DNA from: Cellulomonas edaphi
GTDB lineage: Bacteria > Actinomycetota > Actinomycetes > Actinomycetales > Cellulomonadaceae
Direction: 5' to 3'
NCBI RefSeq assembly: GCF_030362815.1
Contig: NZ_JAUCGR010000001.1
Span: forward strand, 550,024 to 614,023
DNA: 64,000 nucleotides
A model generated the notes under the pieces. It made no database searches and was not told where the DNA came from. It saw only the letters and a program-made list of their open reading frames with translations. A program made the position numbers and the translations under genes. Below are positions 1 to 64,000 of the stretch, piece after piece; position 1 is the first letter of the stretch; the number at the start of each line of letters is the position of its first letter.

Positions 1-505
1 ACCCGCCCTGTGGGCCGCGCTGCTCGAGGCCGGCGAGCCGCACGGCCTGGTGCCCGCCGGTCTGTCCGCGCGCGACAGCCTGCGCCTCGAGGCGGGCATG
101 CCGCTGTACGGCAACGAGCTGGACCGGACCACCACCCCGCACGACGCGGGCCTCGGCCGCGTGGTCAAGCTCGACAAGGTCGACGCCGACGGGCGGCCCG
201 TGCCGTTCGTCGGGCGCGACGCCCTCGCGGCCCGCGCCGAAGCCGAGCCGGCACGTCAGCTCGTCGGGCTGCAGGGCCTCGGCCGACGGGCGGCCCGGCA
301 CGGCTATCCCGTGACCACGCCCGGTGGCGAGGTCATCGGAAAGGTGACGTCCGGCGCCCCGTCCCCGACGCTCGGCCACCCGGTCGCCATGGCCTACGTC
401 ACGCCCGAGCACGCGGCCGAGGGCACCGAGCTGCTCGTCGACGTGCGCGGCCGTGGAGAACAGGTGCGCGTGGTGGCACTTCCCTTCTACCGTCGTTCTC
501 GCTAG
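1..505 (+). CDS. gcvT: Aminomethyltransferase (glycine cleavage T protein), 3' part
   Basis: C-terminal 167 residues of the T protein, which transfers the methylene group of the aminomethyl-lipoyl H protein to tetrahydrofolate and releases ammonia. The coding frame (codons from base 2) enters from outside the window, so the start is missing. The visible part carries the family stretch around LSARDSLRLEAGMPLYGNEL, followed by the typical C-terminal beta-barrel domain (GKVTSGAPSPTLGHPVAMAYV). It ends in TAG 63 bases before gcvH on the same strand, as expected for a gcv operon. Assignment is firm from motif and context. Confidence 0.93.
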   Translation, partial: PALWAALLEAGEPHGLVPAGLSARDSLRLEAGMPLYGNELDRTTTPHDAGLGRVVKLDKVDADGRPVPFVGRDALAARAEAEPARQLVGLQGLGRRAARHGYPVTTPGGEVIGKVTSGAPSPTLGHPVAMAYVTPEHAAEGTELLVDVRGRGEQVRVVALPFYRRSR

Positions 506-568
506 CCAGAAGCACAGCCAGTCCCGAGCACAGCCAGCCCCGAGCACAGCCCCCAGAGAGAGACCGCC

Positions 569-943
569 ATGACCGCCGAGCTGCCCGCCCACCTCAAGTA
601 CACCGTCGAGCACGAGTGGCTCGACGACGCCGCTCCCGCCACGGTCGGCATCACGTCGGTGGCCGCGGACGCACTCGGCGACATCGTGTACCTGGAGCTG
701 CCCGCGGTCGGCGAGACGCTCTCCGCGGGATCCGTGATCGGCGAGATCGAGTCCACCAAGTCGGTCTCGGAGCTCTTCTCGCCGGTGAGCGGGACCGTCG
801 CGGAGGTCAACCAGGCCGCCGTCGACGACCCCTCGCTGGTCAACTCCGACCCGTTCGGCGCGGGCTGGCTCCTCAAGGTGGACGTCACCGAGACGGGCCC
901 CGTCCTCACGGCCGACGAGTACGCGGCTCAGTCCGGGGGCTGA
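569..943 (+). CDS. gcvH: Glycine cleavage system H protein
   Basis: Lipoyl carrier protein of the glycine cleavage complex, 124 residues, the usual length. The hybrid lipoyl motif is complete ([18 protein letters not shown]), and the lysine that carries the lipoyl arm is Lys64. N-terminal YTVEHEWL is also typical. The ATG follows a purine-rich stretch (agagagag) about 6 bases upstream. It shuttles the aminomethyl group from GcvP to GcvT, whose gene lies just upstream; gcvP is not in the window. Confidence 0.97.
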
Positions 944-1213
944 CCGCGACCGGGCGGCACCTGCGCCCATCTGGGCGAATTGGTGTGGCCCATCCGAGTG
1001 AATCGGCGCGTGAAGTCGGGCTCCGTGTATCACCGGGCCCGGAGTCGGTTCATTGTTGACGGCAGAACACGACGCCGCGGTGGGGGCAGCGAGGCACGAT
1101 CGAGACGGATCCGAAAAGTGGCGTCATAACGCGCTTCTCACCCGCTCTCATCCGGTACTCAGCCCATCGTGGACCCGGCCAGAAGCCGGGACACGCAAGA
1201 ACCGGAGGACATC

Positions 1214-1450
1214 ATGACCATCCTGGAGACGAGCCGGCAGGCCACCGAGGCCGCCACCGTTGCCCTGACCCGCCGCGAGCGTGTGGTGCTCGCCGAGCTC
1301 GGCGAGGATGTGACCCTCGAGGAGATTGCGACCCGCCTCTTCGTGACGCGCAACACCGTCAAGTCGCAGGTCCGCAGCGTCTACCGCAAGATCGGCGTGT
1401 CCACGCGCTCGGAGGCCGTGGCCTGGGCGATCGAGCACGGCATCCGCTGA
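1214..1450 (+). CDS. Stand-alone LuxR-type HTH protein
   Basis: A 78-residue protein made almost entirely of a LuxR/NarL helix-turn-helix: LTRRERVVLAELGEDVTLEEIA, then TRNTVKSQVRSVYRKIGVSTR, with the recognition helix in NTVKSQVRSVYRK. There is no receiver, PAS or AAA domain, so whatever controls it must act outside this domain. I start it at ATG 1214, five bases after a good ribosome site (GGAGGA, 1204-1209); an in-frame GTG lies upstream at 1169 but has no such site. The 270 bases before it hold no other gene. Probably a DNA-binding regulator; target unknown. Confidence 0.85.
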   Translation: MTILETSRQATEAATVALTRRERVVLAELGEDVTLEEIATRLFVTRNTVKSQVRSVYRKIGVSTRSEAVAWAIEHGIR

Positions 1451-1526
1451 CCCCAGCAGGACGAGCAGCACCCACCTCGTACAGCCATCGCGGGTGCAGG
1501 GGCACCCTCCTGGCACACTCGCACGC

Positions 1527-1970
1527 ATGACCGAACCCGTGCTCGTCGTTGCGGCCGCCATCGTGGACGACCTCGACGATCCCCGGGTTCTGCTGGCCGC
1601 CCGACGCTCCGTCCCGGCGTCGTTGGCAGGCCGTTGGGAGTTTCCCGGGGGCAAGGTGGAGGCCGGAGAGGATCCGATCGAGGCGGTGCACCGCGAGATC
1701 GGCGAGGAGCTCGGTGTGAGCCTCCGGCTCGGAGCAGAGGTCACGGGTCCAGAGAACGGCTCGTGGCGCCTCTCCAGCACCTACGTGATGCGCCTGTGGT
1801 TCGCGGAGCTGGCCTCCCCGGACCCGGAGCCGGCTCCCCTCGTCGCGCACGACGAACTGCGCTGGCTCGGACCAGGGCAGTGGCTCTCCGTGCCCTGGCT
1901 CGATGCCGACGTCCCGATCGTGGAGGCGATCAACCCCTGGCCGGCTCGGGCGTCAGCGCCCGGGCGATAG
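1527..1970 (+). CDS. Nudix hydrolase, MutT-like
   Basis: 147 residues with a complete Nudix box (GX5EX7REUXEEXGU) at about residues 41-63: GGKVEAGEDPIEAVHREIGE, then ELGV. The preceding GRWEFPGGK matches MutT/8-oxo-dGTP diphosphatases, which remove oxidised nucleotides from the pool; the substrate cannot be fixed from sequence. ATG 1527 is chosen because homologous sequence begins there (PVLVVAAAIV); upstream in-frame codons have no ribosome site. Its 3' end overlaps the convergent MFS gene by 18 bases. Confidence 0.88.
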   Translation: MTEPVLVVAAAIVDDLDDPRVLLAARRSVPASLAGRWEFPGGKVEAGEDPIEAVHREIGEELGVSLRLGAEVTGPENGSWRLSSTYVMRLWFAELASPDPEPAPLVAHDELRWLGPGQWLSVPWLDADVPIVEAINPWPARASAPGR

Positions 1971-3308
1971 CCGACGCCGGGCCACGGCCACGACCGCGAC
2001 GACGGCCAGGGCCGCAGCCGTGACGTACGCGAGCAGCACGGCCCGGTGCGGCGCGTGGCCGGCGGCCGCGAGCGAGTAGATCCCACCGCACAGGAGTGCC
2101 GACCACGCCGTACCCGCCGTCTCGGCGAAGGCGATCTGCGGACCGACCGCCGTGACGCGCTCGGGTGCGGTCACGTCGAACGGCGCCGCGCTGAGCAGCG
2201 GGTAGGCGAGCCCCATGCCGACCCCCGCGGTCACGGCAGCCCCGACGACGAGGGCGAGCGCGCCCGCCCCGCCGGCCCACGCCAGCGCGACCACGACGCC
2301 CGCCGCTCCCGCCAGCACCAGCGCGCTCCCGACGAGGGCCCGGTCCGGTCGCGCCGCCGGCCGGGGGCGCAGGCCCGCGAGCGACCAACCGAGCAGGCCA
2401 CCGGTCAGGGCGGCGGACGCCCACCACAGCGGCTCCTCGAGCCCCTCGACGACCGCGAGCGAGAACAGCTCGTACATGCCGAAGAACGCCGCGCACGTCG
2501 CGCCGAACGCCAGCAGCGCTCGGACCGGTGCCCCGTCGCCACGGGAGCCACGCACGACGAACGCGACGAATCCTCCGGCGGCCGCGGCCAGTCCCACGAC
2601 GAGGACGGTCGCGCCGAGCGTGCCGCCCTGACCCGAGCCCCACGCGCCGACGCCCAGGCCCGCGGCGACCAGCAGCCCCGTACCCAGCTGCGAGGGCTGC
2701 CTCCCGCGGTCCCACGGGATCGCCCCGACGTAGCGGCCCATGAGCACCCGCGCGCCCAGCACCAGCGCTGCCGGCCACGCGAACGCCCATCGCCAGCCGG
2801 CGCTCTCGACGATCGCGGCGTTGAGCACCGGCCCGACGACGGACGGCAGGATCCAGACGAAGGCGAACAGCCCGAACACCCGGGGCCGCTCCCGCTCGTC
2901 GTACAGCGCACCGAGCGCCGACGTGCCGAAGCCACCGAGCAGCCCGGCCGAGACCCCGCGCACGAGCGTGCCGGCGAGCACCCACCCCATGGTCGGCGCG
3001 GTGACAGCCAGCGCGACACCGACCACGTAGAGCGCGGTCGCGCCCAGCAGCACCGTCGCCGGCCGCACCCGGGCCAGGACGACGCCCGTGACGGAGAGCA
3101 TGAGGACCGCGGCGATGCTCCCGGCGGCGAGTGTCGCACCGTACAGCGCCGCACCGTCGAGGTCGTCGGCGACCACGGGCAGCACCGTCGAGTAGGCGAT
3201 GCCCTGCATCGCGGCGCCCAGCTCGGCGAGCAGCAGGGTCGCGAAGAACCGTCCCCGTCGGCCGGCGAAGAGCTCGAGGGCGCTACCGTGTCCACGAGCC
3301 CCTGCCAT
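1953..3308 (-). CDS. MFS transporter, drug/proton antiporter type
   Basis: 451 residues with about 12-14 hydrophobic segments. After a basic cytoplasmic N-terminus the first helix begins at FFATLLLAELGAAMQ. The loop between helices 2 and 3 has the degenerate MFS motif (VVLARVRPATVLL), and helix 5 carries GLLGGFGTSALGALYDERERPRVFG. The architecture resembles DHA2-like exporters; substrate unknown. The ATG at 3308 is followed directly by homologous sequence, and no ribosome site is visible. Instead TAGCCT lies 6 bases upstream, suggesting a leaderless message. It stands alone between the convergent Nudix gene and the metFE terminator. Confidence 0.88.
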   Translation of the reverse strand: MAGARGHGSALELFAGRRGRFFATLLLAELGAAMQGIAYSTVLPVVADDLDGAALYGATLAAGSIAAVLMLSVTGVVLARVRPATVLLGATALYVVGVALAVTAPTMGWVLAGTLVRGVSAGLLGGFGTSALGALYDERERPRVFGLFAFVWILPSVVGPVLNAAIVESAGWRWAFAWPAALVLGARVLMGRYVGAIPWDRGRQPSQLGTGLLVAAGLGVGAWGSGQGGTLGATVLVVGLAAAAGGFVAFVVRGSRGDGAPVRALLAFGATCAAFFGMYELFSLAVVEGLEEPLWWASAALTGGLLGWSLAGLRPRPAARPDRALVGSALVLAGAAGVVVALAWAGGAGALALVVGAAVTAGVGMGLAYPLLSAAPFDVTAPERVTAVGPQIAFAETAGTAWSALLCGGIYSLAAAGHAPHRAVLLAYVTAAALAVVAVVAVARRRLSPGR

Positions 3309-3314
3309 GGGCCG

Positions 3315-3320
3315 AGGCTA
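3315..3320 (-). promoter_or_regulatory. Leaderless -10 element of the MFS gene
   Basis: On the minus strand TAGCCT is followed by exactly six bases and then the ATG of the MFS gene. This fits the TAnnnT -10 of actinobacterial promoters with transcription starting at or next to the start codon. No clear -35 is seen. Confidence 0.5.
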
Positions 3321-3337
3321 GCGGGCCCCGGACGACG

Positions 3338-3371
3338 AAGGCCCCGACCGCGCGTGGCGGGCCGGGGCCTT
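3338..3371 (-). terminator. Hairpin after metE
   Basis: Perfect 9-bp inverted repeat (AAGGCCCCG at 3338-3346, CGGGGCCTT at 3363-3371) just past the metE stop codon. There is no long U-tract, as is usual in high-GC actinobacteria. It could end the metF-metE transcript. Confidence 0.65.
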
Positions 3372-3384
3372 CGGACGGGGAGCG

Positions 3385-5703
3385 TCAGAGCGTGGCGCGC
3401 ACGGTCCGGGTCGCGGCGAGGATCCGCTCGAGCGAGGGTGTGACCTCCTCGTAGCGACGGGTCTTGAGGCCGCAGTCCGGGTTGACCCACAGCTGGTCGA
3501 CCGCGATGGCCTTGACGGCGTCGGACAGCAGCTCGGTGACCTCGGCCTCGGAGGGCACGCGGGGCGAGTGGATGTCGTACACGCCGGGACCGACCGCGCG
3601 CGGGTAGCCCGCGGCGGCGATGTCGCCGAGGATCTCCATCTTGGAGCGGGCGGCCTCGATGGAGGTGACGTCGGCGTCCAGGCCGTCGATCGCGCCCATG
3701 ATCTGGCCGAACTCCGAGTAGCACAGGTGCGTGTGGATCTGGGTGTCCTCGCGCACGCCGGCCGTCGAGAGCCGGAACGAGCGGACCGACCAGTCGAGGT
3801 AGGCGGCGTGGTCCTCGGCGCGCAGGGGCAGCAGCTCGCGCAGCGCGGGCTCGTCCACCTGGATGATCGCGATCCCGGCGGCCTCGAGGTCTGCGATCTC
3901 GTCGCGCAGCGCCAGCCCCACCTGGTTGGCGGTGTCGCCCAGCGGCTGGTCGTCGCGGACGAACGACCAGGCCAGGATCGTCACCGGGCCGGTGAGCATG
4001 CCCTTCATGTGCTTCTTCGTCAGCGACTGCGCGTACTGCGCCCAGGCCACCGTGATGGGGGCCGGGCGGGACACGTCGCCCCACAGGATCGAGGGACGGG
4101 TGCAGCGCGAGCCGTACGACTGCACCCAGCCGTTCTCCGTGACCGCGAAGCCGTCGAGGTTCTCGGCGAAGTACTGCACCATGTCGTTGCGCTCGGGCTC
4201 GCCGTGCACCAGCACGTCAAGGCCGATGCGCTCCTGCAGCTCGACGACGCGGGCGATCTCCGCCTTCATCTCGTCCTCGTACTGCGCGGCGGTGAGCTCA
4301 CCCTTGACGAAGGCGGCACGCGCCTTGCGGATCTCGGGCGTCTGCGGGAACGAGCCGATCGTCGTCGTGGGCAGCGGCGGGAGGTCGAGACGGTCCGCCT
4401 GAGCCTTCTTGCGCGTCTCGAAGTCGCCGCGGTTGAACGCGTCCTCGGTGAGCGCGGCGACGCGCTCACGCACTTCGGGGCGCACCACGCCGGGGGCGGT
4501 CTTGCGGCTGTTGACGGCGTCCGACGCCTCGAGCAGCTGCTCGTGGATGGCCTCACGGCCCTCCGTCAGGCCCTCCGCCAGCACGACGACCTCGCGGACC
4601 TTCTCGTCCGCGAAGGCGAGCCACGTCTTCAGCGTCGCGTCCAGGTTCGGCTCGTCCGCGGTGGTGTGCGGGACGTGGAACAGGCTCGTCGAGGTGCCCA
4701 CCGTGACGGCCGCGGCCCCCAGGTTCTCGAGGCGCTCGAGGATCGCCAGCTTCGCGTCCAGGTCCGCACGCCAGATGTTGTGGCCGTCGATCACGCCGGC
4801 GACCAGAGTCTTGGTCTCCAGGCCGGGAACCGCCTCGGCGGGCACGTCGCCGCGCACCAGGTCGATGCCGATCGCCTCGACGTCCGTGGCCGCCAGCACG
4901 GGCAGCGCCGCACCGAGGTCGCCGTAGGGCGCTGCGACGAAGATGGCGGGGCGCGTCTCGGCGGCGGTCAGCGTGCCGTAGGCCTCGACGACGGCGGCCA
5001 GCAGGCGCTCGGCCGGGACCTCGATGGAGTCGGAGACCAGCGCGGGCTCCTCGAGCTGCACCCAGGTGGCGCCGGCGGCGGCCAGCTCGGAGAGCAGCTG
5101 GACGTAGACGGGCAGGATGTCCTGCAGGCGGTCGATGGGCGCGAAGTCCTCGGGCGAGCCCTCGGTCGCCTTCGCCAGGGCCAGGTAGGTCACGGGGCCG
5201 ACGACGACGGGGCGCGTGACGACACCGTCGGCGAGGGCCTCGGCGAACTCGCGCACGGGGCGGTCGCTCGAGTAGCTGAACACCGTCTCCGGGCCGATCT
5301 CCGGCACCAGGTAGTGGTAGTTGGTGTCGAACCACTTGGTCATCTCGAGCGGCAGGTCGTCGCCCCGGCCGCGAGCCACGGTGGAGTAGCCCGCCAGGTC
5401 CAGGCCACCGTCGGTCACGAGGTCGGCGAAGCGCGCGGGGATCGCGCCCACGACGGCGGTCGCGTCGAGCACGTGGTCGTAGAACGAGAACGCGCTGGGG
5501 ATCGCGGGCACGTCGGTGGGCAGGCCCAGACCGGCGAGGTGGGTGCGCGTGCGGCGGCGCAGGTCGGCAGCGGTGGCCTCGACCTCGTCGGCCGTCGTCT
5601 TGCCGGCCCAGAAGGCCTCGATGGCCTTCTTGAGCTCGCGACGCGGCCCGATGCGCGGGTAGCCGAGGACGGAGCCGGCCGGGAACTGGGGGACGTTGCT
5701 CAT
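3385..5703 (-). CDS. metE: Cobalamin-independent methionine synthase
   Basis: 772 residues, the full length of MetE (5-methyltetrahydropteroyltriglutamate-homocysteine methyltransferase), which makes the last step of methionine synthesis without B12. Both halves are present: the N-terminal barrel starts at VLGYPRIGPRRELKKAIE, and the C-terminal catalytic barrel at PPLPTTTIGSFPQTPEIRKAR. Zinc ligands are visible as His and Cys in THLCYSEF, Glu in SIEAARSKME and Cys in VNPDCGLKTR. The ATG lies 4 bases after the metF stop, so the two genes form one operon under the SAM riboswitch upstream of metF. Confidence 0.97.
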   Translation of the reverse strand: MSNVPQFPAGSVLGYPRIGPRRELKKAIEAFWAGKTTADEVEATAADLRRRTRTHLAGLGLPTDVPAIPSAFSFYDHVLDATAVVGAIPARFADLVTDGGLDLAGYSTVARGRGDDLPLEMTKWFDTNYHYLVPEIGPETVFSYSSDRPVREFAEALADGVVTRPVVVGPVTYLALAKATEGSPEDFAPIDRLQDILPVYVQLLSELAAAGATWVQLEEPALVSDSIEVPAERLLAAVVEAYGTLTAAETRPAIFVAAPYGDLGAALPVLAATDVEAIGIDLVRGDVPAEAVPGLETKTLVAGVIDGHNIWRADLDAKLAILERLENLGAAAVTVGTSTSLFHVPHTTADEPNLDATLKTWLAFADEKVREVVVLAEGLTEGREAIHEQLLEASDAVNSRKTAPGVVRPEVRERVAALTEDAFNRGDFETRKKAQADRLDLPPLPTTTIGSFPQTPEIRKARAAFVKGELTAAQYEDEMKAEIARVVELQERIGLDVLVHGEPERNDMVQYFAENLDGFAVTENGWVQSYGSRCTRPSILWGDVSRPAPITVAWAQYAQSLTKKHMKGMLTGPVTILAWSFVRDDQPLGDTANQVGLALRDEIADLEAAGIAIIQVDEPALRELLPLRAEDHAAYLDWSVRSFRLSTAGVREDTQIHTHLCYSEFGQIMGAIDGLDADVTSIEAARSKMEILGDIAAAGYPRAVGPGVYDIHSPRVPSEAEVTELLSDAVKAIAVDQLWVNPDCGLKTRRYEEVTPSLERILAATRTVRATL

Positions 5704-5707
5704 GGGA

Positions 5708-6736
5708 TCAGCCTTCGGGGGTAGTCGGTGTTGCGTGCGTGGGTGCTGAGTCGGTGGCGCTGCGGGACGAGCCCGTCAGCTGCGCGCCCTCGAGCAGGTC
5801 GAGTGCGGCGTGGTGCTTGTTGAACGTGTAGAGGTGGACGCCCGGGGCGCCGCCGTCGAGGACGCCGTTGATCAGGTCCACCCCGGCGCGGATGCCGCGG
5901 CGGTGCCGGTCCAGGTCGTCGTCGGCGTTGCCCAGCAGATCGAGCAACGACGACGGCACCGGGACGCCCGAGAGCTCCTGCACGCGCAGCAGCCGGGCCG
6001 GGTCCGTGGCCGGGATGATGCCCGGGATGATCGGGATGACCACGCCCGCCTCGCGCGCCTCGGCGACGAGGCCCAGGTAGGCGTCGGCCTCGTAGAACAC
6101 CTGCGTGATGGCGAAGTCGGCGCCCGCCTCCTGCTTCGCGAGCAGCGAGGCGACGTCCTGCGCGCGCGTGCCACCGGTCGCGGCGTTCCCGCGCGGGAAG
6201 GCGGCCACGGCGATCGACAAGGGGCGCACGCGGGCGCGGACCGCCTGCGAGGGGCTGGCGATGCAGCGCTGCGACTCGATCTCCCGCAGCAGCTCGACGA
6301 GCTCACCCGCGGTGTCCACGCCGTCGGGGTGCGGGCGCCAGTCGGGCTGACCCACCGGTGGGTCCCCGCGCAGCGCCAGGAACGAGCGCACGCCCTCGTC
6401 GAGGAACTCCTCGACGATCGTCGTGATCTCCGCGCGGCTGGTGCCCACGCACGTCAGGTGCGCGATCGGGTTGAGGGCCGTCTCACGCAGCAGCTGCGTC
6501 ACGAGCGTCCGGCTCGTCTCGCGCGTCTTGCCCGAGGCGCCGTAGGTCACCGACACGAAGTCCGGTCGGACGTCCTCGATCGCGCGGATGGTCTCCCAGA
6601 GGCGCGGCGCGGCATGCGGGTTGCGCGGGGGGAACAGCTCGAACGAGACGGTCGGCCGGTCCACGGATGCCAGGGGGCGCCGCTCGGGCGCGGCGTGCGT
6701 GCCCGGGGTACGCGGTTCCACGGTCGCGGCGCTCAC
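5708..6736 (-). CDS. metF: 5,10-methylenetetrahydrofolate reductase
   Basis: 342 residues. It supplies the 5-methyl-THF used by MetE, encoded directly downstream. The TIM barrel begins at RPTVSFELFPPRN (catalytic Glu in SFELFPP), and substrate and FAD residues appear in HLTCVGTSRAE, FLALRGDPP and DFAITQVFYEADAY. I place the start at GTG 6736. The longer open frame reaching 6811 would run through the riboswitch aptamer, and the GTG overlaps the TGA of a 14-codon leader ORF (GTGA), which suggests translational coupling. The first ~25 residues are poorly conserved, so the exact start remains a judgement. Confidence 0.93.
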   Translation of the reverse strand: MSAATVEPRTPGTHAAPERRPLASVDRPTVSFELFPPRNPHAAPRLWETIRAIEDVRPDFVSVTYGASGKTRETSRTLVTQLLRETALNPIAHLTCVGTSRAEITTIVEEFLDEGVRSFLALRGDPPVGQPDWRPHPDGVDTAGELVELLREIESQRCIASPSQAVRARVRPLSIAVAAFPRGNAATGGTRAQDVASLLAKQEAGADFAITQVFYEADAYLGLVAEAREAGVVIPIIPGIIPATDPARLLRVQELSGVPVPSSLLDLLGNADDDLDRHRRGIRAGVDLINGVLDGGAPGVHLYTFNKHHAALDLLEGAQLTGSSRSATDSAPTHATPTTPEG

Positions 6737-6777
6737 GCGGGCGACCGGAGGATGCTCAGACGCGAGGTCTGCGACAT
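6733..6777 (-). CDS. 14-residue leader peptide before metF
   Basis: Short ORF reading MSQTSRLSILRSPA. Its ATG sits six bases after GGAG (6784-6787), the only good ribosome site in the region. Its TGA overlaps the GTG start of metF. The ribosome site lies partly in the 3' strand of riboswitch helix P1. The most economical reading is that ribosomes load on this ORF and re-initiate on metF. The peptide has no methionine run, so its sequence need not matter. Too short to be certain it is translated. Confidence 0.55.
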   Translation of the reverse strand: MSQTSRLSILRSPA

Positions 6778-6783
6778 GGTTCA

Positions 6784-6876
6784 CTCCATCGGTCCTGGCG
6801 GAAGCACCCACACCCTCGTCGCGAAGGGGGTTGCTGCGGCGTCAATGAGCCAGGTCTCTCGGCCGCTCTGGATGGT
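6784..6876 (-). promoter_or_regulatory. S-box (SAM-I type) riboswitch
   Basis: The minus strand shows the S-box core in order: P1 5' strand CCATC (6875-6871), AGAGcGG then GAGaGA, GGCtc, tGACGCCgCaGCAACC with the invariant GCAACC, a variable stem (CCCC...GGGTG), GGTGCTtcc, and P1 3' strand GATGG (6790-6786), which pairs fully with CCATC. Binding of S-adenosylmethionine should stabilise P1. The ribosome site GGAG (6787-6784) overlaps the P1 3' strand, so control is likely at translation initiation. No terminator hairpin is seen between the aptamer and the leader ORF. A SAM-IV variant of the same core cannot be excluded by eye. Confidence 0.9.
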
Positions 6877-6883
6877 TGGCTGC

Positions 6884-6913
6884 AGAGTAGCCACGCTCTC
6901 GCATCGTGGGCAA
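6884..6913 (-). promoter_or_regulatory. Promoter of the metF-metE operon
   Basis: On the minus strand TTGCCC (6913-6908), an 18-base spacer and TACTCT (6889-6884). Transcription would begin near 6877, immediately before the first base of riboswitch helix P1. The close fit to the aptamer boundary is the main support. Confidence 0.6.
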
Positions 6914-7154
6914 GGTTTCCCACAGCGTGAGACGGTTTCGTTCGGCCATCGGCGAGCGGGCGTCGTCGGCGCGATCTGCGCGCCCGCGCGCTCGTCCGGC
7001 ACGGGCCACGCTGCCACAGATCGGCGCGATGGTCACCGTGCACGGGGCGATCTGGGCGGCTGTCGCGGACTCCGCCCACGAGGGCTGTGCGGTCGTCAGG
7101 TCTGCTCTTGCCAGGCTGGCGCTCGTCCCGCCGGGCGGTCGTCGGGCGCGGTCG
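6914..7154. other. Intergenic stretch without recognised gene
   Basis: About 240 bases between the metF promoter and the next minus-strand gene. Open frames here are short or are shadows of GC-rich composition. No hairpin, repeat or promoter stood out. Confidence 0.5.
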
Positions 7155-7367
7155 TCAGGCGCGGCGGCGTGGGGGCGCGAACGGCTCGGGACGCTGGCGC
7201 TGCGACGGGACGTCGAACCAGCCGCTCGACGGGCCGGCCGGGACGGACAGGAGGCCGTCCTGGACGGCGGCGAGCACCGACACATCGGGGGCCGTGGTGC
7301 CGACCAGCGCCTCGCGCGCGATGCGCACGGCGTCGTCGCCGGCGTCGTTGCGGTGCGGATCGGTCAT
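7155..7367 (-). CDS. Small hypothetical protein, 70 residues
   Basis: Reads MTDPHRNDAGDDAVRIAREA, then LVGTTAPDVSVLAAVQDGLLSV..., ending in a Pro/Arg-rich tail. No signal peptide or membrane segment and no recognised family. The first 40 residues are acidic and look like one or two short helices. ATG 7367 is preceded by TAGCCT at a distance of 7 bases, the same leaderless spacing seen at other genes here. This favours a real gene over a chance frame. Function unknown. Confidence 0.5.
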   Translation of the reverse strand: MTDPHRNDAGDDAVRIAREALVGTTAPDVSVLAAVQDGLLSVPAGPSSGWFDVPSQRQRPEPFAPPRRRA

Positions 7368-7374
7368 GCGCGGC

Positions 7375-7380
7375 AGGCTA
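7375..7380 (-). promoter_or_regulatory. Leaderless -10 element of the small gene
   Basis: TAGCCT on the minus strand, seven bases before ATG 7367. It matches the TAnnnT pattern. Confidence 0.4.
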
Positions 7381-7477
7381 ACCCGACACACCGACCGGAC
7401 AGAACCCCCGCGGCAAACGTCACCCGAGGGGAGCAACGGCGCGTGCCCGACGGCGCGTCCTGGGGCTCCGTGAACGC

Positions 7478-8089
7478 TCAGCGTGCGCCGCGCGCGACCA
7501 CGACGGGGCAGGTCGCCAGATGGTCGTCCACCACGCCGCAGGCCTGCATCGCGGCGTAAGCCGTCGTCGGGCCGATGAACCGGAACCCGAGCGACTTCAG
7601 CTCCTTGGCGAGCGCCTTCGACTCGGGCGTCGTCGCCGGGACGTCGGCCCAGGAGGTGGGGCGCTCGTGGCCCGAGCGGTCCGGCGCGTGGGACCAGAAG
7701 ATCTCGTCGAGCGTGCGGCCGGACGCGTGCAGTGCCCGGAGGGCGTGTGCATTGGCGATCGCGGCGTCGATCTTGGCGCGGTTGCGCACGATCGACGCGT
7801 CCGCCATCAACCGGGCGACGTCGGCGTCACCGAACTCGGCGACGACCTCGGGATCGAACCCCGCGAAGGCGGCGCGGAAGGCCGGCCGCTTGCGCAGCAC
7901 GGTGATCCACGCCAGCCCGGACTGGAACGCCTCGAGCGTGACGCGCTCGTACAGCGCGTTCTCGCCGTGCACCGCGACTCCCCACTCCTCGTCGTGGTAC
8001 GTCTCGTACAGCGGGTTGCCCTCGCCGAAGCAGCGAACGGCGAGGAGGGCCGGCGCGGTGCCGGCGGCGTCGAGGGCGAGGTCCGTCAT
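7478..8089 (-). CDS. tag: DNA-3-methyladenine glycosylase I
   Basis: 203 residues of the TAG base-excision repair family, which removes 3-methyladenine from alkylated DNA. The N-terminal VRCFGEGNPLYETYHDEEWG carries the first zinc Cys and His. The helix-hairpin-helix body follows (LYERVTLEAFQSGLAWITVLRKR), and the last zinc pair is in DDHLATCPV (HxxxC). ATG 8089 is used; an upstream in-frame codon at 8116 only adds unrelated residues. CACACT lies six bases before the ATG and may be a weak leaderless -10. Confidence 0.93.
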   Translation of the reverse strand: MTDLALDAAGTAPALLAVRCFGEGNPLYETYHDEEWGVAVHGENALYERVTLEAFQSGLAWITVLRKRPAFRAAFAGFDPEVVAEFGDADVARLMADASIVRNRAKIDAAIANAHALRALHASGRTLDEIFWSHAPDRSGHERPTSWADVPATTPESKALAKELKSLGFRFIGPTTAYAAMQACGVVDDHLATCPVVVARGAR

Positions 8090-8189
8090 GCAGCGAGTGT
8101 GCCCCGTGGCGCCCACACCGCATCGCGCTCGGGGCGACGCGGTGGACCGGCGGGTCGACCGCCGGGGCTGTGGTCGCCCGGAGGGGGTC

Positions 8190-9419
8190 TCAGGCCCGCG
8201 CGATCATCGCCGCCACGCCGTCGAGGATCACGTGCGTGCCGAACGAGAGCCCCTCGGGCGCGGGGGCGGCGAACGCTCCGGCTCGTGCCGCCGCGACGAG
8301 TGCCGGATGCGTCCGCTCGTCGGCGAGCATGAGCACCAGCTCGTCGGGCGAGGGCGCTGCCTCGTCGGCGAGCGCCTGGCGCCGGTCGGCGATCGCCGTC
8401 GCCACCCGGGCCTCGTCGAGCATGTGCGCCGCGAGCGTGCCGACCACCCCGAGCCGGTCGGCCTCGGAGAGCGGCGTGCCGTCGAGCGCGGCCAGCATGG
8501 CCTCCATCCACGCGAGCCGGTTGGGCCCGAGCGCGTGCAGCACGGTCGTCGTGTGCGCGAGCCAGGGATGGGCCTGCACCACCGACCGCTGCTCCTCGAG
8601 CAGGAGCTCGAGGCGCGCGCGCCAGTCCCCCACCTCGGGCCCGACGCTCGGCGGCCGCCCACCGGCCTCGTCGGACATCAGGGCGAGCACCTCGTCCTTC
8701 GACGACACGTAGCGGTAGAGCGACATCGTGGTGAAACCGAGGGACTCGGCGAGCCGGGCCATCGAGACGGACCCGATGCCCTCGGTGTCGGCCAGGGCGA
8801 TGGCGGCGTGGGCGATCTGCTCGACGGTCAGGCCGGGCCGTGGCCCGCGTCGGCTCGGGGTCGGAGTACGCCACAGCACGGCCAGGTCGCGCGGTAGCCC
8901 GGCGATGTCGGGCGTGGGGACGTCGCCCGCACGCTCCGCGCCGATCCTCGCCTTCTCCGCCTCCCGCGCGGCGCGCTGCTGCGCGAGCGCGGCCGCCCGC
9001 TCGGCCTTGGCCGCCTCACGCATCGCCCGGCCGGCCTCGCGTGCCGCGTCGCGCGCCGCACGCTCGCGCTCCTTGCGGACGTTCTCCTCGGCGCGCGTCC
9101 GCTCGCGCTCCCGGCGCTCGGCGTCGCGGCGGGCGGCCTCGGCGACCTTCGCGGCGTCCTCGGTGCGCCGCTGCTCCTCGCGTCGGGCCTGCTCGGCGTC
9201 CTTCGCGCGTGTGCGCTCCGCCTTCTCGGCGTCGCGGCGCATGCGCTCGGCCTCCTTCTGCGCGGCGCGCTCGTCGCGCTCGCGGTCGCGACGCAACGCC
9301 TCCGCCTCGCGGCGGGCGTCCTCCGCCTCGCGGCGGGCGTCCTCCGCCTCCCGCCGCGCCCCGTCCGCGTCGCGCTGGCCCTGCGCCTCGTCCTCGTGCC
9401 CGATCTCCCGCTCGCCCAC
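8190..9419 (-). CDS. TetR-family regulator with long coiled-coil N-terminus
   Basis: 409 residues. A TetR HTH lies at about 195-245 (LTVEQIAHAAIALADTEGIG, then SVSMARLAESLGFTTMSLYRYV), followed by a tetracycline-repressor-type ligand domain. Residues 1 to about 170 are unlike normal TetR proteins: nearly pure Arg, Glu, Ala and Asp in heptad-like order (repeated RREAEDA, RRDAE, RAARDAAREA), predicting a long alpha-helical coiled coil. It includes near-identical 21-base DNA repeats around 9300-9360. GTG 9419 is chosen because GGAGG stands 4 bases upstream. It is divergent from an ABC exporter and presumably represses it and itself through the palindrome at 9448-9466. Confidence 0.88.
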   Translation of the reverse strand: MGEREIGHEDEAQGQRDADGARREAEDARREAEDARREAEALRRDRERDERAAQKEAERMRRDAEKAERTRAKDAEQARREEQRRTEDAAKVAEAARRDAERRERERTRAEENVRKERERAARDAAREAGRAMREAAKAERAAALAQQRAAREAEKARIGAERAGDVPTPDIAGLPRDLAVLWRTPTPSRRGPRPGLTVEQIAHAAIALADTEGIGSVSMARLAESLGFTTMSLYRYVSSKDEVLALMSDEAGGRPPSVGPEVGDWRARLELLLEEQRSVVQAHPWLAHTTTVLHALGPNRLAWMEAMLAALDGTPLSEADRLGVVGTLAAHMLDEARVATAIADRRQALADEAAPSPDELVLMLADERTHPALVAAARAGAFAAPAPEGLSFGTHVILDGVAAMIARA

Positions 9420-9447
9420 GGCACCTCCTTGACGGCCGATCTTAATA

Positions 9448-9466
9448 GTGTGTATGACATACACAC
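9448..9466. promoter_or_regulatory. Palindromic operator between tetR gene and ABC exporter
   Basis: Perfect inverted repeat GTGTGTATG-A-CATACACAC, 9-bp arms around one central base, in the 79-base divergent space between the regulator (start 9419) and the ATPase gene (start 9499). Size and location fit a TetR dimer site. It is far more AT-rich than its surroundings. Confidence 0.75.
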
Positions 9467-9498
9467 ACAGTTTACGGCATACGCAGAAGGGGAATCCG

Positions 9499-10416
9499 AT
9501 GACCGCTCCGATCATCGTCGCGAAGGGGCTGCGCAAGTCCTACGGCGGCGTCACCGTCCTGGACGGCCTCGACCTCGAGGTGGCGCGTGGCGAGGTGCTC
9601 GCTCTGCTCGGGCCCAACGGCGCGGGCAAGACGACCACCGTCCGCATCCTCGCCACGCTGCTGCGGCCCGACGCGGGGACCGTCACGGTCGCCGGCTACG
9701 ACGTCGTGCGCAGCCCCGGCCACGTACGCGCCGCGCTCAGCCTCACCGGCCAGTACGCCGCCGTCGACGAGCTGCTCACCGGCGCGGAGAACCTGGCGCT
9801 GATGGCTCGCCTCGCGCACCTGCCCCGCGCCGAGCGCCGCACCCGTCCGGGGGCCCTGCTCGAGCTCTTCGACCTCACCGGTGCCGCCGGACGGCCCGTC
9901 AAGACGTACTCGGGCGGCATGCGTCGTCGCCTCGACCTCGCGGCGAGCCTGCTCAGCCGCCCGCAGGTGCTGGTCCTCGACGAGCCCACCACGGGCCTCG
10001 ACCCACGCAGCCGCAACGACCTGTGGGCCGTGATCGGCGACGTCCAGCGCGCTGGCACCACGGTGCTGCTGACCACGCAGTACCTCGAGGAGGCCGACCG
10101 CCTCGCCGACCGGGTGGCCGTCATCGACCACGGCCGCGTCATCGCGAGCGGGACTGCGTCCGCCCTCAAGGCACAGGTGGGCGCCGCGCACGTCGAGCTG
10201 ACGACGCCCGAGGGAATCGAGCGGATCGAGACCGACGGCTCGGTGGGCGACGTGCGCCGGATCCTCGCCGACGTCGAGCGTCGCGGCCTGGACGTGACCG
10301 CGTGGGAGGTCCGGCGACCCACGCTCGACGACGTCTTCCTCACCCTGACCGGCCGGCCGTCGGTACCCGCCGGCGCACCCGCCACCGAGACCCGAGAGCT
10401 CCAGGAGACACGATGA
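9499..10416 (+). CDS. ABC exporter ATP-binding protein, DrrA type
   Basis: 305 residues. Walker A GPNGAGKTT, Q-loop region, ABC signature YSGGMRRRLDLA, Walker B VLVLDEPTTGLDPRS and the switch His region (TQYLEEADRLADRVAVIDHGR) are all present. A C-terminal extension of the DrrA/daunorubicin-resistance type follows (TLDDVFLTLTGRP). ATG 9499 follows AAGGGGAA. It energises export by the membrane partner encoded next, with which it overlaps (ATGA). Expression is likely controlled by the divergent TetR protein; substrate unknown. Confidence 0.93.
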   Translation: MTAPIIVAKGLRKSYGGVTVLDGLDLEVARGEVLALLGPNGAGKTTTVRILATLLRPDAGTVTVAGYDVVRSPGHVRAALSLTGQYAAVDELLTGAENLALMARLAHLPRAERRTRPGALLELFDLTGAAGRPVKTYSGGMRRRLDLAASLLSRPQVLVLDEPTTGLDPRSRNDLWAVIGDVQRAGTTVLLTTQYLEEADRLADRVAVIDHGRVIASGTASALKAQVGAAHVELTTPEGIERIETDGSVGDVRRILADVERRGLDVTAWEVRRPTLDDVFLTLTGRPSVPAGAPATETRELQETR

Positions 10417-11204
10417 CCACGCTCGACCTGACCCCCCGCACCGCCCAGTCGCCCACGGGCTCCCTCGGCGACACGGCCGCGCTCGTCGGCCGGTGCCTGC
10501 GCCGGTCCACCCGCCAGCTCGACACGCTTCTGCTGGCCGTGATGCTCCCGGTCATGCTGCTGCTGATGTTCGTCTACGTGTTCGGCGGGGCCCTCGACGC
10601 CGGCATGGAGTACATCGACTTCGTGGTCCCGGGCATCGTGCTGCTCACGGCGGGCTACGGCGCGGCGACCACCGCCGTGGACGTGGCGACCGACGTCACC
10701 GCGGGGATCATGGACCGGTTCCGCTCGATGCCTATCCGGGCCACGGGCGTCATGACCGGCCACGTGGTCGCGAGCATGGCGCGCAACGCCGTCTCGACGG
10801 CCCTCGTCGTCGGCATCGCGCTGCTGATCGGCTTCGACGCGCACGCCTCGCTCCTGGGGTGGGTCGCGGCGATCGGGCTCATCGCGCTGTACGTCGCCGC
10901 ACTCACCTGGATCGCCGTGGCCATCGGCGTCGTGGCGTCGGGGCCCGAGGCCGCGAGCGGGTTCACGTTCGCCATCCTCTTCATCCCCTACGTCTCCAGC
11001 GCGTTCGTCCCGGTCGAGTCGATGCCCTCGGCGCTGGAGCACGTGGCGCACGGGAACCCGGTCACGCCCGTGGCCGACACCCTGCGTGCCCTGCTGCTGG
11101 GGACGCCCGCCGGGTCGTCCGCCGGCGCGGCCATCGCATGGTGCGTCGGGCTGCTGCTGGTCGGCTGGGTCGCCGCCGGCCTGCTGTTCCGACGTCAGCG
11201 CTGA
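10413..11204 (+). CDS. ABC-2 type exporter permease, DrrB type
   Basis: 263 residues with about six membrane segments, starting LDTLLLAVMLPVMLLLMFVY. It shows the DrrB-like region around GIVLLTAGYGAATTAVDVATD followed by GIMDRFRSMPI, the coupling-helix motif that contacts the ATPase. ATG 10413 overlaps the stop codon of the ATPase gene by four bases, so the two are co-translated. The 3' end converges on hrpA with six bases between the stops. Confidence 0.93.
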   Translation: MTTLDLTPRTAQSPTGSLGDTAALVGRCLRRSTRQLDTLLLAVMLPVMLLLMFVYVFGGALDAGMEYIDFVVPGIVLLTAGYGAATTAVDVATDVTAGIMDRFRSMPIRATGVMTGHVVASMARNAVSTALVVGIALLIGFDAHASLLGWVAAIGLIALYVAALTWIAVAIGVVASGPEAASGFTFAILFIPYVSSAFVPVESMPSALEHVAHGNPVTPVADTLRALLLGTPAGSSAGAAIAWCVGLLLVGWVAAGLLFRRQR

Positions 11205-11210
11205 GGGGGC

Positions 11211-14200
11211 TCAGAGGGCCGCGATCGCCTTGCGGATGCGCGTCGGCGACACCGGCACGGGCGTGCCGAGCTGCTGGGCGAACAGGCTCACGCGCAGCTC
11301 CTCGACCAGCCAGCGGATCTCGTCGACCTTGGCAGGGTCGGCCCCCGGCCGGACGGACTCGAGCTGCTCGGCGGCGTCGCGCACCTGCCAGCCGAGGTCG
11401 GCGTCGCGCTGCGGGTTGTCCGCGGCCTTGGCCAGCCGGTACCGGGCCGCCCTCAGGTAGCGGGTGAGCTGCGGCAGGCGGGCGGCGCCGACGCGCGAGA
11501 CGAACCCGTCGTGGACCAGCCGCGCGGCCTGCGCGCGCACGTCCTGGGCGGTGGCCAGCAGCGCGAGGCTGGAGGCGCCGCGCAGGTCCACGTCGAGCTC
11601 GCGCCAGGCCGTCAGCACGGTGACGAGGGTGCCGACGAGGTCGTGCACCGCGTCCTCGAGCCCGTCCCGCACGGCGACCCGCAGGGCGGCGTAGGAGGCC
11701 GCGTCGCGGGCGGTGCGCTGCCCGACGAGCAGGTCGATGGCGGCCAGCTGCACGTCGGTCACGAGCGCGGAGGTGCTCGGGTACGGGCTCGCGGCCAGCG
11801 TGAGCGCCTGCGTGCCCGTCCATCGGGTGGTGACGCGGGCGGAGGGGAGCCCGACGTCGAGCAGCAGCAGCCGGCGCAGGCCCGCGCGGTGGGCGGCGGG
11901 CACGGCGGACTCGTCGGCCAGCGCACGCACGGACACGGAGCGGTCGGGCTCCTCGACCAGCGAGGGGAAGGCGCGCACGACGATGCCGCCGGGGCCGGCC
12001 GCCTCCAGGACGGCGGGAAGCTCCGGCAGATCGGCGGGCCATGTCGTCAGGCCCGTGCGGACCAGGTCGACGGCGGGGGCGGCGGTCGCGGATGCCGGGT
12101 CGGTCGCGCCCTGCGGACGTGGGGTCGGCACACGGGTTGCGGCCGGAGTGGCACCTGCGGCGGGCGCAGCGGTCAGCGCCTCGGCCATCGCGGCCTGGAC
12201 GGCCGTCCGCACGGCGTCGTCGACCGCGCGCTGCGCCCGGCTCGCGAGCCTGTCCTGCAGGACCGCGAGCTCCTTGCCCTCGTCGATCACGCCGCCCTTG
12301 TCCCCCACCACCCGGAACGTCATGCGCAGGTGGCTCGGCAGGCGGTCGTCCGCGAAGTCGTCCTCGGCCACCTCGACGTCGCGGAGCGCCCGCACGGCCG
12401 AGCGGAAGGCGTCGTGGAACGAGGGCGCCGAGTCGCCCGCCCGCACGGTGTCGATCCAGTCGGCCATGTGTTCGCGCACCCACGCGGCCACCTGGCGCGC
12501 GACGTCCGGCGCGGGGACGAGCTGCACGCGCACGGGCTTGGGCAGCGCGCGGATCGTGGCCGTGGTCAGCTCGTCGAGCAGGCCGGGCACCATCCAGCCG
12601 AACCCGTCGGCCTGCACGCGGGTGAGCTGACCGATCGGGATGTGCACCGTGACGCCGTCCGCCTCGGTGCCCGGCTGGAACTGGTAGGTCAGCGGCAGCG
12701 AGAGGTCACCCTGCGGCCAGCGCGACGGGAACGCCGACTCGTCGATCTGGGCCGCGTCGTCGGCCACCAGCAGCTCGCGGCTGAACGAGAGCAGGTCGGG
12801 GGTGGCGCGGCGGGCCACCTTCCACCACTGGTCGAAGTGCCGCGCGGAGACGACGTCGTCGGGCACGCGCTCGTCGTAGAAGTCGAACAGCACGTCGTCG
12901 TCCACCAGCAGGTCGCGACGGCGGGCCCGGGCCTCGAGCGCCTCGGCCTCGGCCAGCAGCCGGCGGTTCTCGTGGAAGAAGGCGTGGTGCGTGGTCCACT
13001 CGCCCTGTACCAGGGCGTGACGGATGAACAGCTCGCGCGCCTGGACCGGGTCCACCTGGGAGAACTGCACGCGGCGCTGCGCGACGATCGGGACGCCGTA
13101 GAGCAGCACCTTCTCGAACGCGGTCGCGGCGGCCTGACGCGTCGACCACGCGGGCTCGGAGTAGGTGCGCCGCACCAGGTGGGCGCCCACCTCCTCGGCC
13201 CACTCCGGCTGGATCCGGGCGGCGTCGCGGCCCCACAGGCGCGAGGTCTCGACGAGCTCGGCCGCCATGACCCACGCGGGCGGCTTGCGGCTCAGCCCCG
13301 AGCCGGGGAACAGCGCGAAGCGGGCGCCGCGCGCACCCAGGTACTCGTTGCGCGCCCGCCGGTCGGGTCGCTTGCCCTTCGACTGGCCACCGCGCGGCGC
13401 GGCGACCTCGGTGGCCTCCTGCATGCCGATGTGCGAGAGCAGGCCCGCAAGGATCGCGATGTGGATCCGGTCGCCGTCCCACGTGAGCGCGTGCTGGCCC
13501 GTGCGGACGGTGTCGTCCTGCGCCGGTTCCTCGGGCGCGCGCGGCGGGCCGACGACGATGTCGAGCGGCTTGGCGAGCTCGCGCAGCTGCGTCACGACGT
13601 CCTGCCACTCGCGGATCCGCAGGTAGTTGAGGTGCTCCGCGCGGCACATCCGGCGGAACGCGGAACCCGACAGGTTTCGCTGCTGGTCACGCAGGTAGTG
13701 CCAGAGGTTGAGGTACGCGAGGAGGTCGGAGGTCGGGTCGGCGAACCGGGCGTGCAGCTGGTCGGCCCGCTCGCGCTCCTCGGCCGGGCGCTCGCGCGGG
13801 TCCTGGATCGACAGCGCCGCGGCCACGATCATCACCTCGCGGGCCACGCCGCGCCGCCCGCCCTCGACGATCATCCGTGCCAGGCGCGGATCCATCGGCA
13901 GCTGGGCGAGGGCACGACCCGTCTGGGTCAGGCGCGTGGCGCCGTCGGCGGTGGCGAGCGCGCCCAGCTCGGTCAGCAGCTGGACGCCGTCACGCACCGA
14001 GCGGTCGTCGGGCGGGTCGACGAACGGGAAGTCGTTGACGTCCTCCGGCGTGGTCGCCACCCCGACGGCGATCATCTGCAGGATCACCGAGGCCAGCGAG
14101 GTCCGCAGGATCTCCGGCTCGGTGTACAGCGGCCGCGACTCGAAGTCCTCCTGCGAGTACAGCCGGATCGCGATGCCGTCCGCCACGCGGCCGCACCGGC

Positions 14201-15425
14201 CGGAGCGCTGGTTCGCCGACGCCTGGGAGATCGGCTCGATCGGCAGCCGCTGCACCTTGGTGGCCTTCGACCAGCGGCTGATGCGCGCGGTGCCGGGGTC
14301 GACGACGTAGCGGATGCCGGGCACCGTGAGCGAGGTCTCGGCGACGTTGGTGGACAGCACGACGCGCCGGTGCTGGTGCCGCTCGAACACCCGGTGCTGC
14401 TCAGCGGCGGACAACCGGCTGTACAACGGCAGCAGCTCGACGTGCTGCGGGTGCCGCGGGTCCGTGACGCGCGTGCCGAGCGATCCCCGCAGCGCGTCCT
14501 CGGCGTCGCGGATCTCGCGCTCGCCCGAGAAGAACACGAGGATGTCGCCGGGTCCCTCGGCCATCAACTCGTCGACCGCCTCGACCAGCGCGGTCGGCAG
14601 GTCACGGTCCTTCTGGCCCTTCATCGGTGCGCCGTCCGTGCCCAGCGCGTCGGGCGACAGGGGCCGGTAGCGGACCTCGACCGGGTAGGTGCGGCCGCTG
14701 ACCTCGATCACGGGCGCGGGCGCGCCGTCGGCATCCGCGAAGTGGGCCGCGAACCGCGCGGAGTCGATGGTGGCCGAGGTGATGACGACCTTGAGGTCCG
14801 GGCGTCGGGGCAGCAGCCGCGTGAGGTAGCCGAGGATGAAGTCGATGTTGAGCGAGCGCTCGTGGGCCTCGTCGATGATGAGGGTGTCGTACGCCCACAG
14901 CATCGGGTCGCGCTGGATCTGCGCGAGGAGAATGCCGTCCGTCATGACCTTGACCAGCGTCGAGTCCGACGACTGGTCGGTGAACCGCACCTGGTAGCCG
15001 ACGACCTCGCCCAGGGTCGTGCCGACCTCGTCGGCGATCCGCTCCGCGACGCTGCGCGCCGCGATGCGCCGCGGCTGCGTGTGGCCGATCTGCCCCGCCC
15101 GGCCGCGGCCGAGCTCGAGCGCGATCTTGGGCAGCTGCGTCGTCTTGCCCGAGCCGGTCTCGCCCGCGACGACCACGACCTGGTGCTCGCGGATGGCGGC
15201 CGCGATCTCGTCCCGCCGGGCACTGACCGGCAGCTGCTCCGGGAAGTGCAGCGGCGGCAGCTCGACGGCCGCGCGGCGCTGGGCGTCCCGCGCGCGACGA
15301 GCCTCGCGCTGCTCGTCGCTGGGTCCCTGCCGGCGAGCGGCCTGCCGCTCGGGGTGCCGCGGGCCCTTGGTCCGGCCGCGGCCACGGCGGCCCCCGGTGG
15401 CGGGGGGCGGCGGGGACGTGGTCAC
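11211..15425 (-). CDS. hrpA: ATP-dependent RNA helicase HrpA
   Basis: 1404 residues, the large DEAH-box helicase form. Near residue 90 is the Walker A AGETGSGKTTQLPK; motif II DEAHERSLNID is near 182; motif III is SATID; motif VI is QRSGRCGRVADG. The HA2/OB-fold region follows, then the long C-terminal DUF3418 domain typical of bacterial HrpA (SFPSRWPQGDLSLPLTYQF). GTG 15425 is preceded by GGGAGGA about nine bases upstream; the open frame continues to 15899 but without conserved sequence. HrpA rescues stalled ribosomes or unwinds structured mRNA. Confidence 0.95.
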   Translation of the reverse strand: MTTSPPPPATGGRRGRGRTKGPRHPERQAARRQGPSDEQREARRARDAQRRAAVELPPLHFPEQLPVSARRDEIAAAIREHQVVVVAGETGSGKTTQLPKIALELGRGRAGQIGHTQPRRIAARSVAERIADEVGTTLGEVVGYQVRFTDQSSDSTLVKVMTDGILLAQIQRDPMLWAYDTLIIDEAHERSLNIDFILGYLTRLLPRRPDLKVVITSATIDSARFAAHFADADGAPAPVIEVSGRTYPVEVRYRPLSPDALGTDGAPMKGQKDRDLPTALVEAVDELMAEGPGDILVFFSGEREIRDAEDALRGSLGTRVTDPRHPQHVELLPLYSRLSAAEQHRVFERHQHRRVVLSTNVAETSLTVPGIRYVVDPGTARISRWSKATKVQRLPIEPISQASANQRSGRCGRVADGIAIRLYSQEDFESRPLYTEPEILRTSLASVILQMIAVGVATTPEDVNDFPFVDPPDDRSVRDGVQLLTELGALATADGATRLTQTGRALAQLPMDPRLARMIVEGGRRGVAREVMIVAAALSIQDPRERPAEERERADQLHARFADPTSDLLAYLNLWHYLRDQQRNLSGSAFRRMCRAEHLNYLRIREWQDVVTQLRELAKPLDIVVGPPRAPEEPAQDDTVRTGQHALTWDGDRIHIAILAGLLSHIGMQEATEVAAPRGGQSKGKRPDRRARNEYLGARGARFALFPGSGLSRKPPAWVMAAELVETSRLWGRDAARIQPEWAEEVGAHLVRRTYSEPAWSTRQAAATAFEKVLLYGVPIVAQRRVQFSQVDPVQARELFIRHALVQGEWTTHHAFFHENRRLLAEAEALEARARRRDLLVDDDVLFDFYDERVPDDVVSARHFDQWWKVARRATPDLLSFSRELLVADDAAQIDESAFPSRWPQGDLSLPLTYQFQPGTEADGVTVHIPIGQLTRVQADGFGWMVPGLLDELTTATIRALPKPVRVQLVPAPDVARQVAAWVREHMADWIDTVRAGDSAPSFHDAFRSAVRALRDVEVAEDDFADDRLPSHLRMTFRVVGDKGGVIDEGKELAVLQDRLASRAQRAVDDAVRTAVQAAMAEALTAAPAAGATPAATRVPTPRPQGATDPASATAAPAVDLVRTGLTTWPADLPELPAVLEAAGPGGIVVRAFPSLVEEPDRSVSVRALADESAVPAAHRAGLRRLLLLDVGLPSARVTTRWTGTQALTLAASPYPSTSALVTDVQLAAIDLLVGQRTARDAASYAALRVAVRDGLEDAVHDLVGTLVTVLTAWRELDVDLRGASSLALLATAQDVRAQAARLVHDGFVSRVGAARLPQLTRYLRAARYRLAKAADNPQRDADLGWQVRDAAEQLESVRPGADPAKVDEIRWLVEELRVSLFAQQLGTPVPVSPTRIRKAIAAL

Positions 15426-15491
15426 GATCGTCCATCCTCCCAGGCCTCGCCGGTCCTCCGCGCCCTGAAAACATCCGGGCCCCGCTCGTCG

Positions 15492-15497
15492 TACGGT
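15492..15497 (+). promoter_or_regulatory. Leaderless -10 element of the YbaK gene
   Basis: TACGGT followed by exactly six bases and the GTG start at 15504. It lies in the 78-base divergent gap with hrpA. Confidence 0.5.
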
Positions 15498-15503
15498 GAC
15501 GGG

Positions 15504-15995
15504 GTGGACATCACGGAGGGTGAGCAGCGCGCGGTCGCGGCGCTGGACGCGAGCGGGCTGACGTACAGGCTGACCAGGCACGGGCGGGTGTCCTCGCTGG
15601 CGGAGGCCGCCGCGGCGCGCGGCGTGGAACCGGCGCGGATCGTGAAGACGATCGTGGTGCGGCGGGGCGAGGGGGACTACGTGTTCGTCCTGGTGCCGGG
15701 CGACCGGACCATCAGCTGGCCCAAGCTGCGCGAGCTGCTGGACGTCAACCGGATCTCCATGCCTGACGCGGCGGTGGCCAAGGACGTCACCGGCTACGAG
15801 CGGGGCACGATCACCCCGTTCGGTTCGCTGCACCCGTGGCCGGTCGTCGCGGACGCCCGGGTGCCGGGTGGCTACATCTCGATCGGCGCGGGAGCGCACG
15901 GCGTCTCGGCCGGGCTCGACGGGTCGGCCCTGGTGCGCGCGCTGGGTGCCACGGTCGCCGACGTCACCGACCCTGAGCCTGCGGCTGCGCCGTAG
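15504..15995 (+). CDS. YbaK-type aminoacyl-tRNA deacylase
   Basis: 163 residues of the YbaK/ProRS-INS superfamily, which hydrolyses mischarged tRNAs such as Cys-tRNA(Pro). Visible landmarks are the catalytic-lysine strand IVKTIVVR, DYVFVLVPGDRTISWPKL, and the C-terminal GYERGTITPFG plus GGYISIGAGAHGVS. GTG 15504 has no ribosome site but a -10 box six bases upstream, so it is probably leaderless. The exact editing specificity cannot be read from sequence. Confidence 0.88.
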   Translation: MDITEGEQRAVAALDASGLTYRLTRHGRVSSLAEAAAARGVEPARIVKTIVVRRGEGDYVFVLVPGDRTISWPKLRELLDVNRISMPDAAVAKDVTGYERGTITPFGSLHPWPVVADARVPGGYISIGAGAHGVSAGLDGSALVRALGATVADVTDPEPAAAP

Positions 15996-16127
15996 CCCTG
16001 GTCAGCCGGTCGATCTGCTCGGGAACGCCCCGTCCGTCCTGGTCGTTGGACCTCTCGACTGGCGTTCGGCGCAGACCGGCGTACCGTCAACGCGCCGGAA
16101 CCGGCGGACGACGACCGAGGAGTGCAT

Positions 16128-16463
16128 GTGATCGAGCTGGTTGCGGCGGGCAGCATCCGCGTGGAAGCCGCCCCGGACGTCACGGTCGTGCGCCTCGCGG
16201 GCGAGATCGACGCCGCACTGCGCGCGGAGGCGAGCGCGTGCATGGCCCTGGCCCTCACGAGCGAGCGGCCCGTGGTGATCGACGCCTCTGAGGCGACCTT
16301 CATCGACTCCTCCGGCATCGCGTTCGTGATGCAGCTGCACCACGCGGCGAGCGAGGCCGGCATCGACGTCAGCCTGCGCGATCCCCGCCGGGTGCTGCGC
16401 GAGGTGCTGGAGATCATCGGCTACTCCGACCAGCTGCGGGACGCGGACGCCTCGCTCTCCTGA
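16128..16463 (+). CDS. STAS-domain anti-sigma factor antagonist
   Basis: 111 residues forming a single SpoIIAA-like STAS fold. The phosphorylatable serine lies in ATFIDSSGIAFVMQL (Ser61/62). Such proteins, when dephosphorylated, bind an anti-sigma kinase and free its sigma factor. I prefer GTG 16128, seven bases after GAGG; the GTG at 16122 is too close to that site. A HATPase protein of the anti-sigma type is encoded at 49605-50012 but is far away, so partnership is only a possibility. Confidence 0.85.
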   Translation: MIELVAAGSIRVEAAPDVTVVRLAGEIDAALRAEASACMALALTSERPVVIDASEATFIDSSGIAFVMQLHHAASEAGIDVSLRDPRRVLREVLEIIGYSDQLRDADASLS

Positions 16464-16502
16464 CCCCCGGCCGGTCGCCGCCGGTCTGTCGGTGGCGCGG
16501 GT

Positions 16503-16508
16503 TACCGT
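16503..16508 (+). promoter_or_regulatory. Leaderless -10 element of sbcD
   Basis: TACCGT, six bases before ATG 16515; no ribosome site. Would drive sbcD-sbcC. Confidence 0.5.
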
Positions 16509-16514
16509 CCGACC

Positions 16515-17675
16515 ATGCGGTTCTTGCACACCTCCGACTGGCACCTGGGCCGGACGCTGCACGGGGTCGATCTCCTCGACCACCAGGCGGCGTATCTCGC
16601 GCACCTGGTCGAGGTGGTGCGCTCCGAGCGGGTCGACGCCGTGGTCGTCGCCGGCGACGTGTACGACCGTGCGATCCCGCCCGTGGAGGCGGTGACGCTG
16701 CTGTCCGAGACGCTGGCGCAGGTCGCCGAGCACGCCACGGTGGTGGTCACGTCCGGCAACCACGACTCGGCCACCCGGCTCGGTTTCGGGTCGGCCGTCA
16801 TGCGTGAGCGGGTGCGGCTGAGGACGCGCGTCGCGAGCCTGGCCCAGCCGGTGGAGCTGCCGGGCGACGTGCTCGTGTACGGCGTGCCGTACCTCGACCC
16901 GGACTCGGTGCGGCACGCGCTCGCGGACGACGAGGGCGCCGCTCCCGCGCGCTCGCACGAGGCCGTGACCACCGCGGCGATGGCGCGCATCCGTGCCGAC
17001 CTCGCCGCGCGCCCCGGCCGTCACCGCGCCGTGGTGGCGGCGCACGCGTTCGTCGTCGGCGGCGAGCCGTCCGAGTCGGAGCGGGACATCCGGGTGGGTG
17101 GCGTCGACCACGTGCCCGCCGGCGTGTTCGCGGGCGTCGACTACGTGGCCCTCGGTCACCTGCACGGCCCCCAGCGCGTGTCCGGCCCCCGGGGCACCAC
17201 GCTGCGCTACTCGGGGTCGCCGCTGGCCTACTCGTTCTCGGAGCAGCACCACAGCAAGTCCTCGGTGCTCGTGGACCTGACCGGTGGCACCGGTGGCGAG
17301 GTCCGCACCGAGCTGGTCGCTGCGCCCGTTCCCCGTCGGCTCGCCGACGTCACCGGGACGCTCGACGAGCTGCTGGGCGCGGCCGGCGAGCCGCACGTCG
17401 ACGCGTGGACCCGTGTCACCGTGACGGACGCGCACCGCCCCGCGGACCTGTACCGCCGCGTGCGCGACCGCTTTCCGCACGCCCTCGTGGTGCAGCACCG
17501 CGCCGAGTCGGCCGCCGGGCCTGCTCGGGCGGTGGCGGTCACGGCCGCGCACGACCCGGTCGCGGTCGGTGCCGACTTCGTGGAGCACGTGACCGGCCGC
17601 GTGGCGTCGTCGGACGAGCTCGCCGTGCTCCGTGCCGCGTACGAGCACGTGGCCGCGGCGGAGCGGAGCGCCTGA
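16515..17675 (+). CDS. sbcD: Exonuclease subunit SbcD (Mre11-like)
   Basis: 386 residues, the nuclease of the SbcCD complex that opens hairpins and protein-blocked DNA ends. All five metallophosphoesterase motifs are visible: TSDWHLG, VVAGDVYDR, VTSGNHDS, VVAAHAFV and LGHLHGPQ. A C-terminal capping domain follows. The start ATG has a -10 box six bases upstream rather than a ribosome site. The TGA overlaps the ATG of sbcC (TGATG), giving coupled synthesis of the two subunits. Confidence 0.96.
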   Translation: MRFLHTSDWHLGRTLHGVDLLDHQAAYLAHLVEVVRSERVDAVVVAGDVYDRAIPPVEAVTLLSETLAQVAEHATVVVTSGNHDSATRLGFGSAVMRERVRLRTRVASLAQPVELPGDVLVYGVPYLDPDSVRHALADDEGAAPARSHEAVTTAAMARIRADLAARPGRHRAVVAAHAFVVGGEPSESERDIRVGGVDHVPAGVFAGVDYVALGHLHGPQRVSGPRGTTLRYSGSPLAYSFSEQHHSKSSVLVDLTGGTGGEVRTELVAAPVPRRLADVTGTLDELLGAAGEPHVDAWTRVTVTDAHRPADLYRRVRDRFPHALVVQHRAESAAGPARAVAVTAAHDPVAVGADFVEHVTGRVASSDELAVLRAAYEHVAAAERSA

Positions 17676-20600
17676 TGCACCTGCGCACCATGACGCTGCA
17701 AGCCATCGGGCCGTTCGCGCGGCAGCACACGGTCGACTTCGAGGCGGTGGGCGCGTCCGGCCTGTTCCTGCTCGACGGCCCCACGGGCTCGGGGAAGTCG
17801 ACGCTGATCGACGCGGTCGTCTTCGCGCTGTACGGCAAGGTGGCCTCCGCCGAGGCGAGCGACGACCGGCTGCGGTCCGCCTACGCGGAGGACGACGTCG
17901 AGAGCTTCGTCGACCTCACGTTCGAGGTCGGCTCCGGGATCTACCGCGTGCGGCGCACGCCCGCCTACGACAGGGCCAAGAAGCGTGGCACCGGCACGGT
18001 GAAGCAGCAGGCGTCGGTGCGCATGTGGCGCGTGCAGCCCGACGACCCGACGGGAGACCTCCCGGGGAGCGAGCCGATCACCCGGCTCGACGAGGCGGGC
18101 CTCGAGATCGAGCGCGTGGTGGGCCTGACCCGCACCCAGTTCGTGCAGACGATCGTGCTGCCGCAGGGCGAGTTCGCGCGGTTCCTTCGCGCGAACCCCG
18201 AGGACCGGCGCGGTCTGCTCCAGAAGATCTTCGGCACCGAGGTCTACGAGCGCATGCAGCAGCGCCTCGCGGAGATGCGGGCGGAGGCCAATCGGGAGAT
18301 CGAGGCGTCACGGGTCGCGCTGACCAGCGCGACGGCGCACCTGGTGGGCGCGGCGCAGCTGGGCGAGGACGACGCGGAGGCCATGTCCGGCTTCACGGCG
18401 GCCGACGGGTCCGGCACCCACGCCCTGCTGGCGCTGGTGTCCGAGCGCATGGCGGACCTGGCCGCGGACGCCGCGAGCCTGCGCGTCGCGGCGGACGAGG
18501 CGGAGACCCTGCGCGTGACATCCGCTCGGGCGCTCGAGGAGGCGACCGCGACCCAGCGACTGATCACCCGCCGGCGGAGTCTGCTCGACGAGCAGGCCGC
18601 GCTCGACGCGGCCGGTGCGCAGCACACCGAGGCGGTGGTCCTCCTGGAGCGGGCGCGGTCGGCGGCCGCCGTCCGGCCCCTCCTGCAGGGGGTGGACAGG
18701 GCCGCGGCCGATGTGGCGACCGCACGCAAGACCGTGCGCGCCGCGCTCGACGCCGCGCCCGAGAGCCTCGCCGCCCTCGTCGCCGAAGCCACTGACGTCC
18801 CCGGTGCGACGGTGCTGGCCCGGCTGCGGACCGCGCGCGAGGACGCGGTGCGCGACGCGGCCGCGCTCGATCGCGTGGTCGGGCTCGAGGCCTCGCTGAA
18901 CGACGAACGCCGCACCCTGCGGGAGGCCCGCGACCTCGCGGACACGCTGCGCGACGAGATCTCCGCCGACGACGCGTGGCTGTCCACGCGAGCGGCACTG
19001 CGCACGGCACTCGCGGACGAGCTGGCCGCGGCGACGGCCCGCGCCGCGGTGGCGCCCGAGCACGGGCGCCGCGAGGAGGAGCTCGAGCACGCTGCGGCGG
19101 CGCACGTAAACCTGACCGCGCTGGTGTCGGACCTCGACCAGGCCGCGGCCGCGCGCGCGAGTGCGGCGAGCACCGCGGCGGAAGCCGTGGCACGCGAGGC
19201 CACGCTCCGCACCGCGCGGATCGCCGGACTCGCGGGCGAGCTCGCTGCCGACCTCGCCGACGGCGACCCGTGCCCCGTGTGCGGCGCGGCCGAGCATCCT
19301 GCCAAGGCCTCGCTCGCGGCGGGCCACGTGTCGCCGGGCGACGTCGCCGAGGCCGAGCGCGTGCGCACGGCGGCGGAGGACCGGCTCGCGCGGGCGCGCG
19401 ACCGGCACGCCCGCCTCACCGAGCGGGTCCAGGCGGCGCGCGAGGCGCTGGGCGACTCGACGCCGGACGAGGTTGCCGCGGCACTGCGGAGCACGCGCGC
19501 GCTGCTGGCCGACTGCCGCGCGGCGGCGGCCGACGTGCAGCGCCTCTCGGACGAGGTGGCGGCGCACGACGAGGCGACCGCCCGTCGGCAGGCGGCGCGC
19601 CAGGAGGCCTCGGAGCGGCTCGCGGACCAGTCCGGGCGCATCGAGGTGCTCGCGCAGGCGCTGGGCACCATCGAGGCGGAGGTGACGGTCGCGTGCGCCG
19701 GGTTCCCCACGGTCGTCGCGCGCCAGTCGGTGCTGCTGGCGCTGGTCTCCGCGGCCGGCGAGCTCCTCGCGGCGCTCACCGACCGCGACGACGCCGAGCG
19801 GCACCTCGCGGACCGCGCCGCCGAGCTCGACGCGGCCCTCGCCGAGCGGGACTTCGCCGACGCCCAGGCCGCGCGCGCCGCCCTGGTGGGCGCCGCCGAG
19901 CTGGCGGAGCTCGAGCGCACGGTGTCCGCGTACGCCGCGGCGGTCGAGCGCGTGCGGGCCGGCCTCGCGGACGACGAGATCGCGGGCCTGGCGGCCGACG
20001 CGGCGGTCGACCTCCCCGCCGTCGTCGAGGCGGAGCGCGTCGCCCGCGAGCAGGCCACGGCGGCCGAGGGGCGTGCACGCGTCGCCGACCAGCGGCGGGA
20101 CGCCGCGACCGCGGCCGCCGCGGGAGTGCACTCGGCCGCGGAGCGCCTGAGCGCGGCGTGGCGTGCGGGAGGACCCGTCACGCGGCTCGCCGGTCTCGCG
20201 TCGGGCACCGGTGGGGACAACGGCAAGGGGCTCTCCCTGGCCACCTACGTGCTGGCACGGCGGTTCGAGGACGTGGTCGCCGCCGCGAACGAGCGGTTGC
20301 TCACGATGTCCGACGGTCGGTACGAGCTGACGCGCAGCGACCAGAAGGAGGACGTGAGCTCGCGACGCACCGGCCTGTCGATGCGGGTGGTCGACCACCG
20401 CACCCAGCAGCCGCGCGACCCGCGCACGCTGTCCGGGGGCGAAAGCTTCTACGTCTCGCTCTGCCTCGCCCTGGGGATGGCCGACGTCGTCACCGCCGAG
20501 GCCGGCGGGATCGACCTGGGGACGCTGTTCGTCGACGAGGGCTTTGGCACGCTCGACCCGCACACCCTGGACCAGGTGCTCGCCGAGCTGGGCAAGCTGC

Positions 20601-20725
20601 GCGCCGGGGGTCGGGTGGTGGGCGTCGTGTCGCACGTGGACACGCTCAAGCAGACCATCGCCGACCGGATCGAGGTCCGTCCGCTGCCGGAGGGGCCGAG
20701 CACGCTCCGCGTCCTCGCGTCGTGA
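17675..20725 (+). CDS. sbcC: Exonuclease subunit SbcC (Rad50-like ATPase)
   Basis: 1016 residues, SMC/Rad50 type. The N-terminal ATPase half has Walker A GPTGSGKSTLIDAVVFALYG. Two long Ala/Glu/Arg-rich coiled-coil arms flank the zinc hook CPVC (GDPCPVCGAAEHP, about residue 532). The C-terminal half has the signature TLSGGESFYVSLCLALGMADVV and Walker B LFVDEGFGTLD. It bridges DNA ends and controls the SbcD nuclease. The ATG overlaps the sbcD stop. The message runs into a 13-bp tandem repeat array right after the stop. Confidence 0.97.
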   Translation: MHLRTMTLQAIGPFARQHTVDFEAVGASGLFLLDGPTGSGKSTLIDAVVFALYGKVASAEASDDRLRSAYAEDDVESFVDLTFEVGSGIYRVRRTPAYDRAKKRGTGTVKQQASVRMWRVQPDDPTGDLPGSEPITRLDEAGLEIERVVGLTRTQFVQTIVLPQGEFARFLRANPEDRRGLLQKIFGTEVYERMQQRLAEMRAEANREIEASRVALTSATAHLVGAAQLGEDDAEAMSGFTAADGSGTHALLALVSERMADLAADAASLRVAADEAETLRVTSARALEEATATQRLITRRRSLLDEQAALDAAGAQHTEAVVLLERARSAAAVRPLLQGVDRAAADVATARKTVRAALDAAPESLAALVAEATDVPGATVLARLRTAREDAVRDAAALDRVVGLEASLNDERRTLREARDLADTLRDEISADDAWLSTRAALRTALADELAAATARAAVAPEHGRREEELEHAAAAHVNLTALVSDLDQAAAARASAASTAAEAVAREATLRTARIAGLAGELAADLADGDPCPVCGAAEHPAKASLAAGHVSPGDVAEAERVRTAAEDRLARARDRHARLTERVQAAREALGDSTPDEVAAALRSTRALLADCRAAAADVQRLSDEVAAHDEATARRQAARQEASERLADQSGRIEVLAQALGTIEAEVTVACAGFPTVVARQSVLLALVSAAGELLAALTDRDDAERHLADRAAELDAALAERDFADAQAARAALVGAAELAELERTVSAYAAAVERVRAGLADDEIAGLAADAAVDLPAVVEAERVAREQATAAEGRARVADQRRDAATAAAAGVHSAAERLSAAWRAGGPVTRLAGLASGTGGDNGKGLSLATYVLARRFEDVVAAANERLLTMSDGRYELTRSDQKEDVSSRRTGLSMRVVDHRTQQPRDPRTLSGGESFYVSLCLALGMADVVTAEAGGIDLGTLFVDEGFGTLDPHTLDQVLAELGKLRAGGRVVGVVSHVDTLKQTIADRIEVRPLPEGPSTLRVLAS

Positions 20726-20741
20726 TGGTCGTCCCCTCACC

Positions 20742-20832
20742 GTCGACGAGGACCGCTGACCAGCATCGCCGACCAGCACCGGCTGCCAGCAGGGCCTACC
20801 CGGACCGTCTACCAGCACCGCCTACCAGGACC
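20742..20832. repeat. 13-bp tandem repeat array (seven degenerate units)
   Basis: Seven consecutive 13-base units, consensus near GCCTACCAGCACC, at 20742, 20755, 20768, 20781, 20794, 20807 and 20820. A weaker eighth unit may precede them at 20729. The array begins 17 bases after the sbcC stop and its last unit contains the stop codon of the convergent gene at 20822. There are no spacers, so it is not a CRISPR. Confidence 0.75.
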
Positions 20833-21238
20833 AGCCGCGCGCCGTGAGCTCGACCTCCTCCCGGAAGCGCTCGTACGGGTCCCCGAGGGCGCTCGGTTCG
20901 ACCTCGACGCCCGCCAGCTTGCAGGCCTCCGCCAGGAGCTGGTCGTACGCGAGCTGCGAGGCGATGATCCGTTCGGCGCGGGCGAAGCTGTGCGGGTCAC
21001 CCTCCAGCGCGAGCACGTGCTCGGCGACGGCGCCCAGCCGCTCCTGGACGCGCAGCGCCTCGAAGGGGTCGGCGGTGGCGGGCTGGCGACGCCGGAGCCG
21101 GTCGGCCGCGGCCTCCAGGCGGGAGGCGAGGGCCGTGCGCCATCGCGGCGGCTCGTCGGGCGACGGGATCCAGAGGAACGCCAGCCAGAACGCCACCGCC
21201 GGAAGGAGGAGGACGAAGATCAGCAGAACCCACGTCAT
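20822..21238 (-). CDS. Hypothetical single-pass membrane protein
   Basis: 138 residues. A hydrophobic N-terminal helix (TWVLLIFVLLLPAVAFWLAFLW, about residues 2-23) is followed by a charged, helical cytoplasmic part of about 115 residues (ALASRLEAAADRLRRR, VQERLGAVAEHVLAL) and ends GWSW. No recognised family. ATG 21238 follows GAGGGA by seven bases, and TAACCT about 30 bases upstream may be its -10. The last codons lie in the 13-bp repeat array, so the C-terminus may vary between strains. Confidence 0.75.
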   Translation of the reverse strand: MTWVLLIFVLLLPAVAFWLAFLWIPSPDEPPRWRTALASRLEAAADRLRRRQPATADPFEALRVQERLGAVAEHVLALEGDPHSFARAERIIASQLAYDQLLAEACKLAGVEVEPSALGDPYERFREEVELTARGWSW

Positions 21239-21343
21239 CGGGTGTCCCTCGTCGTGCGTGTCCCGTCAGGTTAGGTCCGCGGTGTGACACACGCCAGGCC
21301 GGCTGGGACTCAGCACCGTATCGATCGACGCCGATGGGATGAC

Positions 21344-22426
21344 GTGAGCACGGGGACGAGGTCGCGGGTCGCCGCGCTGGCGGCGGGCGCGCTGATCGTC
21401 GTCGGCGCGTTGGCCGGCTGCGGAATCTCCGCCGGCTCACCCACCGGTGCGAGCACGGCCGCGCAGGGTGCCGGGCCCGAGGTGCACGGGCGCTCCGCCA
21501 CGCCCTCGACACCGACCCACGGCGCGGGCGTGCCCACGAGGTCGACCACGCCAACCCCGACGCCCGCCCCGACGAGCGCGCGCACGGCGACCCCCGAGCC
21601 GGCATCGAAGCCCACGCCTCCCCACGGCGCCGGGTCAGCCCTGGCGGCGGCGGCCGCGTTGCCCGTCAAGGGCCGCGCGCCCCGCACGGGATACGACCGC
21701 GACGACTTCGGCCCTGCGTGGCAGGACGTGGACCGCAACGGCTGCGACACCCGCAACGACATCCTGGGTCGCGATCTCGTCGACGCGGGGTACAAGCCGC
21801 GGACACGCGAGTGCGTGCTCGCCTACGGCACGCTGCACGACCGGTACTCGGGCCATGACGTCCACTTCGTGCGCGGTCCGAACTCTGCCGACGTGCAGAT
21901 CGACCACGTCGTGGCCCTCTCCGACGCGTGGCAGAAGGGGGCGCAGCAGTGGGACGACGAGCGTCGTGCCGCCTTCGCGAACGACCCCCTGAACCTGCTC
22001 GCCGCCGACGGACCGCTCAACCAGTCGAAGGGCGACGGCGACGCCGCGACGTGGCTGCCGCCCCACAAGGCCTTCCGGTGCGAGTACGTCGCGCGGCAGG
22101 TGGCGGTCAAGACGCGCTACGGCCTGTGGGTCACCCGCGCCGAGAGCGCGGCGATGCAGCGCGTCCTGTCGACGTGCCCGACGCGGAAGCTCCCCACCGG
22201 CGACCCGGTTCCGGGCCCGGGCGGCGCGAAGCTGGGCCGCGCGCCGGCCACGCAGGCGACCCAGCCGCCGAGGGAGCCCCCGAACGAGGCCGCGAGTGAC
22301 GTGCCGTACGCCAACTGCACGGCCGCGTGGGCCGCGGGCGCCGCCCCGGTCCGCGTGGGCGACCCCGGCTACAGCCGCAGGCTGGATCGCGACGGCGACG
22401 GCGTGGGGTGCGAGTTCCGTCCCTGA
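21344..22426 (+). CDS. Secreted HNH-type nuclease lipoprotein with excalibur domain
   Basis: 360 residues. Signal peptide with lipobox LAGC (lipidated Cys near residue 27), a Thr/Pro/Ala-rich linker of about 90 residues, then a DUF1524/HNH-like core: DRNGCDTRNDIL, VQIDHVVALSDAWQKGA, NDPLNLLAADGPLNQSKGD and WLPPHKAFRCEYVARQVAVK. The C-terminus is an excalibur calcium-binding motif (DRDGDGVGCEF). GTG 21344 is chosen because the signal peptide starts there. It should act outside the membrane on DNA or RNA, for nutrient release, competition or uptake. A paralogue without the excalibur domain is encoded at 23904-24608. Confidence 0.88.
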   Translation: MSTGTRSRVAALAAGALIVVGALAGCGISAGSPTGASTAAQGAGPEVHGRSATPSTPTHGAGVPTRSTTPTPTPAPTSARTATPEPASKPTPPHGAGSALAAAAALPVKGRAPRTGYDRDDFGPAWQDVDRNGCDTRNDILGRDLVDAGYKPRTRECVLAYGTLHDRYSGHDVHFVRGPNSADVQIDHVVALSDAWQKGAQQWDDERRAAFANDPLNLLAADGPLNQSKGDGDAATWLPPHKAFRCEYVARQVAVKTRYGLWVTRAESAAMQRVLSTCPTRKLPTGDPVPGPGGAKLGRAPATQATQPPREPPNEAASDVPYANCTAAWAAGAAPVRVGDPGYSRRLDRDGDGVGCEFRP

Positions 22427-22453
22427 GCGCAGGTGGGACCGGTGCGACTCGCC

Positions 22454-22459
22454 TACGGT
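22454..22459 (+). promoter_or_regulatory. Leaderless -10 element
   Basis: TACGGT followed by six bases and GTG 22466, the start of a seven-codon ORF. Same geometry as the YbaK and sbcD genes. Confidence 0.4.
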
Positions 22460-22465
22460 GGCCCC

Positions 22466-22489
22466 GTGGGCGAACGGGACTGCGTGTGA
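22466..22489 (+). CDS. Seven-residue leader ORF before the LmeA-like gene
   Basis: Reads MGERDCV and stops at TGA 22487-22489, which overlaps the GTG start (22486) of the next gene. It could be translated from a leaderless message and hand ribosomes to the following gene. Very short, so tentative. Confidence 0.35.
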   Translation: MGERDCV

Positions 22490-23181
22490 GCGCGCGAGGC
22501 GTGGTGATCGGCCTGGTGGTGGCCGTCGCGGTGGTGGGCGGTGGCGCCGTCGTGGCGGATCGGTGGGCCGCGAACGAGACCGAGGACCGCGCGGTCGAGC
22601 GCATCGGGCAGGAGCTCGACGACGTGGTGGGCACCCCGACGGTGGACGTCGGTGACTTCCCGTTCCTCACCCAGGTGGCGCGTGGCTCTCTCGACGGCAT
22701 CACGGCCCACGTCCCGGGCGCCACGCTGAACGGCTTGGCACTGACCGACATCGACCTGGCCGCGACCGGGGTGAGCACGAGCGAGCCATACACGGCCGAG
22801 CGTGCTCGAGTCGAGGCGACGATCGCGCCGGAGCAGATCCAGAAGGCCGTGACCGAGCGCACCTCGCTGGACCTCACCGTGACCTCGCAGGGCGACACCC
22901 TGAAGGTGGCGGGCACCGTGCTGGGCGTGGCGCTGACGGCCACCGTCGAGCCGCGCGTCGAAGACGGTCGGCTGCTCGCCGACGTCACCGGCATGGCGCT
23001 CGGCGGGCTGGCCGTCGATCCGGACGACCTGCCCGGCAACCTCGGCGATCGCGTGCAGGGCATCGAGATCCCGGTGGAGGACCTGCCGGAGGGACTCGTC
23101 CTGACCGACGCGCAGGTCGGCGACGGCGGGCTGCGGATCACCGCCGCGGGCACCGACGTCACCCTGACCGCCGCGAGCTGA
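22486..23181 (+). CDS. LmeA-like (DUF2993) phospholipid-binding protein
   Basis: 231 residues. An N-terminal membrane anchor or signal (VVIGLVVAVAVVGGGAVVADRWAANETEDR) precedes the repeating beta pattern of DUF2993/LmeA proteins: DVGDFPFLTQVARGSLDGITAHVPG, then VSTSEPYTAERARVEATI and DGGLRITAAGTDVTLTA. LmeA-type proteins bind phospholipids in the actinobacterial envelope. GTG 22486 is the only plausible start in this frame. The M50-like protease gene begins four bases after its stop. Confidence 0.82.
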   Translation: MSARGVVIGLVVAVAVVGGGAVVADRWAANETEDRAVERIGQELDDVVGTPTVDVGDFPFLTQVARGSLDGITAHVPGATLNGLALTDIDLAATGVSTSEPYTAERARVEATIAPEQIQKAVTERTSLDLTVTSQGDTLKVAGTVLGVALTATVEPRVEDGRLLADVTGMALGGLAVDPDDLPGNLGDRVQGIEIPVEDLPEGLVLTDAQVGDGGLRITAAGTDVTLTAAS

Positions 23182-23184
23182 GGG

Positions 23185-23901
23185 GTGGACTGGCTACCCG
23201 ACGTCTGGCACGACGTCACCACACCCCAGCCGGTGCCCTCCGCCCTCGCGTCGCTGGTCATCGCCGCAGTGGTGCTCGCGTGCTTGCTCCCGCCGAGCCT
23301 GTGGCACGTGGCGCGGCACGCGCTGACCATCGTGCACGAGGCCGCGCACGGGTTCGTCGCGCTGCTGGTGGGCCGGCGCCTGACGGGCATCCGCGTGCAC
23401 TCGGACACCTCGGGCCTCACGGTCTCGGTCGGCAAGCCGCGCGGCCCGGGCATGGTCGCGACGACGGCCGCCGGGTACCCCGGCCCGGCGCTGGTCGGCC
23501 TCGCCGCAGCGTGGGCGTTGTCCGGGGGCTACACGCTCGGCGTGCTGTGGGGTCTGCTGCTGGTGGTGGTCCTGGTGCTGGTGCAGATCCGCAACTGGTA
23601 CGGGCTGTGGGCGGTGCTGGTCAGCGGCGCGGTGCTGGTGGCGGTGACGCTGTGGGGATCACCGCAGGTGCAGGGTGTGGCCGCGCACGCGCTGACCTGG
23701 TTCCTGCTGCTGGGCGCTCCGCGTGCGGTGCTGGAGATGCAGCGCCAGCGCCGTGCGCTGCGTCGCCGTGGGCGCCCGGACACCTCCGACGCCGGCGTGC
23801 TGGGCGGCCTCACGCATCTCCCCGGCGGCTTCTGGGTGGGCGTGCTGCTGCTCGTCTGCCTGGCGTGCCTCGTCGTGGGCGGGTACTGGCTGCTGCGCTG
23901 A
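23185..23901 (+). CDS. M50-family membrane metalloprotease-like protein
   Basis: 238 residues with five or six membrane helices. The zinc site HEAAH (HExxH) lies in TIVHEAAHGFVALLVGRRLTGIRVHSDTSG, and GYPGPALVGLAAAW matches the second helix of M50B proteins. These are intramembrane or membrane-embedded zinc proteases. GTG 23185 is the start, four bases after the LmeA-like gene, so the two are likely one operon. The gene converges on the second HNH nuclease gene with two bases between stops. Substrate unknown. Confidence 0.82.
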   Translation: MDWLPDVWHDVTTPQPVPSALASLVIAAVVLACLLPPSLWHVARHALTIVHEAAHGFVALLVGRRLTGIRVHSDTSGLTVSVGKPRGPGMVATTAAGYPGPALVGLAAAWALSGGYTLGVLWGLLLVVVLVLVQIRNWYGLWAVLVSGAVLVAVTLWGSPQVQGVAAHALTWFLLLGAPRAVLEMQRQRRALRRRGRPDTSDAGVLGGLTHLPGGFWVGVLLLVCLACLVVGGYWLLR

Positions 23902-23903
23902 GA

Positions 23904-24608
23904 TCACCGGCCGACCACGCACCGTCCCAGCTCACGGCGCATCGCCCCGCGCTCGTCGGGCGTGACCCACAGGCCGTAGGCCGCCTTCACACGGACCTGG
24001 CGCAGCACGTACACGCAGCGGTAGCCGACGAGCGGGGGCAACCACGCCGACGCATCGGACGCGCCCTTGTCCTGGTTCGCGCCACCGGCGACGGCCAGCA
24101 GGTTGGCCGGATCGTTCGCGAAAGACCGGCGTCGCGCGGCGGTCCACTGCGCGGCGCCGGTGCGCCAGGCGTCGGCGAGCGCCACGACGTGGTCGATCTG
24201 CACCTCCGCGGACCCGGGTCCGCGGGCGAAGACGATGCGCTCGCCGGTGTAGGGGTCGTCGAGCACCCCGCGCAGCACCGTGCAGGCGTCCCGCACCGCG
24301 CCCGCGAGGTCGCGGGCGAGCACGTCGTCCCGGGTGTCGCAGCCGTTGTGGTCCTCGTCGGCCCACGCCGCTCCGAAGCGCGAGCGCTCGTACCCGTCCG
24401 AGGACGCCGGGGCGCGGACGGGCAGCGCCGCGAGCGCCGCCTGCCCGGCGGACAGGTCCCCCGACGAGACGGGGAACCGCGCGAGCGAGCGCGTGCGCGC
24501 CCACCAGGGGCCGCCGAGGCCGACGACCAGGCACGCCGCCAGCAGCGCCGCCCACACCGCCCGTCCGCGCGCCTGCTCCCGCACCCGTTCCTTCACCCGT
24601 TCCCACAC
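23904..24608 (-). CDS. Membrane-anchored HNH-type nuclease
   Basis: 234 residues. A short basic N-terminus, one hydrophobic helix (AVWAALLAACLVVGLGGPWWA) and an extracytoplasmic DUF1524/HNH-like domain: DHNGCDTRDDVL, VQIDHVVALADAWRTGAAQW, NDPANLLAVAGGANQDKGAS and WLPPLVGYRCVYVLRQVRVK. It is clearly paralogous to the lipoprotein at 21344-22426, but lacks the linker and excalibur domain. GTG 24608 is preferred because AAGGT lies about eight bases upstream. The frame is open to 24752 and a longer start cannot be excluded. Confidence 0.85.
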   Translation of the reverse strand: MWERVKERVREQARGRAVWAALLAACLVVGLGGPWWARTRSLARFPVSSGDLSAGQAALAALPVRAPASSDGYERSRFGAAWADEDHNGCDTRDDVLARDLAGAVRDACTVLRGVLDDPYTGERIVFARGPGSAEVQIDHVVALADAWRTGAAQWTAARRRSFANDPANLLAVAGGANQDKGASDASAWLPPLVGYRCVYVLRQVRVKAAYGLWVTPDERGAMRRELGRCVVGR

Positions 24609-24790
24609 GCGATGACCTTGGCGCGGCGCGGGCCGCGCGGAGCGAGGCCACGCACCGGTGGTCACGTCGACGCGGACCGGGCCCGCTGACCCCGCGGACC
24701 GCGGCCCGGCGCGGCTGACCAGGACCTCCGCGCGACGACGAGCGCCGCGCATGCTGGCCCGGCCAGCCGCCGCCTGCCAGGCTGGGCCCC

Positions 24791-25528
24791 ATGGACCCCT
24801 CCTACGACCTGTGGACCCGGGCGGCGTGCGAGTTCATCGGCACGGCGATCCTCATCATCCTGGGCAACGGCACCGTCGCGAACGTCCATCTCCGGGGGTC
24901 CAAGGGGTACGGCGGCGGCTGGTCCCTCATCGCGATGGGCTACGGGTTCGGGGTGATGATCCCGGCGGTGATGTTCGGCGGGATCAGCGGCAACCACATC
25001 AACCCCGCCTTCACGCTGGGGCTGGCGTCGTGGGGGCTGTTCCCGTGGTCCGACGTGGCGCCGTACGTGGTCGCGCAGATGCTCGGCGCGATGGCCGGCC
25101 AGGTGGCGATCGTCGCGACCCACAAGCCGTACTACGACCTCACGACGAGCAGCGAGGACGTGCTCGCCACCTTCTCGACCATCAACGCCGCGAGGTCCCG
25201 CCTCAACGGCTTCGCCAACGAGCTGCTGGGATCCGTGGTGCTGTTCTCCTGCGCGCTCGCCCTGGTCCACTCGCCGCTCACCGCGAACGAGCCGGGTGTC
25301 GCGCACGTCGCGATCGGGTTCCTGGTGTGGGGCCTCGTGGCGGGCCTCGGGGGGCCCACCGGGCCGGCCCTCAACCCCGCGCGAGACCTCGGGCCGCGCA
25401 TCGTGCACGCGCTGCTCCCGCTCAAGCACAAGGGCGGGTCCGACTTCCGGTACGGCTGGGTTCCCGTCGCGGCGCCGTTGCTGGGCGGGCTGATCGGCGT
25501 CGGGGGCTGGAAGCTCCTACTCGGCTGA
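24791..25528 (+). CDS. MIP-family channel, aquaglyceroporin type
   Basis: 245 residues with six membrane helices and two half-helix NPA boxes: GNHINPAFTLG and GPALNPARDLGPRI. Asp after the second NPAR is typical of glycerol facilitators rather than strict water channels, so glycerol or another small neutral solute is the likely cargo. The start ATG begins directly with the first helix region (CEFIGTAILIILGNG). The 3' end is part of a 42-bp tandem duplication shared with the convergent gene. Confidence 0.92.
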   Translation: MDPSYDLWTRAACEFIGTAILIILGNGTVANVHLRGSKGYGGGWSLIAMGYGFGVMIPAVMFGGISGNHINPAFTLGLASWGLFPWSDVAPYVVAQMLGAMAGQVAIVATHKPYYDLTTSSEDVLATFSTINAARSRLNGFANELLGSVVLFSCALALVHSPLTANEPGVAHVAIGFLVWGLVAGLGGPTGPALNPARDLGPRIVHALLPLKHKGGSDFRYGWVPVAAPLLGGLIGVGGWKLLLG

Positions 25529-25589
25529 CTCCACCGGCACGAGCACGGCTGGAAGCTCCTACTCGGCTGACTCCACCGGCACGAGCACG
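25505..25589. repeat. 42-bp exact tandem duplication over two gene ends
   Basis: Bases 25506-25547 are repeated without a mismatch at 25548-25589. The first copy holds the last codons and stop of the channel gene. The second holds the last codons and stop of the convergent nitroreductase gene. Before the duplication the two genes would have overlapped tail to tail. Confidence 0.9.
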
Positions 25590-26005
25590 AACACGGGGAT
25601 CAGGCGATCCGTCTTGGTCTGGTAGGTGGCGTAGTCGGGCCACGCCTCGACCGACCGCGCCCACCACTCGTCGCGCTCCGCGCCGGTCGCCTCGTGCGCG
25701 AGGTAGTCCTTCTTGACGGCGCCGTCCTGCAGCTCGACCAGCGGGTTCGCCACCACGTTGTGGTACCAGGACGGGTGCTCGGGTGCGCCGCCCTTGGAGG
25801 CGACGATCGCGTAGTGGCCCTCGTGCTCGACGCGCATCAGCGCGATCTTGCGGAGCTTGCCGCTGGTGGCGCCCAGCGTGGTGAGGACGATGACCGGCTT
25901 GCCGCGCATCGTGTTGGCCTCGCGGCCGTCGGTGGCCTCGTACTGCTCGGCCTGCTTGCGGGCGTGCTCGGACGTGCTCGGCGCGTACTCACCAGTCAGG
26001 GGCAT
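25559..26005 (-). CDS. Deazaflavin (F420)-dependent nitroreductase-family protein
   Basis: 148 residues of the Ddn/DUF385 split-barrel family: [42 protein letters not shown] and the C-terminal [16 protein letters not shown]. Family members bind F420 and reduce nitro-aromatics, quinones or unsaturated lipids. ATG 26005 is used; a GTG two codons upstream (26011) is equally possible and no ribosome site is visible. A second F420-type enzyme is encoded at 48249-49232. Confidence 0.9.
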
Positions 26006-26057
26006 GTCCACGACAACGGACGGCCCTGGATCCGCATTCCCGGGCGCGTGGCGTCCC

Positions 26058-26480
26058 CTACTCGGACCCCGAGTGCATCCACGGCGTGAACGTCACGCCC
26101 ACCAGGAGACCCTCCGGGCTCTGGAGGCGAGCCGTCGTCTGACCCCAGGGTTCCTCGGTCACGGCCTTGAGCACCCGGTGGCCCGACGCGGTCAGCTCGG
26201 CGATCGCGTCGGACACGGCCTGCGGGCTCGCCACGTCGAGCTCGAGCCAGGCCTGCGGTACGGGCAGGTCCTCGGGCCACGTCGTCGTGCCGAAGGTCGA
26301 CTCCGCGGCCTGCGCCAGGGGCCACAGGGCGAACGCCTTCACGCCCTGGAGGCTGTCGTTCGCGAAGTACCCGGGAGCGGGCTCCTCGAGCGGGATGCCG
26401 AGCCCGCCCTCGGACCAGAACGCGCGCGCGGTGTCGTCGCGGGTGATGGGACCGAAGCCAGCCACGAAGGAGATGTCCAT
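26058..26480 (-). CDS. VOC/glyoxalase-fold protein
   Basis: 140 residues with the two beta-alpha-beta-beta-beta modules of the VOC superfamily: [22 protein letters not shown] at the start and [21 protein letters not shown] at the end. This group of actinobacterial proteins has no fixed activity; metal-ligand positions are not convincing. ATG 26480 is the natural start. It lies 14 bases after the glycosylase gene stop on the same strand. Confidence 0.8.
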
Positions 26481-26494
26481 CTCGCCAGGATGGC

Positions 26495-27187
26495 TCAGCC
26501 CTCTGACAGTGCGCGCGCCCGGAGCAGCACCGCGTCGAGCATGCCGGGCGTGAGGCGCCCGGTGAACGTGTTCTGCTGGCTCACGTGGAAGCACCCGAGC
26601 AGGGTGAGGCTCGCCGTGCCGCGCGTCACCTGCACCTCGGCTCCGTGCGCGAAGGCCGGGCGCGGGCGCGGCACGTCCCAGCCCAGCTCGCGGAGCGTGG
26701 CGAGCAGCGCCTGCCAGCCGAACGCGCCGAGCACGACGACCACCCGTGGGTTCACGAGCTCGAGCTCGCGGGCGAGGAAGGGGCTGCAACGACGACGCTC
26801 GTCCGGGGTGGGTGCGTTGTCCGGCGGCGCGCACCGCACCGGTGCCGTGCACCGGATCCCCGTGAGCGTGAGGCCGTCGTCGATGCGCGTGGACGTGGCC
26901 TGCGACGCGAAGCCGGTCCGGTGCATGGCCGCGAACAGGAAGTCTCCGGAGCGATCGCCCGTGAACATCCGGCCCGTGCGGTTGGCACCGTGGGCCGCGG
27001 GCGCGAGCCCCACCACGAGCACGGGCGCCTGCGGGTCGCCGAAACCGGGGACCGGGCGCGCCCAGTAGGTCTCGTCGCGGAAGGCCGCGCGACGCACCCG
27101 TCCCACCTCCTCGCGCCAGGCGACGAGCCGCGGGCACGCACGGCACGCGACCACCTCGGCGTCGAGGACGGCCAGGGAGTCGCGCAC
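26495..27187 (-). CDS. Family-5 uracil-DNA glycosylase (UdgB type)
   Basis: 230 residues. The active-site strand is GLAPAAHGANRTGRMFTGDRSG, the form with no catalytic polar residue typical of UdgB. The C-terminal motif is FHVSQQNTFTGRLT. Cysteines for a 4Fe-4S cluster are seen at Cys15 and Cys18 and in RCTAPVRCAPPDN plus a following RRCSPF. It removes uracil and other deaminated bases from DNA, which is relevant in a very GC-rich genome. GTG 27187 overlaps the stop of the upstream YciO-like gene by one base (TAGTG), implying co-translation. Confidence 0.9.
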   Translation of the reverse strand: MRDSLAVLDAEVVACRACPRLVAWREEVGRVRRAAFRDETYWARPVPGFGDPQAPVLVVGLAPAAHGANRTGRMFTGDRSGDFLFAAMHRTGFASQATSTRIDDGLTLTGIRCTAPVRCAPPDNAPTPDERRRCSPFLARELELVNPRVVVVLGAFGWQALLATLRELGWDVPRPRPAFAHGAEVQVTRGTASLTLLGCFHVSQQNTFTGRLTPGMLDAVLLRARALSEG

Positions 27188-27804
27188 TAGAACCGGTCCG
27201 GGTCCCCCGCCCCGACGCGCACCACCTCGGGCGTGCCGTCGGTCCAGTCGACGACGGTCGTCGGCACCGTCCCGCAGTCGCCGGCGTCGACCACTGCGTC
27301 GAGCACGTCGTCGAGCTCCTCCTTGATCTGCCAGCCCTCCGTCATCGGCCAGTCCGCGCCGGGCAGGAGCAGGGTGCTCGACAGCAGCGGCTCGCCGAGC
27401 TCACGCAGGATCGCGGAGACCACCGGGTGCTGCGGGATCCGCACCCCCACCGAGCGCTTCTTGGCGTGCGCCAGCCGCCGCGGCACCTCCGGCGTCGCGG
27501 ACAGGATGAACGTGTACGGCCCCGGCGTGGCGGCCTTGATGGCGCGGAACGCGCTGTTGTCCAGGTGCACCAGCTGCCCCAGCTGGTGGAAGTCCGAGCA
27601 GACGAGCGTGAAGTGGTGGCGGTCGTCCAGGTGGCGGATCTTGCGGATCCGCTCCGCGCCCTCGTGGTTGTCGATGCGCGTGCCCAGCGCGTAGCAGGAG
27701 TCCGTCGGGTAGGCGATCACGCCGTCCTTGCGCAGGATCTCCACCACCTGGGAGATCGACCGCGGCTGCGGGTTCTCCGGGTGGACGTCCAGATAGCGCG
27801 CCAT
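27187..27804 (-). CDS. Sua5/YciO/YrdC-family protein
   Basis: 205 residues of the threonylcarbamoyl-AMP synthase fold: GVIAYPTDSCYALGTRIDN, RIRKIRHLDDRHHFTLVCSD and TPGPYTFILSAT. The end of the fold, EELDDVLDAVVDAGDCG, and the starting MARYLDVHPENPQPRSI make it closer to YciO than to TsaC, so a role in tRNA t6A synthesis is likely but not proven. ATG 27804 is seven bases after a TACCCT box and lacks a ribosome site. The stop overlaps the next gene by one base. Confidence 0.88.
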   Translation of the reverse strand: MARYLDVHPENPQPRSISQVVEILRKDGVIAYPTDSCYALGTRIDNHEGAERIRKIRHLDDRHHFTLVCSDFHQLGQLVHLDNSAFRAIKAATPGPYTFILSATPEVPRRLAHAKKRSVGVRIPQHPVVSAILRELGEPLLSSTLLLPGADWPMTEGWQIKEELDDVLDAVVDAGDCGTVPTTVVDWTDGTPEVVRVGAGDPDRF

Positions 27805-27811
27805 GCTGCCG

Positions 27812-27817
27812 AGGGTA
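27812..27817 (-). promoter_or_regulatory. Leaderless -10 element of the YciO-like gene
   Basis: TACCCT on the minus strand, seven bases before ATG 27804. Confidence 0.45.
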
Positions 27818-27837
27818 CGCACAGGCCGCAGGGGACG

Positions 27838-27887
27838 CAGGACGGCCCGCGACCCCACCGTCGCCGGTGGTGCCGCGGGCCGTCCTG
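27838..27887 (-). terminator. Strong hairpin after the FKBP gene
   Basis: Perfect 14-bp outer stem (27838-27851 with 27874-27887, starting CAGGACGG) enclosing a second 6-bp stem (CCACCG at 27855-27860, CGGTGG at 27865-27870). It begins eight bases past the FKBP gene stop on the minus strand. A U-tract is absent. Confidence 0.75.
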
Positions 27888-27894
27888 GGGCAGG

Positions 27895-28893
27895 TCAGGT
27901 CGCCGAGAGGATGTCCACCACGAAGACAAGCGTCGAGCTGGCCGGGATCTCGCCGTTGGCCGAGTCGCCGTAGCCCTTGTCCGGCGGGACCACGAGCAGC
28001 ACCTGGCTGCCGACGGTCTGGCCGACCAGTCCCTCGTTCCAGCCGGCGATCACCTGGGCCTGGCCGATGTTGGTCACGTCGAACGTGCTGGGGTCCCGCT
28101 CCCAAGAGGAGTCGAACGGCTTGCCGTCCCAGGTCCAGCCCGAGTACTTCACGGTCACGGTCTGGCCGGCCTTGACCTTCTCGCCCTTGCCCTTGATGAG
28201 CGGCTGCGCGACGAGGGTCGTGGGCTTGTCGGCCTTGGAGGCGGTGATGGCCGGCTTCCCGGAGCCGTCGAGCGTGACGACGGGCAGGCCGTCCTTGGGG
28301 GCGACGGCCGTGCCCTCGGCGCGGGTCGGGATGTCCTTGGCGTCGATGACCTCGATCGCGAACACCTGCGTGGACGGCGCCGCGGTGGCCTGGGGGTTGG
28401 ACGGCGCGGCGAGGATCAGTCGCGAGCCGACGTGCGTGCCCTCGAGCGCCTTGTCCAGGTCGGGGATCTGCGTCGCGCCGGCCGTGAACAGCTGCGGGCT
28501 GGAGGTGTACGACGACTGGAGCACCTTGCCGTCGTCGCCGGAGATCACGGCGATCTGCATGCTGAGCTGCTGGCCGTCCTTGATCGCGGCGCCCGTGCCG
28601 TCCTCGAGGAGGTTGACCACGATGCCGCCCACGGCGAACGGGGTCTTCGGCAGCGTGACCTTCGGCTCCTTGCCGGCCTCGCCGACCACCTTGATCTGCC
28701 TGACGAGCGCGACGTCCGCGGCGCTGGCGGTGGGGGCCGCCGTGGTGGTGGGCGCGGGCGAGCTGGCCGAGGCGGACGGCTTGGAGGCGGCGTTGTCGTC
28801 GCCCGAGTCGGTGCCGCAGGCGGCGAGCGTCGCGGCGAGGGTCAGGGCGAGGGCACCGGCGGCCAGGCCGCGGGCTCGAGTCGTGCGACGCAC
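27895..28893 (-). CDS. Double-FKBP peptidyl-prolyl isomerase lipoprotein
   Basis: 332 residues. Signal peptide with lipobox LAAC (lipidated Cys about residue 26), a Ser/Ala/Thr-rich linker, then two FKBP-like domains. The first (about 65-185, VNLLEDGTGAAIKDGQQLSM...QIPDLDKALEGTHVGSRLIL) lacks many active-site residues. The second (about 215-332, GKGEKVKAGQTVTVKYSGWT...VIAGWNEGLVGQTVGSQVLLVVPPDKGYG) is canonical. It folds proteins outside the membrane. GTG 28893 has GGAG seven bases upstream, which decides the start against the longer frame. Confidence 0.92.
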   Translation of the reverse strand: MRRTTRARGLAAGALALTLAATLAACGTDSGDDNAASKPSASASSPAPTTTAAPTASAADVALVRQIKVVGEAGKEPKVTLPKTPFAVGGIVVNLLEDGTGAAIKDGQQLSMQIAVISGDDGKVLQSSYTSSPQLFTAGATQIPDLDKALEGTHVGSRLILAAPSNPQATAAPSTQVFAIEVIDAKDIPTRAEGTAVAPKDGLPVVTLDGSGKPAITASKADKPTTLVAQPLIKGKGEKVKAGQTVTVKYSGWTWDGKPFDSSWERDPSTFDVTNIGQAQVIAGWNEGLVGQTVGSQVLLVVPPDKGYGDSANGEIPASSTLVFVVDILSAT

Positions 28894-29001
28894 GAGGTAC
28901 TCCGTCGTTTCGGGGGCTCCACCCCGGACGACGAGGCGGCGGACCCCGGAACCGTACGCGATGAACCTGGACGTCTGCTGGGTGCACCGCGCCGTGGTCA
29001 C

Positions 29002-32000
29002 TCAGTCGGGTGGTGCGCCGAGGCCCAGGAACGCGCCCAGCTCCGCCAGCTGCGCCGGATGTCCCGGCAGGTAGTCGGTCAGCGTGCGCGAGCGCACCAC
29101 GACGGCGCACCACTGCGCCCGCGAGATCGCCACGTTGAGCCGGTTGCGGTTGAGCAGGAACTCCATGCCGCGGGGCACGTCGTCGGGCGACGAGGCGGCG
29201 GTGGTCAGCAGCGCGACGGGCGCCTCCTGGCCCTGGAACCTGTCGACCGTGCCCACGCGCGCATCGCCCAGGCCGGCCGCGGTCAGGGCCCGACGCACGG
29301 TGGCGACCTGGGCGTTGTACGGCGCCACGACTAGCACGTCCGCGCTGGTCAGCGGCCTGTCGGTGCCCGAGGACGGGTCGACCCAGCGACGGCCCACGAC
29401 CGCACGCACCTGATCGACGACGACGGCCGCCTCCTCGACCGAGCTCACGGAGCTGCCGGCGTGGTCGACCAGCAGCACGTGGATGCCGGGCGCGACGCCC
29501 TCCAGCCGGCGGGCGGCGGTGGCCGGCACGCACGTGAGCCGGTCCTCGTAGGAGAGCCGGCTCACCGCGGCCGTGAGGGCCGGGTGCATGCGCCAGGTGC
29601 GGTCCAGGAAGTAGCCCAGCTCGTCCGGCAGGGTGTCGTGGCCGTCCGCGAGCCAGCCCAGCGCGGACCGGTCGACGGGGAACGGGTGGGTGCCCTGACT
29701 CACCTGCGGGAGCTGCTGCGGGTCGCCGAGCAGCAGCAGGTTGCGCGCGGCGCCGGACACGGCGACGACGTCGGCGAGCGCGAACTGACCGGCCTCGTCG
29801 ACCACGATCAGGTCGAACGGGTCCGGGGGCAGCCGCTTGGCGTTGACGAAGTCCCAGGTGGTGCCGCCCACCACGAGGCCGCCGGGCTGGGCGTAGAACC
29901 AGCGGTAGCCGGAGTCGCCCAGCACGGTCCACGGCATCGACGCAGCCGTCGCCGCGTCACCCTTCCTGCCGATGCGCTCGGGCGGGAGACCCGCCGCGAC
30001 CACCGAGCGCAGCATGTTGTCGATCACGGCGTGGGACTGCGCGACCACGCCCACCCGCCAGCCCTGGGCGGCGAGCGCGGCGATCACGTGGCCACCCGTG
30101 TAGGTCTTCCCGGTCCCCGGCGGCCCCTGGACGGCGAGGTAGGAGCGGTCGAGGTCCAGCACCGCGTCGGTGATCGCCTCGGTCATCCCCTCGGGTGAGG
30201 CCGGCCGCGGCAACGCGAGGCCTGATCGCGTGCGCGGGGGAACGCGGCGCAGGATGTCCGCCCCGGCGTGGTGCGGAAGGTCGGGCAGGCCGGCCGCGAT
30301 GCGGGATGCGACGTCGCGGATCGCGGCGGCGATGCCCGACGTCTGCGGCGGGGCACCCGGTGTCAGCGCCATCGGCGTCGCGTCGCCACCCTCGTCCTCG
30401 GGTGCGCGGGTCTCGCGGATGGTGACCACCACCCGTCCGCCCTCCCGCCCGTCGATCGCCAGCACGACCGCGCCCGTGGATCCGCGCAGGGCGTTCGCAG
30501 GCACGCGCGTGAAGCCGGGCGGGTCGTCGTAGAGCGCGAAGACCGTGGCGCCCACCGTGATGTCGGACCCCGGCTCGAGCACCCCGGAGAGCCGGAGCTC
30601 GCGGCGCGGACGTCTGGCCCTGCCCGTCACGTGCCAGTCCGTGACGATCTCCGCCGGGCCGTCCACCACGAGCGTGGAACGGGTGTCCGGCCACTCGTCG
30701 ACGGGCTCGCGGAACCGCGCGAAGTGCGCCCACCAGAATGGCTTGTCGTCGCGCCGGTGGTACGCGAGGGCGGCCGAGAGGAGCTCCAGCGCGTGTGCGT
30801 CGGGCTCGCGGGCGGCGCCCTGGTCGCGCAGGTCGGCCGCCGCTGCGAGCAGCTGGGCTTCGAGGTGGTCGGGCGCAGGCTCGCTCGTCGGTTCGACGAG
30901 GACCGGTGCGTGCGGGCCCCCGCCGTGGTCGAGCAGCCAGTCACGCAGCCGCAACGTGGACACGCAGTCGTACTCGTTGTACTCGGCGATCGCGTCGAGC
31001 CGCCGCTCCCACTCCCCGACGCGTCCGGCATCGCGCTCCGCGCAGGCCTCGGCGTACTCGACGATCGACGCCGCCGCGGTGGTGACCTCGCTGTCGCGCG
31101 TGCTGGCTCCCATGTACAGGGGCTCGAGCTTCTTGAGCGAGTACGAGTCGGTGCCCACGCGCAGCGAGTGGCGGACCGTGGCGTAGAGGTCGACGAGGAC
31201 GCCGCTCTGGGCCCACTCGTCGATGACGCTCTCGGCGGTTCCGTGCCTCCCGGCGAGGCGCAGCAGCGCGCTGCGCTCGTAGGGCGCGTAGTGGTAGATG
31301 TGCAGATCCGGGTACCGCGCGCGACGTTCCTGGACGTACGCGACGAAATCGGTGAGCGCCTGCTTCTCCTGGGCTCGGTCGTGCGCCCAGAAGGCGCGGA
31401 ACGCGGGGTCCGCCCCGCCCACGGGTGCCTCGACGAGGCCGAACAGGTACTCCAGGCCCCATCGTTCGGTGGGCTGCGCCGTGAGGGAGTCGTCGGCCCA
31501 CAGCGGGTCACCCTCGAAGTCGAAGAAGATGTCGCCCGCGCTCGGCGAGGGCAGTGCGCGGATCGCGGCCGGGTCGAGCACCCGGAACGCGAGCGGCTCG
31601 GCGTCGGGGGCCTCCCGGGTCGCACCGCCGGGGCCCACCTGGAGACGGGCCTGCAGCCGCAAGCCGGCCAGCGTCGCGGCGGACATGCCGGGCACGGCCT
31701 CGTCAGACTGCGCGAGCTGGTCGATGGTCTCGATGCCCGCCGCCGCGAGCCGCGCGCGCTGCACTTTGCGCACGCCCGCCACCAGCAGCACGTCGCGGCT
31801 CGCCGCCACCTCCGGCCTGCAGACGTCGCACGTGCCGCAGGCCACGTAGCGCTCGTCGCGCCACCGCAGCGGGCTCTCGTCGGCGCGCCGTTCGTCGAGC
31901 AGCGCCTCGAGCCGTGCGCGGCGGTCTCGGTAGACGGGCAGGAGGTCCGCGAGCCGGTGCCGGGACATGGTGCGGTCACCGAGCACCAGGTGGACGTCGG

Positions 32001-32493
32001 GCGTCGTGGCGATGCCCGCCCGCTGCAGCTGGTCCGCGTACGCGGCGAGCTGCACGAGTGCCGTCGTCTTGGCACTGCGCGCCAGCTTGGTGTCCAGCAC
32101 GGCGTAGCGGCCCTGCTCGTCCCGCACCAGGAAGTCGGCCCAGCCGCTGAACGTCCCGTCGAAGAAGCCCGCCTGGTAGACCACGGGGGCGCCGGCGCGC
32201 AGGGCGGCGACCGTGCGCCCCTGCACCTCCACCAGCGCGGCGCGGTCGGTGGCCGCACCCCAGCCTGGCCGTTCGATGCGCACGGCGTCCGGCCCGTAGG
32301 AGGCGAGCATCTGCGCCTCGTGCACCTGTCCCAGCCGGGCGACGCGCTCGAGCATGGCGTCGGCCTCGAGGCGGACCGGCGCGCCGCGGCCGAGGCGGGC
32401 GTCGAGCGCGCGCACCAGCGCGAACTCGCACGTCGCGGCAAGCGTGAGGTCGCTGGGGCTGAGCACCAGCGCGCCGTCGTCGAGGAGGAACAT
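29002..32493 (-). CDS. TM0106-type RecB-like nuclease fused to SF1 helicase
   Basis: 1163 residues. The N-terminal half is a RecB-like PD-(D/E)XK nuclease (WADFLVRDEQGRYAVLDTKLAR) with a Cys cluster (CGTCDVC) and a second, RNase H-like part (FDFEGDPLW, YEYDCVSTLRLRDWLLD). The C-terminal third is a UvrD/Dna2-like helicase: Walker A VQGPPGTGKTYTG, motif II VVDEAGQFALAD, motif VI VDRFQGQEAPVALLTTAAS plus LNVAISRA. Such proteins are thought to process DNA in repair. ATG 32493 has a TACGGT box seven bases upstream and no ribosome site. Confidence 0.9.
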   Translation of the reverse strand: MFLLDDGALVLSPSDLTLAATCEFALVRALDARLGRGAPVRLEADAMLERVARLGQVHEAQMLASYGPDAVRIERPGWGAATDRAALVEVQGRTVAALRAGAPVVYQAGFFDGTFSGWADFLVRDEQGRYAVLDTKLARSAKTTALVQLAAYADQLQRAGIATTPDVHLVLGDRTMSRHRLADLLPVYRDRRARLEALLDERRADESPLRWRDERYVACGTCDVCRPEVAASRDVLLVAGVRKVQRARLAAAGIETIDQLAQSDEAVPGMSAATLAGLRLQARLQVGPGGATREAPDAEPLAFRVLDPAAIRALPSPSAGDIFFDFEGDPLWADDSLTAQPTERWGLEYLFGLVEAPVGGADPAFRAFWAHDRAQEKQALTDFVAYVQERRARYPDLHIYHYAPYERSALLRLAGRHGTAESVIDEWAQSGVLVDLYATVRHSLRVGTDSYSLKKLEPLYMGASTRDSEVTTAAASIVEYAEACAERDAGRVGEWERRLDAIAEYNEYDCVSTLRLRDWLLDHGGGPHAPVLVEPTSEPAPDHLEAQLLAAAADLRDQGAAREPDAHALELLSAALAYHRRDDKPFWWAHFARFREPVDEWPDTRSTLVVDGPAEIVTDWHVTGRARRPRRELRLSGVLEPGSDITVGATVFALYDDPPGFTRVPANALRGSTGAVVLAIDGREGGRVVVTIRETRAPEDEGGDATPMALTPGAPPQTSGIAAAIRDVASRIAAGLPDLPHHAGADILRRVPPRTRSGLALPRPASPEGMTEAITDAVLDLDRSYLAVQGPPGTGKTYTGGHVIAALAAQGWRVGVVAQSHAVIDNMLRSVVAAGLPPERIGRKGDAATAASMPWTVLGDSGYRWFYAQPGGLVVGGTTWDFVNAKRLPPDPFDLIVVDEAGQFALADVVAVSGAARNLLLLGDPQQLPQVSQGTHPFPVDRSALGWLADGHDTLPDELGYFLDRTWRMHPALTAAVSRLSYEDRLTCVPATAARRLEGVAPGIHVLLVDHAGSSVSSVEEAAVVVDQVRAVVGRRWVDPSSGTDRPLTSADVLVVAPYNAQVATVRRALTAAGLGDARVGTVDRFQGQEAPVALLTTAASSPDDVPRGMEFLLNRNRLNVAISRAQWCAVVVRSRTLTDYLPGHPAQLAELGAFLGLGAPPD

Positions 32494-32500
32494 GCCCGTG

Positions 32501-32506
32501 ACCGTA
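32501..32506 (-). promoter_or_regulatory. Leaderless -10 element of the nuclease-helicase gene
   Basis: TACGGT on the minus strand, seven bases before ATG 32493. Confidence 0.45.
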
Positions 32507-32560
32507 TCGGCGAGCGCCCACGCGGGCGGGAGTCAGCCGCCGCGCCCACGCGACGAGCCG

Positions 32561-33268
32561 TCAGGCGCCCAGCGCCCTGACGTCGGCGCGCTGGACCTTG
32601 CGACCGGAGACGGCGATGTCGGCCCGCGCCCCCGCCGCCGTGCCGGCGGCGTAGCCGTTCCCGCTGAGCCGGCGCGTGGCCCGGCGCAGGGACGGGAACG
32701 CGAGCGCGACCGCCTCGTCGACGCGCGCGTCGCGAGCGGCGACCACCAGCGCGCTCGACGTCCCGTCGGCCTCGGCCTCGGTCAGCACCTCGGCGTAGAA
32801 GGCGCTCAGGCGCTGCTCCACCACGGCGGTGAACCCGGCCGCGAAGGCCCGCTTGTCGCCGGGGCTCCCGCCGTGCGCCGCCATCTCGAGGAGAAGCTGC
32901 GGCTCGAGGGAGTCGGCGAGCACGGCGGCCATCGACATGTCGGCCGCGAAGCCGAACGCGATGTGGGTGAGGGGTGCGCCGTGGCGGCGCGCGCGCACCG
33001 ACCGGCAGCCGAACGCCCGGTAGACCGCGGCGCGCAGGTCGAAGCGGTCCATCGCCCAGGAACCGACGATGTCGGTGTCAGTCCTGACGGGCTCGTGCGC
33101 CTGCTCGCGAGTCATCCGTACCCCGGCCTCGTCGATGCTGTGCCGCAGCATCAGCCGCTCCGCGCGCGTCCGGGCCAGGTCGCGCTCGGCCTCGTGCGGC
33201 GAGCCGCCGTCCGCGATGGCCAGCAGCGTGCGGATGAGCGCGAGCGTCTCCTCGTGCGTCTTCGGCAT
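32561..33268 (-). CDS. DUF2786 domain protein
   Basis: 235 residues. The N-terminal 45 residues match DUF2786 (LALIRTLLAIADGGSPHEAERDLARTRAERLMLRHSID). The remainder is soluble and alpha-rich, with a C-terminal Arg-rich tail (KVQRADVRALGA). The domain is found in phage and chromosomal proteins of unknown function. ATG 33268 follows GAGGAGG by about eight bases. It lies 68 bases upstream of the nuclease-helicase gene on the same strand and could be co-transcribed with it. Confidence 0.85.
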   Translation of the reverse strand: MPKTHEETLALIRTLLAIADGGSPHEAERDLARTRAERLMLRHSIDEAGVRMTREQAHEPVRTDTDIVGSWAMDRFDLRAAVYRAFGCRSVRARRHGAPLTHIAFGFAADMSMAAVLADSLEPQLLLEMAAHGGSPGDKRAFAAGFTAVVEQRLSAFYAEVLTEAEADGTSSALVVAARDARVDEAVALAFPSLRRATRRLSGNGYAAGTAAGARADIAVSGRKVQRADVRALGA

Positions 33269-33418
33269 CGCGGGGTCCTCCTCGGGTCGGGTGGCGTCAC
33301 CCTAGGCGGCGCTCCCCACACCTCGCGGCGCGTGGCCGCGAGGCTGTGGACGGGGAACCGCTGCGCCGAGCCGGGTAGCGTGCCGGGAGCAGGGTTCGAC
33401 CGACGACGAGGACGGTTC

Positions 33419-34492
33419 ATGGCTCCCATCAGGTTCGGCGTGGTCGGCAGCGGCTGGCGCGCGGAGTTCTTCGTGCGCATCGCGCGGCTTCTTCCCGACC
33501 GGTTCACCTGCGTCGGTGTCGTGACGCGCTCCGCCGAGCGCGGCGCGCAGGTGGAGCGCGAGTGGCACGTGCCGGCGGTCCGCGCCGCCTCGGACCTCGA
33601 CCGGCCGGAGGTCGTCGTCGTGGCGACGCCGTGGCCCGTGACGCCGGATGCGATCCGCGAGCTCGTGCACCGGGGCGTCCCGGTCCTCGCGGAGACGCCC
33701 CCAGCCCCGGACGCCGCAGGTCTGCGCGCCCTGTGGGCGGACGTCGGGGCATCGGGCCTGGTGCAGGTCGCCGAGCACAGCCCGTTCATGCCCGCGCACG
33801 CCGCTCGCCTCGCCGCGGTCGCGGACGGCATCATCGGGACGCCGAGCAGCGTACAGATCTCGTCCACGCATCTGTACCACGCAGTCTCGCTCATGCGGCG
33901 CTTCCTCGGCGTGGGGTTCGACGAGGTCGAGGTGCGGGCGACGGTCACCGGGGAGCGGCTGCTGGACCCGATGGGCCGGGACGGCTTCACCGGTGCGACG
34001 GAGCCGCGCCACGCCTGGAGCATCCTCGCCACGCTCGACTTCGGCGACGGCCGGCACACCGTGTACGACTTCACCGACAACCAGTGGCACAACCCGCTGC
34101 GCACCAACCGGATCGTCGTCCGCGGATCGCACGGCGAGCTCGTCGACGACGCCGTCACGCGGTGGGTCGACCCGCGGACCGTGCTCACGTCGACGATGAG
34201 CCGTCGCGTCTCGGGGCTCGAGCAGAACCTCGACGGCTTCGACCTCGAGCACCTCAGCCTCGACGGGCGGGTGCTCTACCGCAACGAGTTCCACGGCGCC
34301 CGGCTCGCGGACGACGACCTGGCCGTCGCCGGTCTGTTGGCGGCGACGGCGGCCTGGTTGCAGGACGACGCGCCTCCTCCCTACCCGCTGGCCGACGGGT
34401 GCCAGGACCACCTGCTCGGGCTGGCCATCGAGGAGGCCGGGCGCACGGGCGCGCCGGTGCGGACGGCACGCGAGGAGTGGAGCAGCCGATGA
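33419..34492 (+). CDS. Gfo/Idh/MocA-family oxidoreductase
   Basis: 357 residues. An N-terminal Rossmann fold with FGVVGSGWRAEFFVRIARLLP (GxGxxx variant) precedes the family motif VLAETPPAPD, a variant of the usual EKP: Glu-Thr-Pro. A C-terminal sugar-dehydrogenase-like domain includes TEPRHAWSILATLDFGDG. The usual Lys of EKP is Thr here, so catalysis may differ. ATG 33419 follows GAGGA by about six bases. The stop overlaps the next gene (ATGA). Confidence 0.88.
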   Translation: MAPIRFGVVGSGWRAEFFVRIARLLPDRFTCVGVVTRSAERGAQVEREWHVPAVRAASDLDRPEVVVVATPWPVTPDAIRELVHRGVPVLAETPPAPDAAGLRALWADVGASGLVQVAEHSPFMPAHAARLAAVADGIIGTPSSVQISSTHLYHAVSLMRRFLGVGFDEVEVRATVTGERLLDPMGRDGFTGATEPRHAWSILATLDFGDGRHTVYDFTDNQWHNPLRTNRIVVRGSHGELVDDAVTRWVDPRTVLTSTMSRRVSGLEQNLDGFDLEHLSLDGRVLYRNEFHGARLADDDLAVAGLLAATAAWLQDDAPPPYPLADGCQDHLLGLAIEEAGRTGAPVRTAREEWSSR

Positions 34493-35109
34493 CATGGTTC
34501 GACCTGCTCGGATGGGCCGGCTCGCTGCTGGTCATCCTGTCGCTCACGCAGGCGCGCGTGCTGCGGTTCCGCTGGCTGAACCTGGTGGGTGCCGCGCTCG
34601 CCACGGTGTACAACGCGGTGATCGGCGTGTGGCCGTTCGCCGTCATGAACGGCGTCATCACGATCATCGACGTCTACTGGGTGCTCCGCCTGCACCGCGA
34701 GCGCCATGACGACGTCACGTACGAGGTGATCGAGGTGGGCATCGACGACGCGCTGTGGCGGCACATCCTGGCCGTGCACCGGGACGACCTCGCCACGTTC
34801 CACCCGGACACGCTCGACCCGACCGGCGACGACCGCTCGGTGTGGGTCGTGGCACGCCGCGACGAGACCGTGGGGATCGTCGTCGTCCGGGACGCCGGCG
34901 ACGGGGTGGGCCGGGTCGAGATCGACTACGTGACGCCCCGCTTCCGCGACTTCACGCCGGGCGAGTTCGTCTACCGGACCAGCGGCATCTTCGCGGCCAA
35001 GGGATTCCGCACGCTCGAGCACGGCGACGACGCGTCGTCCCGCTCCTACCTCGAGCGGGTGGGCTTCGAGCGTGCCGGCGACGTCTGGAGGCGGCCCGTC
35101 GCGGCGTAG
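34489..35109 (+). CDS. Membrane (YgjV-like) and GNAT-like fusion protein
   Basis: 206 residues. Three hydrophobic segments occupy residues 1 to about 65 (DLLGWAGSLLVILSLTQARV, NLVGAALATVYNAVIGVWPFAV, MNGVITIIDVYWVLRL), a pattern resembling YgjV-like membrane proteins. A soluble C-terminal part (about 75-206) resembles a GNAT acetyltransferase: VWVVARRDETVGIVVVRD, VEIDYVTPRFRD, YLERVGFERAGDVWRRP. The acetyl-CoA loop is poorly conserved. ATG 34489 overlaps the oxidoreductase stop. The 3' end stops one base from the giant convergent gene. Function unknown. Confidence 0.8.
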   Translation: MTWFDLLGWAGSLLVILSLTQARVLRFRWLNLVGAALATVYNAVIGVWPFAVMNGVITIIDVYWVLRLHRERHDDVTYEVIEVGIDDALWRHILAVHRDDLATFHPDTLDPTGDDRSVWVVARRDETVGIVVVRDAGDGVGRVEIDYVTPRFRDFTPGEFVYRTSGIFAAKGFRTLEHGDDASSRSYLERVGFERAGDVWRRPVAA

Positions 35110-35110
35110 G

Positions 35111-38100
35111 TCAGCGCACCGCGCGCGAGACCTGCGTGCTGCGACCGTCGCCCGTCAGGAGCGAGACGCGCAGCGTGAAGGGCGGCGTCACCCGGATCAC
35201 GGCGCGGTACTCGTGCGGCGGGTCCGTGGTGCTGCGGGTCACGACGATGGGCGCGGTGCTGATCCGCGCCCGGCGGGGAATGTCCGCCAGCGCGATCTCG
35301 AGCGAGACCGGGAGAGTGACGACGCCGGGGAGCCCGCGCAGGGGGAGATCGGGCAGCAACCGGTCGCCCACCAGCTCGCGCACCTCGGGCGCGACCGGCT
35401 CGATCCGCCCGATCGGGACGCGGAAGGGCGGGAAGGGCCTGCGCGGCGCGGAGACGGTGATCGTCATGATGGTGGGCGGCAGGTCCGTGAGCGACGCGTC
35501 CGACGCGATGCGGGCCAGCACGTAGCCGACCTCCGGGCTCACGTCGACCAGCTCCAGCGACGGCGGGTCGGGAACCCACCCGGGCACGGTCACCGCCTGC
35601 ACCGACGTGCGTCCGGCGGGATCGACGAGGGTCATCTGCACGTCGACCGGGTCGGCCGCGACGGGCCGCGTGAACCACAGGGCCAGCGGCGTGCGACCGG
35701 CGGCTCGCGTGCCGGCGACCAGCGCGAACGGACCGGGCGCGGCACCCCCCGAGACCGGCCCCGGCGGGACGAGGCCCAGGGCCAGCGGGTCCACGGCCCC
35801 GATCGCCGCCCCCCCGACGCCCACCGCGCTCGCGGACACCCGGAACGCCCCGTCGGGCACGGCCCGCGCGGGCGACGCCGTCGAGGTGGTCACGAGCACG
35901 CCGTCGTGCGCCCCACCGAGCACGGTCGCGACGAGCGGGGCGAGGTCCGGCGGCGCGGACGGGCGCACCCGGACGACGACCACGTCGCTCGCGGGGGACG
36001 GGAGCCCCCGCACGGCCTCGACCGGCACGGTGTCCACGGGCACGGCCACCGCGCGCACGTGCCAGTCGTCCCAGGACTCGTCGAAGCCGCCGGACCACGA
36101 GCCCGTGTACAGGGCGTGACCCGACGCGGGGTCGACCGGCGCACCGGGTGCCGGCGCGACGGCCGGGACGGACGCGAACGCGGGCCCCATCGTCTCGGGA
36201 CGCAGCGCCGCCTCGGCCGAGCGGGTGCGATGCAGGAGGAAGGTCGCGACCGGTACGTCGGAGTCGGCGGTCAGGGACACCGACACCGTGCCCGCGGCTC
36301 CGAGGACCGTGCGCACGCGCGGCGGTCCGGGGCGGCGCAGCCGCGGGGCGGCCACCGACTGCAGCACGGCGTGCGCCGGCGAGCCGGTGGGCCAGTCGGA
36401 GGCGACGCCGGTGGCCGACAGGGTGGTGACGGTGAACAGGTGGATGTCGGTCGATCCCGCGGGCAGGGCGACATCTGCCTCCCGGGACGTACCCGGCAGC
36501 TCGAGGATGCGGCGGAAGGCGGCGCGGCGCTGCACCGCGGTCATCGCGTCGTACGTGTCCCACAGCTGCGCCAGCCGGACACCGGGCAGCGTCCCGTCGG
36601 GCGCCCGCTGGGACAGCCCGGCCGACTGCCGCAGCGCGGTCTCGGCGCACTCCCACACCGCGATCCCCTTGCGGGTGTCCAGCGCGGCACCCGACGGGAT
36701 CGACCAGTGCACCCGCACGTGGCTGCGGCCCTGCGCGTCGGGCGTCGAGCCGAGCGGCACCCCCGGCGGGGCCGGCGGCAGGATGGGCGGCACCGGGACG
36801 GGGCTGGCCACGCCCGCGAGCGCGGGGTGCGCGGGGTCCGGCAGGAAGCCGGCGTCCCCGACGACCGACAGGGGCACCCGGGCCCACACCTGCACGCCCC
36901 AGCGCAGGGTCGAGGAGAAGTCCAGCGTCGGCACGGGGATGGTGAGGCGGTAGCGGCGGCCGTGGTCGCCCTGCGCGGTCCCCGGTGTGACGACTGCGTC
37001 GCCCGCTTCGTTGAGGTGCTCGACGGTGACGTCGACGGGACCGTCGAGCGTCTCGCCCGCGAAGGTCAGCGTGACGTCGCGGCGGAAGGCGCCGGCGGGA
37101 GCCGGCAGCACCGGGTCGACGCCGGCGGGTGGGGGTGCGGCCGCGGTGGGCGTGCGGAAGAGGACCGCGGCGAGGTCGACACCCAGGGGCGTGCGGTCCC
37201 GCCACTCCACGGCCACCTCGACCGTGAGCACCGCGGGGCACGCCGTCGTCCCGGCGTACTCGCTCGTGAGGGACACGCCCACCACGTGCGGCCCGGGAGG
37301 TCCGGGCTCGTCGCCGTCCCACGGGGCGTCGGCCCAGGGCGACCAGACGCCGAACACGTCCTGCACCGCCACGGGGTAGCCCACGTGACGGCCGCCGCTG
37401 CCCAGCGGGATCTCCGCGTCGGCATCGACCATCGACGTGCGGCCGAACGCCGGCGTGGGCGCGGGCCCGTCCGGCACCAGGACGAGCGCGCGCCGGTCGC
37501 CCGCGAGCCGTTCCTCGACGAGCACCTCGGCGGGAGACGCGCCCTCGAACCGTGCGACCACCCCGGACGTGGGGCGGCCCATCGCGACCGAGCCGGGCAC
37601 GCGGTCCCACTGCACCTGCACCGACTCGCGCCACGCGGCGTCGCGCACCGCGGGTGCGAGCAGCCCGGAGCGCCGGGTGGTCAGGGCGTGCGGGGTGGTC
37701 GTGGCGATGTGCGGCTCCGGCTCGGGGACGTAGGCGGCCACCTGCACCGGGCCCGTGCCGATCGGGGTGTCCGGGTAGTCCGCCGTGACCATGAACTCCA
37801 GCCCCTCCCCCCGGGGCAGCTGCGTGGCCGGGTAGGCGGTGCCGAATCCCGTGGCGAGCGCGAGGAACGGGTCGGCCGACGCGGGGAGCGTGAGGAGGGA
37901 CAGCGGCGAGAGCGTCGCCCTGGTGGCCAGCGAGGAGGACTTCGTGCCCGACGACGGCGGGTCCACCGGCGGGGAGTCGGCGAGCGCCGCCTGGTCGGCC
38001 GGGGTGCGGCCCGGCCGGTAGAGGCGGTCGATCCGGGGCAGCAGGTCCGCGGTGATCTCCTTGAGGAGCGCCGTGGGGTCGGGGGCGCGCCACGGGGGGC

Positions 38101-38854
38101 TCACGGCGTGGCCCGTCGAGGTCACGGGCGCCCAGCCCAACGGAGGGCCACCCCGGTCCAGACGCTGGTGCGCGGCCGTGAGCGGGTCCGTGAGTGCGGA
38201 GAGGATGCCCTGCTGCGAGGTGTCGTAGTCGGTGCCGGCCCAGGGCGTGTCGACCGGCAGGCCGACCAGCTCGACGGGCTTCCACCCGGGGTCGTCGATG
38301 ACGTCCTGGAGGGGCACCACCCTGACCTGCGGGTCGGTGCCGTTGGTGAGCAGCACGCGCGTGATCCCTGCGGTCTTGAGCTGGAGGAACGCGCGCCCAC
38401 CGCCCGGCACCTGGACCGCCGCCGCGCCCATGGCCTCGGTCAAGCCCCCGCCGCGATACGTGCCCAGGATGCCGACGGGCCGGCTCGGGTCGATCACCTG
38501 GGCGTCGACGACGACGACCGCCGCGATGGTCGGCAGGCGCAGCAGCAGACCGTCGTCGTGCTCGCGGACCACCACGTCGACCGTGCGAGCCTCGAGGCGT
38601 GGGCGGCCCACCCACACCGTGAACGGGCCGAAGGGCACGCCCAGCGCGGGGTTGCACTGCCACCGCAGCTGGGTGTCCACCGCGCGGTCCTTGAGCTGGG
38701 CCGCGGCGGCCCGCACCCAGGGGGCGGCCGTGTCGGACACGTGCGTGGTCGCGGCGAGGCCGGGCACGCCCACCATCTGCGCGCGAAGCACGGTCGCCCA
38801 CGGCACCTGCGACCCCGTGGCCCGCAGCCAGTACGGACGGGAGATGCGATCCAT
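35111..38854 (-). CDS. Giant beta-rich hypothetical protein B, 1247 residues
   Basis: No recognised family and no signal peptide, membrane helix or catalytic motif. The N-terminus starts MDRISRPYWLRATGSQ. The body is a chain of beta-sandwich-like segments rich in Pro, Val and Thr. Fibronectin-III-like stretches occur around residues 690 (PPAPPGVPLGS...HVRVHWSIPSG) and 840 (PGPPRVRTVLGAAGTVSVSL). The ATG overlaps the TGA of the even larger gene upstream by one base (TGATG), so the two proteins are made together and probably act together. Composition and codon use look native. Proteins like this often form surface or scaffold structures, but nothing here proves a location. Confidence 0.85.
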   Translation of the reverse strand: MDRISRPYWLRATGSQVPWATVLRAQMVGVPGLAATTHVSDTAAPWVRAAAAQLKDRAVDTQLRWQCNPALGVPFGPFTVWVGRPRLEARTVDVVVREHDDGLLLRLPTIAAVVVVDAQVIDPSRPVGILGTYRGGGLTEAMGAAAVQVPGGGRAFLQLKTAGITRVLLTNGTDPQVRVVPLQDVIDDPGWKPVELVGLPVDTPWAGTDYDTSQQGILSALTDPLTAAHQRLDRGGPPLGWAPVTSTGHAVSPPWRAPDPTALLKEITADLLPRIDRLYRPGRTPADQAALADSPPVDPPSSGTKSSSLATRATLSPLSLLTLPASADPFLALATGFGTAYPATQLPRGEGLEFMVTADYPDTPIGTGPVQVAAYVPEPEPHIATTTPHALTTRRSGLLAPAVRDAAWRESVQVQWDRVPGSVAMGRPTSGVVARFEGASPAEVLVEERLAGDRRALVLVPDGPAPTPAFGRTSMVDADAEIPLGSGGRHVGYPVAVQDVFGVWSPWADAPWDGDEPGPPGPHVVGVSLTSEYAGTTACPAVLTVEVAVEWRDRTPLGVDLAAVLFRTPTAAAPPPAGVDPVLPAPAGAFRRDVTLTFAGETLDGPVDVTVEHLNEAGDAVVTPGTAQGDHGRRYRLTIPVPTLDFSSTLRWGVQVWARVPLSVVGDAGFLPDPAHPALAGVASPVPVPPILPPAPPGVPLGSTPDAQGRSHVRVHWSIPSGAALDTRKGIAVWECAETALRQSAGLSQRAPDGTLPGVRLAQLWDTYDAMTAVQRRAAFRRILELPGTSREADVALPAGSTDIHLFTVTTLSATGVASDWPTGSPAHAVLQSVAAPRLRRPGPPRVRTVLGAAGTVSVSLTADSDVPVATFLLHRTRSAEAALRPETMGPAFASVPAVAPAPGAPVDPASGHALYTGSWSGGFDESWDDWHVRAVAVPVDTVPVEAVRGLPSPASDVVVVRVRPSAPPDLAPLVATVLGGAHDGVLVTTSTASPARAVPDGAFRVSASAVGVGGAAIGAVDPLALGLVPPGPVSGGAAPGPFALVAGTRAAGRTPLALWFTRPVAADPVDVQMTLVDPAGRTSVQAVTVPGWVPDPPSLELVDVSPEVGYVLARIASDASLTDLPPTIMTITVSAPRRPFPPFRVPIGRIEPVAPEVRELVGDRLLPDLPLRGLPGVVTLPVSLEIALADIPRRARISTAPIVVTRSTTDPPHEYRAVIRVTPPFTLRVSLLTGDGRSTQVSRAVR

Positions 38855-41800
38855 CAGTCCTCCACCTCCCAGGGGGCCCGCTCCAGCAGCACCTGCACGG
38901 CGGTCGCGGGCTTGGCGGGGGTGCCCGCCAGCTCGTCGGCCGCGCGCACCAGCTGCACCGTCAGCTGCGTCCCGCGAGCGCCGGCGCCCAGCAGGATCAC
39001 GGCGCGCGTGTCGCCCGGCCCGCGCACGACGCGCGTCACGGGAGCGCCCCCGCCCGGGACCTCCAGGGTCAGCCACGGACCGGGTCGCGGCGCCCACCAC
39101 TCGTGCGACGGGTCCTCGGCGTCGGCTGGGCCCTCCACGCGCGTCGCGACCAGCCGCGAGCGCCACAGCGCCTCGCTGCCCTCGACGACGACGGCCACGG
39201 GCTGCGGCACGGTGTCCGGCGACCAGAGCACCTGGACCGCGGGGTAGCGCGGCACCTCGGGCACGGGCAGGCCCGCGGCCTGGAAGGCGTCGTCGAGCTG
39301 GTTGCCCGTGGGTCGCTCGCCGAGCGCCGCGAGCGCCGACGGCACGGGGACGAGCGCATGGGCGACGCGGGTGGCGGACAGCAGCCCGGCCAGCTCGGGC
39401 ACGTCGTGGAACCGGGAGGTGGTGAACGGCACCCGGTACAGGCGCCGCCCGGCCGCGCCCTCCGGTGCGCCCTTCGTCACGGCGAGGACGTCGAGCAGGT
39501 AGTCGGTCAGGGGCTCGAGCGGGTAGTCGAGCGTGATGACCGAGTGGTAGGTCCGCGAGCCGGTGCCGGGCGTGCACGGCAGCGCGTCCAGCAGCGCGGT
39601 CACGGTCTCCTGCCACGGCGTCATGACGGCCGTGCCCTCCGCCTCGACCAGGAGATGGGCATCGAGCTCGACGGGGATGGTCAGCGACGAGCCGGGGGCG
39701 CCACCTCCCGGCGGGGACGGGTGCCGGCCGGACGCCGAGCGGACGACGACGCGGAGCTCCTCGCCGTAGGCGTCGAACAACGCACCCACCTTCTGCGTGG
39801 CCAGCGCGATCCGCAGGGGCTCGTCGAGCAGGACACCGGTCTCGCCGACGCCCGGCGCGGTGGTGAGCAGCCACGGATCCAGGCGCTCGGGGGCGCGGTC
39901 GGCGCCGTCGGCACGGAAGCGGAACTCCTGCGGAGTCCCCGCGGTGTAGGCCTCGGGGGCGTTCGCCGCCGGCCTCGCCTCCTGGGTGAGGGACTGCGCC
40001 TCCCAGCTGACCCGCACCGTGTACTCGCGCCCCGGCAGCAGGAGCGCGTGGTCGTCCGGGTCGTCGGTGACGGCGGTCGTCACCGCGTCCTTGTCCGAGG
40101 TGATCGTCGTGGTGTCCCAGTCCTCCCGGTGCAGCTCCGCGGCCGTGGTGCCCGCGGCGGCCACGACCCAGAAGGCGAGGCCGACGAGGTCCTTGGCGTC
40201 GCGGTCCCAGCCGAGCTCGACCACCACCGTGCCGTCGGGGACCTTGGGCGAGAGCAGCACCGGCAGGAGCCCGCCGCCCGCGGCGATCACGCGGCCGGCG
40301 ATCTGCGCCGCGCGCTGCACCGGGTCGGACCACGGCCCGGCCAGCCACTGCGGGGGGATCGGGTGGCTCGGGCCGACCATGTCGGCGCCGGACGCGCGGT
40401 ACTCGTCGAGCAGGGTGCCGTCGGCGTCGCGGAACCGGGCCACGAGGCCGCGCTCGACGCCGCGGCGTGGCACCAGCAGCAGCGCGTCGAACGAGCCGAG
40501 ACCGCCCTCGACGCGCAGGGTCACGGCGTCCGCGAGCTCCGAGGGGGCGAAGCCGAGCGTGTCCCACGCCGTCTTGACCTGTTCCACCTCCCGGTCGTCC
40601 GCGCCCGGCGCGGGCTCGGGTTCGTCGCCGGTGGGCGAGCGCAGGATGCGTCCCTCGCACGTGCTCTGGCCGTCGCCCGTGGCGATGCGCCCCCACGCCG
40701 CGTTGGCGTCCTGCAGCGAGACGCCGCCCGCCAGCAGGGTCATGACGTCGTCGGTGCCGGCTCCCGCGGCGGGCAGCGCGCCCGGGCCGAAGGTGGAGCT
40801 CGTGCCCACGGCGAGCGCCTCCTGACGGGCGCCGACCACGGGACCTCGGTCCTTGCGTGGGCACGTCACGCGGTCGCCCACCACCACGGCCGGGTCGGTG
40901 CCCTGCAGGAGGTCGACGAACGCGTCGCCCGTGCGCCACGGCTCGCGCACCACGGCCTCGGAGTCCGCGGGTGCCGAGCGCCACGTGCCGGGCTCGTCGG
41001 GCCAGGCCACGCCCTGCAGCACCCACCCGCGCGCCGAGGGACCGGTGGCCTGCTCGTCGAACGTCCACAGCACCGGCACGGCCTTGGCGACCGGGGTGCA
41101 GATGGTGCCCCACCGCTCCTCGACGGTGGTGGTCAGCTCGCGGCCCAGCGCCACGGCCCGCGGCGTCGCGGTCGGCAGCCAGGACAGCAGCGCGAGCGCC
41201 GGCCCCACCTGTGGGTCGCCGACCAGCGCGCGAGCCCACCAGGTGGCGGGCGTCGCGCCGGCGGTGAGCTCGCCGACGAGCTCCACACCGGTGATCCGGT
41301 AGCGGAACCAGGACTCTCCGCGCCGAATCCACGGGTTGGCGGGCAGCCCGTTCGCCCCGCGTGCGACCCCGCCCAGCACCACGTTGCCGGCCTTCACCCC
41401 GGGTGCCGTCTCGAACAGCACCACGGGGATCGCGTCCAGCGGCACGCTCGGCAGCTCGTCGGGCGCACCCACCTCGACGGCGCGGCCGAGCACGCCGTCC
41501 ACCGCCCGGTCGACCGCCGAGCCGTCCACGAGCGCCGGCGACCGCGACACCAGGCTCACGCCGGAGACCAGCGGGGGCGGGATCAGCGGCAGCGGGGTGT
41601 CGTCGCCGATGGTGAGCTCGACGCAGCCCTTGACGCTGAAGAAGAAGAAGTCGACCTCGCCGCACACCTGGCCGTGCACGTACGTGCGGTCCTCGGTGTG
41701 CTCGCTGGGCAGCCCGGCGTCGACCACCTGGCGGCCCACGAGCACGGTGAGCTCCGCGCTCGCGGATATCCCGATGATCCACAGCCGCAGCTCACCCGAG

Positions 41801-44800
41801 ACGTAGATCCGACCGCCGATCGCGAACGGTGAGAACGCCACGATGGCGTCGAAGCCCGCGGCGACCTCGAGGTAGAGCCCGACCGCCTTGGAGCCCATCA
41901 GCACCACGTTGATGTGGAAGCCCACCGCAACGGTGATGCCCGTGGTGACCAGGGGCAGGCCCTCGATGTGGATCGTCGTGCCGTCGCCGTGGACCATGAG
42001 GTAGCCGGTGCCCTCGAAGACGTCGAGCACGCTCACGGTCACGGGGTTGGTGTTCGAGCCGAGGTCCACGAACCACTGGTCGAGGTGGTGGGCGTCGAAG
42101 AACGCCGTGACCGGCACGCGGATGGTCAGCAGGCTCTTGACCTCGTAGGACGCGACGAGCCCGATGGTGATCGTCCCGCGGCCGAGGTCCAGGTCCAGGA
42201 CCGCCAGGAAGGTGGCCTGCTGGCTCGGGTCCTTCAACGCGGGCGGGATCTTGATGACGTCGGCCTTCATCGCGAACAGCAGCCGCGGCCCGGGCACCTC
42301 GACGAGCACGAGCCCCTTGAGGTTGACGATGAAGCCGCCCTCGGCGGTGCCCAGAAGGATGCCGCCGGCCACCGCGAAGGCCCCGGGCTGCACCTTCCAG
42401 CCGGACGGCTTCATGACGGACGGGTTCGGCTCGCTCAGCTGCGTCTGCAGCCAGTCGAGCGCGGGGACCTGCGACGAGGACTCCTCCCGGCGCGCGAAGT
42501 TGACCGCGACGCCCCCGAGGAACCCGTAGATCGCCAGGCCGGAGTTGGCGAGCGGGATCGGCACCGGGAACTCCACCTCGGCGCCGATGAGCACACCCGT
42601 GACGCCCTGGTCCTGCTTGACGGCGATCTGCGCCGCGATGCGGAGCTTGACCGGGGTGAGGGTCACGTCGAAGGCGCCCTCGAAGCCGGTCTCGTCGATC
42701 TTCACGTACCCGGACCCGTGCAGGACGTCCGGCACGTCGATGCTCGCGCCCAGCGCGGTGAGCTGGGGGAACTCGGCCTGGTCCAGGCGTACCCGCACGC
42801 GCGCCGAGTCGACGGTCACGATGCCGAGGTCGACGCCGAGGCCCACCTCCACCTCGAGGTAGAGCGGGTTGTCGCGACTGATCCGGCCGCCCACCACGCG
42901 CAGGATGTCCCGCAGCGCGTCCGGGCCCACCAGCGAGCCCATCGGGATGTCGAGCGAGTACCCGGCCGACGGGTCGAACACGGGCAGCGGCACGTACTGG
43001 ACGGTCCCGTCGGGCTGCGGGTCGGAGCGCCATTGCGAGCGCACGCCCACGGCCTTGTACCGGGCGGTCAACGGCTTGGTGGGCTCGACGCGGAGGATGC
43101 CGATGTCGAAGGTGAAGGCCGTCTCGACGTCGAGCAGGATGCTGATGCTCGTGCTGCGCGGGCCCACGCCGGTGGCGGGGTCGACGAGGCCGTCGGTCAC
43201 CATGAGCTGCCCGCCGTGCAGCGTGATCTTCTGGGTCGTGATCACCCCCGCCGCCCCGACCGCGACGGCCGCGCCGCCGACGAGCACCATGGGCACCAGC
43301 TCGCCCGCGGTGGGTGACGCGGGCGTGACGGCGGCGAGCAGCGGCGAGAGCACGGCGACCGCACCGAGGATGTCGAGGCCGGTCTGGTCACCCGTCCCGC
43401 GCCTGCGCTGCCAGAGGCCGTCCTTGTCGTCCTCGATGGCCCTGAACTGCGCGGTCACGTCCCACCCGGAGCGGTCCTCCGCGATCCGCAGCCGGAGCAG
43501 GAACTGGCTGATGCCGTCGCTCGGGTTGTCGCGTGGCGGGATCGTGGCGCCCGGGCTCGCCGAGGCGATCTGGTTCTCGGCGGCGGTCTGGATGTCGATC
43601 TCGCCGTAGATCTCCGCGCGGACGAAGGTCGAGCGCACCAGCTCCACCGTGACGCCGATCTTGCGGAAGCATGCGGGCACGGGCGTCGGGGTGGGTCGCG
43701 GGTCGACCTGCTGCGGCGGAGGGTCGGCCGCCGGCCGCTCGAGGTGGGCCGTGACGTCGATGGTCTGGTCCACGGCGGCGCTCGCCCGGGCGTGCCACCA
43801 GTCGGGCGCGTCCTGCGGCGGGTTGCCGTGCGGTCCGCTCGCCTGGGCGACGGTCTCGCCGTGCCCCGGCGTGACCGGGGTGACGTCGGTGAAGTGCAGC
43901 TCGGGGCGGGAGGCGTCGGCGAGCAGGGCGACGAGCGCGTCGCGCCGGCGTTCGGAGAGGCCGAGGTTGTGCGCGGCCGTGCCGGAACTGCCCTCGTAGG
44001 AGGCCCAGCCCTCCACGGTCCAGTGCGCGCCCTTGGGCAGCGCGTTCAGCCGCGCCAGTCCGTCCGGGCTGAGCAGGTCGGGAGCGGCTCCGGGGTCGGT
44101 GCGCGTGCGCCACGGCTGCGAGCGCATGTTGCCGGGCGTCATCCACCAGGGCGTCGACGGCCCGCTGGCGATCTCGGCGGGAGTGGGATGGTCGAAGGAG
44201 AAGTAGGCGTCGACGGTCGTCGTGCCGCCGCCGCCCGTGCGGGTGATGCGTGCCTGGACGTCGACCGGTGCGCCGGTCGTCACCTCGATCTGGGCAGTCG
44301 GGGCGGTGACCGGGGCGTGCCCGGCCCACGTCCACACCACCGTGCCCTGCGGGTCCTCGTTCAGCGAGACCGTCACCGTGCTGCCGGTCGCGGGCTGCGT
44401 CACCACGCGGTACCCGACGTCCGACGTGGTGGTCGGAACCACGTCGCGCGCCGAGGACGAGGCGTGACCCGCGCCCGAGCGTCGGCGCACGTCGAAGGAC
44501 CGTGTGGTGGAGTGCGAGCCCGCGTCGGACACCGTGACCTCGACGTGGAGGCTGCCCGTGTCCGGCACGGTGAGCGCGACCCGGTCGGAGACCGTCTCGC
44601 TGCCGTCCACCAGGAGCCGGATGCGCAGCGGCGCGACGCCCCCGCCGCCGTCCACGAACATCGTCACGCTCTCGGGCAGCTCCACAGCGGGCACCGGGTC
44701 GGTGTCCTGCACCCCGATCCACTCGCCCGCGGGCGTCTGGAACCGGACCCGTACCGACGGCGCCGACCCGCGGTTGACGACCTCGGCGTTGAAATCCCCC

Positions 44801-45588
44801 GTCACGCCCGCGTGCACGCCGAACCCGATCCACAGGTTGCGCACGCCGGCGCTGACGGCGAGGCCCTCGACCCCGTGCGGCGCGACGAAGAGCCGCACCT
44901 CGGGCAGGTAGAGCCCCTGCCACTCGTCGGGCATGGTCCGCGCCCCGTCCGGGACCCCTGCGGGCCCGGCCGTGCCGGACAGGTCGAGCACGGCGGCCCG
45001 GAACGCGAACCCGACCACGTCGTCCGGGCCGATGAGCGCGTAGGCCGGCTCCATCCTCACCAGGTCGAGCACCGGTTCGTCGGGCGTGCCCCCGCTCGGC
45101 ACGGGGATGAGGTCGACCCCGACCGATCCGCCCGCGGGGCGGAGCACGCGCACCTTGACGCTGGGCAGCCGGAACCGGACGGCGGGGTGCGACGGGTCCG
45201 CACGCAGCTGACCCTGCGCGTCCAGCACGGCGCCGCGCAGGAAGGGCACGCGGATCGACGAGCTCGGGACGGTCAGCGTGAGTCGCATGGTGCCGTCCGG
45301 GTCGGTGCCTCCCGCGGTCAGGCGCAGGCCCAGCTCGATCCCGAAGCCCGACGAGAGCTCGATCGCTCCCCCGTCGCCGGTGGAGCCGCCGTGGCTGATC
45401 GCGCCGCTGCTCAGGTCCATCTCCAGTGAGCGGTCCCCGCCGATCGTCGTCGACCAGATCCGCCAGGTGCCGTCCTCCTCCGGACGCTCGGTCGACGAGG
45501 GCGAGTCCACCGAGTCGAGCAGCGGTCGCAGGGAGTCGAGTGCGCCGCCGGAGGTCGCCGACCCGGGCAGGTCGTCCCACAGCGTCAT
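38854..45588 (-). CDS. Giant beta-rich hypothetical protein A with OmpA-like segment, 2244 residues
   Basis: ATG 45588 follows GGAGGAG, which decides the start. No signal peptide. In order: a beta-rich N-terminal part; Ig-like segments around 310-460; an OmpA/MotB-like peptidoglycan-binding segment near 517-580 (HWTVEGWASYEGSSGTAAHN, then LGLSERRRDALVALL); a short hydrophobic stretch near 750; and a long repetitive beta region about 870-1330 (SGYVKIDETGFEGAFDVTL, FEGTGYLMVHGDGTTIHIEG, a CGEVDFFFFSVKGCVEL motif). This region resembles DUF6603-type proteins in pattern. Further Ig/Fn3-like modules follow to the end. It overlaps gene B (TGATG). Function and location are unknown; the resemblance is by eye only. 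Confidence 0.85.
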   Translation of the reverse strand: MTLWDDLPGSATSGGALDSLRPLLDSVDSPSSTERPEEDGTWRIWSTTIGGDRSLEMDLSSGAISHGGSTGDGGAIELSSGFGIELGLRLTAGGTDPDGTMRLTLTVPSSSIRVPFLRGAVLDAQGQLRADPSHPAVRFRLPSVKVRVLRPAGGSVGVDLIPVPSGGTPDEPVLDLVRMEPAYALIGPDDVVGFAFRAAVLDLSGTAGPAGVPDGARTMPDEWQGLYLPEVRLFVAPHGVEGLAVSAGVRNLWIGFGVHAGVTGDFNAEVVNRGSAPSVRVRFQTPAGEWIGVQDTDPVPAVELPESVTMFVDGGGGVAPLRIRLLVDGSETVSDRVALTVPDTGSLHVEVTVSDAGSHSTTRSFDVRRRSGAGHASSSARDVVPTTTSDVGYRVVTQPATGSTVTVSLNEDPQGTVVWTWAGHAPVTAPTAQIEVTTGAPVDVQARITRTGGGGTTTVDAYFSFDHPTPAEIASGPSTPWWMTPGNMRSQPWRTRTDPGAAPDLLSPDGLARLNALPKGAHWTVEGWASYEGSSGTAAHNLGLSERRRDALVALLADASRPELHFTDVTPVTPGHGETVAQASGPHGNPPQDAPDWWHARASAAVDQTIDVTAHLERPAADPPPQQVDPRPTPTPVPACFRKIGVTVELVRSTFVRAEIYGEIDIQTAAENQIASASPGATIPPRDNPSDGISQFLLRLRIAEDRSGWDVTAQFRAIEDDKDGLWQRRRGTGDQTGLDILGAVAVLSPLLAAVTPASPTAGELVPMVLVGGAAVAVGAAGVITTQKITLHGGQLMVTDGLVDPATGVGPRSTSISILLDVETAFTFDIGILRVEPTKPLTARYKAVGVRSQWRSDPQPDGTVQYVPLPVFDPSAGYSLDIPMGSLVGPDALRDILRVVGGRISRDNPLYLEVEVGLGVDLGIVTVDSARVRVRLDQAEFPQLTALGASIDVPDVLHGSGYVKIDETGFEGAFDVTLTPVKLRIAAQIAVKQDQGVTGVLIGAEVEFPVPIPLANSGLAIYGFLGGVAVNFARREESSSQVPALDWLQTQLSEPNPSVMKPSGWKVQPGAFAVAGGILLGTAEGGFIVNLKGLVLVEVPGPRLLFAMKADVIKIPPALKDPSQQATFLAVLDLDLGRGTITIGLVASYEVKSLLTIRVPVTAFFDAHHLDQWFVDLGSNTNPVTVSVLDVFEGTGYLMVHGDGTTIHIEGLPLVTTGITVAVGFHINVVLMGSKAVGLYLEVAAGFDAIVAFSPFAIGGRIYVSGELRLWIIGISASAELTVLVGRQVVDAGLPSEHTEDRTYVHGQVCGEVDFFFFSVKGCVELTIGDDTPLPLIPPPLVSGVSLVSRSPALVDGSAVDRAVDGVLGRAVEVGAPDELPSVPLDAIPVVLFETAPGVKAGNVVLGGVARGANGLPANPWIRRGESWFRYRITGVELVGELTAGATPATWWARALVGDPQVGPALALLSWLPTATPRAVALGRELTTTVEERWGTICTPVAKAVPVLWTFDEQATGPSARGWVLQGVAWPDEPGTWRSAPADSEAVVREPWRTGDAFVDLLQGTDPAVVVGDRVTCPRKDRGPVVGARQEALAVGTSSTFGPGALPAAGAGTDDVMTLLAGGVSLQDANAAWGRIATGDGQSTCEGRILRSPTGDEPEPAPGADDREVEQVKTAWDTLGFAPSELADAVTLRVEGGLGSFDALLLVPRRGVERGLVARFRDADGTLLDEYRASGADMVGPSHPIPPQWLAGPWSDPVQRAAQIAGRVIAAGGGLLPVLLSPKVPDGTVVVELGWDRDAKDLVGLAFWVVAAAGTTAAELHREDWDTTTITSDKDAVTTAVTDDPDDHALLLPGREYTVRVSWEAQSLTQEARPAANAPEAYTAGTPQEFRFRADGADRAPERLDPWLLTTAPGVGETGVLLDEPLRIALATQKVGALFDAYGEELRVVVRSASGRHPSPPGGGAPGSSLTIPVELDAHLLVEAEGTAVMTPWQETVTALLDALPCTPGTGSRTYHSVITLDYPLEPLTDYLLDVLAVTKGAPEGAAGRRLYRVPFTTSRFHDVPELAGLLSATRVAHALVPVPSALAALGERPTGNQLDDAFQAAGLPVPEVPRYPAVQVLWSPDTVPQPVAVVVEGSEALWRSRLVATRVEGPADAEDPSHEWWAPRPGPWLTLEVPGGGAPVTRVVRGPGDTRAVILLGAGARGTQLTVQLVRAADELAGTPAKPATAVQVLLERAPWEVED

Positions 45589-45640
45589 CGCCGGACTCCT
45601 CCGCGCGGGGATGGTTGTCACCCATAAGGGGGACAAACCA

Positions 45641-45670
45641 GGCATAGAGATACCGGCGGGTCCACGTCAA
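45641..45670 (-). promoter_or_regulatory. Promoter of the giant gene pair
   Basis: On the minus strand TTGACG (45670-45665), an 18-base spacer and TATGCC (45646-45641). Start of transcription would be near 45634, leaving a leader of about 45 bases with the GGAGGAG ribosome site. A GC-rich hairpin (CGCGC-TCGT-GCGCG, about 45690-45703) lies between this promoter and the upstream gene and may end upstream transcription. Confidence 0.55.
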
Positions 45671-45713
45671 GGTGCCAGCGCCCAGCGCCCTCGCGCACGA
45701 GCGCGCGGCAGCG

Positions 45714-46061
45714 CTAGGCGGGCGCGGGTCGCTCGTACCCGGGTGCCCAGCGCCGCGCGTCGCGAGCCAGCGTCACGCCGTCCTCGTCGATCGCCGCGAC
45801 GTCCTGCCAGTGCACCAGGAACGTGCCGCGGTGCCGCCAGGCGAACCACCGGGCCAGCAGCGCGGGTGAGCGCACGTCCACGCGCTCGTACCCCATGAAC
45901 GAGCTGCCCGTGCGTGGGCTCACCAGCACACCGTGCACGCGCGGCGTCGCCAGCGGGCCGACGGGCGGGCCGTCGAGCACGAACCGCACGTCGATCACGT
46001 ACCCCACGGGGGTGCCGTCGGCCTCGCGCACCGGCTGGTCGAGCAGGTCACTCAGGATCAT
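45714..46061 (-). CDS. PRC-barrel-like small protein
   Basis: 115 residues. The opening MILSDLLDQPVREADGTPVG, then YVIDVRFV, is the beta-barrel start of PRC domains. The remainder (HGVLVSPRTGSSFMGYERVD, FLVHWQDVAAIDEDGVTL) gives a second set of strands. PRC domains bind other proteins or RNA. Its start overlaps the preceding, related gene by 14 bases. Last gene before the giant pair. Confidence 0.75.
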   Translation of the reverse strand: MILSDLLDQPVREADGTPVGYVIDVRFVLDGPPVGPLATPRVHGVLVSPRTGSSFMGYERVDVRSPALLARWFAWRHRGTFLVHWQDVAAIDEDGVTLARDARRWAPGYERPAPA

Positions 46062-46467
46062 GACGGCCTCCCGGGATGCGCCCGATCACGTGGTCGCGCA
46101 CCCAGCGCTCCACCCAGGTGGCGTCGAGCTGCGAGCCGTGGATGCCGAGCTTCACGGCGCTGTCCACCGCGCGCACGTGCGACCACGCGATGCGCTCGAG
46201 CCGCGAGGACGGGGGGCGCCCACCGAGGATGCGTGTGCCGAGCACCGGGCCCGTCAGCAGGTTGGTGAGCACCGCCGGCCCGCCCACGGGGTCCGCGTCG
46301 CCGCCGGTGGCGTGGATCTCGAGGTCGTCGATGGTGGTCACGGGCACGTCGTCGACGTCGAGCAGCTGGCGGTCGAGCAGGTGCAGCCGGGCGTCGAGCA
46401 CCCGTCCGGGCTGCGGTGCGTCCTTCTCGTACGTCGTGCGGTCGTGCGTCTTGCGGGCGATCGTCAT
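46048..46467 (-). CDS. PRC-barrel-like protein
   Basis: 139 residues. PRC-like strands in RVLDARLHLLDRQLLDVDDVPVTTIDDLEI, then GPAVLTNLLTGPVLGTRILGG and a C-terminal helix-rich end (WVERWVRDHVIGRIPGG). It looks like a distant relative of its downstream neighbour. ATG 46467 overlaps the stop of the NRAMP-like gene by four bases (ATGA), so it is probably translated from the same message. A soluble accessory to the transporter is a reasonable guess, no more. Confidence 0.72.
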   Translation of the reverse strand: MTIARKTHDRTTYEKDAPQPGRVLDARLHLLDRQLLDVDDVPVTTIDDLEIHATGGDADPVGGPAVLTNLLTGPVLGTRILGGRPPSSRLERIAWSHVRAVDSAVKLGIHGSQLDATWVERWVRDHVIGRIPGGRHDPE

Positions 46468-47693
46468 GCGCCTGCCCCCGTCGCGATCATGAGCGGGATC
46501 GCGGCGGCCGACGCCGCGACGATGATGACCAGGTAGACCAGCGCGAGCGCGTTGGTCGCCCGGCCGTTGACGTGCGTGCCCATGTACTCGGGGTCGTTGG
46601 CGACGACGAGGATGGGCAGGTAGGTCAGCGGCAGCGCGATGGCGGAGAACACCACCGAGATCTCCGTGACCTTCACGGGGTCGACGCTCGTCATGAGGAT
46701 CGACAGCCCGACCAGGAGCGCGACGATCATCGTGAGGTGGAAGCGGGCCGCCTGCGCGGGCCGCCGGAACTTGCCCCAGGACCAGCCCATGAACTGCGCG
46801 AGCGTGTAGCCGCTCGACAGCGACGTCTCGAGCGCCGCCCCGAAGGTCGCGGCCACGATGCCGACGATCACCACCGCGAGCGCGAGCTTCCCACCGGCCA
46901 GGGCCACCGGGAGCACGATCTGCGAGAGCGAGGACACCTCGATGGCGCGCGGCAGGAACACCACCGCCGCGCAGGCGGCGATGGCGATCGACAGCACCCC
47001 GCCGAACGGGAACCCGACCAGCACGTTGATCCGCGACTGGCCCACGTCCTTGGCGGTCCAGCGCTCCTCGACGGCACCGGAGGAGAAGAAGAACACCTCG
47101 TACGGCGTCATCGCCGCACCGAAGAGCGCGATCGCGTAGTACCAGTAGGAGGGCCACGTCTCGGTGCCCGACGGGGCGAGGGTGGTGGCCTGCTGCGCGA
47201 GCTCGCCCCAGTCCGGTCCGAGCTGGAACAGGGCCACGGCGAACACCACCAGGGTGAGCCCGAGCAGACCTGTGACGTTCTCCATGATCGAGAACTTCAC
47301 GCGCCACAGCACCAGCCACACCGCCAGCGCCGCCACCGGCATCCACAGGCGCGGGTCCACGCTGCTGGCGAGCTGCAGCGCGAGCGCGATGCCGCCGACC
47401 TCGGCGGTGAGCGTGAGGATGTTGATCGCGAACGAGGCCGCGAGGTTGGCCCCCGCAGCCCGGGCGCCCAGGCGCTCGCGGATGATCTCGAACGTCGCGC
47501 GTCCGCTCACGGCCGCCACCCGCCCGGACATCTGGGCGAAGAGGCAGATGCCGACCACGCCCACGACCACCACCCACGCGAGGGACAGGCCGAACCGCGA
47601 GCCGACGACGGCGTTGGTCACCAGGTCGCCGATGTCGAGGAAGCCGCCGATCGCGGTCAGGACGCCCAGCGCGACGCCGAGGAGACGCTTCAC
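46464..47693 (-). CDS. NRAMP-family divalent metal transporter-like protein
   Basis: 409 residues with about 11 membrane helices of the LeuT fold used by NRAMP proton-coupled metal transporters. The family's helix-1 motif DPGN appears here as GGFLDIGDLVTN, and the helix-6 motif MPH appears as FGAAMTPYEVFFFSSG. The metal-binding Met is thus present but displaced and the His is a Tyr, so manganese/iron specificity cannot be assumed. Relatives with altered motifs carry magnesium or aluminium. GTG 47693 overlaps the stop of the upstream lipoprotein gene (GTGA). Confidence 0.88.
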   Translation of the reverse strand: MKRLLGVALGVLTAIGGFLDIGDLVTNAVVGSRFGLSLAWVVVVGVVGICLFAQMSGRVAAVSGRATFEIIRERLGARAAGANLAASFAINILTLTAEVGGIALALQLASSVDPRLWMPVAALAVWLVLWRVKFSIMENVTGLLGLTLVVFAVALFQLGPDWGELAQQATTLAPSGTETWPSYWYYAIALFGAAMTPYEVFFFSSGAVEERWTAKDVGQSRINVLVGFPFGGVLSIAIAACAAVVFLPRAIEVSSLSQIVLPVALAGGKLALAVVIVGIVAATFGAALETSLSSGYTLAQFMGWSWGKFRRPAQAARFHLTMIVALLVGLSILMTSVDPVKVTEISVVFSAIALPLTYLPILVVANDPEYMGTHVNGRATNALALVYLVIIVAASAAAIPLMIATGAGA

Positions 47694-48160
47694 GACGCCT
47701 CGACCGCGTCCGAGACGGACGAGAGCGCGTCGCCGCTCTCGTCGAGCCGCGCCGCCACGCTCGCGGGCGAGCCCGGCCCGCCCCGCACCCACACGCGCGC
47801 GTCGGCCACGCCGGCCTGGGCCTCGGACACCGCGCGCAGGGCATCGGCGCGCAGCCGCACGGACTCGGCGTCGCCTGGCACCACCGTGAGCAGGGCTCCC
47901 GTCGCGCCCTGCAGGACGTGCAGCTGGTCGCGCAACGTGGTGTCGGCGACCGTGGTCGTGAGCCGACCGCGGGCCAGCAGGTCGGAGGTGAGCTGCGCAG
48001 AGGCGACCGCCGACGAGGCCTCGTCGACGGCCTCACCGATGGGCGTGGTGGCGCCGGAGCCGGTCTCGCCGTGGACCGAGCACCCGGCGAGCCACCCGAG
48101 CGGCGCGAGCGATCCGAGCGCCAGCGCCACGACGGCGCTGTGCCGCAGGATCGAGCCCAT
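47690..48160 (-). CDS. Putative lipoprotein upstream of the NRAMP-like gene
   Basis: 156 residues. The N-terminus MGSILRHSAVVALALGSLAP ends in a lipobox-like WLAGCSV, with Cys near residue 27. The mature part is Ala/Thr/Val-rich and helical (IGEAVDEASSAVASAQLTSDL, LRADALRAVSEAQAGVADARV). No recognised family. ATG 48160 is chosen so that the signal peptide is N-terminal. It overlaps the transporter gene and may be an extracytoplasmic partner. Confidence 0.75.
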   Translation of the reverse strand: MGSILRHSAVVALALGSLAPLGWLAGCSVHGETGSGATTPIGEAVDEASSAVASAQLTSDLLARGRLTTTVADTTLRDQLHVLQGATGALLTVVPGDAESVRLRADALRAVSEAQAGVADARVWVRGGPGSPASVAARLDESGDALSSVSDAVEAS

Positions 48161-48248
48161 GGCCGCATCGTGGCGCGTCGCCGTCGTCCGCGCACGGCGA
48201 GCGGTCTCCCCAGATGCGGACGGCGGCCCGCGGTGTGACCGTCGATGC

Positions 48249-49232
48249 ATGACGCGATTCGGGTACACCCTCATGACCGAGCAGTCGGGCCCCCGCGAGC
48301 TCGTGGGCTACGCCGCCGACGCCGAGCGGGCCGGCTTCGACCTGCTGGTGAGCTCGGACCACTACTTCCCGTGGCTCGACAGCCAAGGGCATGCGTCGAA
48401 CGCCTGGACGCTGCTGGGGGCGGTCGCCCAGGCGACGAGCACGGTCGAGCTCATGACGTACGTGACGTGCCCGACGATCCGGTACCACCCCGCCGTCGTC
48501 GCGCAGCAGGCCGCGACGCTCGCGCTGCTGTCCGAGGGCAGGTTCCTGCTCAACCTCGGAGCCGGGGAGAACCTCAACGAGCACGTGGTGGGCGAGCGCT
48601 GGCCCGCGGTCGGCGAGCGGCACGACATGCTCGAGGAGGCGCTGGTGATCATCCGCGACCTGCTCGACGGTGAGCGCGTGACGTGGGAGGGCGACCACTT
48701 CCGGGTGGACCAGGCCAAGCTGTGGGACCTGCCGCCCGCGCCGGTGCAGATCGGGGTCGCCGTGTCGGGCGAGCAGTCGGTGGAGCGGTTCGCGCCCCTC
48801 GCCGACCACCTCGTGGCGGTGGAGCCGGACGCCGACCTGATCGAGCGCTGGGGCCAGGCCCACGAAGGCGCACCGTCCCGCACGATCGGCCAGGTGCCCA
48901 TCAGCTGGGACCCGTCCCGGGACCGGGCCGTCGAGCGGGCGCACGACCAGTTCCGCTGGTTCGGCGGGGGCTGGAAGGTGAACGCCGACCTGCCCACCAC
49001 GGAGAGCTTTGCCGCCGCGAGCCAGTTCGTGCGGCCCGAGGACGTCGCCGACTCGATCTCGTGCGGGCCGGACATCGACGCGCACGTGGAGGCCGTCGCC
49101 GCGTTCTGGGAGGCGGGCTTCACCGACGTCGCCATCGTGCAGATCGGCGACGAGGGACAGCAGCGCTTCCTCGACGAGGCGGCCGGCCCGCTGCTCGAGG
49201 CCCTCCGGGCCGCCGCACCGAAGGAGGAATGA
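48249..49232 (+). CDS. F420-dependent LLM-class oxidoreductase (TIGR03557 type)
   Basis: 327 residues of the bacterial luciferase-like TIM barrel. The N-terminal RFGYTLMTEQSGPRELVGYA and LLVSSDHYFPWLDSQGHASN, together with the loop GRFLLNLGAGENLNEHV, are characteristic of the glucose-6-phosphate-dehydrogenase-like F420 subgroup. It transfers hydride between F420 and an alcohol or similar substrate; substrate unknown. ATG 48249 starts the conserved sequence. The next gene follows two bases after its stop. Confidence 0.9.
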   Translation: MTRFGYTLMTEQSGPRELVGYAADAERAGFDLLVSSDHYFPWLDSQGHASNAWTLLGAVAQATSTVELMTYVTCPTIRYHPAVVAQQAATLALLSEGRFLLNLGAGENLNEHVVGERWPAVGERHDMLEEALVIIRDLLDGERVTWEGDHFRVDQAKLWDLPPAPVQIGVAVSGEQSVERFAPLADHLVAVEPDADLIERWGQAHEGAPSRTIGQVPISWDPSRDRAVERAHDQFRWFGGGWKVNADLPTTESFAAASQFVRPEDVADSISCGPDIDAHVEAVAAFWEAGFTDVAIVQIGDEGQQRFLDEAAGPLLEALRAAAPKEE

Positions 49233-49234
49233 CC

Positions 49235-49600
49235 ATGGCCGTCACCAGCTTCCAGGACCTGCCCCTGGCCGACCGCGACCGCGAGTGGGACGGCGCCGCC
49301 GCCGAGAAGCGTGTGCGCGCGTGGGCCGACGCGCAGGACGAGCCGAACGCGAAGTACCGCGACGCGCACGTCTGGTACGACGCCGACGCCAAGGACAACT
49401 TCACCGCCTACAAGCTGTTGATCGCCGACGTCGTCGACGGGCGGCTCACGGCGGTGCCGCGGGGGTTCTTCGCGGCCGCCGCCGTGATGCAGGGCTCGCG
49501 CGGCGGCGTGGACCTCCCGGCCAAGGACCGTGACCGGGTCAAGAGCCACCTCGCGAAGTACTACGCGAAGCTGGGCGACACCCCGCCCTGGGAGGACTGA
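49235..49600 (+). CDS. Orphan phage-type (DUF6582-like) small protein
   Basis: 121 residues: FQDLPLADRDREWDGAAAEK, WYDADAKDNFTAYKLLIADV, then AVPRGFFAAAAVMQGSRGGVDLP and a final HLAKYYAKLGD. The pattern resembles the C-terminal module attached to HK97-type prohead proteases in actinophages, here without a protease or any other phage gene. ATG 49235 is preceded by the strong site AAGGAGGA with a six-base gap. The ATG at 49229 is too close to it. Function in a host chromosome is unknown. Confidence 0.78.
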   Translation: MAVTSFQDLPLADRDREWDGAAAEKRVRAWADAQDEPNAKYRDAHVWYDADAKDNFTAYKLLIADVVDGRLTAVPRGFFAAAAVMQGSRGGVDLPAKDRDRVKSHLAKYYAKLGDTPPWED

Positions 49601-49604
49601 GGCG

Positions 49605-50012
49605 TCAGGCGCCGAACGCGGTCACGCCGCGGTCGTCGTCGGCCCGCAGCTCGAACCACACCGTCTTGAACTCCCCGGAGCGGTCGAGCTGAGAGCCCCA
49701 CGAGCTGGCCAGCCGGTCGATGAGCCACACGCCGCGGCCGCCCGGGTCGGTGGGCGGGGCGTCGCGCAGCACCGGCTCGTCGCGGTGGCTGTCCGAGGCC
49801 TCGACGCGGATGCGCTCGTCGTCGACGTCCACCCGCAGCACCACCGGCGGCCAGGCGTGCTCGACGGCGTTGGTCACCAGCTCGGAGACCAGCAGCACCA
49901 GCAGCTCGCGGCGCTCGGCCGGGATCCCGGCCTCCTCGAGGCGCTCCGCCGCCCAGTGACGCGCCGGCGCGACGGCCGTGTAGTGCGGGTCCACCGTCCG
50001 TTCGGCGCGCAT
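49605..50012 (-). CDS. HATPase anti-sigma factor-like protein
   Basis: 135 residues, a single GHKL ATP-binding domain of the RsbW/SpoIIAB class. The N box is ELLVLLVSELVTNAVEHA and the G box is DPGGRGVWLIDRLASSWG. Such proteins phosphorylate STAS antagonists or bind sigma factors. ATG 50012 is preceded by a G-rich stretch; the longer frame to 50063 adds unconserved residues. It converges on the preceding gene and is divergent from the VIT1-type gene. No dedicated sigma factor is adjacent. Confidence 0.88.
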   Translation of the reverse strand: MRAERTVDPHYTAVAPARHWAAERLEEAGIPAERRELLVLLVSELVTNAVEHAWPPVVLRVDVDDERIRVEASDSHRDEPVLRDAPPTDPGGRGVWLIDRLASSWGSQLDRSGEFKTVWFELRADDDRGVTAFGA

Positions 50013-50121
50013 GTCCTGCCCCCTGTTGCTCGTCTGTGCCCTGCCACGGTTCATCGGACGCACCGATTCGGCAAGTCGAACTCCCTAGGATGCCCGAGAT
50101 GTCCGGATCCTGCCTGCGACC

Positions 50122-51231
50122 ATGGGTGCCATGACCCCCAGCACGCCCACCGCGGCACAGGCGCGCCGCTGGCGGCAGTACCTGGCCGACGAGCGCGCCG
50201 AGGCGGCCGTCTACCGCGACCTGGCCTCCCGGCGCTCGGGCGAGGAACGGGACATCCTCCTCGCGCTGGCGGAGGCGGAGGGGCGGCACGAGCAGCACTG
50301 GCTGGACCTGCTCGGCGACGACGTGGGCCGGCCCACGCGCGGCGACGTCCGCACCCGGACGCTCGGGTGGCTCGCCCGGCGGTTCGGCTCGGTGTTCGTG
50401 CTGGCGCTCGCGCAGCGCGCCGAGGCCCGCTCGGGGTACGAGGACGACGAGGACGCCACCGCCCAGATGGCCGCCGACGAGCGCATCCACGAGGAGGTCG
50501 TCCGTGGCCTCGCCGCGCGCGGCCGCAACCGGATGTCGGGTACGTTCCGGGCCGCGGTCTTCGGCGCCAACGACGGCCTCGTCTCCAACCTCGCGCTGGT
50601 GCTGGGCATCGGCGCGAGCGGCGCCTCGGCGGCCGCCGTGCTGCTCACGGGCATGGCGGGCCTGCTCGCCGGTGCCCTGTCGATGGGGGCCGGGGAGTAC
50701 GTCTCGGTCCGCTCGCAGCGTGAGCTGCTGGAGGCGTCCCGGCCGGGCCCCGGCGCGCGCGCCGCCCTGCCGCACCTCGACGTCGACGCCAACGAGCTCG
50801 CCCTGGTGTACCGGGCGCGCGGCATGGCTCCCGACGAGGCGCAGGCGCGCGCCGACACGGTGCTCAGCACGCTGACGGCCGGATCCTCCGCGGGGGCGTT
50901 CGGCATCCCTGGAGGCCGCGACGAGGCCGCGCCCGACGTCGACGAGCACGAGACGATCGGTACCGCGATCGGCGCGGCCTCCGCGAGCTTCTGCTTCTTC
51001 GCCTCGGGCGCGCTGATCCCGGTGCTTCCGTACCTCTTCGGCGCCGAGGGGCTGGTCGCGGTGGCGTGGGCCTCGGCGCTCGTCGGCCTGGCGCTGCTCG
51101 GCACGGGTGCGACCGTCGGCCTGCTGTCGGGGGCCTCGCCCGGGCTGCGCGCGCTGCGCCAGCTCGCCATCGGGTTCGGCGCTGCCGCGGCCACCTACCT
51201 GCTGGGCCTGGCGTTCGGCGGCGTGGTCTAG
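50122..51231 (+). CDS. Ferritin-like/VIT1 fusion iron-manganese transporter
   Basis: 369 residues. Residues 1 to about 135 form a ferritin-like (rubrerythrin) helical bundle with metal ligands in EAAVYRDLA, EAEGRHEQHW and ADERIHEEV. The C-terminal 230 residues are a CCC1/VIT1 membrane domain: FRAAVFGANDGLVSNLALVLG, LLAGALSMGAGEYVSVRSQ and five hydrophobic helices. Proteins of this MbfA-like design bind iron and export it. The start may be ATG 50122 or 50131. The stop overlaps the convergent gene (CTAG). Confidence 0.93.
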   Translation: MGAMTPSTPTAAQARRWRQYLADERAEAAVYRDLASRRSGEERDILLALAEAEGRHEQHWLDLLGDDVGRPTRGDVRTRTLGWLARRFGSVFVLALAQRAEARSGYEDDEDATAQMAADERIHEEVVRGLAARGRNRMSGTFRAAVFGANDGLVSNLALVLGIGASGASAAAVLLTGMAGLLAGALSMGAGEYVSVRSQRELLEASRPGPGARAALPHLDVDANELALVYRARGMAPDEAQARADTVLSTLTAGSSAGAFGIPGGRDEAAPDVDEHETIGTAIGAASASFCFFASGALIPVLPYLFGAEGLVAVAWASALVGLALLGTGATVGLLSGASPGLRALRQLAIGFGAAAATYLLGLAFGGVV

Positions 51232-51656
51232 GGGCGCGGGTCCGTCGCCTCGAGCCCGCGCCGGTCGGGCCGCGGCCACATGCTGAGCAGCGCCGCGCGC
51301 AGCACGGGCAGGTCCACGCGGGGGACGGCCAGGCGCCAGTCCTCCCCCCGCCCGTCCACGCCCTCGACGATCCGGAAGTCCGGCTCGACGGGAGGCGGTG
51401 CGTCGCGGTCCGTGCGGAACACCCGGTGCGGGCCCGGGCCGATGAGCGCCTCGACCGACGCGCGCGCCTCGTCGTGGTCGCCCAGGAGCAGGTACCGCCG
51501 GTGCGTGCGGTCGTCGAGCGCGTACACCGCGAGCACCAGGTCGACGCCTCGCGCGAGGTCCGCCAGGTCGTCCTCGGGGGTCCGTCCGTAGCCGGCCCAG
51601 CCCCTGACGACGTCCCAGAACGCCCGCGTTCCAGCGGTCCGGCGCGCGCTCCCCAT
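51228..51656 (-). CDS. Hypothetical protein, 142 residues
   Basis: Soluble, with alternating strand and helix prediction (DDLADLARGVDLVLAVYALDD, HRRYLLLGDHDEARASVEAL, DWRLAVPRVDLPVLRAALLSM). No recognised domain and no signal peptide. Its stop overlaps that of the VIT1-type gene by three bases. It is divergent from the siderophore-interacting protein gene, so the iron box at 51693 could also influence it. Function unknown. Confidence 0.7.
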   Translation of the reverse strand: MGSARRTAGTRAFWDVVRGWAGYGRTPEDDLADLARGVDLVLAVYALDDRTHRRYLLLGDHDEARASVEALIGPGPHRVFRTDRDAPPPVEPDFRIVEGVDGRGEDWRLAVPRVDLPVLRAALLSMWPRPDRRGLEATDPRP

Positions 51657-51692
51657 GAGGAGATCGTGCCGTGGATCACTCCCGCAGGGGAT

Positions 51693-51711
51693 TTAGGTAA
51701 GGCTCACCTCG
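51693..51711. promoter_or_regulatory. Iron box (DtxR/IdeR-type operator)
   Basis: TTAGGTAAGGCTCACCTCG matches the actinobacterial iron-box pattern TTAGGTTAGCCTAACCTAA at most positions, with dyad arms AGGT and ACCT. Its first six bases stand where the -35 of the downstream promoter should be, so an iron-loaded repressor would block transcription of the siderophore-interacting protein gene. Confidence 0.82.
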
Positions 51712-51715
51712 TGCT

Positions 51716-51721
51716 TATGCT
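51716..51721 (+). promoter_or_regulatory. Leaderless -10 element of the siderophore-interacting gene
   Basis: TATGCT followed by six bases and GTG 51728. A 17-base spacer separates it from TTAGGT in the iron box. Confidence 0.6.
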
Positions 51722-51727
51722 GAGCCC

Positions 51728-52660
51728 GTGACGACCGCCACCGCCACCGAGCCCACCTTCCGCATGTTCGCCGTGCAGGTCGCCGCCGTGCGCCACCTGT
51801 GCCCGAGCGTGCTGCGCGTGACGTTCACCGGTGACGACCTCGACCGCTTCGCCGACAACGGCTTCGACCAGCGGATCAAGTTCTTCCTGCCGCTCGAGAG
51901 CGCCTCGTACGACGAGCTGCTCTCGCTCGAGGACTCCGGCGACTGGTACGGCCACTGGCGCTCGCTGCCGGACGACCGCCGGCACCCCATGCGCACGTAC
52001 ACGGCCCGCGCGGTCCGTCACGACCGCCGCGAGGTGGACGTGGACGTGGTCCTGCACGGTGACCTCGGACCGGCCTCCCGCTGGGCGCTGACGGCGACGC
52101 CCGGCGACGAGCTCGTGCTCGCCGGACCGAACGCGGCGGCCAGCGGCCCGCACGGCGGCGTCGACTTCGTGCCGCCCGCCGTCACCGACCGCCTGCTGAT
52201 CGCGGGCGACGAGACGGCGCTCCCCGCCATCGCGGGAATCCTGGAGCGCCTGCCCGACGACTCGCGCGGCGAGGCGCTCATCGAGATGCCGTCGTCCGCC
52301 GACCGCATCGACCTCGCGGCGCCCGCGGGCATGACGATCCGCTGGCTCGGCCGCGACGGCCGCGCACACGGCGACCTGCTGGTGCCGGCCGTCCGGGCCG
52401 CCGCCGCACGCATGCTCCCGGGGCAGGCGCCCGCCTACCGGGTGGAGCTGGAGGACGTCGACGAGGACCACCTGTGGGAGGTACCCGTCGACGAGGACGG
52501 CCGGCCCCTGAGGGAGATGGCCGCGATGTACGCGTGGCTGGCCGGCGAGTCGGGAGTCATCAAGACGCTGCGCCGGCACCTGGTCACCGAGTGCGGCGTG
52601 GACCGCAAGGCCGTGGCGTTCATGGGCTACTGGCGGCGGGGGAAGTCGGAGACCGCGTAG
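51728..52660 (+). CDS. Siderophore-interacting protein, ferric-siderophore reductase
   Basis: 310 residues. An FAD-binding barrel (VRHLCPSVLRVTFTGDDLDRF, RTYTARAV with the RxYT flavin motif) precedes an NAD(P)H-binding domain (LLIAGDETALPAIAGILERLP), the ViuB/YqjH order. It reduces ferric siderophores in the cytoplasm to release iron. The GTG start carries no ribosome site; the -10 box six bases upstream points to a leaderless message under the iron box. It follows the ferritin-like/VIT1 and hypothetical genes, forming an iron-related group. Confidence 0.94.
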   Translation: MTTATATEPTFRMFAVQVAAVRHLCPSVLRVTFTGDDLDRFADNGFDQRIKFFLPLESASYDELLSLEDSGDWYGHWRSLPDDRRHPMRTYTARAVRHDRREVDVDVVLHGDLGPASRWALTATPGDELVLAGPNAAASGPHGGVDFVPPAVTDRLLIAGDETALPAIAGILERLPDDSRGEALIEMPSSADRIDLAAPAGMTIRWLGRDGRAHGDLLVPAVRAAAARMLPGQAPAYRVELEDVDEDHLWEVPVDEDGRPLREMAAMYAWLAGESGVIKTLRRHLVTECGVDRKAVAFMGYWRRGKSETA

Positions 52661-52750
52661 GCGTCGGAGCGCCAGGACCCCGTGCGCCCGCTCGGGCAGG
52701 TCGGGATCGCCCCGACGCGCGCGTCGGGCGGAGCGGACCTACCGTGGCGG

Positions 52751-52783
52751 CGTCCGAACGACGTCCGACCGACGTCCGAACCG
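52751..52783 (+). repeat. Three 11-bp direct repeats in the leader of the SRPBCC gene
   Basis: CGTCCGAACGA, CGTCCGACCGA and CGTCCGAACCG in direct succession. A TACCGT box (52740-52745) would start transcription at about the first repeat, so the repeats would form the 5' leader ahead of the CAGGAGG ribosome site. Confidence 0.6.
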
Positions 52784-52794
52784 CAGGAGGTTCC

Positions 52795-53244
52795 ATGCCC
52801 ACCATCGAGCAGTCCATCGACGTGGACGTGCCCGTCTCGACGGCCTACAACCAGTGGACCCAGTTCGAGTCCTTCCCCCACTTCATGGGAGGGGTGGAGT
52901 CGATCACGCAGCTCGACGACACGCTGACGCACTGGAAGACGAAGATCGGCGGGGTCGAGCGCGAGTTCGACGCCGAGATCACCGAGCAGCACCCAGACGA
53001 GCGGGTCGCCTGGAAGAGCGTCGACGGCACGACGCACGCCGGCGTGGTGACGTTCCACCGGCTCGGCGACACCACGACGCGCGTCATGGTGCAGATCGAC
53101 TGGGAGACGGAGTCGCTCGTCGAGAAGCTCGGTGCCGCCGTCGGCGTCGACGACGCGCAGGTCAAGAGCGACCTCAAGCGGTTCAAGGAGTTCATCGAGT
53201 CCCGCGGCGCGGCGACCGGTGCGTGGCGCGGGGACGTCAGCTGA
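52795..53244 (+). CDS. SRPBCC-fold protein
   Basis: 149 residues of the polyketide cyclase/dehydrase-like START superfamily: IEQSIDVDVPVSTAYNQWTQFESFPHFMGG, then THWKTKIGGVEREFDAEI and VTFHRLGDTTTRVMVQIDWE, closing with a long C-terminal helix. It binds a hydrophobic ligand in its cavity; members of this actinobacterial group are often stress-induced but without known activity. ATG 52795 follows CAGGAGG. A strong hairpin lies just past the stop. Confidence 0.88.
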   Translation: MPTIEQSIDVDVPVSTAYNQWTQFESFPHFMGGVESITQLDDTLTHWKTKIGGVEREFDAEITEQHPDERVAWKSVDGTTHAGVVTFHRLGDTTTRVMVQIDWETESLVEKLGAAVGVDDAQVKSDLKRFKEFIESRGAATGAWRGDVS

Positions 53245-53265
53245 GATCAGCGTCTGTCTGTCGCT

Positions 53266-53305
53266 GACGACGAGCGGGCGCCGAGGATGGCGCCCGCTCG
53301 TCGTC
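53266..53305. terminator. Bidirectional hairpin between convergent genes
   Basis: Perfect 17-bp stem (53266-53282 with 53289-53305) around a six-base loop GAGGAT. It lies between the SRPBCC gene stop and the esterase gene stop, so it can end transcripts from both sides. Confidence 0.85.
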
Positions 53306-53313
53306 GCAAGGCG

Positions 53314-54564
53314 CTAGCGGCGGTGGCCGGAGCCGAGCTTCTGCTGCGCCATCCACTGCCAGATGTGGACGCCCGAGGCGGTCGTCGGGTCGTTGCGCCC
53401 GACGTAGATCCAGGACCAGTGGCCGGGATACGTCACGCCGTCCCAGGTGACGTGGTCGTAGGCGGTGAGCAGCGCTCCCGGGATCGTGTCCGCCATGTGC
53501 AGCCCGTTCGCCTCGAACGGCAGGGTGTCGTCGTCCTTCGACTGGACCACCCACGTGGGCGTCCTGATGGCCGCGAGATCGGCGTCGGAGATCATCGTGG
53601 TGCCGTTGAACACGAGAGCGGGGGCGATCGGCACCTGCGCGGCGAAGAACCGGGGGTTGTCGACGACCAGCTTGGGCGTCATGTACCCGCCGTTCGATGC
53701 GCCGACCACGTAGATCCGGCGCTTGTCGACGTGGTTGGTCCTCACGACCTTGTCGATCAGCGCCTTCAGCTTGGCCGAGTAGCCCATCGCGGGGTCGTTC
53801 AGCCAGTAGTCGGTGGCCTGCGGCGCCAGCACGTACGCGCCGCCGAAGATGCGTTGCGCCTCGCGCGTGCTGAATCCCAGGGCGCCGCGGTTGGCGAGCA
53901 GCGGCAGGTCGTTGTCCTGCGCCTGCGCCCAGCCACCTTCACCGCCGCCGTGCAGCCAGACGACGAGCGGATGCGCACCGCGGCCCTCGGGCGTGAAGAG
54001 TCGGTAGGAGAGCCCCGCAGCCTTGCCGTCCCGGTAGGCGTCCACCTCAGGGTCGACGACCTCGCCCTGCTTGAAGCGGGTCAGCGTGACCGCCTTGCCG
54101 TTGCGCAGGGTGAGGGGCTTGTTCTGCGTGAGCGTGTAGGTCAGGTCGAGGACGAGGTTGCGGCCCGTGTCGCAGCTGGTGCACCAGGCCAGGGTCGAGG
54201 CGCCTTCGACCTCGTAGCCGTGCAGCAGGTCGATGACGACCCGGCCGTGCCGGTCGAGGTGGACCCCGGTGACGGTACGGTCGACGTCGTACTCGCCGAA
54301 GACCGTGCCGGGCTCGACGGTGTACGGGTTGGTGCCCTTGGCGTGGACGCTGAACGTGTCGGCGGTCAGGCTCGACGCCCTGACCCCGAGGCGGCTGGTG
54401 TCGAGAGTGACTGAGACGATCTGCTGGCCGGAGTCGAGCACCCTCGCGTTCAGGGTGAACTGCAGCGATCTGGCCGGCCCCCCGTGCGCGCCGGCCGGGA
54501 GGGCCGCGAACGGGACCAGGGCGAGCGCCGCGAGCAGTGCGATGACGAGTCGTAGCTTCTTCAT
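53314..54564 (-). CDS. Secreted alpha/beta-hydrolase with Ig-like N-domain
   Basis: 416 residues. A signal peptide (MKKLRLVIALLAALALVPFA, cut after AGA) is followed by an EstA-type Ig-like domain (about 35-160, LQFTLNARVLDSGQQIVSVTL) and a hydrolase domain. The oxyanion region is VVWLHGGGEGG, the nucleophile elbow GASNGG (Ser near residue 287), the acid in VQSKDDDTLPFEANG and His in TAYDHVTWDG. It is probably an esterase or peptidase acting outside the cell. ATG 54564 follows AAGGAG by six bases. Confidence 0.9.
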   Translation of the reverse strand: MKKLRLVIALLAALALVPFAALPAGAHGGPARSLQFTLNARVLDSGQQIVSVTLDTSRLGVRASSLTADTFSVHAKGTNPYTVEPGTVFGEYDVDRTVTGVHLDRHGRVVIDLLHGYEVEGASTLAWCTSCDTGRNLVLDLTYTLTQNKPLTLRNGKAVTLTRFKQGEVVDPEVDAYRDGKAAGLSYRLFTPEGRGAHPLVVWLHGGGEGGWAQAQDNDLPLLANRGALGFSTREAQRIFGGAYVLAPQATDYWLNDPAMGYSAKLKALIDKVVRTNHVDKRRIYVVGASNGGYMTPKLVVDNPRFFAAQVPIAPALVFNGTTMISDADLAAIRTPTWVVQSKDDDTLPFEANGLHMADTIPGALLTAYDHVTWDGVTYPGHWSWIYVGRNDPTTASGVHIWQWMAQQKLGSGHRR

Positions 54565-54763
54565 TGAAGCTCCTTGGTGGGCGGCGCCGGGTGTCCCGCC
54601 GCGCGGCGACCTGCCGCCCCTCGCGCCGTCCGCGCGACCCTTCGGACGGTATCTCGCTCCCCCCACCGCGGCGACCGGGGTCGGCCGGCGCAACGCGCGT
54701 CAGTGACACCGCGCGTCGGTGATACGGCTCGCGCACCGGCGCCGCCCGACGCACGCTGAGTAG

Positions 54764-55375
54764 ATGACCTCGACGCTCACCGCCCTCGTCCTCGTCGGCA
54801 CCCTCACGCCGTCCCCGGCGCCGTCCAGCAGCGAGCTGTTGGGCCGGCAGGTGCTCGCCGCGCTCGGGGAGCACGGAGTCAGCGGCGAGGTGGTGCGCGT
54901 GGTCGACCACGACGTGCGGCCGGGCGTCGAGAAGGACATGGGCCCGGGCGACGCGTGGCCGGCCATCCGCGAGCGGGTGCTCGCGGCCGACATCCTGGTG
55001 CTCGCGACGCCCATCTGGATGGGGCAGCCGTCGAGCGTCACGAAGCGCGTGCTCGAGCGGCTGGACGCCGAGCTCTCGGAGCAGGACGAGCAGAGTCGCC
55101 TGCTGACGTACGGCAAGGTCGCCGCGGTCGCGGTGGTCGGCAACGAGGACGGCGCGCACCACACCAGCGCCGAGCTGTTCCAGGCGCTGAACGACGTGGG
55201 CTTCTCGCTCGCGCCGGGTGCCGTGACGTACTGGGTGGGCCGGGCGATGGAGACCCAGGACTACCAGGACCTGGACGAGACTCCCGAGCCCGTCGCGACG
55301 GCCACCGCGACGCTCGCGTCGAACACCGCCCACCTGGCGAAGCTGCTGGCAGGGGCGCCGTTCCCGCCGAGCTGA
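54764..55375 (+). CDS. Flavodoxin/NADPH-dependent FMN reductase family protein
   Basis: 203 residues with the flavodoxin fold. The phosphate loop of FMN is replaced by TLTPSPAPSSSELLGRQVLA, and the middle strand LVLATPIWMGQPSSVTKRVLERLD is typical of the NADPH-dependent FMN reductases. VVGNEDGAHHTSAELFQAL contacts the flavin ring in relatives. ATG 54764 is the start; CACGCT six bases upstream may be a weak leaderless -10. Redox partner unknown. Confidence 0.87.
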   Translation: MTSTLTALVLVGTLTPSPAPSSSELLGRQVLAALGEHGVSGEVVRVVDHDVRPGVEKDMGPGDAWPAIRERVLAADILVLATPIWMGQPSSVTKRVLERLDAELSEQDEQSRLLTYGKVAAVAVVGNEDGAHHTSAELFQALNDVGFSLAPGAVTYWVGRAMETQDYQDLDETPEPVATATATLASNTAHLAKLLAGAPFPPS

Positions 55376-55471
55376 CCCTCTCGACTTGCGGACGGGGCAC
55401 CGCGTGCGAGCCTGATCGCGAGGCACGCTCAGGACACGGGCGACCGCACCTACCCCCCCGGAGCCATCGTC

Positions 55472-56488
55472 ATGAAGCTGCCCTCCCCGCGCGGTCCCTT
55501 GAGCGACGCGGTGCGCACCCTCGTGGCGTCGCCCGTGGACCAGCCCGCAGACGTGCGCGCGCCCGACGTCGCCCGGGCGGCGGTGGACGCGACGACGGAC
55601 CTGCTGACCGACGAGGACGTCCAGCTCGCCCTCTACGTCATGAACGAGCTGGCCTACCGCGGGTTCGACGGGGTCGACGACGACTGGGAGTGGGACCCGG
55701 AGCTCCTCCGGGTGCGCCGCGTCGTGGAGGGCGCGTTCGAGGAGGACCTGCGCCGTCGCGTCGAGGTGCCCGGCGACGTGGCTCCCGAGCGCGGGGCGGT
55801 GGCCGCCGCGCTGTTCGCGATGACCGCACCGTCGCCCGGGCCGAGCGTGGCCCGCTACGTCGCCAAGCGCGCCACCCGCGAGCAGCTCGAGGAGTTCCTC
55901 GTCCTGCGCTCCATCTACCAGCTCAAGGAGGCCGACCCGCACACGTGGGCCATCCCGCGGCTCACGGGCAAGCCGAAGGCGGCGCTCGTGGAGATCCAGG
56001 CCGACGAGTACGGGGGCGGCGACGCCGAGCGCATGCACTGCGAGCTGTTCGCCAGCACCATGCGGGGCGTCGGGCTCGACGCTGCCTACGGCGCCTACGT
56101 GGAGCGGATCCCCGCCCTCACCCTCGCCGCCCTGAACCTCATGTCGCTGGTGGGCCTGCACCGTCGGCTGCGCGGTGCGACCGCGGGACACCTCGCGGCG
56201 TTCGAGATGACGTCCTCGCTGCCCAACCGGCTGTACGGGGACGGGTTCCGGCGGCACGGCTTCGACGAGGCCACCACGTTGTACTTCGACGAGCACGTCG
56301 AGGCGGACGCCGTGCACGAGCAGATCGCCGGCCGGGACCTGGCCGGCGAGCTCGCCCAGCAGGAGCCCGAGCTGTGCCACGACATCCTGTTCGGCGCGGC
56401 CGCGTGCCTCTACCTCGACGACCTCGCGGGCGAGCAGACCCTGACCGCCTGGACCGCGGGCGCGTCGGCCCTGAGGCCCGCAGCGTGA
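55472..56488 (+). CDS. Iron-containing redox enzyme, heme-oxygenase-like fold
   Basis: 338 residues, all-alpha. It has the heme-oxygenase-like (HDO) family helices FLVLRSIYQLKEADPHTWAIP, VEIQADEYGGGDAERMHCELFA and TTLYFDEHVEADAVHEQIA, which supply the Glu/His/Asp ligands for a di-iron site. Members act on fatty or amino acids or unusual natural-product substrates; this one's substrate is unknown. ATG 55472 follows CCGGAG. Its stop overlaps the start of the CDSGH-type gene (GTGA), so the two are a coupled pair. Confidence 0.88.
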   Translation: MKLPSPRGPLSDAVRTLVASPVDQPADVRAPDVARAAVDATTDLLTDEDVQLALYVMNELAYRGFDGVDDDWEWDPELLRVRRVVEGAFEEDLRRRVEVPGDVAPERGAVAAALFAMTAPSPGPSVARYVAKRATREQLEEFLVLRSIYQLKEADPHTWAIPRLTGKPKAALVEIQADEYGGGDAERMHCELFASTMRGVGLDAAYGAYVERIPALTLAALNLMSLVGLHRRLRGATAGHLAAFEMTSSLPNRLYGDGFRRHGFDEATTLYFDEHVEADAVHEQIAGRDLAGELAQQEPELCHDILFGAAACLYLDDLAGEQTLTAWTAGASALRPAA

Positions 56489-56685
56489 AGGACTCACGCC
56501 CCGTGTCGGTCGTCGCGTGCCCCGACGGCCCGCTGCTGGTGCGCGGCGACGCCCAGCTGGTGGACGAGCAGGGCAAGCCGGTCGAGCGCCGTCGGGCCAC
56601 CGTCGCGCTGTGCCGCTGCGGCGCGTCGGCCATCAAGCCGTACTGCGACGGCACGCACAAGGCGATCGGCTTCACCGCGCCCTGA
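56485..56685 (+). CDS. CDGSH iron-sulfur domain protein
   Basis: 66 residues. It has the full CDGSH motif CRCGASAIKPYCDGTH, giving three Cys and one His for a redox-active 2Fe-2S cluster. The protein is mainly this domain plus an N-terminal strand pair (SVVACPDGPLLVRGDAQLVD). GTG 56485 overlaps the stop of the preceding HDO enzyme, to which it may pass electrons. This is inferred from the coupling only. Confidence 0.93.
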   Translation: MKDSRPVSVVACPDGPLLVRGDAQLVDEQGKPVERRRATVALCRCGASAIKPYCDGTHKAIGFTAP

Positions 56686-56707
56686 GGCGCGCCTGGGTGA
56701 CCCGGAG

Positions 56708-57580
56708 CTAGGTGACCTGGAACTCCAGGAGCACGTGCGGCAGCGCGTCGACCAGCTCGCGTGCCAGGAATCCGACGGGACCGACCGAGGCCGCGAGCCG
56801 GTCACCCGCCCCGGCGTGCAGGGCGACGCCCCAGCCGGTGGCGCGCGCCAGGTCGGTGCCGCTCGCAGCCAGCCCGGCGACGGCACCGGCCAGCACGTCG
56901 CCCGACCCGGACGTCCCCAGGCCCGAGTAGCCGCTGGCGGACTGCCACGAGCGGCCGTCCGGTGCGGCCACGTGCCCGGACAGGGCGACCACGGCGCCGT
57001 AGCGGTCGGCGATCGCCGCGGCCGCCTCCTTCGGGTCCCGCTCGTCGCCGTCGAGCAGGCGGCTGCCCTCCTCGCCGTTGGGCGTGAGCACCAGGCGGCC
57101 GGCGAGCGCGCGGCGGGCGTCGGTCATCTGCGGCAGGACGCCCAGCGCGAAGGCGTCCAAGACGACGGGCGTCTGGTCGTCGAGCGCCGCGCACACGTCC
57201 TCGATGAGCCCCCGGGTGCCGTCCGGTTCGTCGAGCCCCGGGCCGACGAGCACCACGTCCGCGCGGTCCAGCTCGCCGGCGTCGTCGTCGGGCAGCCCGG
57301 CGACGGAGCCGCTGGACGACTCAGGCAGAGCCAGCACCCCCGACTCCGGGACCGCGACCGCGACCTGACCCGACACCGACGACGCGACGGCGAGCGTCAG
57401 GCGTCCGGCACCCACCCGGAGCGCGGCGAGCCCCGACAGCATCGCGGCCCCTGGGGTGCCACGAGCGCCGCCGAGGACGAGCACGCCCCCACGCTCGTCC
57501 TTGGACCCCGAGCGGTCGGGCAGCGGCCAGTCCCGCAGCAGGGCGGCCGTCAGCGGCCCGGTGGCGCCGTGCTCACTCAT
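56708..57580 (-). CDS. nnrD: ADP-dependent NAD(P)H-hydrate dehydratase
   Basis: 290 residues of the ribokinase-like YjeF C-terminal family, which repairs hydrated NADH and NADPH. Visible are the glycine-rich start GGVLVLGGARGTPGAAMLSGLAALRVGAGRLTL, VLVGPGLD, VVLDAFAL, LTPNGEEGSRLL and the nucleotide loop LGTSGSGDVLAG. The epimerase half (NnrE) is absent, so it must be encoded elsewhere. ATG 57580 overlaps the stop of the upstream phosphatase gene by eight bases. Confidence 0.92.
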   Translation of the reverse strand: MSEHGATGPLTAALLRDWPLPDRSGSKDERGGVLVLGGARGTPGAAMLSGLAALRVGAGRLTLAVASSVSGQVAVAVPESGVLALPESSSGSVAGLPDDDAGELDRADVVLVGPGLDEPDGTRGLIEDVCAALDDQTPVVLDAFALGVLPQMTDARRALAGRLVLTPNGEEGSRLLDGDERDPKEAAAAIADRYGAVVALSGHVAAPDGRSWQSASGYSGLGTSGSGDVLAGAVAGLAASGTDLARATGWGVALHAGAGDRLAASVGPVGFLARELVDALPHVLLEFQVT

Positions 57581-58313
57581 GCGGATCGGTCCCCTCGTGC
57601 TCGGTCACCGGTGCGTCCAGGGCCGCGAGGTGCGCGACGTCGTCGAACCTGCTCGTCGTCCACGCGTCGCCGCCGCGCGTCAGGATGGTCACGGACGCGT
57701 TGCGCACGCTGCGCTCGCGGACCAGGTCGAACAGCTGCGTCTCGGTGAGGTCCTCCAAGACGTAGCGGACCAGCGCGATCACGGCGTCGTGCGTGACGAC
57801 GAGCACGCATCGCCCGTCCTCGCGGCGGTCGACGTCCGCCAGCACGGAGCGCAGGCGCAGCGCGACGTCGGCCCACGACTCGCCGCCCGGCGGCCGGTAG
57901 TAGAACTTGCCCAGCAGTGCCCGGCGCGCGGCCTCCTCCGGCAGGAGGCGGGCGATGCCGCTCGTGGTCAGGCGGTCGGTGATGCCGAGCTCGCGGTCGC
58001 GCAGGCGCTCGTCGATCCGCCGGGGCACGTCGAAGCCCGCCGTGGCGAGCGCGGTCTCCGCGGTCTGCCGGGCGCGGTCGTAGGGCGAGCACCACAGGAC
58101 GTCGGGGCGCTCGTCCGGCGGGAGGGCCCCCAGCCACTCGCCCAGCGCGCGGGCCTGCTCCAGCCCCCGCGCGCTGAGCGGGGTGTCCGCGTCACGGGTG
58201 TCGAGCTCGAGCCGGTCGGCGCCGGCCTGCGCGGCCGCGGCGGCCGCGAGGTTGCCCACGCTCTCCCCGTGGCGCACCAGCACCAGCTCGACGGCTCCGC
58301 GCTCGGCGCTCAT
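57573..58313 (-). CDS. Histidine phosphatase family protein
   Basis: 246 residues. The phosphohistidine motif is VLVRHGES (His15), with Arg in CSPYDRARQTAE, Glu in FYYRPPGGESWADVALRL and the second His in VLVVTHDAVI. This is the order of phosphoglycerate-mutase-like phosphatases. Substrate unknown. The ATG at 58313 overlaps the stop of the small membrane protein gene (ATGA). Operon order is small protein, phosphatase, NAD(P)HX dehydratase. Confidence 0.92.
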   Translation of the reverse strand: MSAERGAVELVLVRHGESVGNLAAAAAAQAGADRLELDTRDADTPLSARGLEQARALGEWLGALPPDERPDVLWCSPYDRARQTAETALATAGFDVPRRIDERLRDRELGITDRLTTSGIARLLPEEAARRALLGKFYYRPPGGESWADVALRLRSVLADVDRREDGRCVLVVTHDAVIALVRYVLEDLTETQLFDLVRERSVRNASVTILTRGGDAWTTSRFDDVAHLAALDAPVTEHEGTDPHE

Positions 58314-58492
58314 CCCTCCACCCCCGTGGCCTCGTGCGATGTTCCGACCGGCTTGGACTCCGGCGAGCCCCGTTCGCGCAGGTAGATGGACAGCACCACC
58401 ATGCTCGCGACCGCCAGGAACTCGGACTGCCAGTTCTGCAGCCCCGCCACCACGAGGGACCCGCAGGCGAGGGACGCCGGCAGTCGCTTCAT
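58310..58492 (-). CDS. Small membrane protein, DUF6766-like fragment
   Basis: 60 residues: one hydrophobic stretch (SEFLAVASMVVLSIYL) preceded by LQNWQ and followed by RERGSPESKPVG. This matches by memory the C-terminal half of the longer DUF6766 membrane proteins, which repeat a similar NW-SEFL...RGS-ESK unit. It is either a truncated remnant or a natural short form. The intact ATGA overlap with the phosphatase gene suggests it is still translated. Confidence 0.65.
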   Translation of the reverse strand: MKRLPASLACGSLVVAGLQNWQSEFLAVASMVVLSIYLRERGSPESKPVGTSHEATGVEG

Positions 58493-58541
58493 GAAGGCAC
58501 GCTAACCGGCACCATGCGCGCCCGCGCGCCCGGGGGTACGG

Positions 58542-61238
58542 TCACTCCAGGATGCGGCGACTCACGGACTTGCCGAGCTCGGTCAGCACGAAGACGCACA
58601 CGGCGGCGGCGAGCGCGATGCCCCAGTCGCGCAGGCCGATGGGCGCCGACTCGAACCAGTCGTGCATGAACGGCGCATAGGTGAACACGAGCTGGAGCAC
58701 CAGCAGCGCACCCGTCGCCACCCAGATCAGCGGATTCCCGACGAGCACCCTGGGCGTGATGCTGGACGACCCGAGGAACCGGCACGTGAACAGGTAGCCC
58801 ATCTGACCCAGCGCCAGCGTGGTGACGGCCGTGGTCTGCGCGCGGCCGTCGTCGGCCCCGAGGTCCTTCTCCAGCAGGAAGGTGAACAAGGTCGCGGCGC
58901 CGATGGTCGCGGAGGCCACGAGGATCAGGGCCAGGGCGCTGCGCGACACCACGTGCTCGCCGGCCGCGCGCGGCGGGCGGGCCATGATCGTCGGCTCGGC
59001 CGGCTCGCCCGCGAGCGCGAGCGACAGGGTGACCGCGGTGACCAGGTTGACCCACAGGATCTGCACCGGCGTCAGCGGCAGCGCGAGGCCGGCCAGCACG
59101 GCGACCAGGATCACCAGGGACTGCGCGCCGTTGGTGGGCAGCAGGAAGACGACGGACTTGCGGATGTTGTCGTAGATCCGCCGCCCCTCCTCGATGGCGC
59201 GCTCGATGGTCGCGAAGTTGTCGTCGGCGAGGACGATGTCGGCGGCCTCCTTGGTCGCCTCGGTGCCCTTGATGCCCATCGCGATGCCGACGTCCGCGCG
59301 GGAGAGGGCCGGTGCGTCGTTGACGCCGTCGCCCGTCATCGCGACCACCTCGCCGTGCGACTGCAGCGCACGCACGATGCGGATCTTGTGCTCGGGGGAG
59401 GTCCGCGCGAACACGTCGACGTGCTCGACCCGCTGCCGGAGCTCCTCCTGCGACATGGCCTCGAGCTCGGTACCCGTCAGCGCCTCCACGTGGCCCTCGC
59501 CGACGATGCCCATCTCGCGGGCGATCGCGATCGCCGTACCCGCGTGGTCGCCCGTGATCATCTTCACGCCGATGCCCGCGCGGTGGCAGTCCGCGATCGC
59601 CTGGACCGCCTCGGGTCGGGGCGGGTCGACGATGCCCACCACGCCGAGGAACTCCAGCTCGTGACCGACCTCGGTGAACGCGTCGCCCTCGTCGGGTGCG
59701 GCCGGCCGCCGGGCAGTCGCGAGGACGCGCAGCCCCTGGCCGCCCAGCTCGTCGACGACCGCGTCCCAGCGCGCCCGGTCCAGGGCGGCCGCCCCGGTGG
59801 AGGTGCGCTGCGTCGTGCAACGGTCCAGGAGACGGTCGGGGGCGCCCATCACGTGCACGCGCCGCGTGCCGTCGGGCAGCTCGTCGAGCGTCGCGGAGTA
59901 CTTGGTCGCGGACTCGAAGGGCACGGCCCCCCGGCGCGTCGCGCCCGGGGTGCCGCCCCCGGCCTTCTGGGCGAGCACCACCATCGCGCCCTCGGTCGGC
60001 TGCCCGACGAGCGTCCAGTGGTCGCCTTGGAGGTCGACATGCGCGTCCGGGACCAGGGCGGCGACCTCCACGAGCGCGCGCAGGTCGCCGTGAACGTCGA
60101 GCGGGGCGGGCCGGCCGTCAAGCAGCACGTGGCCCTCGGGCGAGTACCCGATCCCGTCCACGTCGTACCGGCCGTCGTGCGTCACCACGGTCCGTGCCGT
60201 CATCTCGTTGCGGGTCAGGGTGCCGGTCTTGTCCGAGCAGATGGTCGTGACCGACCCCAGCCCCTCGACCGACGTGAGCTTGCGCGTGATGGCGTTGCGG
60301 CGGGCCATCTGCTGCACGCCGAGCGCGAGCGTGATGGTCACGAGCGCCGGGAGGCCCTCGGGCACGGCCGCGACCGCGAACCCGATCGCTGCGGAGATCA
60401 GCTCGTCCAGCGCGAAGTCGTGGATGAGTCGGCCGATGACGAGCATGAGCGCCGCCATGCCGAGGATCAACCACGACAGCTGCTTGCCGAGCCGGGCGAG
60501 CTGGCGGGTCAGGGGCGTCTGGAGGTGCTCGACGCCGGCCACCAGGGACTGGATCCGCCCGATCTCGGTGCGCGCGCCCGTGTCGGTGACCACGCCGAGC
60601 CCGCGCCCCGCCGTCACGATCGTGCCCGAGTAGAGCATGCAGGAGCGGTCCCCGACCCCCGCGTCGGTGCCCACGGCGTCCACCGACTTGCTGGCCGCGA
60701 CCGACTCGCCGGTCAGTGCCGCCTCCTCCACCTGCAGGTTCGTGGCCTCGAGCAGCCGCACGTCCGCCGGCACCTTGTCGCCCGACCGCACTCGCACGAC
60801 GTCTCCGGGCACCAGGTGCTGGCTGTCGATCTCGGCCCAGCGACCGCCGCGCAGCACGTTGGCGTCCAGCGACAGCATGGTCGAGAGGCTGGACAGCGCG
60901 GCGTCGGCGCGGCCCTCCTGGATGAAGCCGACCAGCGCGTTGATCACGGCGACCGCCAGGATCACGGCGAAGTCGACCCAGTCACCCAGGAGGGCCTTGA
61001 GGACGGCGGCGGCCAGCAGGATGTAGACGAGCACGTCGTCGAAGTGGCTCAGGAAGCGCAGCAGCGCGGGCCGGCGCGGCGCCTCGGGCAGCCGGTTGGG
61101 CCCCACCTGCGCGAGCCGGGCGGCGGACTGCTCGTCGGTGAGGCCGTCCGCCGACGACCGCAGCGCCCGCAGCACCGCGTCCGGGTCCTCGGCGTAGGGA
61201 CGCGTGGTCCTGTCGGCCTCCACGAGCGTGCTGGTCAT
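58542..61238 (-). CDS. P-type cation-transporting ATPase (P2 group)
   Basis: 898 residues. Actuator motif LTGES, membrane helix 4 with the ion-site VAAVPEGLPALV, phosphorylation site CSDKTGTLTRNEM (Asp near residue 334), ATP-binding KMITGDH and hinge MTGDGVNDAPAL are all intact. Helices 5-6 (NLVTAVTLSLALAGEP) and the PEGLP motif place it with calcium or sodium/potassium type pumps; the ion is not certain. ATG 61238 follows GAGGAG by eight bases. It stands alone downstream of the surface-protein terminator. Confidence 0.95.
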   Translation of the reverse strand: MTSTLVEADRTTRPYAEDPDAVLRALRSSADGLTDEQSAARLAQVGPNRLPEAPRRPALLRFLSHFDDVLVYILLAAAVLKALLGDWVDFAVILAVAVINALVGFIQEGRADAALSSLSTMLSLDANVLRGGRWAEIDSQHLVPGDVVRVRSGDKVPADVRLLEATNLQVEEAALTGESVAASKSVDAVGTDAGVGDRSCMLYSGTIVTAGRGLGVVTDTGARTEIGRIQSLVAGVEHLQTPLTRQLARLGKQLSWLILGMAALMLVIGRLIHDFALDELISAAIGFAVAAVPEGLPALVTITLALGVQQMARRNAITRKLTSVEGLGSVTTICSDKTGTLTRNEMTARTVVTHDGRYDVDGIGYSPEGHVLLDGRPAPLDVHGDLRALVEVAALVPDAHVDLQGDHWTLVGQPTEGAMVVLAQKAGGGTPGATRRGAVPFESATKYSATLDELPDGTRRVHVMGAPDRLLDRCTTQRTSTGAAALDRARWDAVVDELGGQGLRVLATARRPAAPDEGDAFTEVGHELEFLGVVGIVDPPRPEAVQAIADCHRAGIGVKMITGDHAGTAIAIAREMGIVGEGHVEALTGTELEAMSQEELRQRVEHVDVFARTSPEHKIRIVRALQSHGEVVAMTGDGVNDAPALSRADVGIAMGIKGTEATKEAADIVLADDNFATIERAIEEGRRIYDNIRKSVVFLLPTNGAQSLVILVAVLAGLALPLTPVQILWVNLVTAVTLSLALAGEPAEPTIMARPPRAAGEHVVSRSALALILVASATIGAATLFTFLLEKDLGADDGRAQTTAVTTLALGQMGYLFTCRFLGSSSITPRVLVGNPLIWVATGALLVLQLVFTYAPFMHDWFESAPIGLRDWGIALAAAVCVFVLTELGKSVSRRILE

Positions 61239-61309
61239 GGGTCTGCTCCTCGCGACGTCACGTCCGGCTGTGGGCCCAGTCTCGGACCGCGAGCCACCGT
61301 GACGCCAGA

Positions 61310-61345
61310 GGGCCGCCCCCACGCAGGTGTGCGTGGGGGCGGCCC
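61310..61345 (-). terminator. Perfect 16-bp hairpin after the surface-protein gene
   Basis: Stem 61310-61325 paired with 61330-61345 (loop GGTG), followed toward 61375 by a second GC-only palindrome (CCCCCCC-GC-GGGGGGG). It lies just past the stop of the sortase-anchored protein on the minus strand and before the ATPase gene. Confidence 0.8.
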
Positions 61346-61388
61346 CCCCGCGGGGGGGCGTGGGGGCGGCCGCAGGGGGTGCCAGACG

Positions 61389-63947
61389 TCAGTCGGCTGC
61401 GCTCCGGCGACGGGCCGCCGCGAGCGTGGCGCCACCCAGCACGAGCGCGGAGCCGAGGGCGACCAGGCGCCCCGCGTCCGAGCCGGTCTGGGCCAGGTGG
61501 CCCGAGGGCTTCGCGACGACGACCGGCCTGGATGCGACAGGGCTCGACGCGACGGGGGTCGTGGGCCGGGTCGACGCGCCGCGACCGGAGACGGGCTTCG
61601 TCGGCTCCGGGGTGGGCTTCACCGGCGTCCGGGTGGGCTCGGGCGTCGGGGTGGGCTCGACGACGATCGGCCGGTAGACGTAGACCACGTCGGGCGTGTC
61701 GTCCGTGTAGGTGCCGTTCGCGTTAGCGGGGACCGCCACCAGCTCGTAGCCGTCGATCGACTTCGGCGACGTCGTGTAGTGCTCGCCCTGGGTGCCGGTC
61801 GAGGAGGTCGGGTCGGCCAGCGGCTTGCCCTTCTCGTCGACGTAGCGGACGGTGACGTCGGCCGGCTTCGGGGCCACGACCGGCTTGTAGACGTAGGTGA
61901 CCGTCGTGGTGCCGTCGGCGAGCGACCCGCTCGCGTTGGCGGGCACCCGCACGAGCTCGTAGCCCGGGACGGTCTTGGCGTGCGTCGTGTAGTCGTCGCC
62001 GGGCGTGCCGGTCGAGGTGTCCGACGGCGCCAGCGCCTTGCCCTTCTCGTCGACGTACCGCACCACGAGGTCCGCCTTGGCCGGCGCGGGGACCGGCTTG
62101 TACACGTAGACGACCTGCGTCGTGCCGTCGGTCAGCTCGCCGGAGGCGTTCGCCGGCGTCGCCACCAGCTCGTACCCGTCGATGTCCTTGGCGTGCGTCG
62201 TGTACGCGTCTCCGGGCGTACCCGTCGAGGTGTCCGACGGCGAGAGCGGTGCACCGTGCTCGTCGACGTAGCTGACCACGAGCGAGCCCTCGGCGACCGG
62301 GGCGGGCGCGTACACGTAGACGACCTCGGTGGTGCCGTCGACCAGCTGCCCGGACTCGTCGCCCGTGACCTTGCTGAGCACGTACCCGTCGATGTCCTTG
62401 GCGCGCGTGCTGTAGTCGTCGCCGACCTTGCCCGACGAGCTGTCCGAGGGGGCCAGCTGCTTGCCGTTCTCGTCCACGTACCGGACGACGAGCTCGCCCG
62501 TCGCCGGTGCCGGGATCGGCCGGTAGACGTAGGTGACCGTGGTCGAGCCGTCGGTCAGCTCGCCCGCGGCGTTGGCCGGTTCGGCGACGAGCTCGTAGCC
62601 GTCGATTCGCTTGGCGGACGTCGTGTACGTGTCGCCAGGCTTGCCCGAGGAGGTGTCGCTGGGCGCCAGCTGCTTGCCGTGCTCGTCGACGTACCGGACG
62701 ACGAGGTCGCCGGCGGCCGCGTCCGTGAAGGTCACCGTCGCCGCGTCGGGAGCGTCCAGGCCGCGGCGCACCGTGATGTTGGCGGCACCGTTGGTGTACG
62801 TCCCCGGCTGCGCGGCAGTCACGTCGACCGAGACGGTGCACGACGTCTGCCCGGCGTCGAGGCTGCCCTCCGCGACGGCGATCTCGGTGCCCCCCGCGGG
62901 AGCGGACACCTTCGAGGCGTCACAGCTCGCGACGAGCTTCGGCTCGTCCGCGATGACGAGTCCGGCGGGGAGCGAGTCGGTGAACGACCAGCCCTTCTTC
63001 TCGGCCTTCTCGGCGGTGTTGGTCACCGTCAGGGTCAGGCGGACGGTGTCGCCGGTCGTCGCCGCCGACGTCGAGAACGACTTGTCCAGCTGTGGCGTGA
63101 CGTCGAGCACCTTGATGTCGTCGAACGCGCCGTCGTTGCCCAGGTAGGCCGAGGTCAGGTTGCGGATCACGATGCCGAACTGGCCGCCGTCGTAGAGGAA
63201 GGACTGGTCGGAGGCGAAGCTGCCGGCATAGACCGGCTCGGCTGCGCCCTTCGCGAGGCTGGTCACCGGGACGACGTGGCCGCGGGGATCGGTGATCGGG
63301 TCGATGGCCTTCGTGGTCAGGGCGCGCTCGACGCCGTTCTGCGCGACGGCGAAGGTGAGCTGCGGGTTCACGCGATCGGGATGTGCCGCGTTCTTCGCGT
63401 TGGTCGCGGCCGCTGCGAGGGAGAACGCCAGGAACCGGCCCTTGGAGTCCTTGAGGCTGATGTCGTCCTTGGTCGCGAACATGATCTTGCCGCCCGCGGG
63501 CACGGCGCCCGTGGACTGCGTGTAAGCCGAGATGGCCATGTTCTGCTGCGGGTTCGACGTGCCGTTGACCTTGCCCAGCGCCTCGGTGAGCTGGCGCAGC
63601 GTGTTGAAGGCGGTGACCTCCGTGCCGTTGTTCGCTCCCGTGGCGTCGCTGGCCGCGCGGGTGTTGTCCCACGAGAGGACCAGGCCGTTCGCCTTGACGG
63701 CATTGAGCCAGTAGGCGTCGGCGGTGTAGCTCTGGCCACCCGTGCCCCGGTAGTCGGCGAGCTCGGTGCGCAGCCCGCTGTGGTTGGCGTTCTCGAAGTT
63801 CTCGTGGAAGACCACGGTGGGGTCGTCGGGCGTTCCGGGGTGTCCGGGCGTCGCGAAGGCGGTGCCGGCTCCGACCAGGACGAGCGCGAGGCTGGTCGAG
63901 ACCGCGAGTGCGGCGGTCCGGCCAGCTGCGCGACGTGTGGTGGACAT
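61389..63947 (-). CDS. Sortase-anchored surface protein with MucBP-like repeats
   Basis: 852 residues. An N-terminal signal peptide (cut near AFATPG) leads to a 240-residue lectin- or adhesin-like domain (FHENFENANHSGLRTELADY...DGGQFGIVIRNLTSAYLG), then a DUF11-type beta domain (LDKSFSTSAATTGDTVRLTL). Five MucBP-like repeats of 70-71 residues follow, then a Pro/Thr-rich wall spacer (PTPEPTRTP) and the sorting signal LAQTG with hydrophobic helix and AARRR tail. The LAxTG form suits class E sortases of high-GC Gram-positives. GGAGAT stands eight bases before ATG 63947. Likely binds glycans or other surfaces. No sortase gene is in the window. Confidence 0.93.
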   Translation of the reverse strand: MSTTRRAAGRTAALAVSTSLALVLVGAGTAFATPGHPGTPDDPTVVFHENFENANHSGLRTELADYRGTGGQSYTADAYWLNAVKANGLVLSWDNTRAASDATGANNGTEVTAFNTLRQLTEALGKVNGTSNPQQNMAISAYTQSTGAVPAGGKIMFATKDDISLKDSKGRFLAFSLAAAATNAKNAAHPDRVNPQLTFAVAQNGVERALTTKAIDPITDPRGHVVPVTSLAKGAAEPVYAGSFASDQSFLYDGGQFGIVIRNLTSAYLGNDGAFDDIKVLDVTPQLDKSFSTSAATTGDTVRLTLTVTNTAEKAEKKGWSFTDSLPAGLVIADEPKLVASCDASKVSAPAGGTEIAVAEGSLDAGQTSCTVSVDVTAAQPGTYTNGAANITVRRGLDAPDAATVTFTDAAAGDLVVRYVDEHGKQLAPSDTSSGKPGDTYTTSAKRIDGYELVAEPANAAGELTDGSTTVTYVYRPIPAPATGELVVRYVDENGKQLAPSDSSSGKVGDDYSTRAKDIDGYVLSKVTGDESGQLVDGTTEVVYVYAPAPVAEGSLVVSYVDEHGAPLSPSDTSTGTPGDAYTTHAKDIDGYELVATPANASGELTDGTTQVVYVYKPVPAPAKADLVVRYVDEKGKALAPSDTSTGTPGDDYTTHAKTVPGYELVRVPANASGSLADGTTTVTYVYKPVVAPKPADVTVRYVDEKGKPLADPTSSTGTQGEHYTTSPKSIDGYELVAVPANANGTYTDDTPDVVYVYRPIVVEPTPTPEPTRTPVKPTPEPTKPVSGRGASTRPTTPVASSPVASRPVVVAKPSGHLAQTGSDAGRLVALGSALVLGGATLAAARRRSAAD
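61667..62711 (-). repeat. Five in-frame MucBP-like repeats
   Basis: Unit starts (minus strand) at 62711, 62498, 62288, 62075 and 61862, spaced 213, 210, 213 and 213 bases. Each begins like DLVVRYVDEKGKALAPSD and ends like TTVTYVYKP. The last unit is the most divergent. Units are coding and in frame. Confidence 0.9.
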
Positions 63948-63991
63948 GAGGTCGATCTCCTTGGCTTGTTCAGTGTGCTTCCGACATCTCG

Positions 63992-63997
63992 AATGTA
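63992..63997 (-). promoter_or_regulatory. Possible -10 of the surface-protein gene
   Basis: TACATT on the minus strand about 45 bases before the ATG, leaving a leader with the GGAGAT ribosome site. The -35 would lie beyond the window. Confidence 0.35.
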
Positions 63998-64000
63998 TTT

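Follow-up and report, generated by a model that had tools for sequence, protein, structure and literature searches.

The window, a 64-kb stretch of DNA, carries metF and metE next to each other on the minus strand, on which all features described here lie. metF (5708–6736) encodes a methylenetetrahydrofolate reductase of 342 amino acids when read from its GTG (Pfam MTHFR, PF02219, E = 7.8e-70). It is followed after 4 nt by metE (3385–5703), which encodes a cobalamin-independent methionine synthase with Meth_synt_2 and Meth_synt_1 domains (Pfam). The MetF protein is 88 and 90% identical to those of the nearest named relatives, Cellulomonas sp. PhB150 and C. rhizosphaerae, respectively. Upstream of metF, cmscan with Rfam detected a SAM-I (S-box) riboswitch aptamer (RF00162, 6783–6878, E = 1.7e-8). 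The match spans the full-length core (model positions 1–108) and scored 50.0 bits, above the curated gathering score of 44.4 bits; it was the only Rfam match at gathering thresholds in the entire window. The complete S-box core recognized in the original prediction is thus confirmed, and the coordinates given there for the P1 pairing and the mini-ORF proved correct. P1 consists of five pairs between CCATC (6871–6875) and GATGG (6786–6790). A Shine-Dalgarno (SD) sequence, GGAG (6784–6787), overlaps the 3' strand of P1 as proposed, but only its GG, two of the four SD bases, lies within the stem. Six nucleotides behind the SD, an ATG (6777–6775) opens a 14-codon upstream ORF (uORF), MSQTSRLSILRSPA (6733–6777), whose TGA (6735–6733) overlaps the metF GTG (6736–6734) to form a GTGA stop/start junction (6733–6736).

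SAM-I aptamers are widespread in the genus, as 79 of 81 genomes gave a match at E of 0.001 or better. Our genus sample consisted of 148 matches among those listed plus the two of the window genome itself, and metF lies behind the aptamer in 78 of these 150 loci, of which two (L068 and L077) come from one incomplete genome. Throughout the 78 loci, CCATC occupies the same place and GATGGAG is followed by ATG. Because P1 is invariant across the genus, it provides no covariation. One narrow search pattern matched 3 of 396 genomes and is too narrow to inform on spread.

The aptamer is preceded by a −35-like element, TTGCCC (6908–6913), and, after an 18-nt spacer, by a −10-like element, TACTCT (6884–6889). 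The latter is conserved: TANNNT was found 22–5 nt ahead of CCATC in 78/78 genus loci, compared with a mean of 6.3 and a maximum of 15 in shuffled sequences, starting at −14 in 58 loci, at −15 in 15 and at −13 in 5. TTG[AC] was present 38 nt before CCATC in 32 of the 78. The position of TANNNT just ahead of CCATC suggests that the transcript probably starts at the aptamer edge, near 6877. The promoter proposed for this place was recovered by its conservation but not by its consensus, since a strict sigma-70 scan of 6600–7100 identified no promoter. No terminator-like site was detected in 6600–7100, and in all 78 loci the stretch from GATGG to the conserved MetF core was free of T runs of length four or more. 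These data agree with the earlier view that the common terminator mechanism is not used here. An SD that overlaps the 3' strand of P1, with no terminator, is the arrangement of direct translation attenuation, and it is shared by all 78 loci.

The ATG behind GATGGAG is used in two ways. In 51 of the 78 genus loci, it opens a uORF of 10–34 codons at the place homologous to that in the window and out of the metF frame; in the other 27, metF itself starts directly at this ATG. All 51 uORFs read in the metF+1 frame and end in RTGA at the metF start (27 GTGA and 24 ATGA), and the sequence past the overlap is invariably RTGAGC or RTGACC. The same two layouts, and no other, were found in 53 outgroup loci, where 24 have a uORF, all ending in RTGA, and 29 have metF directly (23 and 26, respectively, in 49 loci without duplicates). 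Named genera with a uORF include Cellulosimicrobium, Luteimicrobium, Kineococcus and Occultella. For the outgroup, 67 loci were sampled among the matches listed, 40 of them hand-picked; 39 had metF and 37 had the aptamer before metF (not L184 and L185). Scanning L254–L297 (44 of 80 named loci) for the aptamer gave 16 matches, of which 14 were counted and two (L256 and L275), being Cellulomonas, were left out. Two loci with a metF match came from a further 26 among the matches listed, resulting in a total of 37 + 14 + 2 = 53. At least four of these are duplicates by identical start (L254/L153, L255/L181, L259/L172 and L265/L201), which leaves 49.

As a control, we located the first stop in the uORF frame after the metF start. 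This stop was RTGA in 24 of 50 direct loci, at a median of 59 codons, compared with 64 of 64 uORF loci. RTGA is partly favoured because the second codon of metF often begins with A (34 of the 50 direct loci), and the uORF loci share ancestry, so that the RTGA counts are not independent. Judged by these comparisons, the mini-ORF together with its RTGA coupling is in excess of chance. In a rapidly built MetF tree with 114 rows, which carries a long-branch warning, the fewest layout changes in either direction were nine, at least five of them forced by starred branches; in the genus tree alone, the fewest were five, with one forced. The changes may be losses or gains of the uORF. The original prediction had also held that relatives keeping the aptamer with metF directly on the GGAG site would speak against it, and part of the relatives do show this layout: metF starts directly in 27 of the 78 loci of the genus and in 29 of the 53 from the outgroup, while 51 of the 78 have the uORF with RTGA. 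These direct loci suggest that the leader ORF is a bridge that can be dispensed with. On this comparative evidence, control is anchored at the constant SD in P1, and the uORF appears as a recurrent, dispensable bridge to metF. The uORF groups showed in general no excess of third-position or synonymous change, and thus no sign of selection on the uORF peptide, the sequence of which is probably unimportant. In three direct loci of one genus (g5; L190, L198 and L215), the start lies 18–19 nt behind the P1 strand, and metF there is probably not on the P1-overlapping SD. In L200, GATGGAG is changed to GATGGAC before a four-codon uORF (MEAS) with an ATGA overlap, and GGAGG within this uORF is placed where it could serve metF.

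The distribution of SD sequences indicates how ribosomes may reach metF. Of 64 uORF loci, 63 (all but L200) have an SD-like 4-mer ahead of the uORF start, and 8 have one 4–16 nt before metF, compared with 4.6 expected from shuffles (51 of the 64 are from the genus and 13 from the outgroup; the count leaves out the truncated locus L034 and 11 further uORF loci of the outgroup). In the window, no SD-like 4-mer precedes the metF GTG. The presence of an SD at the uORF and its scarcity at metF suggest that the uORF is most likely the path by which ribosomes arrive at metF, and re-initiation at RTGA would be the likeliest route. From this layout, we infer that transcription starts at the aptamer edge and that binding of SAM would close P1, hold the GG of the SD and prevent initiation at the adjacent ATG. 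When SAM is absent, the SD would be free and the 14-codon uORF translated; ribosomes would then terminate at its TGA and, within the same GTGA, restart on the metF GTG, which itself has no SD. metE, located after metF, would be carried on the same transcript. We consider a translational SAM-I OFF switch with a uORF relay to metF a likely reading of the locus, and an RNA switch of the SAM-sensing class probably controls metF through a tiny ORF in Cellulomonas and in related bacteria. The earlier proposal that SAM hides the SD of the mini-ORF and that metF follows by re-initiation is partly supported, by the invariant P1/SD in 78/78 loci, by the constant RTGA and by the scarcity of metF SDs, but not by ligand-free folding (see below).

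Other routes to metF were weighed against this relay. metF could be initiated upstream in its own frame, for example at GTG 6784–6782 or at a codon within the aptamer, and the mini-ORF would then be an accidental reading of the MetF N-terminus. Indeed, 48 of the 51 uORF loci have an open metF frame ahead of GATGG, which probably reflects the high GC content of the DNA. However, this frame is closed between GATGG and RTGA in three of the 51 (L021, L053 and L102), the GTG at 6784 is absent in close relatives such as L054 and L086, and RTGAGC or RTGACC is kept in all 51 while the flanks differ (by eye), which together make an upstream start quite improbable. A frameshift at the end of the uORF, yielding a uORF–MetF fusion instead of re-initiation, seems very unlikely to us. 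Direct loci do tolerate other N-terminal extensions of MetF, and PMC11260477 reports a minor uPPE2–PPE2 fusion product; in that paper, however, the main route to PPE2 is re-initiation.

The leader might instead act mainly on transcription, through Rho-dependent termination when the uORF is untranslated, with the effect on initiation being secondary. For M. tuberculosis, PMC11260477 suggests that Rho is probably responsible for the loss of metE mRNA. Neither 6600–7100 nor, with respect to T runs, the 78 genus loci display signs of an intrinsic terminator, and dependence on the same SD would remain even if Rho were involved; we regard this explanation as unlikely.

Folding calculations, which take account of neither SAM nor the tertiary core, did not reproduce the switch. 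Without ligand, P1 was not favoured, with a mean pair probability of 0.14 over the 78 loci and of 0.0004 in the window. The openness of GGAG was 0.40 in the free ensemble vs 0.36 with P1 forced (78 loci), and 0.31 vs 0.33 in the window, whose leader folded no better than shuffled sequences (z = 0.38). Ligand-free folding thus appears to count against a simple thermodynamic reading and lends the switch no support.

Pairing between the P3 loop and the start region was considered as an additional element. In the window, GCGAC and GUCGC can pair, yet the 78 genus loci were no better than partner-swapped ones, and this candidate was rejected: the longest P3-loop complements averaged 4.63 nt, compared with 4.36 (maximum 4.64) for shuffled and 4.69 for partner-swapped sequences. 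The metF aptamers of 17 loci in sister genera have GGAAGCCTCC in their P3 loop (L163, L166, L174, L175, L181, L186–L188, L193, L196, L200, L201, L203, L209, L210, L213 and L217). All 17 have at least 5 nt of GGAGGCTTCC in the 30 nt behind GATGGAG, as do 3 of 20 other outgroup loci and 2 of the 78 genus loci, and 30 outgroup aptamers not associated with metF all lacked the GGAAGCCTCC loop. In these sister genera, base pairing between the P3 loop and the start region could provide an extra platform; the loci share ancestry, and partner swaps among the 17 are equally good. Separately, CAGAC...GTCTG just within the uORF (6757–6771) could form a 5-bp hairpin that is kept in close relatives, with the loop varying from CTCGC in the window to CTCGT, CCTGT and CCAGT in relatives. 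Codon 6 of the uORF is NGT, with C, T or G as its first base, in nine sequences (the window and close relatives).

The genus uORFs are rich in cysteine codons. Cys occurs in 44 of the 51, compared with a mean of 15.7 and a maximum of 26 in shuffled sequences, and their codons include 66 for Cys (23.8 expected) and none for Trp (14.4 expected). Cys was found in the first 20 residues of 2 of 27 direct MetF proteins and in 9 of 24 outgroup uORFs. Across much of the genus, this uORF might act in series with the SAM switch as a second sensor, with its Cys codons tying metF re-initiation to charged cysteine tRNA; if so, expression of metF would require both low SAM and a supply of cysteine, which donates the sulfur. 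The window would not fit this pattern, as its uORF has no Cys and reads CGT where close relatives have TGT. Alternatively, the codons may be relics of start codons, since G before a Cys codon makes GTG in the metF frame: 46 of the 66 Cys codons are preceded by G, compared with G at 345 of 992 third positions overall. The absence of GTGG at these places speaks against the relic alternative. Support for cysteine sensing, which we consider rather unlikely, is weakened by common descent and by the way TGY overlaps a GTG of the metF frame.

The individual parts of the proposed relay are known. Capture of the SD by P1 has been described for SAM-I switches (PMC2258182), and base stems of riboswitches in Actinobacteria overlap the initiation site (PMC1262725), according to the portions available. 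The present locus resembles the direct translation attenuation of these accounts in that the ribosome site lies on P1's 3' side and no additional platform is present. It differs in the out-of-frame uORF between switch and gene, of which the accessible portions of the two sources make no mention for those SAM-I switches. For the B12 switch of M. tuberculosis ppe2, a riboswitch–uORF–re-initiation relay has been demonstrated (PMC11260477, excerpts). There, too, the riboswitch hides the SD of a short uORF (uPPE2), the stop and start overlap (AUGA in ppe2) and the main gene has no obvious SD, and each of these elements has a counterpart in the layout reported here, where P1 would hide the SD. ppe2 is made mainly by termination–re-initiation, the route that we propose for metF. 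The ppe2 switch differs in its regulated gene, in its aptamer, which is of B12 class IIb, and in having an anti-TIR element apart from it, whereas here the P1 of a SAM-I aptamer itself includes part of the SD. The met operon of Xanthomonas, as presented in the available text of PMC7270179, likewise combines a SAM-I aptamer with methionine genes and mainly translational control, but its switch works through an anti-SD sequence and detects initiator tRNA in its uncharged form; the terms 'leader peptide' and 'upstream open reading' do not occur in that text. Among the open-licence PMC papers listed in our searches, none described a SAM-I riboswitch that acts on metF by way of a uORF, and none dealt with SAM riboswitches in Cellulomonas. 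If the relay is correct, a mechanism shown for a B12 switch would extend to the SAM-I class. The loci also constitute a natural experiment, with one aptamer and SD that face metF directly in some species and through a uORF in others. As the layout changed at least five times on well-supported branches (fewest nine), what the uORF adds to a riboswitch could be tested. Annotation of metF starts and of very short ORFs downstream of riboswitches in actinobacteria calls for caution.

Comparison of uORFs with the N-termini of neighbours points to how the bridge may have arisen. In sister genera, direct MetF begins with MVAEAS (g21) and the uORF with MVAEAF or MVHEAS (g8); within g25, direct MetF begins with MAAS and the uORF with MEAS. 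These resemblances suggest that an old MetF N-terminus became a uORF after a change of frame, with a new metF start at RTGA. A frame change in the stretch from the constant SD to metF would create a uORF bridge.

The window genome contains a second SAM-I aptamer, before rhodanese-like and sulfhydrylase-like genes (assigned by eye from translation). Among the matches listed, 67 of the 72 non-metF genus loci have the aptamer before a gene that encodes a YAGD motif and looks rhodanese-like (by eye); L042 and L131 were without the core by the pattern used. In L002, a sulfhydrylase-like frame lies behind the YAGD-motif gene (by eye). At 16 of the 72 loci, an ORF of 65–69 amino acids ending in RTGA is situated between the switch and the rhodanese-like gene; that of L007 is a DUF1737 protein (PF08410), and YRLLTGPDD is common to it and the others (by eye). 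Compared with L007, L038 and L039, the DUF1737-like ORF seems to be reduced to uORF stubs of 8–19 codons in L043, L024 and L065, and the stub of L043 resembles both ends of the DUF1737-like gene. Stubs that keep RTGA suggest that a first cistron driven by a riboswitch can be reduced to a uORF without loss of the overlap. At another locus, L087, a SAM-I aptamer is followed by a short ORF with CCRC and further Cys (VVVRDVLNPCCRCLRQDLHVC...), before an OsmC-like frame (by eye).
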